A stretch of 32,011 nucleotides of DNA from Bacteroidetes bacterium RIFCSPLOWO2_12_FULL_35_15 (lineage in GTDB: Bacteria > Bacteroidota > Bacteroidia > 2-12-FULL-35-15), in the NCBI GenBank assembly GCA_001769385.1, contig MEPB01000013.1, positions 1-32,011 of the forward strand, read 5' to 3'. This document shows positions 1 through 32,011 of this stretch, one piece after another; the first letter of the stretch is position 1; every line of letters begins with the position of its first letter. The notes beneath the pieces are model-generated. The model was not told the origin of the DNA. It worked only from the letters and a program-made list of their open reading frames with translations, and did no database searches. Made by a program: the position numbers and the translations under genes.

Positions 1-191
1 AAAAAATATTTGAACTCTTCCTCTATAATGCACTACTAACAAACAAAGTTAAACCAATTGCTACCTGTTAATATGACATTGCCCTTCAAAGGGGGACATA
101 ATCCTGTAAGCAATGAAATAGACGTCATTTTATATTGCTTTTTTTGAAACAAAATTACCCCTCGAACTGAAACGTGCAGCCGAATGAAGAT
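1..191. other. intergenic DNA at window edge, no gene seen
   Basis: I see no credible coding frame here. The only small structure is a five-base inverted repeat (CCCTT-CA-AAGGG) around 82-93. The stretch is the downstream flank of the minus-strand protease and may hold control sequence for a gene outside the window. Confidence 0.5.
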
Positions 192-223
192 AAAAAAAAC
201 GTCCTGAGCGAACAAGACGTTTT
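192..223 (-). terminator. intrinsic terminator of the first protease gene
   Basis: Read on the minus strand, an eight-base perfect stem (AAAACGTC at 196-203 with GACGTTTT at 216-223) is followed by a run of T (complement of 192-199). It lies 25 bases past the stop codon of the protease at 248-2770. The stem core ACGTC/GACGT also occurs in the terminator of the neighbouring paralog. Confidence 0.7.
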
Positions 224-247
224 CGAATTCAAGAGATCAAATTATTG

Positions 248-2770
248 TTATTTCAGAATGGTAATTTTTTTAACGGTTTTTTCTTTATCAGTTGACAATT
301 CCACAAAATACATTCCTTGCGCTTCAGTTGACAGATCAAGGTTGAAAATACCGGAGGAGATATTTGAAAGCGTTCTTGTAGATATTACTTTACCTAAAAT
401 ATTTATTATTTTAATGGTTACATTTTGTGCTGTTTGTAAATTAACATTCACACTCATTTCTCCTTTACTTGGATTCGGATAAATGGAGAAGGATGAATTA
501 AAATCATTCGTATAAATAGAAGTCGTATTGGAAATGTTAATGTTATCAATATATAGCGCTTGTCCCCAACCGCTTTTGTTTTCGAAAGCTATGCGCACAG
601 CACTTTGTCCGATATACGATGAGAGATCAACTGTATCTGTTCTCCATTGAGATGCTGTGGGAACAAAAGCCCCGTTATTGTTGGGAGCAGTAGCTAATGA
701 AGTACCTCCTTTTGCATAAACCCGGTTCCAGCTGGAGCCGCAATCATTTGATGTTTTCAGGAGCAAGGAATCGTAATAAACATTGCTATAACGAGCGTAA
801 GCTACATCAAAGGTTATTTTAACCGGTCCTGTAACACTTGAAAGATCTAAATAGGGAGTATAAATAAAATCACTTTGATCAGAAATATCAGTATTGATAT
901 TATTATCCATTTGTGCACAGGTGCTGCTTGTTCCAAAACCTCCGGCACCGGTAAATTGCACCCATGTTTCATTTGCATCCGGATTCCCGATACTAAAATT
1001 AGTGCTTGGGAATGTTGCCTGAAAATTTTCCGTTTGTGGAATTGTTGCAACAGGTGATGCGGTGATGATAGAAAAAGTACTTGTTGTACTATCGTTCACA
1101 GTATTTTGTTCGGTACTTCCATTTGGATTGGTAGTATAGGAAGTGAATGTATGTGAACCAACACTTAATCCTGTTAGTGCAGGTAAACTTATCGTAGTAC
1201 TTTGATACGTATTTAAACTTCCTGTCCAGGGTAATGTTTGAACGCTTCCGCCATCCAGCTGGTAATTAATGGTACAGGTTGTTAATGTTGCTGAGCCATA
1301 ATTATGAATTACCAGTTGCGGTGTAATAGAAGTATTACAGGTTGCTAACCCATTTGCAGGATTATTAATTGATTGAACCCCGGCATCAAAAGCAAATGCC
1401 GGTGGCAATGCATAGGGATCATAACCATCTACTGTGGTAGCGCCAGTGTTTCCAGGATCCAGCCATACTTTTAACTGTGTTGCTGAAGTTCCTCCGCCTA
1501 ACCAGGAGGTAGAAAATTTCCCATAATTATCATGATTATCAGCAGGTGCAACTCCGCAAGCAGAAGGGCCACCATAAAGCTGACCAACTATTCGGTGATT
1601 CTGATCGAATAATGGAGCACCGGATGAGCCAGGTTCAGTACAAGCAGTGGTCCATTCACCAACCTGCCAGGTGTCAGCAGCCGGAGTTCCCCATGATGCC
1701 GTAGTAGTGGGATTTAATGCTTCCGATATTTTTTTTATATCTCCACTTGGATGGTGGATGCACACTACTGAATCAGCAGGGATATTTACATTGGACCAAC
1801 CGTTAAAATAAGGAGCGTATGTTTGTGGAACAGTTCCTGAACTTAGGCCACCGGTAATTTCTACTAAACAAAAATCTGATCCTGCATTGCGTGCCCTTAA
1901 AGTAGATGCATTAAGTGTTTGTGATGAAGGAGAACCTGCAGGGTCTGAACAGCCCGGTGCTTCCCAATTAAAGCGAAAAACCCATGTTGCAAAGTCGTTT
2001 GAAGAAGAACAATGATTTGCTGTTAACACATACGGTTTACCATCAAGAGGTACATCATTCACTAATGAACCGGTACAAAATTCACTACCGCCAACTACTA
2101 AGCAAACTACTCCGTGTTTTTCATTTTGCCAGGCTGTTCCTACCGGACAATTTACATTTACCTGGCAAGCACCGGCATCCCCAAAAGATTTTTGAGCATA
2201 TTCAACAACTCCTCTATAACCATGTGTTACACGAAATAAGTTCAATCGACCTGGATTTGCAACAGCAGTCGGTTCATAATATTCGATAACGATCGCTTCT
2301 CCCGGTAGCAGGTCAGTTGCAAACATTCTGGAGGCATCATTATTTTTTGAAGTAAATGCACCGATCACAAATTTTTTATCTGCTGTATAAATAAAAAGTT
2401 TAGCACCAACAGGCAAATAAAAATCATCAAAAGCGAGGTTCATTGAAATCGCATCTTTTGATTTTATACCTAATTGCCACAGTCTGTCACCATTTGTTAA
2501 AGTGGTCCAGGTACCTGAATTGCTCAGGTTATAATTTACAAAATGATTGAACCCAAACCTGAACGGTCCTTTGTTTTGATCGTTGATGGCATCCTCTGCT
2601 TTCAATGCCGCAACATCAACTGTTGGCAGGTTTTCAAATTTTATTGTGGCAGTTGTTTGGAAATGTTTTTCGAAACTTATTGGCTTTCCGCCCTGGCTAA
2701 GTTGTGCAAAAGCTGTGTTACAAAATAACGAGCTTGAGAGTAACAGAATTGATAGTACGTTTTTTTTCAT
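248..2770 (-). CDS. secreted trypsin-like serine protease with T9SS sorting domain (copy 1)
   Basis: 840 residues. A signal peptide (about 1-22, ending AFA-Q) is followed by a propeptide-like region (about 27-200) and a family S1 chymotrypsin-fold domain resembling lysyl endopeptidases. The probable catalytic triad is H253 (TANHC), D299 (GSDFCLVEI) and S383 (EPGSSGAPLFD). Then come a CARDB-like beta domain (about 460-570), a jelly-roll/MAM-like domain (about 580-750) and a C-terminal type A sorting domain starting at YPNP with a basic tail. It is therefore predicted to cross the outer membrane by T9SS and to be anchored or released. It is a tandem paralog of the next minus-strand gene, about nine in ten identical over the first 250 residues by hand count. 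Residue 337 is Cys where the paralog has Gly (VVCIHH against VVGIHH). Cleavage specificity cannot be read from the sequence. Confidence 0.9.
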   Translation of the reverse strand: MKKNVLSILLLSSSLFCNTAFAQLSQGGKPISFEKHFQTTATIKFENLPTVDVAALKAEDAINDQNKGPFRFGFNHFVNYNLSNSGTWTTLTNGDRLWQLGIKSKDAISMNLAFDDFYLPVGAKLFIYTADKKFVIGAFTSKNNDASRMFATDLLPGEAIVIEYYEPTAVANPGRLNLFRVTHGYRGVVEYAQKSFGDAGACQVNVNCPVGTAWQNEKHGVVCLVVGGSEFCTGSLVNDVPLDGKPYVLTANHCSSSNDFATWVFRFNWEAPGCSDPAGSPSSQTLNASTLRARNAGSDFCLVEITGGLSSGTVPQTYAPYFNGWSNVNIPADSVVCIHHPSGDIKKISEALNPTTTASWGTPAADTWQVGEWTTACTEPGSSGAPLFDQNHRIVGQLYGGPSACGVAPADNHDNYGKFSTSWLGGGTSATQLKVWLDPGNTGATTVDGYDPYALPPAFAFDAGVQSINNPANGLATCNTSITPQLVIHNYGSATLTTCTINYQLDGGSVQTLPWTGSLNTYQSTTISLPALTGLSVGSHTFTSYTTNPNGSTEQNTVNDSTTSTFSIITASPVATIPQTENFQATFPSTNFSIGNPDANETWVQFTGAGGFGTSSTCAQMDNNINTDISDQSDFIYTPYLDLSSVTGPVKITFDVAYARYSNVYYDSLLLKTSNDCGSSWNRVYAKGGTSLATAPNNNGAFVPTASQWRTDTVDLSSYIGQSAVRIAFENKSGWGQALYIDNINISNTTSIYTNDFNSSFSIYPNPSKGEMSVNVNLQTAQNVTIKIINILGKVISTRTLSNISSGIFNLDLSTEAQGMYFVELSTDKEKTVKKITILK

Positions 2771-2803
2771 TTTGAGAAAATCTTAATAGTACTGATAAAT
2801 GTA

Positions 2804-2811
2804 CAAAGTAA
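2804..2811 (-). promoter_or_regulatory. possible -7 promoter element of protease copy 1
   Basis: On the minus strand this reads TTACTTTG, one base from the Bacteroidota -7 consensus TAnnTTTG, 34 bases upstream of the start codon. The paralog has a related core (TACTTCGTA) at a similar but slightly longer distance. No clear -33 TTTG is visible. Confidence 0.35.
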
Positions 2812-2831
2812 AGATCGTATTTAATTTAACT

Positions 2832-2865
2832 AAAAAAACGTCTAAAAATTAATTTAGACGTTTTT
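2832..2865 (-). terminator. intrinsic terminator of the second protease gene
   Basis: A perfect 13-base inverted repeat (2834-2846 with 2853-2865, loop of six) carries the core ACGTCTAAA/TTTAGACGT and is followed on the minus strand by a run of T. It lies just past the stop of the 2893-5427 gene and separates the two paralogs. Its symmetric A and T flanks could also let it work in the other direction. Confidence 0.8.
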
Positions 2866-2892
2866 GGGATTAACAGCTATTATTTTTAACCA

Positions 2893-5427
2893 CTACTTAA
2901 TCAGATTTATTTTCCTTACCACTTTTGAATTATTTGTTTTGATTTCAACAAAATAAATTCCGTTTGTTTCTGTTGTAAGATCAATAGCATAAGTTCCACC
3001 CAGGGTGTTACTTATTTTTTTGCTTGAAATTTCCTGTCCTACAATATTTAATATTTTCAAATAAATGTCATCCGATTTTTCGAGCTCGACACTAATATTA
3101 AATGAACCATTGTTTGGATTTGGATAAATATTGATTGATGTACTAAAATCATTACTAAAAACAGATGTTGTACCACTTGTAAGATTAATATTATCAATAT
3201 ATAAAGTTTGTCCCCAACCGCTTAAATTTTGAAATGAAATGCGTGCGGCAGAATTTCCGGCAAAACTATTTAAGTTTATTGTTTCTGTTCTCCATTGTGT
3301 TGCGGTTGGAACAAAAAGACTACTTGCGTTATCCGGAGCTGTTGCCAGGCTTGTACCTCCCTTTGAATAGATATTAGTCCAGGAAGAACCACAATCAGTT
3401 GTTATCAATACTTTTAAAGAATCTGAATAAGTGGAACTGTATCGGGAATAAGCAACGTCAAATTTTAACGTGATAGGAGCAAGAGCGCTGGTTAAATTCA
3501 AATAAGGAGAATAAATATAATCACTTTGTCCGTCCAAACTTGTCGAGCTTGAATAATTATCCATTCTGGCAGATGAAGTACTTGTTCCAAATCCTCCTGC
3601 GGTGGTGACTTTTGTCCAGGTAACATTGGCATCCTGATTTACTATCGTCCAGTTCGTAGAAGGGAAAGTACTTTGAAAACTTTCTGTTTGTGGAGTTAAA
3701 ACAACCGGTGATGCTGAAATTATAGTAAAATTAGTTGTTTGAGCGTCATTTGCAGTATTCCCATCGGTATTAGAATTCGGATTTGAAGTATAGCAATTAA
3801 AGGTATGAGACGCAGGGCTTATTCCATTCATTACAGGTAATGTAAATGTTGCAGTTTGAGCAGTTGTTAAACTACCCGACCAGCTATATGTTTGAAGAGT
3901 TCCTGCATCAACTTTATAGTTAATTGTACAACTTGTTAATGAGGATGAACCAAAGTTCTTTAATGTAACAGAAGGAGTAAGGGATGTATTGCAGCTGGAA
4001 TAACCGGTTGCAGGATTGTTAACTGTTTGAATACCGGCATCATTTGTAAATCCGGGAGGTATTGCATTTGGATCAAAGCCATCTGTGGTGGTAGCTCCGG
4101 TATTTCCAGGATCCAGCCATACTTTTAACTGTGTTGCTGATGTTCCGCCACCCAACCAGGAAGTAGAAAATTTTCCATAATTATCATGGTTGTTAGCTGC
4201 TGAAGCTCCACATGAAGATGGTCCACCATAAAGTTGACCAATTATCCGGTGGTTTTGATCAAACAAAGGGGAACCCGATGAGCCCGGTTCAGTGCAAGCA
4301 GTGGTCCATTGGCCCACTTGCCATGTGTCAGCAGCCGGATTTCCCCAAGATGCAGTGGTAGTAGCATTTAATGCTTCAGATATTTTTTTTATATCTCCAT
4401 TGGGATGATGGATACCAACTACAGAAGAAGCAGGAGTGTTTATTTTTGACCAACCATTGAAATACGTAGCATAAGCAGCAGGAACTGTTCCTCCTGATAA
4501 ACCTCCTGTAATTTCAACTAAACAAAAATCAGATACTGCACTGCGAGCTCTTAAAGTTGATGCATTAAGCGATTGGGTTGTTGAAGGGGAACTTCCGGGA
4601 TTTGTACAACCGGGTGCTTCCCAGTTGAAACGAAATACCCATGTTGCCCAATCATTTGACCCCGAGCAATGGTTAGCAGTTAACACATAAGGTTTACCAT
4701 CTTGTGGTACATCGTTTACCAGGGAGCCGGTACAAAACTCGCTGCCACCTACTACCAAACAAACCACCCCTCGTTTTTCATCTTGCCAATTTGTTCCTGT
4801 TGGACAATTCACATTTACCTGACAGGCACCTGAACCCCCAAATGATTTTTGAGCATATTCAACAACTCCTCTATAACCATGTGTTACTCGAAATAAGTTC
4901 AATCGACCTGGATTTGCAACAGCAGCTGGTTCATAATATTCGATAACGATAGCTTCTCCCGGTAGGAGGTCTGTTGCAAACATTTTGGAGGCATCATTGT
5001 TTTGGGAAGTAAATGCACCGATCACAAAACTTTTATCAGCCGTATAAATAAATAACTTAGCGCCATCCGGCATATAATAATCATCAAAAGCGAGGTTCAT
5101 TGAAAGCGCATCTTTTGATCGAATGCCCAATTGCCACATTTTATCTCCATTTGCTAATGTGGTCCATGCACCTGAATTGCTCAGATTGTAATTTACAAAA
5201 TGATTGAATCCAAATCGGAACGGTCCTTTATTTTGATCATTGATGGCATCCTCTGCTTTCAATGCCGTAACATCAACTGTTGGCAGGTTTTCAAATTTTA
5301 TTACTGCAGTTGTTTGGAAATGTTTTTCAAAGCTTACCGGCTTTCCGCCCTGGCTAAGTTGTGCAAAAGCTGTGTTACAAAATAAGGAGCTTGAGAGCAG
5401 CAGAATTGATAGTACGTTTTTTTTCAT
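2893..5427 (-). CDS. secreted trypsin-like serine protease with T9SS sorting domain (copy 2)
   Basis: 844 residues, same architecture as copy 1: a 22-residue signal peptide of identical sequence, a pro-region, an S1 protease domain with H253, D300 and S384 (EPGSSGSPLFD), a CARDB-like domain, a jelly-roll-like domain, and a type A T9SS sorting domain (INIYPNPNNG to the end). The protease half is almost identical to copy 1. The C-terminal 80 residues are only about half identical, so constraint or gene conversion acts on the N-terminal half. The 122-base gap between the genes holds a terminator and a promoter-like motif, so the copies are probably separate transcription units. The family includes Lys-C-like enzymes, but the substrate is not shown here. 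Confidence 0.9.
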   Translation of the reverse strand: MKKNVLSILLLSSSLFCNTAFAQLSQGGKPVSFEKHFQTTAVIKFENLPTVDVTALKAEDAINDQNKGPFRFGFNHFVNYNLSNSGAWTTLANGDKMWQLGIRSKDALSMNLAFDDYYMPDGAKLFIYTADKSFVIGAFTSQNNDASKMFATDLLPGEAIVIEYYEPAAVANPGRLNLFRVTHGYRGVVEYAQKSFGGSGACQVNVNCPTGTNWQDEKRGVVCLVVGGSEFCTGSLVNDVPQDGKPYVLTANHCSGSNDWATWVFRFNWEAPGCTNPGSSPSTTQSLNASTLRARSAVSDFCLVEITGGLSGGTVPAAYATYFNGWSKINTPASSVVGIHHPNGDIKKISEALNATTTASWGNPAADTWQVGQWTTACTEPGSSGSPLFDQNHRIIGQLYGGPSSCGASAANNHDNYGKFSTSWLGGGTSATQLKVWLDPGNTGATTTDGFDPNAIPPGFTNDAGIQTVNNPATGYSSCNTSLTPSVTLKNFGSSSLTSCTINYKVDAGTLQTYSWSGSLTTAQTATFTLPVMNGISPASHTFNCYTSNPNSNTDGNTANDAQTTNFTIISASPVVLTPQTESFQSTFPSTNWTIVNQDANVTWTKVTTAGGFGTSTSSARMDNYSSSTSLDGQSDYIYSPYLNLTSALAPITLKFDVAYSRYSSTYSDSLKVLITTDCGSSWTNIYSKGGTSLATAPDNASSLFVPTATQWRTETINLNSFAGNSAARISFQNLSGWGQTLYIDNINLTSGTTSVFSNDFSTSINIYPNPNNGSFNISVELEKSDDIYLKILNIVGQEISSKKISNTLGGTYAIDLTTETNGIYFVEIKTNNSKVVRKINLIK

Positions 5428-5573
5428 TTTGAGAGAGATTTTTTTGTTGGTATTGAAAATTCATTTTTTTTCAGCAATAAGGATACGAAGTATTTTTCAG
5501 AAAAGCTAAAAAAACAAACACTGTCATTGGAAACTCTTCTTGAGTATATCAGAGATTCTGCTTGGAACAAGTT

Positions 5574-5662
5574 TGCGTTAGGGATAGCAGCGGAAATCCT
5601 TTTGTGAGGGACGAGCAAAAGATTGTAGTGAATAGCCCGACCCGCAGGGGAACGCCCTGAAA
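5574..5662. repeat. dispersed Bacteroidota-type intergenic repeat abutting uvrB
   Basis: Directly after the uvrB stop on the minus strand comes a GC-richer block reading CAGGG-CGTTC-CCCTG, then a CGGGTCGGGC segment, then a small hairpin (CAAAAG at 5616-5621 with CTTTTG at 5599-5604), ending in GCTATCCCTAACGC. From memory, this layout (GGGCGTT, CGGGTCGGGC, a variable hairpin flanked by AATCTTTTG and AAAGGATTTCCGC, TATCCCTAACGC) belongs to an intergenic element common in Bacteroidota genomes. A short reading frame through it (5424-5618, minus) is best explained as repeat-derived. Family membership is recollection, not a search result. Confidence 0.6.
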
Positions 5663-7687
5663 TTATTTACTCGCAAACAATTTCTCCAAGCCGAACATTT
5701 CATCCCTTAAACGAGCTGCTTCCACAAAATCAAATGCCTTGGCGGCAGCATCCATCGCTTTGCGGGTGCGGGTAATGGCTTTTTGTAATTCTTCTTTACT
5801 CATGTATTGAACAACCGGGTCGGCCGCATAATTAATCACATCACTCTCCACATATGCATGGCCAAGATTTCCTTTTGCATCCACAATAACAGTTGTTTGT
5901 CCCATGATGGATTCACGCGTTTTATTCAATGCTGTTGGAACCAAGCCATTATCTAAATTATAAGCGATCTGTTTTTGGCGCCTGCGTTCTGTCTCGTCAA
6001 TGGTGCGTTGCATGCTGCCTGTCATTTTATCGGCATACATTATTACTTTACCGTTGATGTTACGGGCTGCTCGTCCAGCTGTTTGTGTTAATGCGCGGTC
6101 AGAACGAAGGAAGCCTTCTTTGTCGGCATCTAATATGGCAACCAATGAAACTTCGGGTAAATCCAACCCTTCACGTAATAAATTGATCCCGATCAATACA
6201 TCAAATTTGCCAAGTCGCAGGTCACGCAAGATCTCCACACGTTCGAGCGTATCAACATCCGAATGAATATAGCGACAACGAATCCCAATGTTGAGCATGT
6301 ATTTTTGTAATTCTTCCGACATGCGTTTGGTAAGCGTGGTAACCAAAATCCGTTCGTCACGTTTGGTCACTTTATCAATTTCTTCGAGCAGATCATCAAT
6401 TTGATTCACACTCGGACGAACCTCTATAATCGGGTCCAGCAAACCTGTTGGGCGAATCACTTGTTCGGCAATAACACCTTCTGATTTTTGTAATTCATAT
6501 TCAGAAGGAGTTGCACTCACATAAATTACCTGATTGAGCATGGTTTCAAATTCCTCAAATTTCAAAGGACGGTTATCCATGGCAGCAGGCAAACGAAAAC
6601 CAAAATCAACAAGGTTCACCTTACGTGCACGGTCGCCACCATACATGGCTTTTATCTGTGGAAGGGTAACATGACTTTCATCGATCACCATTAAAAAATC
6701 ATCAGGGAAATAATCGAGCAGACAGAATGGGCGGGAACCCGGTGTGCGCCTGTCGAAATAACGTGAATAATTTTCGATGCCCGAACAATAACCCAGTTCA
6801 CGCATCATCTCCAGGTCGTAGGTAACACGGTCTTCGAGGCGTTTTGCTTCCAGGTGTTTTCCCATTTCTTTGAAATAATCCACTTGTTTCACCATATCAT
6901 CCTGGATCTGGTAAATAGCGCTTTTCATCGTTTCGGGACTGGTTACAAATATGTTTGCAGGATAAATAGTTACGCTATCCAGTTTCTCCATGCTTTTGCC
7001 GGTGCTGGTTTCAAAGTATTCGATCTCTTCGATCTCATCATCAAAAAATGCAACACGCAAGGAATAATCGGCATACGCTAAATTGATATCCACCGTATCA
7101 CCTTTTACACGGAAGTTGCCACGAAGAAAATCGGCTGTGGTGCGTGAATATAAACTCTCTACTAATTTATGTAAGAAACGATTTCTTCCAATGATCTCAC
7201 CTTTTTTAATCTGAATCACATTTTCGCGAAACTCCATTGGGTTACCGATACCATAAATACAGGAAACGGATGAAACAACAATTACATCGCGCCTGCCTGA
7301 AAGTAGGGCAGAGGTAGTGCTTAAGCGAAGTTTTTCAATTTCATCGTTGATGGAAAGATCTTTTTCGATATAGGTATTGGTGCTGGGAATAAAAGCTTCG
7401 GGCTGATAATAATCGTAATAACTCACAAAATATTCGACCGCATTTTTAGGGAAGAACTGTTTGAACTCCCCATATAATTGAGCAGCCAGTGTTTTATTAT
7501 GACTCAATACCAAAGTTGGTTTTTGAGTTTGTTCAATAACATTGGCAATGGTAAATGTTTTTCCGGAACCGGTAACGCCCAATAATGTTTGAGCCGGCAT
7601 GTGTGTGTTTATCCCTTCAACCAATTGTTTGATGGCTTGAGGCTGATCACCTGTCGGTGAAAAATCGGATGTTATTTTGAATTGCAT
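5663..7687 (-). CDS. uvrB: UvrABC excinuclease subunit B
   Basis: 674 residues, the normal length for UvrB, the damage-verifying helicase-like subunit of nucleotide excision repair, which is loaded by UvrA and recruits UvrC. Visible motifs: Walker A GVTGSGKT (37-44), the beta-hairpin region YYDYYQPEAF (about 90-100) that inserts between DNA strands, the DESH box (VIDESHVTLPQ), the GINLLREGLDLPEVSLV and QTAGRAARN helicase motifs, and a C-terminal UvrB/UvrC coiled-coil motif (about 630-670). The start gives the canonical MQFKITSDFSPTGDQPQAI beginning. No other uvr gene is adjacent. A perfect TAnnTTTG element ends only eight bases before the start codon, so the transcript may have almost no leader. 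Very high confidence in identity. Confidence 0.98.
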   Translation of the reverse strand: MQFKITSDFSPTGDQPQAIKQLVEGINTHMPAQTLLGVTGSGKTFTIANVIEQTQKPTLVLSHNKTLAAQLYGEFKQFFPKNAVEYFVSYYDYYQPEAFIPSTNTYIEKDLSINDEIEKLRLSTTSALLSGRRDVIVVSSVSCIYGIGNPMEFRENVIQIKKGEIIGRNRFLHKLVESLYSRTTADFLRGNFRVKGDTVDINLAYADYSLRVAFFDDEIEEIEYFETSTGKSMEKLDSVTIYPANIFVTSPETMKSAIYQIQDDMVKQVDYFKEMGKHLEAKRLEDRVTYDLEMMRELGYCSGIENYSRYFDRRTPGSRPFCLLDYFPDDFLMVIDESHVTLPQIKAMYGGDRARKVNLVDFGFRLPAAMDNRPLKFEEFETMLNQVIYVSATPSEYELQKSEGVIAEQVIRPTGLLDPIIEVRPSVNQIDDLLEEIDKVTKRDERILVTTLTKRMSEELQKYMLNIGIRCRYIHSDVDTLERVEILRDLRLGKFDVLIGINLLREGLDLPEVSLVAILDADKEGFLRSDRALTQTAGRAARNINGKVIMYADKMTGSMQRTIDETERRRQKQIAYNLDNGLVPTALNKTRESIMGQTTVIVDAKGNLGHAYVESDVINYAADPVVQYMSKEELQKAITRTRKAMDAAAKAFDFVEAARLRDEMFGLEKLFASK

Positions 7688-7694
7688 TGGGGTG

Positions 7695-7702
7695 CAAATT
7701 TA
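7695..7702 (-). promoter_or_regulatory. -7 promoter element immediately upstream of uvrB
   Basis: On the minus strand this reads TAAATTTG, a perfect match to TAnnTTTG. Only seven bases separate it from the uvrB ATG, which would put the transcription start at or next to the start codon. It is a candidate for a leaderless mRNA unless another promoter lies further upstream. Confidence 0.45.
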
Positions 7703-7828
7703 CGAATTATGAATGGATAAAAGAATGTGGAATTAAGATTGTAGAATTAAGAATTAAAAAGTGAGTAGGTTTTTGTTGTGTTTTAAAATGGTTTACATTT
7801 GGGAAGTATAACATGTGAGTTTTGTAAT

Positions 7829-7861
7829 TTTGAAATAAGGGTTTACGCGAAATTAGTTTCG
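7829..7861 (+). promoter_or_regulatory. possible promoter of the 7932 gene
   Basis: TTTG at 7829-7832 and TAGTTTCG at 7854-7861 (one base from TAnnTTTG) are separated by 21 bases, which fits the Bacteroidota -33/-7 layout. The start codon is about 70 bases downstream. Confidence 0.35.
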
Positions 7862-7931
7862 TTAAGATTAATGTTATGAGTAATGCCAAGACCGATGTTA
7901 ACTTGAAACAAATGAACACGAATAAAATCAA

Positions 7932-8780
7932 ATGAAAAAACTTTTTACATTCATTGTTTTGATTTTCTCAATTACAGCGGGTAAGACGCAAACAATTCCA
8001 AATGCAGGGTTTGAAAGCTGGACAACTCTTGCTGAACCTGATTTGTGGAATAGCTTTAGTACCTGTCAACAAGCTACTCCAGGTGCTGTGGGTTTATATT
8101 ATGCTAAATTTTCAAACGAACTTGTATATATTAGTCCATCATCATTTGGAATACATATTGGGGTACTCTATAGCCGAAGTTCGACATTACCTTGGCAAGG
8201 TGCTGGATTTGCTTATAATTCACGCCCATCTAATTTTACCGGGCAATACCAATATAATAAAGGAGGATTTGGAGAGTTCGGTTCTATAGAAGTCTCCTTA
8301 ACAAAATGGAATACATCATTAATGCGAAGAGACACGATATCATACGATATACAACTTCTAACTGCCACTACTTCAGGATGGACAAATTTCAATATTCCGA
8401 TAATTTATTCAAGTGGAGATAATCCTGATTCCGTATCTATTATTTTCCTAGCTACTAGCAGACTGACTTATTCAGCTTCACCATACGCTAGTGTATCAAT
8501 TGATGATTTAGCATTTACAGGCAGTATTCCTGCAGGAAACGAATTATGGTTTTCTATTTCACCCAACCCTTTTACTTCCCAAACAACCATTACTTTTTCA
8601 GAAGATAAAAATAATATAATCATAAAAATATTAGACCTTCTTGGTAAAGAAATAAAATCATTAAACTTCACAGGTAACCAATTAACAATAGAAAAAGATG
8701 ATATGAGTAGGGGAATTTATTTTGTGCAGGTGACAGATGAAAATAACAACAGAATAAATAAAAAAATATTAATTCAGTAA
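7932..8780 (+). CDS. secreted T9SS cargo protein with jelly-roll-like domain
   Basis: 282 residues. A signal peptide (about 1-19, ending GKT-Q) is followed by a beta-rich domain (about 22-200) that starts NAGFESWTTLAEPDLWNSF and ends VSIDDLAFTG. This layout is typical of carbohydrate-binding-like or PCMD-type jelly-roll domains of Bacteroidota, in which the 'feature and final strand' pattern SIDDLAF is recurrent. A type A sorting domain (about 206-282; SPNPF, GIYFVQV, basic tail) directs it to T9SS. Function is unknown; a surface carbohydrate-binding or adhesive role is inference only. It is a separate unit from uvrB, which runs the other way, and from the next gene 209 bases downstream. Confidence 0.8.
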   Translation: MKKLFTFIVLIFSITAGKTQTIPNAGFESWTTLAEPDLWNSFSTCQQATPGAVGLYYAKFSNELVYISPSSFGIHIGVLYSRSSTLPWQGAGFAYNSRPSNFTGQYQYNKGGFGEFGSIEVSLTKWNTSLMRRDTISYDIQLLTATTSGWTNFNIPIIYSSGDNPDSVSIIFLATSRLTYSASPYASVSIDDLAFTGSIPAGNELWFSISPNPFTSQTTITFSEDKNNIIIKILDLLGKEIKSLNFTGNQLTIEKDDMSRGIYFVQVTDENNNRINKKILIQ

Positions 8781-8955
8781 ACGCTTGAACCACTTGACAA
8801 GAAAAGAAAGCACTACTGATAACACCAACATTGGCTCAAAGAAGAAACACGGCTAGTTACAGCGACTAAAAAAAAGAGCAAATGCATTTACAAATATTGA
8901 CACAGCGGTATAAATTAAATCTAAACTTTTGCCAATAACCTTTGTGCTTTTAATT

Positions 8956-8963
8956 TATATTTG
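8956..8963 (+). promoter_or_regulatory. -7 promoter element of the FISUMP gene
   Basis: TATATTTG matches TAnnTTTG perfectly and lies 26 bases before the ATG at 8990. TTTG sequences occur at 8928-8931 and 8941-8944, but neither has the ideal spacing for a -33 element. Confidence 0.5.
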
Positions 8964-8989
8964 TAGTAGCAGATACTTTAAAAAATAAA

Positions 8990-9952
8990 ATGAAAAAAAT
9001 ATTTTTAATTTCCACAGTAATTTCACTTTCATCAGGTATAAGCTATGCCCAGACCACTGTTACCGATATTGATGGTAATGTGTATAATACCATAGCTATT
9101 GGGACACAACTGTGGATGAAAGAAAATTTGAGAACCACAAAATACAATGATGGTACTCCAATAGCTTATCCTGGCGCTAATGATTCGGCCTGGCAATATA
9201 ACTACACAGGTGCTTATGCCTGGTATAATAATGATTCAGCAACATATAGCGATTATGGAATCTTATATAACTGGTTTGCGCTTAGCCCAACTACCAACGG
9301 GGGAAGGAACATTTGCCCTGCAGGCTGGCATGTTGCAACAAGCAGCGAATGGAATAAAATGGAAAAATACCTTGACCCAACTACTGACACCACGCTGTAT
9401 GGAAGTGTGGGAACCACTATTGGTGCGCAGATAAAAGAAAGTGGAACTGCGCATTGGTATACAGGAAACACAGGTACAAACACCAGCGGATTTACTGCAT
9501 TAGGCGGAGGTGGCAGAAGTGAGTCCGGTGCTTATAGCTATTATACTTCTAACGCCAACTTTTGGACAGCAACTCCTTATGGCTCTACTGCCTGGTACAG
9601 GAGGCTTCAATACAACAGTTCACGCATTTATAAGTACGATCTTTCTAAAAATTCAGGATGGTCGGTGCGCGCTGTAAGAGATGGTTTAACCACAGGGTTG
9701 ATGGAAAACAACCCTATTGAAACCATTTTTATTTACCCCAATCCAAGTGAAGGAACATTTACTATTTCCCAAAACAACATCTCAAAAACTGAAATAGAAA
9801 TATACAATCTAATGGGCACACTTATTTATAAAACACAGTTCGCAAATCTTCAAATCACAATAGATCTGAGTAATCTAAGCAAAGGAATTTATTTAGTAAA
9901 ACTAATTGATACTAACAGGAACATACACAATCAAAAAATAATAATACAATAA
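8990..9952 (+). CDS. FISUMP-domain secreted protein with T9SS sorting domain
   Basis: 320 residues. A signal peptide (about 1-20, ISYA-Q) precedes a Fibrobacter succinogenes major paralogous domain (about 23-230). Its hallmarks are DIDGNVYNTIAIGTQLWMKENLRTT near the start, then GILYNWFA, CPAGWHVATSSEWN, GFTALGGG, FWTATPYGS and a final WSVRAVRDG. The fold relates to C-type-lectin/formylglycine-like surface domains. The C-terminus (about 243-320; YPNPSEGTFTIS, GIYLVKL, KIIIQ) is a type A T9SS sorting domain. Families of this type are surface-exposed and often multi-copy; the ligand is unknown. It probably forms a single-gene transcript with its own TATATTTG promoter. Confidence 0.93.
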   Translation: MKKIFLISTVISLSSGISYAQTTVTDIDGNVYNTIAIGTQLWMKENLRTTKYNDGTPIAYPGANDSAWQYNYTGAYAWYNNDSATYSDYGILYNWFALSPTTNGGRNICPAGWHVATSSEWNKMEKYLDPTTDTTLYGSVGTTIGAQIKESGTAHWYTGNTGTNTSGFTALGGGGRSESGAYSYYTSNANFWTATPYGSTAWYRRLQYNSSRIYKYDLSKNSGWSVRAVRDGLTTGLMENNPIETIFIYPNPSEGTFTISQNNISKTEIEIYNLMGTLIYKTQFANLQITIDLSNLSKGIYLVKLIDTNRNIHNQKIIIQ

Positions 9953-9956
9953 CCCT

Positions 9957-10083
9957 TGAAACACCCCGTACGAGCTAAGCTATAGCCCAGTATTGTGTGA
10001 CAAGGGCTTAGGTTGTTCTTTAAATGTAAGCTTTGCTTACACATTACAAAAACACCAGGCAGAGCCTGGCGCTTACTAAGTAA
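9957..10083. repeat. structured intergenic repeat, copy A (upstream of the AlkD-like gene)
   Basis: Three adjacent stem-loop elements are visible: GAGCTAAGC pairing loosely with GGGCTTAG (9973-10011), a perfect TGTAAGC-TTT-GCTTACA (10025-10041), and a perfect CCAGGC-AGA-GCCTGG (10055-10069). A diverged second copy lies downstream of the next gene at about 10888-11010, sharing GTACRAGCTAAGCT, AAATGTAA, GGCAGAGCCT and GCGCTTA in the same order. There is no T-run after the stems, so they are not ordinary terminators. Confidence 0.6.
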
Positions 10084-10151
10084 AAAAACAACGGCAGAAA
10101 AATTTGAACTTCTTATTTCTAATTATAAAGCAGATACATTTTTGACCGGTC

Positions 10152-10871
10152 ATGATTAAGAATCTCAGAAAAGACGTGCAGGCCATGGCTAACCCTCAGA
10201 AAGCAAAGCTGCTTCAGGGATTTTTTAAAACCGGCTCCGGTCAATACGGAGAAGGAGATATTTTCCTCGGCTTAACTGTTCCCCAATCAAGATCTATTGC
10301 CATAAAATTCAAACACCTTCCTTATTCCGAAATTACTGAACTATTAAAATCAAAAAATCATGAGGAACGGCTCATTGCCTTACTTATTTTGGTACATAAT
10401 TATAAGAGCGGAAATGAGAAGGAACAAAAAAAAATCTACAACTTTTATCTCAAGCATCTCCCGTATATTAATAATTGGGACCTTGTTGACCTGTCCGCTC
10501 ACAGCATAGTAGGAGCCTGGTTAATGGATAAAGACCGGAAACTGTTATTGAAACTTGCTTCCTCAAAAAATCTTTGGAGCCGCAGGATATCTGTCATTGC
10601 AACATTTCATTTCATAAAGTACGAACGATCCTCTGTATGGAGTTTCAAAATTGCTGAAATGCTTTTAAACGATAAGCACGATTTAATTCACAAAGCCGTT
10701 GGATGGATGCTTAGAGAAATCGGAAAAAATATTTCTCAGAAAGAAGAAGAAATTTTTCTTAAGAAACACTATAAACAAATGCCAAGAACCATGCTCAGGT
10801 ATGCCATTGAACGCTTCGATCCGGCATTACGAAAAGCATACATGACAAATAAAATTGAAATCAACGATTAA
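10152..10871 (+). CDS. AlkD-like DNA alkylation repair HEAT-repeat protein
   Basis: 239 residues, the usual size for the AlkD/AlkC-type HEAT-repeat DNA glycosylase family, which removes bulky or positively charged alkylated bases without base flipping. All-helical repeats run through most of the length. Residues expected at the DNA-facing cleft can be seen: W109 and D113 in NNWDLVDLSA, the arginines in LWSRRISV (about 144-145) and W185 in GWMLREIGK. By recollection these correspond to the Trp/Asp/Arg/Trp set of the Bacillus cereus enzyme. The gene is monocistronic by context and lies between two copies of a diverged intergenic repeat, which may mark an insertion or transfer junction. Catalytic activity is family inference. 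Confidence 0.92.
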   Translation: MIKNLRKDVQAMANPQKAKLLQGFFKTGSGQYGEGDIFLGLTVPQSRSIAIKFKHLPYSEITELLKSKNHEERLIALLILVHNYKSGNEKEQKKIYNFYLKHLPYINNWDLVDLSAHSIVGAWLMDKDRKLLLKLASSKNLWSRRISVIATFHFIKYERSSVWSFKIAEMLLNDKHDLIHKAVGWMLREIGKNISQKEEEIFLKKHYKQMPRTMLRYAIERFDPALRKAYMTNKIEIND

Positions 10872-10887
10872 TTGTAAAAGATCAAAA

Positions 10888-11010
10888 TCAAACATCTTGT
10901 ACAAGCTAAGCTGAATTTGTTAGTAGGGAATAGCTTAGTTTGTTTATTTAAAATGTAAACTCAGCATACAGGCAACACGGGCAGAGCCTAGCGCTTATCG
11001 AATCTGCTAA
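10888..11010. repeat. structured intergenic repeat, copy B (downstream of the AlkD-like gene)
   Basis: Diverged copy of the element at 9957-10083. The first stem is perfect here (CTAAGCT 10906-10912 with AGCTTAG 10932-10938). The second is degenerate (AATGTAAAC against GCATACA). The last is reduced to GGC-AGA-GCC. The order of conserved blocks is unchanged. Confidence 0.55.
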
Positions 11011-11041
11011 AAAATAAGAATATAATAAAACACTTTCCCAC

Positions 11042-11503
11042 ATGAGACGAAAAGAAAGAGAAATAAAAAGCAAAAAAGAAATGGAGGGGATCATCCAGGA
11101 AGCAATTATTTGCCGCTTAGGATTATCCGTAAATGATCAACCTTACATTGTTCCTTTGAATTTTGGTTATGAAAACAATGAACTGCATTTTCATTGTGCA
11201 ATAGGAGGAAAGAAAATGGAGATGATCAGAAAAAATAATAATGTATGTTTTGAAATAGAGACCGACACAAAGCTAATAAAAGGTGAACATGCCTGTGTGG
11301 GCTGGACAATGCATTACTCAAGCGTGATAGGTTTCGGGAAAGCATTTCTTATTGATGAACCGGATGAGAAAAAAAGATCCTTAGATATTATCATGAAACA
11401 ATATACCGGAAAATCAGAATTTGAGTATACCGAAAAAAATCTCAGAGGTGTTGGAATAATTAAAGTCGTTATTGAAAACATGACCGGTAAAAAAAATGGA
11501 TAG
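11042..11503 (+). CDS. pyridoxamine 5'-phosphate oxidase-like (NimA-type) flavin-binding protein
   Basis: 153 residues with a split-barrel FMN-binding fold. Family features: an N-terminal RRKEREIKSKKEMEGII helix, LGLSVNDQPYIVPLNFGYENNELHFHCA for the barrel core, KMEMIRKNNNVCFEIE for the flavin-side strand and helix, and YSSVIGFGKAFLIDE. This matches the COG3467-type proteins that include NimA nitroimidazole reductases, but most members have unknown substrates. A specific resistance role should not be assumed. The stop overlaps the start of the next gene by eight bases (ATGGATAG), so the two are almost certainly co-transcribed and translationally coupled. Confidence 0.88.
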   Translation: MRRKEREIKSKKEMEGIIQEAIICRLGLSVNDQPYIVPLNFGYENNELHFHCAIGGKKMEMIRKNNNVCFEIETDTKLIKGEHACVGWTMHYSSVIGFGKAFLIDEPDEKKRSLDIIMKQYTGKSEFEYTEKNLRGVGIIKVVIENMTGKKNG

Positions 11504-11909
11504 AAAAAAACTTATTAAAATATTTTTCTGTGGTTTATTTATTTTTGCTATGCAATTAATCGATGCTCAAAACATAAAACAAGATTCTTTAAAAAGTATT
11601 ACTACCATTGGTATTTTTGATGGCAAAAAGATCATGGTGGGTAATTTTGAAACGGAAGAAGTTTATAAGATAAATGAGTATTGTATTTTCCCTGCAAGTA
11701 TTTCAGAACAGCTGGCAGATTCTTTAAAAGGGAAAAAGATCCTGGTTACCGGTAAATTAAAAATTGTCGAAGGCAAAACGATGCCCGTTAAAACCAGTAC
11801 CGATAGCAGAATTTATGAACCCTATAACGAACCGGATAAAAAATTTATTATTGATCCCCTATTTACAATTGTGTATGATACCAGGGAACCTTTAATAAAA
11901 AGGAAATAA
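11496..11909 (+). CDS. small secreted protein of unknown function
   Basis: 137 residues. A signal peptide (about 1-24, IDA-Q) is followed by a compact alpha/beta or beta-rich domain with a single Cys and the segment LKGKKILVTGKLKIVEGK, which could be an OB-like strand pair. I do not recognise the family. It overlaps the upstream flavoprotein gene by eight bases and ends 32 bases before the next gene, so it may share a transcript with both. Export to the periplasm is predicted; there is no lipobox and no T9SS tail. Confidence 0.75.
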   Translation: MDRKKLIKIFFCGLFIFAMQLIDAQNIKQDSLKSITTIGIFDGKKIMVGNFETEEVYKINEYCIFPASISEQLADSLKGKKILVTGKLKIVEGKTMPVKTSTDSRIYEPYNEPDKKFIIDPLFTIVYDTREPLIKRK

Positions 11910-11941
11910 TTCATTATTTTAGCTGAATAAGAAAACCCATC

Positions 11942-13600
11942 ATGAAACAAAAATTAATTTTAACCGTGGCCATCTTCTGTATTACAATTAATGCATTCAG
12001 CCAATGGCAAACATATCCGTTTGCGCCTGCAGGCAGTGTTCTTAATTTCCCGCTTGATGATGGTAAACATACAGCCTTAACAACAACTACCGAATGGTGG
12101 TATATAAATTTGCACCTGATAGGTTCTGCACCTGCTTATAAAAAATATGATGTGATGTTATGCTACTTTAGTAAACCTGCCAACATGCGGATTTTCAATA
12201 TAGCTGATCCTGTTTCAGGAGTTTTTCATACGGATGTGAATCAAACACCTTTTACATTTTCACAACAAACCGGTCATTGGGATCTTACCTATACCATCCC
12301 ATTTTCAATAAGTGATTACTCCAGATGGACCTTCCCAACCAGTAATGAAACATTCACTTATTTTTTCCATGCTGTATCACCTGCTAATAATGACGGACTG
12401 GATGTTTCGGTTACCAGCAACCGAACACCTCTGATTGTTGGTGGGAATGGTTTTATTCCATTAGGTGGGGCAGGAGATTCCTCTTTCTATTATTCCTATT
12501 CAAATATGAAAGTGGAAGGAAGCATTAAATACAGTGGAATAGTAGATAGCATATCTTCCGGTATTGCATGGATCGACAGGCAATGGGGACCGTTTACGGT
12601 TGGAGTAAACAGTTCAAATATGTATGAATGGTTTTCGCTTCAGATGGATAAACCGGGCACAACGCTTGGTATTCCGCAAACTCCATCTGAATTTAATATC
12701 TGGCAAATATTTTCTGATTCCACCAACGTCCCCTATGACCGTGCATACAGACTTGTCAGCGGTATTTATCCTGACAACTCTCAGGATACAATTTCGAACT
12801 TCATTTTTGAACGAACAGGTTATTGGTACGATCCAGTGAATCACAAATATTATTCTCAGGGTTGGCGACTGATCAATCCTTCGAAAGGTATTAATATAGA
12901 TATGACTCCTGCAATTCAAAATCAGGTGATCAATGTAACCCTATTTAAATTTTGGGAAGGCAGCACCATTTTGAAAGGAACTGTTGAAAATCAACCGGTG
13001 GATGGATTAGGATTTGCAGAGCTTGTAGCTGCACGAAGCACTCCGATTACTATTCCTTCTGTTCCGGGAAATATAACAATTACCCCCTTCACAAACCATT
13101 ATTCAGTAAACTGGTCAACCAGTACACAAGGGACTTATCCGATAGGGGGGTACAGGGTTTTCAGATCTGCATCCAACGATGGATATTGGCAATATATAGC
13201 TACCACAACAAATTTATCATATAATGATTTTTCCGCATCGGCAGATACAGGATATTTCTATACAGTTACAAGTTTCGATAATCAAACTCATACATCAGCA
13301 AGTGCTTATGCAAATGCTGTATGGGTAGATCCTTTGTCATCAGGAGTTAATCAAATGGTAGTATCAGATAGATCAATAAAAGTTTATCCTAATCCTGCAA
13401 CTGATAAAATAACTATGGAGGTTCCTGAATTTAAAAATACAAGTTTGGAAATACTAAGCATGGATGGGCGGGTACTCAAAAATATATCACTGCAATCCGA
13501 AAAAACTCAACTAAATATTAGCAATTTAGCGAAAGGGATTTATATTCTGAAAGTAAAAAATGACAAAAAAATAATCACAAAAAAATTAATAAAACAATAG
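11942..13600 (+). CDS. secreted CrtC/AttH lipocalin-like protein with FN3 and T9SS sorting domains
   Basis: 552 residues. Signal peptide 1-20 (AFS-Q). Residues about 25-370 match the CrtC/AttH (hydroxyneurosporene synthase-like) double-lipocalin family: EWWY at 51-54, the paired-barrel core, WIDRQWG at 210-216 (family pattern W-D-x-x-W-G) and GFAELV near 369. A fibronectin type III-like domain follows (about 377-465; YSVNWSTST, GGYRVFRS, YFYTVTSFD). The last 75 residues are a type A T9SS sorting domain (YPNPATDKIT, GIYILKV, KKLIKQ). Known relatives hydrate carotenoids or are secreted lipid-related proteins. The fusion to a T9SS signal puts this one on the cell surface or outside. No carotenoid genes are nearby, so hydratase activity is not supported by context. 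Confidence 0.85.
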   Translation: MKQKLILTVAIFCITINAFSQWQTYPFAPAGSVLNFPLDDGKHTALTTTTEWWYINLHLIGSAPAYKKYDVMLCYFSKPANMRIFNIADPVSGVFHTDVNQTPFTFSQQTGHWDLTYTIPFSISDYSRWTFPTSNETFTYFFHAVSPANNDGLDVSVTSNRTPLIVGGNGFIPLGGAGDSSFYYSYSNMKVEGSIKYSGIVDSISSGIAWIDRQWGPFTVGVNSSNMYEWFSLQMDKPGTTLGIPQTPSEFNIWQIFSDSTNVPYDRAYRLVSGIYPDNSQDTISNFIFERTGYWYDPVNHKYYSQGWRLINPSKGINIDMTPAIQNQVINVTLFKFWEGSTILKGTVENQPVDGLGFAELVAARSTPITIPSVPGNITITPFTNHYSVNWSTSTQGTYPIGGYRVFRSASNDGYWQYIATTTNLSYNDFSASADTGYFYTVTSFDNQTHTSASAYANAVWVDPLSSGVNQMVVSDRSIKVYPNPATDKITMEVPEFKNTSLEILSMDGRVLKNISLQSEKTQLNISNLAKGIYILKVKNDKKIITKKLIKQ

Positions 13601-13640
13601 TCCTTTAAAGGCACTAACAATGTAAATTTAAAAATCAACT

Positions 13641-14201
13641 ATGAAAAAAATAACTATTCTATTACTGTTTATATCATTACTGGCATGTAACAAAAACACA
13701 AAAGAAGAAACATCAAACACAAAAGTGTTATGGGCAGAAAATGTTCAATCTACTGTGCCTATGGAAAGAAATACTTTATGGACAAAAGAAGATTGGGAAA
13801 CGGTTTACAACTATGATAAAGAGAAAATATTTACATCCATTACCAATGCTGTTTTGTCAGGAAAATTAAAGGCATATATTGACTATCCGGGGACTGCATT
13901 TTCTGTTAAAGAATTTGAAAACATTCTTGTACAATGGGATTCAGCTCAGGTTGAAGATATAAATAATCTGGGTACATTTATTAATGCGTCTGTTAAGTCT
14001 GAGATAACATCAGATGATATTGTGCAACTTAAATTTAATGAGAAAATAGAATTAGATACCGTTTCCTATACACTTAATAAAAAGGTTTCCTTTGTAACTT
14101 TCGTTTCTTATAAATATGATAATGTTGGGGAGATCCTCGGATTAAAAAAATTATTTGATGTGAAGTTGAATGATGGTACAGAAAATAAGAAAGAAAAATA
14201 A
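13641..14201 (+). CDS. lipoprotein of unknown function
   Basis: 186 residues. A type II signal peptide with lipobox LLAC (Cys16) predicts a lipid-anchored periplasmic or outer-membrane protein. The mature part is hydrophilic with alternating helices and strands and no other Cys beyond the anchor. I recognise no domain. It begins 40 bases after the CrtC-like gene and could be in the same transcript. The start codon is well supported because the signal peptide begins MKKITILLLF. Confidence 0.8.
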   Translation: MKKITILLLFISLLACNKNTKEETSNTKVLWAENVQSTVPMERNTLWTKEDWETVYNYDKEKIFTSITNAVLSGKLKAYIDYPGTAFSVKEFENILVQWDSAQVEDINNLGTFINASVKSEITSDDIVQLKFNEKIELDTVSYTLNKKVSFVTFVSYKYDNVGEILGLKKLFDVKLNDGTENKKEK

Positions 14202-14318
14202 TTGAGAAACTGCAAGATTTAAAACCTTATTAGATTGAATGATACGGAATAACATTCTTTAACAATTTATTTGATACTTAATATTGTTCGATTAACAAGT
14301 ATTTCGTAAACTTATAGT

Positions 14319-15002
14319 ATGTTTACAAAATCCGTTAAATTAATTCCGTCAAAAATAATGATCACATTAGTAGTGCTTACAGTAAGTGCTTGCGGACAAA
14401 CCTCAAATTCTGAAAAAGTAATGAATAATAGCAATGAAAAAGAAATAAAGACAACTGAAAACAATGTTTCAACCTCTGATACCATTACACTTGGAGGCGG
14501 TTGTTATTGGTGTGTGGAAGCAGTTTATGAAATGTTAAAAGGTGTTATTAAAGTGGAGTCGGGTTTTTCAGGTGGCACGGTAAAAAATCCTTCGTATCGT
14601 GAAGTATGCAACGGAACAACAGGACATGCGGAAGTGGTACAAATAACATACGATACTACAAAAACATCCTTAGACGAAATTTTAAAAGTGTTTTTTACGG
14701 TACATGATCCTACAACACTCAATCAACAAGGTGCTGATATTGGAACACAATACCGTTCAGTGATCTTTTACAGAAATGAAACTCAATACAATACTGCCAA
14801 AAGTATCATCGATACGCTAACAAAGGAAAATGTTTACGGAAAACCAATTGTGACTCAGTTAGCTGAGTTCACAACATTTTATAAGGCAGAAGATTATCAC
14901 CAGAATTATTATGATCAACATAAAGAAGAGCCTTATTGCAGAATGGTGATACAGCCAAAAATTGAAAAATTTGAAAAAATATTCAAAGATCGACTGAAAT
15001 AA
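14319..15002 (+). CDS. msrA: peptide methionine sulfoxide reductase MsrA, lipoprotein form
   Basis: 227 residues. Residues about 55-227 are a complete MsrA domain, which reduces methionine-S-sulfoxide in proteins. Motifs: GGGCYWCVEAVYEMLKGV (catalytic Cys62, second Cys65), GFSGGTVKNPSYREVCNGTTGHAEVV, FFTVHDPTTLNQQGADIGTQYRS, and a terminal EEPYCRMVIQPKIEK with a candidate resolving Cys. The N-terminal extension has a lipobox (VSAC, Cys25), so the enzyme is probably anchored in the periplasm or at the outer membrane rather than cytosolic. An internal Met at residue 14 would still give a lipoprotein signal. The gene converges on the next minus-strand gene with a gap of only 19 bases. Confidence 0.95.
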   Translation: MFTKSVKLIPSKIMITLVVLTVSACGQTSNSEKVMNNSNEKEIKTTENNVSTSDTITLGGGCYWCVEAVYEMLKGVIKVESGFSGGTVKNPSYREVCNGTTGHAEVVQITYDTTKTSLDEILKVFFTVHDPTTLNQQGADIGTQYRSVIFYRNETQYNTAKSIIDTLTKENVYGKPIVTQLAEFTTFYKAEDYHQNYYDQHKEEPYCRMVIQPKIEKFEKIFKDRLK

Positions 15003-15021
15003 ACAAGCCTCAATGATCGTA

Positions 15022-16506
15022 TTATTGCTTAATAAATTTTTGAGTAAGTAATTTATTTTCTTGTTTTATTTTTAGAAAATATATTCCGCTTGGTAAGTTT
15101 GAAATATCGATCTTATTTTTATACCGAACTGAAATCAATTTTTCTCCAACCAAATTAAATACTTCAATTTGTGTTTGTGCATACTCATTTGTTGGTCCCG
15201 AAATATTTAGTTCGGTTTGAGCCGGATTGGGATAAATGGAAATGTTGTTATCTGCTGATAAATTTGAAATCCCCGCACTTAATGGAGTGTATGTTCCTTT
15301 TCTGTATTTTACTGTTCCTGTAGCATCGTCCTGCCAGACAACATGCACAACGCCATTGGAAATAGCTACATCCGTAGTGGTCACTGCAGCAGCTGTTCCG
15401 GTCGCAACAGTGTCATACCCCGCAGGGAAACCGGTATGAATATTCGTTGTAAAAACCAAGGCCAGTTGAGAGCTTCCTGATGTTGCCTGTTTCCATACTT
15501 TTGCAACAGCAGTATTGTAATTTGCGATGCGTGGAAAATTTTGTTGAAGAAGCCCTGAGAAATTTCCTGTAATAGATGTTCCTGTTGAGGATGCTAATAC
15601 GGACAATGAACTTTTGTTTGAATAAATCAGGTTTTTTCCACTTGCTCCACTCATATATACAGTGTATAAGGAGTCATCAACAATAACAGCATCAGGGCCA
15701 CTTGCCGGACAAGAGCTTAGCATCCAGTTATGTTGATCCACATTAATTCCTGTTGGAAAAGAGGCTCCATTATCTGTAGAAATTCCGGTCCATACATCGC
15801 GTATGTTACTTAGGTTATCTCTATATATCATGGCGACTTTATTAGATGAAGCAACTATTGCTCCGGGGCAGCAATCACAAACTTCAGCTAAACCACCGGA
15901 ATATCCACTGGCTTTTACATCCGTTGTGAAAGTACTTCCATAATCTGCTGATCGGGAAACAACCCATCTGGAATCACCGAAAGTTGAATTAAATTTCATG
16001 AATGCAACAATCGGATTACCGTTTTCATCAGTTGCAAGTGTCGGAAAACGACTCAGACTATCGGCAATATATTCAACACGAACAGGAGCGGAAAAACTCA
16101 CACCTCCATTGAAGGAGCGAACAACATAAACTTTGCTGGTGTCTTCATTCGTTTGTTTGAAGGTAACATACACCGTATCACCTTTTGAAGCAATATCCGG
16201 TCCGGCCCAATAAGCTGTAAATACAGGCATTGTTGTAGGATTAAGTTGAACAGGAGTAGTAAAAGAACTACCGCTCCAGCGGGAGAACATCAGTTTGTTT
16301 GTATTTGAATTTCCCCATATAACAAGAGGGTTGCCACTGGCATCCGTTACGATACGAGGACGTTTATTGTTAAAAGAATTTGCCGCAATATTACTTGATG
16401 ATGACCAGGAGATGCCACTTTGTGAGAACATAAATAAACCGGAGATCATAAGTAGTAAGAATAAAATAGTTCTCTTTGATCTTTGTAGTGTTTCTGATAG
16501 TTTCAT
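15022..16506 (-). CDS. sialidase-like BNR-propeller T9SS protein with CDCC cysteine cluster
   Basis: 494 residues from the ATG at 16506. That start is preferred because it places a signal peptide (RTILFLLLMISGLFMFSQ) near the N-terminus; an upstream ATG at 16575 would add 23 residues. The body is a beta-propeller with Asp-box repeats (SFNGGVSF 131-138, SADYGSTF 186-193, STDNGASF 243-250). Cysteines C210, C212 and C213 (VCDCCPG) and C266 (SCPASGP) form a likely metal or disulfide cluster. The C-terminus is a type A T9SS sorting domain (YPNPAQTELNISG, GIYFLKI, KFIKQ). I see no arginine triad of true sialidases, so glycosidase activity is doubtful. It lies 70 bases after the helicase gene on the same strand. 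Confidence 0.85.
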   Translation of the reverse strand: MKLSETLQRSKRTILFLLLMISGLFMFSQSGISWSSSSNIAANSFNNKRPRIVTDASGNPLVIWGNSNTNKLMFSRWSGSSFTTPVQLNPTTMPVFTAYWAGPDIASKGDTVYVTFKQTNEDTSKVYVVRSFNGGVSFSAPVRVEYIADSLSRFPTLATDENGNPIVAFMKFNSTFGDSRWVVSRSADYGSTFTTDVKASGYSGGLAEVCDCCPGAIVASSNKVAMIYRDNLSNIRDVWTGISTDNGASFPTGINVDQHNWMLSSCPASGPDAVIVDDSLYTVYMSGASGKNLIYSNKSSLSVLASSTGTSITGNFSGLLQQNFPRIANYNTAVAKVWKQATSGSSQLALVFTTNIHTGFPAGYDTVATGTAAAVTTTDVAISNGVVHVVWQDDATGTVKYRKGTYTPLSAGISNLSADNNISIYPNPAQTELNISGPTNEYAQTQIEVFNLVGEKLISVRYKNKIDISNLPSGIYFLKIKQENKLLTQKFIKQ

Positions 16507-16576
16507 AGTATAAAAATTAGCTGTATGGAATCTGGAAATTAAATTTTTCATTTTCGGTAATTTCAAATAATTCAAA

Positions 16577-18097
16577 CTAAGATAGGAATTTTTTATTCAA
16601 TACTAAATTCAATTTGCTTTTGTAATCTTCCTGAAGCCATTTAACATAGTTGTCGGTATGTTTACAAATACAATAGGAGTATTTTCTAACGCGGTAATCT
16701 ATATCATCTTCCAATAATTTTGCAAGTGAGAAGGCATCTGAAGCATCTTCGCTATTTTCTGCACACATTTTTGCATGTTGTTCAATGGATCTGTCAAGTG
16801 TAACTTTTGGACGAAGTCCTTCATTTTTTACTAGTTCATATTCTTCTTGCATATTAAATTCCACAGTTTCAGACTTACTGAATCTTTCGCGTAATGAAGC
16901 CGGCATTTTATATTTGAACTGACGTTGAAGATCCTCATCATTTGAGAGGTTTTGATAATAAAAATCCGGAGAACGAAATATGGCGTACCAATCCACAGGA
17001 GAATCCCAAAGCCCGAACCGAAGTGCATTGTTACCCAGATCAACTACGGTGAACATTGATTTATCAGGAAGTATTCGTGACCCTCGCCCGATCATTTGAT
17101 GATATAAGGTCAAGGATTTAGTAGCACGGTTCAGAATAATGCTTTCTACGGTAGGTTCATCAAAACCAGTAGTAAGAATACCAACTGATGTGAGAATAGC
17201 ATCCGGTTTATGTTTAAACCATTGGAGGATATTTTTTCGTTCCTCATCACTATGAGTATGATCCAGGTGCTTTATTTCATAACCTGCTTTTGAAAAAAGT
17301 TCATACACATACTGAGATGTATTGATGCCATTATTAAAAATTAAAGTCTTTTTTCCTAAGGATGTTTCTTCATAAGCATGAATTAGTTTTTCCTGCATTA
17401 CAGAAGCAGTATAAAGCCGTTCCGAAGAACTTACCGTATAATCTCCATCAATACCAATCTTGAGTGAACTAAGATTTACATCATAGCCATATGTTGTTGC
17501 CCTGGATAAAAATCCTTTTTCAATTAATTCAACAATAGAATGACCAACGATGAGTTCGTTATAATTCTCATTCATCGGAAGTTTTATATTGGAACTTAAT
17601 GGAGTGGCAGTAACACCCAATATGACACTGTGTTCAAAAAATTTGAATAATTTACTGAAGGAATTATAATGTGCCTCATCGATAATTACCATTCCAACAT
17701 TTTCCATCTCCAGCATCTCATCATTCAACCTGTTATTCAGTGTTTCAACCATTGCCACAAAACACATATAGTTATCCTGATCGGGAAGTGTTTTTACTTT
17801 ACTATTGATGATCTTGTTGTGAACATCAAATTCGGTAAGCATGTTTGATGTTTGTGCACACAGTTCTATACGATGCGTAAGTATCAATACTTTTTTGCCT
17901 GTTTCCTTTATGAATCGTTTGGCTATTTCCGTGAATATAACAGTTTTTCCACCACCGGTAGGGAGTTGATAAAGGAGATTATGTTTTTCAGGAAACCTGT
18001 TAAGTGATTCAAAAATTTGATCTATTGCATCAAGCTGATATGCATAAAGTTTTTTGCCTGTTTTTTTTTCTTGTATGTCGATGCTCTGAAGCGTCAT
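16577..18097 (-). CDS. superfamily 2 DEAD/DEAH-box helicase, solitary
   Basis: 506 residues. SF2 motifs: a Q-like region (YAYQLDAIDQIFESL), motif I PTGGGKT (46-52), Ia THRIEL, motif II DEAH (140-143), motif III GVTATP (161-166), motif V ILTTGFDEP and motif VI QMIGRGSR (334-341). The set resembles XPB/RAD25-like and type-III-restriction-R-like helicases. No nuclease domain is fused, and no methylase or nuclease gene is next to it. The C-terminal 130 residues are charged and end with a Cys-containing segment (YSYCICKHTDNY) of unknown role. A perfect TAnnTTTG element lies 23 bases upstream. The biological task (repair, RNA or DNA remodelling) is not shown by context. Confidence 0.88.
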   Translation of the reverse strand: MTLQSIDIQEKKTGKKLYAYQLDAIDQIFESLNRFPEKHNLLYQLPTGGGKTVIFTEIAKRFIKETGKKVLILTHRIELCAQTSNMLTEFDVHNKIINSKVKTLPDQDNYMCFVAMVETLNNRLNDEMLEMENVGMVIIDEAHYNSFSKLFKFFEHSVILGVTATPLSSNIKLPMNENYNELIVGHSIVELIEKGFLSRATTYGYDVNLSSLKIGIDGDYTVSSSERLYTASVMQEKLIHAYEETSLGKKTLIFNNGINTSQYVYELFSKAGYEIKHLDHTHSDEERKNILQWFKHKPDAILTSVGILTTGFDEPTVESIILNRATKSLTLYHQMIGRGSRILPDKSMFTVVDLGNNALRFGLWDSPVDWYAIFRSPDFYYQNLSNDEDLQRQFKYKMPASLRERFSKSETVEFNMQEEYELVKNEGLRPKVTLDRSIEQHAKMCAENSEDASDAFSLAKLLEDDIDYRVRKYSYCICKHTDNYVKWLQEDYKSKLNLVLNKKFLS

Positions 18098-18119
18098 AAT
18101 TATTCATTTTGGTAACATG

Positions 18120-18127
18120 CAAAGATA
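18120..18127 (-). promoter_or_regulatory. -7 promoter element of the helicase gene
   Basis: On the minus strand this reads TATCTTTG, a perfect TAnnTTTG match 23 bases upstream of the helicase ATG. No obvious -33 TTTG. Confidence 0.5.
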
Positions 18128-18347
18128 GTGCAATGTCTTTAGTATTTGGCAGATAAAAAATAAGATTAAGATGAATTCGTAATTCAGATAAAACCTTTCC
18201 TCGTATTTATTTCTCAATTTGCCTATAAAATGAATACTTAGCGGTATAATCTCAAAACTTAAAAAAAATCACTTAATTTGTTGCAGAAATAAAACAATTC
18301 TTTGAACCTGTTTAAGTTTCTTAAAATAATTTTAAAGTAATAAGAAT

Positions 18348-18434
18348 GTCATTCCGAACGGAACAGAGTGAAGAGAGAAATTGACAAATACGAACTGTCA
18401 TTCCGAACGCAATGAAATGAAGAGAGAAATCTGC
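18348..18434. repeat. MITE/REP-like repeat, two partial copies
   Basis: GTCATTCCGAACG starts at 18348 and again at 18397, each followed by an AATGAAATGAAGAGAGAAAT-like block. Bases 18382-18434 match 31862-31914 at 51 of 53 positions, and the same family occurs at 30410-30631. It is a dispersed intergenic family within this window. Confidence 0.8.
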
Positions 18435-18506
18435 TTGTAGAGAGTGAACAAGAAAAAATTTACATCCAGAATTGTAAAAATGTAATGAATTATTTATCAT
18501 TTCTAA

Positions 18507-19112
18507 ATGAACGAAAGCCGAACAAAAATTACTGAGATAAAAGAATATTATACAGTAAAGAGAAAAGAAAAGAACCAAGCAGGCGAAATGGTGGAGGTCG
18601 ATAAAACCTTTTGGAGATATAAAGAGATCAACTATGTAAAAGGTTGGCCACGTTTCGGACATTTTTTATTGGATCGTGTTTTCTACTATATTATTGCAAT
18701 TCTTTTTGGAATTACTTTAGGCGGGATCTTAGGTTTTTTTGGGTATGCTAATTTGTTTTATAACATCAATGACAGATTTTTGGATCTTATCTTTTATTGT
18801 ACCGTTTATCCGGGTTATTACCTGTTATTAGAATCCACATCTCAAGCCAGTTTAGGGAAATTAATTTTAGGAAGAGTAGTAGTGGATGAATATGGAGAAA
18901 AACCCCGCTTCAAACAAATACTTGGTCGTTCCTTTGCTCGCATCGTTCCTTTCGAACCGTTCTCCTGCTTTGGTACACTTGGCTGGCATGACGAATGGAG
19001 CAAAACATTTGTGATCCGCAAAAAAGATCTGGAGGAATTAAAAGTACTGGTGCGATTACAGGAGTATTTAACAGAGGAACCAAAATTAGGTTCGGACAAA
19101 ATTTTTTTATAA
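18507..19112 (+). CDS. RDD-family integral membrane protein
   Basis: 201 residues. After a hydrophilic N-terminus (about 1-45) comes the RDD signature: RFGHFLLDRV (conserved R49 and D56) leading into a first membrane helix (about 58-80), a second helix (about 90-108), and the typical SLGKLILGRVVVDEYGEKP segment (115-133) followed by LGRSFARIVPFEPFSC. RDD proteins are small inner-membrane proteins, some implicated in Na+/Li+ transport; most lack a defined function. It is flanked on both sides by repeat-rich DNA and is apparently monocistronic. Confidence 0.85.
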   Translation: MNESRTKITEIKEYYTVKRKEKNQAGEMVEVDKTFWRYKEINYVKGWPRFGHFLLDRVFYYIIAILFGITLGGILGFFGYANLFYNINDRFLDLIFYCTVYPGYYLLLESTSQASLGKLILGRVVVDEYGEKPRFKQILGRSFARIVPFEPFSCFGTLGWHDEWSKTFVIRKKDLEELKVLVRLQEYLTEEPKLGSDKIFL

Positions 19113-19586
19113 TTTTTTTTAGAGTCTGTTTTAATTTAATTTCTAATAATTTATATCCTCCTAAAGGGCTTTTTGATGTTCTTTTTTTGTCATTCCTTTC
19201 AATATATAGCTCCTTACGGAGCAAAAAATACTCCCGTAGGAACGAGATATTGGTAGAAAATCAGATTCGTATTAAGTTATTTTCCTAATGGGACGACATA
19301 TAATATATTTTGAAACAAATATAAACTAGCGCTTAATATATCTCTTACAAATAAAAAACGCTAATGCTGATTCTTCAAGTTTTTTTGGTAATATTATAAA
19401 TTGGTTTATATTTGAGATACCAAACAAGTACTTTTATACCGATTTGTAGATAGCCACTCTATTGTGGCATTTATGTACCCGATAAAACAAAATATTTCAG
19501 AAAAAAGTCAAAAATTATAGTTTGTTCGAATGTTAAAAAAACAAACAAAATAAAGAAATACTTTAACACATTTTATATACTAAAAT
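19113..19586. other. 474-base intergenic region with decayed repeats
   Basis: No credible gene. It contains a hairpin GCTCC-TTAC-GGAGC (19209-19222) followed by ACTCCCGTAGGAACGAGATA and, 50 bases on, a weaker related block (CCTAATGGGACGACATATAA at 19286-19305). From memory, hairpins pairing CTCC(T)TACGGAG with GTAGGAACGA are another common Bacteroidota intergenic repeat, here decayed. The remainder is AT-rich and includes the upstream region of the kinase gene. A frame at 18995-19288 is repeat-derived. Confidence 0.5.
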
Positions 19587-21593
19587 TTGTCAGCCTTAAA
19601 CAGAAATAATATTCAGGACCGTTTAAAATTAATTTCTAAAATTTCCGCTCTAATTTTAGGAGCAATAGGGACGATTGTAATAGCAGGATGGCTGTTAAAC
19701 ATTCCCTTATTTAAAAGCATCCTCCCTAACAGCATTTCGATGAAATTCAATACTGCAATTTGTTTTGCGCTTTCGGGTATCGCTTTAGGATTGCTTAATA
19801 AAGACAAAGACTCTTTCCTGCAAAAAGTGTTTTTATTTTCCTGTTTATTTTTTATCCTGTTGTTGAGTTCAGTCAATTTATACGAACATTTTTTTGATAA
19901 AAACACAGGGATAGATGAGTTGCTGATGAAAGATGATTTGTCGCTGGTTGAAACATTGTATCCCGGTCGAATGGCACCTTTTACGGCTATCGATTTTGTG
20001 TTATCGGTTATAGCATTTTTAACTCTCTTTTTAAAATTACCGAATTATAAAATAGCCAATACAATAGCTTTGTTTCTTTTTGCAACTTCTCTTTTTTCAA
20101 TTTGTGAATACCTATATAATGTTGAGGTATTCGCAAATATTTTGTTCAACACAAAAATGGCGATCCATACATCAATTGGATTCTTTGCTCTTTCCATTGG
20201 TTTATTAACAGCCCAAGGCGAAAAAGGAATAATAATATTTTTTACTAGTGATACCATTGGTGGAACAATAGCCAGAAGGTTAATTCCTTTGGTAATTTTC
20301 CTTTTATTGTTTTTTGGATGGGTTCAATTGCAAGGAGAAAAATTAGGATGGTATGAAGAAGCATTCGGAGAGGCGCTGTTTAGTATTTTAAACATTTTAA
20401 TTCTTGTAATCATAATTTTATGGAATGTGAATCGATTAATATTCGAAGAAACCAGGCGAAAAACAGCAGAAGAAAAAAAAATGGAAGCTTATGCAAGGAT
20501 CAGAATTCTTTCCTTAGCAATAGAACAAAGTCCTGTTACTACTATTATAACTGATCTTTCAGGAAATATAGTATATGTGAATCCAACATTCACGAAAACC
20601 TCTGGTTATACTTCTGAAGAAGCAACCGGTAAAAACCCCCGAATTTTAAAAACTGAATTTAAAACGCCTCTAGAATATAAGGAAATGTGGGACACCATAC
20701 TTTCCGGTCAGGATTGGTCCGGAATATTTCAAAATAAAAAGAAGAACGGAGCACTTTATTGGGAATCCGCTGTAATTTCTCCGGTAAAAAACGAAGCAGG
20801 ACTCATTACTCATTTTCTTGCAGTAAAAGAAGATATAACGGAACGAAAACTAGCTGATGAAAAAAGAAAGAAAGATGAACAAAAATTAAAAGAACATGCA
20901 GAATTACTGGTATCAAAAAACATCCAGCTAACTGATTTCTGCAACATCGTATCTCACAATTTAAGAGGTCCCATGGTCAACATTTCCATGCTGATCGATT
21001 TTATTGAAAATGCCAAAAATGAAAAGGAGAGGACTGAAATGCTTGAAAAACTTAAACCTGTAATAACTAATTTAAACGAAAGTTTTAACGAATTAGTGGA
21101 ATCGCTTCAGGTAAGAAATGACCATGAATTAAAATCAGAAAAAATATCTTTAGAAGATGCTCTCCAAAAAATTCTTTATGGAATGGAAGCTGAAATCAGC
21201 ATGTATGATGCCAATATCGGAATAGATATTACTAATGCTCCTGTCATTAATTTTCCAGCAAAATATTTAAAAAGCATACTCTTCAACCTGATAAACAATT
21301 CATTAAAGTACAGGTCACCGGAACGGAAACCGATTATTAAAATTAATACCAAAAAAATAAATGATTCCATAATTTTATCAATTGCTGATAATGGTTTAGG
21401 GATCGACCTGAAAATGCATCAAAAAAATCTCTTTAAGATCAGAAAAGTATTTCATGAACATCCCGATGCCAAAGGATTCGGATTATTCATGACAAAAACT
21501 CAGGTAGAAGCCATGGGCGGAAAAATATGGGTGGAAAGCACCCCTGATGCAGGCGCTACATTTTTTATTGAATTTAAAGATCAAAATAAATAA
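19587..21593 (+). CDS. multi-membrane-span PAS histidine kinase
   Basis: 668 residues, TTG start. A stop codon lies six bases upstream in frame, and the first membrane helix begins near residue 17, so the next ATG (residue 52) would remove it. About eight membrane helices (between 17 and 281) form a membrane sensor with the motif YPGRMAPFTAIDFVL. A PAS domain follows (about 303-420; VNPTFTKTSGYTSEEATGKNPR), with a PAC end (LAVKEDITERK), a helical dimerisation region with phosphoacceptor H457 (IVSHNLRGP), then an ATPase domain: N-box ILFNLINNSLKYR, G1 ADNGLGI (600-606) and G2 KGFGLFMTK (629-637). The signal is unknown. The response regulator 83 bases downstream is the probable partner. Confidence 0.92.
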   Translation: MSALNRNNIQDRLKLISKISALILGAIGTIVIAGWLLNIPLFKSILPNSISMKFNTAICFALSGIALGLLNKDKDSFLQKVFLFSCLFFILLLSSVNLYEHFFDKNTGIDELLMKDDLSLVETLYPGRMAPFTAIDFVLSVIAFLTLFLKLPNYKIANTIALFLFATSLFSICEYLYNVEVFANILFNTKMAIHTSIGFFALSIGLLTAQGEKGIIIFFTSDTIGGTIARRLIPLVIFLLLFFGWVQLQGEKLGWYEEAFGEALFSILNILILVIIILWNVNRLIFEETRRKTAEEKKMEAYARIRILSLAIEQSPVTTIITDLSGNIVYVNPTFTKTSGYTSEEATGKNPRILKTEFKTPLEYKEMWDTILSGQDWSGIFQNKKKNGALYWESAVISPVKNEAGLITHFLAVKEDITERKLADEKRKKDEQKLKEHAELLVSKNIQLTDFCNIVSHNLRGPMVNISMLIDFIENAKNEKERTEMLEKLKPVITNLNESFNELVESLQVRNDHELKSEKISLEDALQKILYGMEAEISMYDANIGIDITNAPVINFPAKYLKSILFNLINNSLKYRSPERKPIIKINTKKINDSIILSIADNGLGIDLKMHQKNLFKIRKVFHEHPDAKGFGLFMTKTQVEAMGGKIWVESTPDAGATFFIEFKDQNK

Positions 21594-21676
21594 TTCGCTT
21601 CTTTCCGAAATGACATAAAAACAGAAGAGGGTGAAATGGCATGCTGCTTGTCTGAATTTTTTTAAAAATATCTGCT

Positions 21677-22075
21677 ATGGAAAAAATTAAAAATCTTGCA
21701 CTTATCGATGATGATGACACATTTGTTTTTTTAACTAAAAAAGTTATTGAACAAACTAACCTTGTTGAGCAAATTAAGGTTTTTGCCAATGGCAGGGATG
21801 CTATCAATTTTTTAAAGGAGAATTCCGGTAAGCCTGATCTGCTTCCAGAAATTATTTTACTGGATCTAAATATGCCAATAATGGATGGATGGCAGTTTTT
21901 GGAAGATTATATACATCTTAAGCCAAAAATGGGTAAAAAAATAACAATTTATATTATCAGCTCTTCCATCTCACCGCATGATATCGAAAGGGCAAAAGGA
22001 ATCAGCGAAGTTTCTGATTTTATTATTAAACCGGTAACAAAGGAGAAATTTATTAGTATGTTAAATCAGTTATAA
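21677..22075 (+). CDS. single-domain response regulator (CheY-like)
   Basis: 132 residues, a lone receiver domain with no output domain. Acidic pocket D12/D13 (LALIDDDD), phosphoacceptor D63 (ILLDLNMPIMDGW), the switch Ser near 95 (IYIISSSIS) and K118 (FIIKPV) are all present. The LDLNMPxMDGW form resembles the Rcp1-type regulators often paired with PAS kinases. It follows the kinase gene by 83 bases on the same strand, so phosphotransfer between them is likely. The absence of an output domain points to a phosphorelay or protein-interaction role. Confidence 0.93.
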   Translation: MEKIKNLALIDDDDTFVFLTKKVIEQTNLVEQIKVFANGRDAINFLKENSGKPDLLPEIILLDLNMPIMDGWQFLEDYIHLKPKMGKKITIYIISSSISPHDIERAKGISEVSDFIIKPVTKEKFISMLNQL

Positions 22076-22126
22076 AGCATTCCATATAAAATTGGATAAA
22101 AGAAAGGGTTTAATAGCATATCCAAA

Positions 22127-22357
22127 TTAAACTTTAAATTGATTATAAATTTCTTGTCTGACAGGGCAAGAACAAGTATCAAATTTTCCAAATGAAATTT
22201 TGTAATTACAAAGGTTATCTTTTGGGCATTCCAGAAAATAGATTTTTTCATTCACACATTCTTTTACAATGCAAAGAGCGTGATTCTGATTACTTAAACA
22301 AGAAAAATTTGATGGACACTTTGTGGCGCTTTGAATTACCTTAGGATCGATTTCCAT
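22127..22357 (-). CDS. small eight-cysteine protein, unknown function
   Basis: 76 residues, no signal peptide. Eight cysteines (14, 20, 29, 34, 44, 50, 62, 64) fall in spaced pairs (C-x5-C, C-x4-C, C-x5-C, C-x-C), suggesting a metal or iron-sulfur site in the cytoplasm. A perfect -7 element (TACATTTG) lies 50 bases upstream, supporting a real gene despite its size. It converges on the response regulator with a 51-base gap. I recall small uncharacterised proteins with a similar CPxxFSCL start in other bacteria, but cannot name a family. It could bind Zn or Fe-S; disulfides are unlikely without export. Confidence 0.7.
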   Translation of the reverse strand: MEIDPKVIQSATKCPSNFSCLSNQNHALCIVKECVNEKIYFLECPKDNLCNYKISFGKFDTCSCPVRQEIYNQFKV

Positions 22358-22406
22358 TTTGAGTGTTTTAATAAAAAATACGTAAACGCATTTAGGAGAG
22401 AGTAGG

Positions 22407-22414
22407 CAAATGTA
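22407..22414 (-). promoter_or_regulatory. -7 promoter element of the eight-cysteine protein gene
   Basis: On the minus strand this reads TACATTTG, a perfect TAnnTTTG match 50 bases upstream of the ATG at 22357. No -33 TTTG with good spacing. Confidence 0.45.
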
Positions 22415-22588
22415 TTTCTATTTTCTTACACCATACAATGACCTATCTCATAGATTTTAAAATACTTAGGGCCATTATTTTAAGGTTGGATCGATTTTTT
22501 TTATATAATTTTAAAACTCATTTTTTTATGAATTTTTTTTTGATATTCCCCAAAAACAACAAATTTTATCCTGTCAAAATAAAAAACA

Positions 22589-22596
22589 TATCTTTG
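22589..22596 (+). promoter_or_regulatory. -7 promoter element of guaB
   Basis: TATCTTTG, a perfect TAnnTTTG match, ends 43 bases before the guaB ATG at 22640. No clear -33 TTTG. The leader shows no obvious purine riboswitch fold. Confidence 0.5.
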
Positions 22597-22639
22597 CTGG
22601 AATTTTAACCGAAAAATTTAAAATTCAAACCCCGTTCCT

Positions 22640-24109
22640 ATGTCAATAGACTCAAGCAAATTTGTAGGTGAAGGCTTAACTTACGATGATGTACTTTTAG
22701 TACCTGCTTATTCAGAAGTACTTCCCCGGGAAGTAGATACCACTTCTTATTTCACAAAAAAAATTAAACTTAACACCCCTATCGTTTCTGCTGCTATGGA
22801 TACTGTTACCGAGTATCAGTTGGCTATTGCTATTGCGCAGGAAGGTGGAATAGGAGTGTTGCATAAAAACATGAGCATCCAGGCTCAGGCAGACCAGGTA
22901 CGTAAAGTAAAACGTTCTGAAAGTGGAATGATACTGGATCCTGTTACATTATTGGAAACTGCTATTGTTACAGATGCATTGAAATTGATGAAAGAATTTA
23001 AGATCGGTGGTATTCCGGTAATAAATTCAAAGAAAGAATTGATTGGCATTGTTACAAATAGAGATTTGCGCTTTGAAAAGAATCTCAAACGTCCTATCAA
23101 AGAGGTTATGACAAGCAAAGATCTTATAATTGCTAAAGAAGGAACTGACCTGAAAAAGGCGGAACAAATTCTTCAGCATCATAAAATTGAAAAACTACCG
23201 GTTGTTGATAAACAAGGGAAGCTGGTTGGTTTGATCACCTATCGTGATATCATAAAAGTGAAAGTTCATCCCAATGCAAACAAAGACAGATTGGGGCGTT
23301 TATGTGTGGCTGCTGCTGTGGGTGTTACTGCTGATATTTTAGAACGAATAGACGCACTGGTAAATGTGGGGGTAGATGCTGTGGTAATTGACACTGCACA
23401 TGGCCATTCCAAAGGAGTTATTGAAGCATTAAAAAAAGTAAAAAAAACATATCCTCATCTACAAGTTGTGGTTGGCAATATCGCAACTCCTGAAGCTGCA
23501 TTGGCTTTGGTAAAAGCTGGCGCGGATGCTGTTAAGGTTGGAATAGGCCCAGGTTCTATTTGTACCACACGGATTATCGCAGGTGTTGGAGTTCCTCAAT
23601 TTACAGCAGTTATGGATGTGGCAAAAGCATTAAAAGGAAAAGGTGTTCCTGTTATAGCGGATGGGGGTATTCGTTTTACCGGTGATATTGTTAAGGCTTT
23701 AGCTGCCGGTGCAGACTCGGTAATGATGGGTTCGATGTTTGCAGGAGTGGAAGAATCGCCCGGAGATACTATTATTTATGACGGCAGAAAATTCAAATTA
23801 TACCGTGGAATGGGCTCTATCGAAGCCATGCAAAAAGGTTCGAAAGACCGTTATTTTCAGGATGCAGAAGATGATATTAAAAAATTAGTTCCCGAAGGAA
23901 TTTCCGGACGTGTTCCTGTAAAAGGAAGTCTGGCAGAAGTTGTGTATCAATTTGTTGGAGGCTTACGTGCAGGAATGGGATATTGTGGAGCAAAAAATAT
24001 TGAAGCCTTGCAAAAAGCAAAATTCATACGTATCACACATTCAGGTATTCGCGAAAGCCATCCTCATGGAGTTTCTATTACCAGCGAAGCGCCAAATTAT
24101 AGCAGATAA
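22640..24109 (+). CDS. guaB: inosine-5'-monophosphate dehydrogenase
   Basis: 489 residues, full length. It oxidises IMP to XMP with NAD+, the committed step of guanine nucleotide synthesis. The TIM barrel begins [22 protein letters not shown]. Two CBS domains are inserted at about 95-210. The catalytic loop [15 protein letters not shown] carries Cys308. Further conserved segments are [46 protein letters not shown] (flap region), and the C-terminal [15 protein letters not shown]. The gene is monocistronic, with a promoter motif upstream and a strong terminator directly downstream. No guaA is adjacent. Very high confidence. Confidence 0.99.
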
Positions 24110-24130
24110 TTTAAAATCAATTTTTATTGA

Positions 24131-24166
24131 AACACCTTTGCATGAAAAAACAAAGGTGTTTTTTTA
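24131..24166 (+). terminator. intrinsic terminator of guaB
   Basis: A perfect ten-base stem (AACACCTTTG 24131-24140 with CAAAGGTGTT 24151-24160, ten-base loop) is followed by five more T. It starts 21 bases after the guaB stop. Confidence 0.9.
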
Positions 24167-24213
24167 GCATATATTGACCGACCGCCCATATCAATGGAAA
24201 AATAAAAAGTAAA

Positions 24214-24678
24214 TTATTTTGACATTTCTTGTCCTTCAACCTGAGCAAGTTCAGGTATAGCTCCCAGCTGTGTCATAATCCCTAAAAAATCAATCTCGGT
24301 CCATCTTTCAGCTATTTTATTCTCAACAATACGATTTATAGCAATTCCGGTAAATTTGATATTTTTATTGGTTGGGGCAATTCCATGAAATTCTCCTTTA
24401 TGTGTCCCATGAACTGTAAAACGATCCACTACCAAATCGCCTTCAGCAATCTGTTCCTCAACAGTAATTTTAAGATCTGGAAAACCGATGTTAAAAGTCT
24501 TCATGATGTTTTCTTTACTTTCTTCTTTATTTAAAACCTTCTTGCCTGTAAAGTGAAGTTTATAATTAGTTGCCCACAATTCATTTCCAATCTTATCGCG
24601 TTCCCCTTTTTCAAAATATTCCCAAAACTTGCGACTAATTGCTTTATTTTCTTGTTTTGTTTTTTCTGTTGTTTCCAT
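24214..24678 (-). CDS. SnoaL-like (ester cyclase-type) protein
   Basis: 154 residues, NTF2-like fold of the SnoaL family. N-terminal helices (ENKAISRKFWEYFEKGERDKI) precede the cone-shaped sheet with the family segments FPDLKITVEEQIAEGDLVVDRFTVHGTHKGEFHGIAPTNK and INRIVENKIAERWTEIDFLGIMTQLG. Relatives include polyketide cyclases, but most stand-alone members in Bacteroidota have unknown substrates. There is no signal peptide. A perfect -7 element lies 57 bases upstream. No polyketide genes are close enough to suggest a pathway. Confidence 0.9.
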   Translation of the reverse strand: METTEKTKQENKAISRKFWEYFEKGERDKIGNELWATNYKLHFTGKKVLNKEESKENIMKTFNIGFPDLKITVEEQIAEGDLVVDRFTVHGTHKGEFHGIAPTNKNIKFTGIAINRIVENKIAERWTEIDFLGIMTQLGAIPELAQVEGQEMSK

Positions 24679-24734
24679 GGTTTTGCTTTTTTTATAATTG
24701 TTAAAATTTAATAATAAACACCTATATGAAAAAA

Positions 24735-24742
24735 CAAAGGTA
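24735..24742 (-). promoter_or_regulatory. -7 promoter element of the SnoaL-like gene
   Basis: On the minus strand this reads TACCTTTG, a perfect TAnnTTTG match 57 bases before the ATG at 24678. Confidence 0.5.
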
Positions 24743-24886
24743 TATCAGCATAGGATTTTTGTTCCATGACAAAGATCAAAAGAGCGTGTGAAAATCGTCA
24801 AGAAGTATTTGTTTTTTAAAAAATACAGATAACTCATCGCAACATTCTTTTTTTATGGAATAACATTCTTTTTTTTAAGTTTCAAT

Positions 24887-24894
24887 TAAGTTTG
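24887..24894 (+). promoter_or_regulatory. -7 promoter element of the 24933 gene
   Basis: TAAGTTTG, a perfect TAnnTTTG match 38 bases before the ATG at 24933. It may drive both this gene and the 25267 gene. Confidence 0.5.
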
Positions 24895-24932
24895 TACATT
24901 TAAGATAGTTTATCGGGTAAGACAAATAGAAA

Positions 24933-25220
24933 ATGAAATATACCTTGACCCTTTTGTTGTCATTTGCAGCATTGACAACTTTTTCTCAGATAATTGACTA
25001 CTCTCTTTTGCCTGGAACCTGGATTTGTTATAAAACTTCAGAAGCAACCCGAGATCTGACCGAATCCTACAAAAACCATTATGCGACTTTTAAAACCGAT
25101 TCTTCATATATTGAAGAAAGACGATATTACACAGGTATTATTTCAAGTTTTTTTGTTGCAAGAGAAAAAATCAAAAGATTGCTTTTTTGTGAAATTAAAC
25201 CTGCAAAGGAAAAAAATTAG
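24933..25220 (+). CDS. small secreted protein, possible frameshift near its end
   Basis: 95 residues as read. A signal peptide (about 1-18, TFS-Q) is followed by LLPGTWICYKTSE, which looks like the opening strand of a lipocalin-like domain (LxGTW). After the seven-T run near 25150 the frame becomes basic and unconvincing (REKIKRLLFCEIKPAKEKN). Removing one T from that run would open a continuation (KSKDCFFVKLNLQRKKIS...) ending at a TAA at 25243-25245, only 21 bases before the next gene. So this may be a frameshifted copy, a sequencing error in a homopolymer, or a genuine short protein. Function unknown. Confidence 0.55.
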   Translation: MKYTLTLLLSFAALTTFSQIIDYSLLPGTWICYKTSEATRDLTESYKNHYATFKTDSSYIEERRYYTGIISSFFVAREKIKRLLFCEIKPAKEKN

Positions 25221-25266
25221 TATCATTGAAAAAAATCCGAAATAAATTTTTACCAAAGAATAGATT

Positions 25267-26769
25267 ATGAAAAAAACAGTTACACTCTTTTGTCTTGCAT
25301 TTTACCTGCAAACGTATGCTCAGGGACCTGCCTTCACAATTGGATCTGATAGATCTATGTCTTACCAAGACAATCCGGAAGTCACCACGTTCAGAATCGA
25401 AAATAATAATTACGTTTTGTATAGTAAATTCAAAATGGCAGAAGGTATGCTGTTGCACCTGGAGGGATTTTCTGATCCAACAGATAGCTACTTGTGTTCG
25501 CAGGACATACGTGTTCCGCATTTACCTAATGAAATAGCGATCTACGAAGGATTTGTTGCCTTGAATGATAAGATGGTTCTTTTCAGATCTGTTTACAATA
25601 AGGAGGAGAAAAAGTGTGTGCTTTATGCACATGAATTGAATCCAAAAGGAATGATTATAGATGATGCAGGAAAAGCAATTACTTCCATAACAGCTGAAAA
25701 AGCTATGAATTCAGGAAATTTCATTATTAAAGCATCAGCTGATGGAAAAAGCTTTGTTGTCCTTTCTGAATTTCCATTTGTGAAAGAGACTAAGGAAAAA
25801 TTTGCAATAAGTGTCTTCGATAATTCATTAAAACAACTCTGGAGCAAAGAATTTGAATTACAGAATGATTCACGCAGAGGCCCAACGAATGAACCTATCC
25901 TGACAAATTCCGGAATAGTTTACCTAATAAAAAAAGTGGAAGGCCCTAAGAATGCTGATTTTTATACAACTTATCAGATTGCAGAAAAAGGTGCAAAAAT
26001 AAAAGAGAATATTTTAGAAATGGAAGCGCCAAAGAAAATCGTTAATTATGGTTATGTAGTGGATGAAGCAACGAACGACCTTACCATTGCTGGTTACTAC
26101 ACAGAGGATGGAAAAGTATCAGTTGGCGGAACAGGTTTTAAAGGTTATTTCTTCTACAGAATATCAGGAAGCACAAATGATTTTGCAGCCCGTAGCACAA
26201 ATCCTTTCGAAAAAACACAAAGTAACCTTCGTGTAAATAGGGTATTACGTGTAAAAGGGAATTTATTTCTTCTTGGAGAAGAAAAATATGAAAACAATGT
26301 TGCCACTGAACAAAAGGATGAAAAAGGATTTCCGGTATATAAAAGAGAATTTTATGCAGGTAAAATTCACGTTTCAGTATTTGATGCAACAGGAAAAAGT
26401 ATCATAAATACAATTATTACAAAGGAAAATAAATCTGTTGAGGATGGAGGATTTTCAAATTCTTTTTCTGCTGCAATAATAGGTGAGCAGATAATGATTG
26501 TTTACAATGATTATCAATATAAGCATGATGGACTGGAGCACAAGATAGTTGGGCCCATGTTGGCAAATGTAAAAATACCGATAATTCAGTTCATTGGAGC
26601 TGATGGTTCAACGGGCAAAAAATTTGCATTGATTGATAGCAATGTAGAAGGTAAAAAAGGATTGTCTTATTTATATCCTCAAATTTTTATTCCTGTTTCA
26701 AACAAAGAACTCTTTTTTCTTGGAAAGGATTCGGGTTCCTTTTATCCACTCCGATTGAAGTTGCCTTAA
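25267..26769 (+). CDS. secreted protein of unknown function, probable beta-propeller
   Basis: 500 residues. A signal peptide (about 1-18, TYA-Q) is followed by a long all-beta protein with repeated 'strand, charged turn, strand' units (GKSFVVLSEFPFV, FAISVFDNSLKQLWSKEF, NDLTIAGYYTEDGK, GNLFLLGEEKYE, GEQIMIVYNDYQYKHDGL). These look like propeller blades in which values are compared or displayed. There is no T9SS tail and no lipobox, so it is probably periplasmic. It lies 46 bases after the small secreted protein and may be co-transcribed with it. I recognise no named family. Confidence 0.85.
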   Translation: MKKTVTLFCLAFYLQTYAQGPAFTIGSDRSMSYQDNPEVTTFRIENNNYVLYSKFKMAEGMLLHLEGFSDPTDSYLCSQDIRVPHLPNEIAIYEGFVALNDKMVLFRSVYNKEEKKCVLYAHELNPKGMIIDDAGKAITSITAEKAMNSGNFIIKASADGKSFVVLSEFPFVKETKEKFAISVFDNSLKQLWSKEFELQNDSRRGPTNEPILTNSGIVYLIKKVEGPKNADFYTTYQIAEKGAKIKENILEMEAPKKIVNYGYVVDEATNDLTIAGYYTEDGKVSVGGTGFKGYFFYRISGSTNDFAARSTNPFEKTQSNLRVNRVLRVKGNLFLLGEEKYENNVATEQKDEKGFPVYKREFYAGKIHVSVFDATGKSIINTIITKENKSVEDGGFSNSFSAAIIGEQIMIVYNDYQYKHDGLEHKIVGPMLANVKIPIIQFIGADGSTGKKFALIDSNVEGKKGLSYLYPQIFIPVSNKELFFLGKDSGSFYPLRLKLP

Positions 26770-26795
26770 TTGGTGTAGAATGAAAATAAAAATGC

Positions 26796-26816
26796 CTCAA
26801 GTAATTTTGAGTTTTA
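26796..26816 (+). terminator. weak possible terminator of the 25267 gene
   Basis: A five-base stem CTCAA-GTAATT-TTGAG is followed by TTTT, 27 bases past the stop codon. The stem is short and AT-rich, so function is uncertain. Confidence 0.35.
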
Positions 26817-26879
26817 AAAAACAAAATAATACGTTTTAAGTGTTTAATTATTTATAAATCAAATCAATGTTAAGCCAAT

Positions 26880-26899
26880 GCAGGTGTTATTTCACCTGC
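26880..26899. repeat. hairpin repeat, copy 1
   Basis: Perfect stem-loop GCAGGTG-TTATTT-CACCTGC, preceded by AAGCCAAT and followed by GTT. Copy 2 starts 51 bases later with the same flanks (GCCAAT before, GTT after). No T-run follows on either strand, so it is not an intrinsic terminator. Confidence 0.8.
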
Positions 26900-26930
26900 G
26901 TTAATGAATTACATTTGAAGCTGAGCCAAT

Positions 26931-26950
26931 GCAGGTGTTATTTCACCTGC
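26931..26950. repeat. hairpin repeat, copy 2
   Basis: Same perfect stem-loop as copy 1, GCAGGTG-TTATTT-CACCTGC, preceded by GAGCCAAT. It lies 95 bases before the DUF1801 start codon. The nine bases GTTATTTCA (26937-26945) can pair with TGGAATAAC at 26989-26997 downstream, allowing one G-U pair. Confidence 0.8.
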
Positions 26951-26984
26951 GTTCCTCTGAGTAATAATTAGAGAATTTGTTTTG

Positions 26985-27000
26985 TTGGTGGAATAACCAA
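26985..27000. promoter_or_regulatory. downstream partner hairpin before the DUF1801 gene
   Basis: TTGGT-GGAATA-ACCAA, a five-base stem whose loop region TGGAATAAC is complementary to the loop region of the hairpin repeat at 26931-26950. An equivalent element (27462-27484) sits before the next gene. Role unknown; candidate RNA regulatory structure or half of an inverted repeat. Confidence 0.45.
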
Positions 27001-27045
27001 GATATGAAGTTCGTGGATTTGCAAATGTTTTAATAAAAAAAAGAA

Positions 27046-27393
27046 ATGGAAATCCAACAACAAAATATTTTATTAGGACTTCCCGATGACAAACTAAAAC
27101 TTGTTTTAGGTCTTCGCGAAATAGTCATTTCATCAGCGCCTGAGCTTAAAGTTATATTAAAATGGGGCAGACTGACTTTCGTTAATGAAAACAACCTTAT
27201 TGCATTTATTTGTTCATGTCCGGGTCACGAATATATTGAACTTGGTTTTTTCAAAGGGGATTCTCTTTGCGACACTAAACAATTATTAGAAGGTAACGGT
27301 AATAAAATAAGACGATTAAAAATAAAATCTTTGAATAAAATTCCGTCAAAACAAATAGAAAAATGGCTGAAGGAAGCTATTAAATTATCTTAA
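27046..27393 (+). CDS. DUF1801-type (YdhG/frataxin-like fold) protein
   Basis: 115 residues. The sequence fits the small alpha/beta DUF1801 family: an N-terminal helix (LPDDKLKLVLGLREIVISSAPELKVILKWGRLTF) with the characteristic I/LKWG near residue 40, a central strand pair (NLIAFICSCPGHEYIELGFFKGDSL), and a C-terminal KIRRLKIKSLNKIPSKQIEKWLKEAI segment. Function is unknown in general; some members are annotated as stress-linked. There is no signal peptide. The gene is bracketed by copies of the hairpin repeat (before the start and 26 bases after the stop). Confidence 0.88.
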   Translation: MEIQQQNILLGLPDDKLKLVLGLREIVISSAPELKVILKWGRLTFVNENNLIAFICSCPGHEYIELGFFKGDSLCDTKQLLEGNGNKIRRLKIKSLNKIPSKQIEKWLKEAIKLS

Positions 27394-27419
27394 AATATCA
27401 TTTAAAAACTTGAGCAAAT

Positions 27420-27437
27420 CAGGTGTTATTTCACCTG
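27420..27437. repeat. hairpin repeat, copy 3
   Basis: CAGGTG-TTATTT-CACCTG, the same loop as copies 1 and 2 with a six-base stem, preceded by GAGCAAAT. It lies between the DUF1801 stop and the LOG-family gene. The nine bases GTTATTTCA (27425-27433) are perfectly complementary to TGAAATAAC at 27469-27477. Confidence 0.8.
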
Positions 27438-27461
27438 CATTTCACTAAAAAAAAAATTACC

Positions 27462-27484
27462 TTGTTGCTGAAATAACGCAACAA
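27462..27484. promoter_or_regulatory. downstream partner hairpin before the LOG-family gene
   Basis: A perfect seven-base stem TTGTTGC/GCAACAA encloses TGAAATAAC, the exact reverse complement of the hairpin-repeat loop region. It ends 24 bases before the ATG at 27509. It is the counterpart of the element at 26985-27000. Confidence 0.5.
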
Positions 27485-27508
27485 AAAAACTAAAATAATA
27501 TATAAAAT

Positions 27509-28090
27509 ATGAAAAGCATCACCGTATTTTGCGGTTCCAGTAACGGGAACGAAGATAATTACAGAAAACATGCATTTTTGCTGGGCCAGACACTGGCTAA
27601 ACATCAAATTCAATTAGTTTATGGAGGAGCTAAAGTTGGACTTATGGGAGCTGTTGCTGATGGAGCATTAAGCGAAAAAGGAAAAGTAATTGGAGTACTT
27701 CCCACCTTTTTAAGAAGCAAAGAAATTGCTCACGAAAACCTTACTGAACTAATTCTTGTTGATAGCATGCACGAACGAAAAACAAAGATGAATGAACTTT
27801 GTGACGGTGTAATTGCACTTCCGGGAGGATTTGGTACCATGGAGGAGTTTTTTGAAATGCTCACATGGGCCCAACTGGGATTGCATAAAAAACCTATCGC
27901 ATTATTTAACATTGATGGATTTTATGATCCCTTAACTGACATGATCCAAACAATGGTAGATAAAGGCTTTCTGAAAGAGGTAAATCAACAGATGATCTTA
28001 ATAAGCGATAATAGTGATGAGCTGCTAAGTAAGATGCGAAACTATAAAGCACCACATGTTGGAAAATGGATAACTGAAGAATCTGTTTAA
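27509..28090 (+). CDS. LOG-family Rossmann-fold protein (nucleotide 5'-monophosphate phosphoribohydrolase-like)
   Basis: 193 residues, the usual length for LOG/TIGR00730 proteins, formerly called lysine decarboxylases. Signature PGGFGTMEE (105-113) and the upstream MHERKTKM segment (conserved Arg/Lys for phosphate binding), with an N-terminal Rossmann start ITVFCGSSNGNE and LVYGGAKVGLMGAVADGAL. Plant and some bacterial members release cytokinin bases or hydrolyse AMP-type nucleotides. The physiological substrate here is unknown. It starts downstream of the third hairpin repeat. The glutamine amidotransferase follows after 53 bases and may be co-transcribed. Confidence 0.95.
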   Translation: MKSITVFCGSSNGNEDNYRKHAFLLGQTLAKHQIQLVYGGAKVGLMGAVADGALSEKGKVIGVLPTFLRSKEIAHENLTELILVDSMHERKTKMNELCDGVIALPGGFGTMEEFFEMLTWAQLGLHKKPIALFNIDGFYDPLTDMIQTMVDKGFLKEVNQQMILISDNSDELLSKMRNYKAPHVGKWITEESV

Positions 28091-28143
28091 TTACAATGCA
28101 GACAGTGCATAAAAAAATTTAGAAAAATTAAATTTCATAAAAT

Positions 28144-28851
28144 TTGTCCCTTAAAATAGGCATAACAGATACAAGTTCTCATTATTCTAATTATCCAAAA
28201 TGGATTAAAGGTGATGATGCATCCATTGAGATCCTGCAACTAAAGCAGAATAATTATGATGACCTGAATTTATGTGATGGCATTGTATTAAGTGGCGGCA
28301 TTGATACACACCCGACATTTTATACTAACAATCGCCTTGATTATCCCAATGCTCCCAATGAATTTAATATTGTCCGTGATGAGTTGGAGATAAAAGTTTT
28401 TAAGTATGCCCGGGAAAACAATATTCCTATTCTGGCAATATGCAGAGGAATGCAGTTGGTAAATTGTGTACTTGGTGGTAATCTGATACAGGATATTGTA
28501 GAAATCGGAAAACCAAATCATAGCAGACAAGGAGAGATGGATCGCATCCATGAAATAAGTATCAACAAGAATAGTTTGTTGTATGAAATAACCGGAACAG
28601 AAACCGGAATTGTCAACAGTGCCCATCATCAGGCAATAGGGGAAATTGCGAACGATTTAATTATAACCGCATTTTCCCGGGATGGAATTGCAGAAGCCGC
28701 TGAATGGAAAAACAAAAAGGATAAACCATTTTTACTTTGTGTACAATGGCATCCCGAAAGACTAACAACAGTATTACAAGAGAATCCATTCTCAAAAAAC
28801 ATCAGGGAAGGGTTTTTGAAAGCGGTAAAAAATAAAATAAATAAAAATTAA
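28144..28851 (+). CDS. class I glutamine amidotransferase, gamma-glutamyl-GABA hydrolase-like
   Basis: 235 residues, TTG start. The in-frame TAA is only six bases upstream, and the protein needs the first residues (LKIGITDT) to make the first strand of the fold, so TTG is well supported. Peptidase C26-like features: nucleophile C100 in ILAICRGMQLVN, H203 and E205 in QWHPERL, and NSAHHQAIG near 158. The layout matches PuuD-type hydrolases, which cleave gamma-glutamyl amides such as gamma-glutamyl-GABA. No other putrescine genes are adjacent, so the substrate is open. The sequence TAAAATTTGTC at the start also occurs at the start of the histidine kinase. Confidence 0.9.
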   Translation: MSLKIGITDTSSHYSNYPKWIKGDDASIEILQLKQNNYDDLNLCDGIVLSGGIDTHPTFYTNNRLDYPNAPNEFNIVRDELEIKVFKYARENNIPILAICRGMQLVNCVLGGNLIQDIVEIGKPNHSRQGEMDRIHEISINKNSLLYEITGTETGIVNSAHHQAIGEIANDLIITAFSRDGIAEAAEWKNKKDKPFLLCVQWHPERLTTVLQENPFSKNIREGFLKAVKNKINKN

Positions 28852-28926
28852 AATAATTCTACTTTCGTTGATGATGATTTATTAATTTTAAAACATCTTC
28901 TTTACTAATAATCTAACCCAATTAAA

Positions 28927-30354
28927 ATGAAGTCAAGACTACTCTTATCCTTTGTTATTGCTTTAATAACAAATTTAAATTTACTTGCTCAACAAGCGCC
29001 TGAATTGGTTTTAACTCTCTTATCGAATGATAAAATAGCAGATGTAAATATAGATCAGGAAAATTATATTAAATATGTCGGAAAAATTACCGATCTGACA
29101 AAAAGCGAGTTCAAAGATATTTCTGAAAATCAAAAAGTTGCAATACTATTGATCTCACATAAAACCAATAAACCTACCATCGAGTTTTATTCCAATCCTA
29201 AAATTAGCGCCGAAAAAGAAAGCAAGTATTTAAAAGAACTTGATAACATAAGTGTTGAAAACACTAAGCTTGTGGATTTCCCGATCCTAATTACATTGAA
29301 TGAAAAGAATGGTGATATAAGTACAGATTTTAAAGAATTGGTTTTACCTGATGAACGAATTAATAGTGAATATGAAAATGCTGATCTTAAAAAAAAATAT
29401 GAGTTGAATAAAGTATGGGCTGCCAAAATAGTTCTTCCCGTGCTAAGTGCATATGAAACAATGGTTGATGAGAAGTTTACAGGAGTAAAAAACTTTGGAA
29501 AATTAGTCACAAATACAAATTTTGATCAGAATCAAAACTCGAGCAAATTAACAAGTAATAATCCGGATTTTTGGAGAGCAAATTTAGAAATGTCAATTGG
29601 CAATCAACTGATCCCAATTACAAAAATCTTTGTACTAATATCACAAGGGGAATTTGACCACGCTAATAAATATCTGGAGATGGTTCAACTGTTTTCTTCT
29701 AAATCAATTTCCAACGATTACCTCAAAGAATTATCCCGGAGGATAAGTTCATTCAACAAACAATTAAATTCCGAAATTGAAAAAGGAATTGTTCAGCATG
29801 ACAAAGCAAATTATGACAAAGCAATTTCGGTTTATAATTCGATATTGGATATTTATCCGAATTCTGCCTGGGCAAACTATGAATTGTTTTATTCACAAAA
29901 TGCACTCGATCTTAAAAACGGTAAAATAAAAGCAGGGGACAGAACAGATTGGGATAATGCAAAAATAAAAATATTCAAATGTAATCCTTTGTACAACATG
30001 GATGTAAGAGCCAGTAATGGGAGAGAAGGGTATTTACTTTTCAGAAGACAAGAGATCAGTGGATTATTTAAAACTAAAGAGGAACAATTAAAGGATGTTT
30101 TTAAGTATGCCGACATAGCCATGGATCTGGGAGTATATGATTTTGCAGCTCAGTTATTTTGGTTTTCAACTACCTTCGATAAAGGAAATGAGAAAGCTCT
30201 TTTTAAATTTTTATTTTGTGTGGAACAACTTGGTGTTACAAACTTGAAAAATGAATTTAAAGGAGATTTCGAGAAAGAATTTAAAAAAATTGAAGAAAAG
30301 AAAACAAAGGAAATGAAAGAAAGTAAAATATACAAATCATTTAAAAACGGATAA
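28927..30354 (+). CDS. secreted TPR-like protein of unknown function
   Basis: 475 residues. A signal peptide (about 1-21, LLA-QQ) is followed by an alpha/beta region (about 25-130) and a mainly helical part. One segment (about 285-330; EKGIVQHDKANYDKAISVYNSILDIYPNSAWANYELFYSQNAL) is a convincing tetratricopeptide repeat. The C-terminus is Lys/Glu-rich (KEFKKIEEKKTKEMKESK), possibly a short coiled coil. No lipobox or T9SS tail, so a periplasmic protein is likely. A near-consensus -7 element (TACTTTCG, 28860-28867) lies about 60 bases upstream. I recognise no family. Confidence 0.85.
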   Translation: MKSRLLLSFVIALITNLNLLAQQAPELVLTLLSNDKIADVNIDQENYIKYVGKITDLTKSEFKDISENQKVAILLISHKTNKPTIEFYSNPKISAEKESKYLKELDNISVENTKLVDFPILITLNEKNGDISTDFKELVLPDERINSEYENADLKKKYELNKVWAAKIVLPVLSAYETMVDEKFTGVKNFGKLVTNTNFDQNQNSSKLTSNNPDFWRANLEMSIGNQLIPITKIFVLISQGEFDHANKYLEMVQLFSSKSISNDYLKELSRRISSFNKQLNSEIEKGIVQHDKANYDKAISVYNSILDIYPNSAWANYELFYSQNALDLKNGKIKAGDRTDWDNAKIKIFKCNPLYNMDVRASNGREGYLLFRRQEISGLFKTKEEQLKDVFKYADIAMDLGVYDFAAQLFWFSTTFDKGNEKALFKFLFCVEQLGVTNLKNEFKGDFEKEFKKIEEKKTKEMKESKIYKSFKNG

Positions 30355-30699
30355 TTTTTATTCTAATTTTATAAGAGCCTATTTAAATTTTACGAAAAAT
30401 GTATTATATGTCATTTCGAGCTGAAGGAAAACGAAGAGAAAAATCTGCTTATCAAGATGAGATTCCCTGGTCGAAATGACATTTAGGGACTGTCATTTCG
30501 AACGGAATGAAATGAAGAGAGAAATCTGCTTATCAAGATGAGATTTCTGCCTGGTCGAAATGAACATTTAGGGACTGTCATTTCGAACGGAATGAAATGA
30601 AGAGAGAAATCTGCTTATCAAGATGAGATTCTTTCATTAAAATTTTAACAGGATCAAATTTTAAGTTTTAATATTTGTAATTTATCTAACACTCATAAC
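30355..30699. other. 345-base intergenic region made mostly of repeats
   Basis: No gene. Most of the stretch is three consecutive copies of the MITE/REP-like element (30410-30631), then about 70 AT-rich bases leading to the KAS III gene with AATATTTG (30670-30677) as a weak -7 candidate. Confidence 0.7.
30410..30631. repeat. MITE/REP-like repeat, three tandem copies
   Basis: Copy A (30410-30480) has perfect ten-base terminal inverted repeats, GTCATTTCGA and TCGAAATGAC. Copy B (30492-30563) has the same ends but for the last base. Copy C (30577-30631) is cut at its right side. Bases 30481-30545 equal 30566-30630 exactly (65 bases, period 85). The inner block AATGAAATGAAGAGAGAAAT is shared with 18348-18434 and 31877-31914. 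No coding capacity, so any movement would depend on an enzyme encoded elsewhere. Confidence 0.9.
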
Positions 30700-31776
30700 A
30701 TGTATAGAACAGTCATAATTGGTACCGGTAGTTTTTTGCCTCCTGTGATAAAAACGAATAGAGATTTTACAGTTCATGATTTTTTTGATGAGAACAAAAA
30801 TAGAATTGAAACTGATCCATCAATAGTTGTTGAGAAATTCAGACAGATTACAGGAATTGAAGAGAGAAGATATGCTCCGACAGAATTGAATACCTCCGAC
30901 ATAGGTACCTTTGCTGCCAGAGAAGCTATCGAAGAAAGTCAGATTGATATCGAAACATTGGATCAGATCATTGTTGCACATAATTTTGGTAATGTAATAA
31001 AACACACCATTCAAACAGACATTCTCCCTGCACTAGCATCTCGGATAAAACATAATCTTGAAATTAAAAATCCACATTGCGTAGCTTATGATATTTTGTT
31101 TGGTTGCCCCGGTTGGATCCAGGGATTGATCCAGGCCGATGCTTTTTTAAAAGCACAGATCGCAAAAAAATGTCTGGTTGTTGGAGCGGAAGCATTAAGC
31201 AGGGTTTTGGATGTTTACGATAGGGACAGTATGATCTTTTCTGATGGGGCAGGAGCATGTGTTGTTGAATACCGGGAAGTAGATGAAAAAAATGGAAGTG
31301 GAATTTTAAGTACTGCAACATTGTCGCATTGTGAGGAAGAAGCTTATTATTTGTATTTAGGAGAATCGAATTTTCCACATTCCGACCCACGTTTGCGATA
31401 CATAAAAATGAAAGGCAGGAAGATCTATGAATATGCAATTAAACATGTTCCTTCGGCAATGAAAGAATGTTTGGATAAAGCAGGAGTGGGCATCAAAGAT
31501 ATCAGCATGATATTTATTCATCAGGCAAATGAAAAACTCGATGAAGCTATTATAAAAACATTGTACAAATTATACGGGATCGACAAAATGCCTGAAAATA
31601 CGATGCCAATGAATATCCATAAACTAGGAAACAGTTCGGTAGCAACCGTTCCTACATTGTTTGATACAGTCCGGAAAGGCAGGCTCGAAGGATTTTCATT
31701 AAAAAAAGGGGATGTCGTTTTATTCGCTTCTGTTGGTGCGGGAATGAATATAAATGCTGTTTGTTATAGAATTTAA
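30700..31776 (+). CDS. 3-oxoacyl-ACP synthase III-like (KAS III/FabH-family) enzyme
   Basis: 358 residues with the thiolase-fold Cys-His-Asn set of KAS III: C136 (ILFGCPGWIQG), H274 (FIHQANEKL) and N311 (KLGNSSVATVP), plus the C-terminal ASVGAGMNINAVCYRI. This class condenses an acyl-CoA starter with malonyl-ACP. It is about 40 residues longer than E. coli FabH, with extra sequence in the N-terminal half, and no fatty-acid genes (plsX, fabD, acpP) are adjacent. It is therefore more likely a specialised or accessory starter condensing enzyme than the housekeeping FabH. It is flanked on both sides by the MITE-like repeats. Confidence 0.92.
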   Translation: MYRTVIIGTGSFLPPVIKTNRDFTVHDFFDENKNRIETDPSIVVEKFRQITGIEERRYAPTELNTSDIGTFAAREAIEESQIDIETLDQIIVAHNFGNVIKHTIQTDILPALASRIKHNLEIKNPHCVAYDILFGCPGWIQGLIQADAFLKAQIAKKCLVVGAEALSRVLDVYDRDSMIFSDGAGACVVEYREVDEKNGSGILSTATLSHCEEEAYYLYLGESNFPHSDPRLRYIKMKGRKIYEYAIKHVPSAMKECLDKAGVGIKDISMIFIHQANEKLDEAIIKTLYKLYGIDKMPENTMPMNIHKLGNSSVATVPTLFDTVRKGRLEGFSLKKGDVVLFASVGAGMNINAVCYRI

Positions 31777-31811
31777 AAATAGATTCGACTCCATAATAAA
31801 ATTAAGATAAA

Positions 31812-31976
31812 AATGAGATTTCTTCTGGAATTTATCCTGAGCGGAGCCGAAGGGGGCTAAATGACAAATACAAACTGTCATTTCGAACGCAATGAAATGA
31901 AGAGAGAAATCTGCGTGTGGAGATGAGATTTCTCCCAGAGTTTATCCTGAGCAAAGTCGAAGGAGTCGAAAATGAC
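31812..31976. repeat. MITE/REP-like repeat, compound copy at window end
   Basis: A full element (31877-31976; GTCATTTCGA ... TCGAAAATGAC, one extra A) is preceded by the right half of another (31812-31865). Both carry a second common block, TTTATCCTGAGC(A/G)(A/G)AGYCGAAGG (31831-31853 and 31941-31963), not present in the copies near 30.5 kb. The remainder of the window after 31776 holds no gene. Confidence 0.8.
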
Positions 31977-32011
31977 TTATAAAACATTTTTAGTAAAACT
32001 TAAACAGCGTC

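Follow-up and report, generated by a model that had tools for sequence, protein, structure and literature searches.

GCC-tagged palindromes around a DUF1801 gene in a Bacteroidetes genome: probable REPs and REPINs linked to the RAYT transposase family

The window analyzed here, a stretch of 32,011 nucleotides from Bacteroidetes bacterium RIFCSPLOWO2_12_FULL_35_15 (contig MEPB01000013.1), contains a group of hairpin-forming palindromes between three ORFs, 25267-26769, 27046-27393 (DUF1801) and 27509-28090 (TIGR00730/LOG-family), and all of these hairpins lie outside the predicted genes (Table 1). The first-pass annotation of the region described three copies of CAGGTG-TTATTT-CACCTG, the second and third of which are followed, before the next start codon, by another hairpin with a complementary loop. 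Three copies are indeed present, and the position of the third (27420) is right, but the first two begin one base later than annotated, at 26881 and 26932 instead of 26880 and 26931; the complements TGGAATAAC (26989-26997) and TGAAATAAC (27469-27477) stand exactly where they had been placed. An Rfam RNA family was sought in the hairpin region and rejected, as none reached its gathering score and the one match at E<=1, BTnc201, scored 19.5 bits against a cut-off of 105.

Table 1. Palindromic repeats located around the DUF1801 gene in the window.
Feature	Coordinates	Strand	Description	Basis
REP copy 1	26874..26902	+	GCC tag 26874-26876, hairpin AATGCAGGTG-TTATTT-CACCTGCGTT	model R1 match 26870-26906, 48.9 bits
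REP copy 2, half of REPIN A	26925..26953	+	GCC tag and hairpin	model R1 match 26921-26957, 45.4 bits
Decayed inverted REP, partner half of REPIN A	26981..27000	-	around TTTGTTGGTGGAATAACCAA, expected TTTGTTGGTGAAATAACACCAACAAA	alignment with other copies
REP copy 3, half of REPIN B	27414..27441	+	one stem base lost, tag GCA instead of GCC	model R1 match 27410-27445, 28.8 bits
Inverted REP, partner half of REPIN B	27462..27484	-	TTGTTGC-TGAAATAAC-GCAACAA, paired stem change relative to the family	comparison and folding
REPIN A	26925..27000	.	between ORF 25267-26769 and the DUF1801 gene	comparison with other copies
REPIN B	27414..27484	.	between the DUF1801 gene (27046-27393) and the TIGR00730/LOG-family gene (27509-28090)	comparison with other copies

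Copy 1 (26881) is without an inverted partner of its own, and its sole neighbor is copy 2, in the same orientation and 51 bp further. The two partner halves have decayed beyond recognition by the family model R1 described below, neither of them reaching E<=1; they were identified from their likeness to C60, C78, C58 and other copies. The ancestral form of these partner hairpins is seen in the better-kept copies C60, C78, C58 and C104 and reads about CTTTGTTGGTGAAATAACACCAACAAAG; judged by such copies, the REPIN A partner seems once to have had the longer stem TTTGTTGGTG...CACCAACAAA, its present stem TTGGT/ACCAA being what decay has left of it. Folded as single-stranded DNA, the two-hairpin stretches of the window gave z-scores of -3.77 (0 of 200 shuffles as good) and -2.66 (1 of 200). 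Four REPIN stretches were folded in total; the two from elsewhere in the genome comprise L166, which folds better than its shuffles (z -4.67), and L162, which does not (z -1.38, 22 of 200).

When 51 hairpins of the window's genome and of related genomes were aligned, the unit consensus was GCC-N-TTG(CA or TT)GGTG-TTATTT-CACC(TG or AA)CAA-N, with the loop TTAT(TT) and a nearly invariant GCC tag (positions 5-7) that is often CGCC. These hairpins, 51 of 78 in a collection picked for pairing, were used to build model R1; some of them lie beside genes of the RAYT transposase family, so the genome counts reported below are not fully independent of that choice. Left out of the model as possibly unrelated were L114 and the hairpins of genome G056 (L039 and L047; another family), which have the 14-mer in common but a CCGG outer stem and positions near contig ends. 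The core GGTGTTATTTCACC occurs in nine exact copies in the 5.39-Mb genome of the window and in none when read backwards as a control; it is also present in 10 of the 58 other genomes searched, nine of them from the same genus, and the backwards control gave two matches over all 59. The excess is smaller for a 16-base version of the core with up to two mismatches (23 matches vs. 9 in the control), and the loosest matches are therefore partly due to chance. The composite pattern GTTATTTC-N22..52-GRAATAAC was found at five places in the genome (9 strand-wise matches, 2 in the control). Model R1 has 23 matches at E<=0.05 in the genome of the window, and 22 of them lie outside ORFs of at least 90 aa as called by a simple script, compared with 78% of random positions in the same loci falling inside ORFs. 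The repeat is a short, intergenic palindrome in many copies, as REPs are, with 23 copies in this genome and 95 in the relative G015. An inverted partner within 100 bp is detected by the model at E<=1 in 5 of 22 loci (L162, L163, L166, L167 and L174) and by eye in about 10; single, unpaired palindromes are common by the same visual inspection.

Where a partner hairpin exists, it is the same palindrome inverted, and an inverted pair at near-fixed distance is a REPIN, in which two REPs are inverted relative to each other with their tags outward, mostly about 54-68 bp from start to start. The loop complement emphasized in the first-pass annotation is a consequence of this arrangement, because the inverted palindrome is complementary by construction. 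Among 15 neighbor pairs within 150 bp in the relative G034, tags-outward inversion accounts for 11, with starts 54-68 bp apart; one pair has the opposite arrangement and three are direct. The spacers within G034 are alike. Direct arrays are commoner in G015, where 20 neighbor pairs include 14 direct ones, six inverted with tags outward (39-67 bp) and none of the opposite kind. The genome of the window has one inverted pair with tags outward among the model matches at E<=0.05, and more if decayed halves are counted; inverted doublets at a preferred spacing are thus found in G034, G015 and this genome. In G034 the loops read TTTTTT opposite AAAA, so that the exact complement is not kept there. 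By eye, half-sites GCCNTTGTTGGTGTT lacking the second arm were noted about 10-45 bp outside full hairpins (L030, L036, L064, L072, L090, L212 and others); part of the 39 half-sites listed were full hairpins with T-only loops, to which the term does not extend. Cleavage may in fact take place at the half-site, which would then be the real end of the element, and a duplicated unit in genome G004 stops at one.

The first-pass annotation further proposed that the stems change while their pairing is retained, and this is borne out by a covariation score of 0.379 vs. 0.125 for shuffled alignments (0 of 500 reach it) and at most 0.080 for slid controls. Two further covariation measures are less extreme, with 9 and 42 of the 500 shuffles doing as well. 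Both letters have changed together at 5 of 10 stem pairs, and the outermost pair occurs as A-T, T-A, C-G, G-C and wobble. Pairing is kept in 98.8% of the cells of the 51-hairpin alignment, a figure inflated by the choice of hairpins for pairing. Covariation of this kind would be no less expected if the repeat were recognized as single-stranded DNA by a Y1 transposase.

A candidate transposase was found between family hairpins in the relative G019 (L065:1781-2314). This 177-aa gene product, P0001, matches NF047646 REP_Tyr_transpos with 81.6 bits (cut-off 80) and has no Pfam match at E<=0.001, and a profile of ten such RAYT proteins has TnpA_REP 4ER8 as its sole PDB match at E<=0.01 (E 1.1e-6). 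We searched 59 genomes with the RAYT protein and termed RAYT-positive those with a match of at least 48% identity and at least 150 bits. This definition leaves out fragments of 51-57% identity scoring under 150 bits (e.g., G000:C5 and G013:C115), as well as matches of about 20-37% identity, the latter because three of them inspected in the genus (L100, L101 and L106) carry other palindromes. Among the 36 same-genus genomes, the window's own included, 11 are RAYT-positive, and each of these has at least one locus of the RAYT clade with family hairpins beside the gene. Hairpins were counted with strict filters and at most 115 candidates scored per genome. All 11 RAYT-positive genomes have between 8 and 92 hairpins (92 in G015, or 95 in the separate search), compared with at least 8 in only 3 of the 25 RAYT-negative ones, namely the window's own (23), G005 (19) and G012 (12), and none at all in 16 (Fisher p 6e-7 for at least 8 hairpins vs. 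RAYT presence; Mann-Whitney p 1.5e-6). Outside the genus, 21 of 23 genomes have no hairpins, the other two being G049 with 4 and G056 with 5.

The protein search of the 59 genomes found no intact RAYT of this clade in the genome of the window, nor in the G005 and G012 assemblies. It did reveal a 3' remnant in the window's genome (C5:9731-9856) with 57% identity to residues 136-177, that is, over 42 residues; an exact-core hairpin starts 27 bp further and is followed, by eye, by a half-site, which is the layout seen downstream of the intact genes of relatives. Bracketing of a cognate RAYT gene by inverted REPs is accordingly observed in relatives, with the 42-residue remnant as its counterpart in this genome, and the link of the window's repeats to a RAYT is proposed from that remnant together with the related genomes. 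At least two more distant RAYTs remain in the genome (C61 and C44), and a scan for GTG..CAC hairpins found no family hairpins in their loci; the same scan of 10 Y1-transposase loci of this genome found any only in L085, about 1.4 kb away. Another palindrome, CGTCCTCGTT-tgc-AACGAGGACG (L106 1416-1438 and 2060-2082), stands on either side of the C61 RAYT, and its loops on the two sides are again complementary.

The association extends to named genomes, mostly of Bacteroidota with some Ignavibacteria or Chlorobi by their record names, which were scanned with a fixed hairpin rule written after the palindromes of RAYT loci had been viewed. In the best 80 of 298 related genes, hairpins were found on at least one side in 68 loci and on both sides in 47, compared with 5 of 429 control pieces. 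Exclusion of 10 loci that repeat genomes already used leaves 58 of 70 and 42 of 70, respectively (control, 4 of 384), and the remaining 12 of these 70 loci have no family-type hairpin by the rule. The tag is likewise in place, with GCC beside 44 of 64 upstream hairpins and GGC beside 39 of 57 downstream hairpins. The loops on the two sides of the RAYT genes are exactly complementary in 33 of 42 loci.

Elements of the REP/REPIN kind are already known; new here is the GCC-tagged hairpin family of a Bacteroidota RAYT. Insertion sequences of the IS200/IS605 family share a related Y1 transposase and subterminal hairpins with it, and some RAYT copies that sit between REPs at unrelated loci resemble an IS; however, the protein here is of the RAYT type (P0001 scores above the NF047646 cut-off) and the terminal hairpins are inverted, whereas those of IS608 are in direct orientation. 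TnpA_REP subclass 2.6, which equals RAYT group 5, is described in the consulted sections of PMC6006769 (2018) as mostly from Bacteroidetes, with a median of 179 aa, the motifs NH[LIV]H and YIH[QN]NP, an SS tail and a guide-recognition region that is not conserved, and its genes as lying between atypical structures that lack GT[AG]G and recur at other places in the genome. As far as those sections go, the RAYTs and repeats found here agree in phylum, protein length (177 vs. about 179 aa), NH[LIV]H, YIH.NP, the SS tail and palindromes without GT[AG]G. In our alignment A3 of 10 proteins, N56, H57, H59, Y133, I134, H135, N137, P138, S155 and S156 are invariant; the variable residue of YIH[QN]NP is N, Q, K or L, and not every member fits that motif exactly. 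The differences concern the palindromes, which are called atypical and weaker in structure in those sections of PMC6006769, whereas here they are hairpins of defined form, with a GCC tag and some 10 stem pairs, and the W-Q motif (Table 1 of that paper), which is W-E in the clade, three more distant proteins of the alignment having W-T or W-M (in A3, W112 is invariant and followed by E, M or T). By these motifs and the description available, the hairpin family and its RAYT appear to fit Bacteroidetes TnpA_REP subclass 2.6 except for W-Q.

The canonical GT[AG]G is absent 5' of the hairpin, and GCC stands there instead. To the extent that the parts of PMC3116915 (2011) consulted describe REPINs, and with them BIMEs, the likeness comprises the inverted REP pair, the short spacer, tandem arrays, decayed singles and clustering at the RAYT gene; the difference is that the two halves can here have two different stems, TTGTTGGTG and TTGCAGGTG. 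Dimorphic REPs are known in their own right, such as Y and Z2 around one RAYT gene in E. coli (PMC2817692, 2010, from a partial text). The GTAG- and CGTC-tagged REP superfamilies and TIRtrons, as presented in a portion of PMC3733652 (2013), also have tagged palindromes, dimers and compensatory stem changes. They differ from the present family, whose tag is GCC (often CGCC) and whose hairpins lie on both sides of RAYT genes, whereas CGTC repeats are reported in that portion as not associated with transposase genes. No description of a GCC-tagged REP sequence was met in the literature searched, which was queried without the tag as a term, was available in part and had supplements and most subscription papers outside its scope.

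We consider it very probable that the hairpins of the window are REPs, partly arranged as REPINs, that are linked to the RAYT (TnpA_REP) family of single-strand DNA transposases. By analogy with work on RAYTs and IS200/IS605, the RAYT, an HuH-Y1 nuclease, would bind the hairpin in single-stranded DNA, cleave near it under the guidance of the 5' tag, and insert the REPIN, or REP-RAYT-REP as a whole, at further intergenic sites by copying or moving it. The first-pass annotation had listed a small mobile repeat among its options, and this one is upheld by a repeat that is dispersed, almost wholly outside genes, arranged in inverted pairs, and both tracks and brackets RAYTs, with mobility presumed from the literature. 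The copies in the window are most likely old, non-autonomous leftovers, because the search of the genome recovered no more of the cognate RAYT than a 3' remnant, and any effects on the expression of the DUF1801 or LOG genes are possible as side effects. As a result, a candidate RNA switch is removed and a searchable definition (tag, stem, loop and spacing) is gained for the little-described REPs of Bacteroidetes RAYTs.

The candidate switch was a cis-regulatory leader RNA, in which two hairpins with kissing loops would control the downstream genes, and it drew its appeal from the two complementary-loop hairpins on the coding strand ahead of two start codons in the window and from the covarying stems. 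We regard it as very unlikely. A leader should keep a constant orientation and a position upstream of genes, but among 19 matches located between two same-strand genes, the window's three copies counted singly, 8 point with the genes and 11 against them, which looks random; many copies are single by eye, RAYT genes are bracketed with a mirror-image hairpin after the gene, the exact loop complement is lost in the TTTTTT and AAAA loops of G034, and Rfam has no family at gathering score in the region. The loop complement itself reflects the inverted palindrome. The first-pass annotation had stated that hairpins occurring alone and in random direction would reduce the pairing to chance and the unit to a simple dispersed repeat; single hairpins are indeed found in addition to paired ones, and the direction relative to genes does look random, but the pairing is not chance, given the REPIN spacing (11 of 15 pairs in G034).

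Near-perfect palindromes upstream of genes could also be operators or binding sites of nucleoid proteins, kept by selection for regulator binding, and REPs of other systems are described as targets of IHF, gyrase and Pol I (PMC6006769, in the sections consulted). This is extremely unlikely here, as the change of both letters at half of the stem pairs fits recognition of a folded strand better than of duplex DNA, and hairpin abundance tracks a transposase. Inverted repeats around a short spacer and a small gene between copies are likewise what would be expected of a MITE of a classical DDE transposase or of integron attC-like sites around a DUF1801 cassette, a reading whose likelihood we rate as negligible: single palindromes are common by eye, and the repeat ends coincide with the ends of some RAYT units. 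The polarity of attC is, moreover, the reverse of the GTT...AAC found here, and attC sites, along with an invertible promoter, were dropped on that ground.

With RAYT-linked REPs and REPINs as the preferred reading, the related genomes also offer natural cases for an open question, namely by what route RAYTs disperse REPs and whether RAYTs are mobile themselves; according to the part of PMC8266576 consulted, evidence for mobility of tnpA_REP is lacking. In G004, the left parts of two RAYT loci share 96.4% identity over 475 bp, starting at the GATGCC of the REP, and in two right-hand parts 260 bp are 98.8% identical up to a point just past the outer half-site; the flanks are unrelated. RAYT copies of Pontibacter sp. 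E15-1, whose record is not labeled as a MAG, are 84% identical over 618 bp from REP to REP and then stop, as are those of MAG UWPOB_CHIT5 (88% over 647 bp), in both cases between unrelated flanks; the homology starts at the left REP in G014 (89%, 639 bp) and G029 (96.5%, 202 bp). Eight pairs of RAYT copies were inspected for borders in one comparison. Both borders are at REPs in L226/L228 and L286/L291; L222/L224, the two left parts of G004, have a REP border on the left and run into contig ends on the right; L219/L225 and L251/L267 end at the right-hand REP and start near the start codon; and L241/L256, L289/L295 and L246/L276 have no clear REP borders. Homology that ends at REPs or outer half-sites suggests, as far as sequence comparison can tell, that the whole unit itself moves. 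In old copies (65-89% identity), the same pattern could also result from loss of neutral flanks, and G004 therefore carries most weight; it is a metagenome bin, and a mixed origin of its copies is possible. In our judgment there is an even chance that GCC-tagged REPs constitute a third widespread superfamily, in Bacteroidota and relatives such as Ignavibacteria, with RAYTs that would be autonomous rather than domesticated genes in single copy, REP-RAYT-REP as a unit that transposes in the manner of an IS, and REPINs as its MITE-like internal deletions. In G027:C55 (L064 1762-2036), a REP and the start of a second RAYT abut another RAYT fragment truncated near codon 54.

A comparison with empty sites at the window's locus found no DUF1801 match in any of the 12 loci searched and no clean empty site. 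The closest relative at this place, G024, has the LOG gene without a DUF1801 gene before it, and by eye (L193) the end of IMPDH lies about 0.2 kb before its LOG gene. The window has about 3.2 kb more than G024 at 24110-27508, including ORF 25267-26769 and the DUF1801 gene and ending at REPIN B. Elsewhere in the window, an Rfam Flavo-1 RNA (RF01705) was found at 5572-5646 on the plus strand (50.2 bits vs. a cut-off of 42), between ORF 5663-7687, which looks like uvrB, and a duplicated secreted-protein gene. The neighboring long ORFs 248-2770 and 2893-5427 on the minus strand encode closely similar proteins of 840 and 844 aa, which resemble trypsin-like secreted peptidases carrying a sorting domain at the C terminus, and perhaps arose by tandem duplication.
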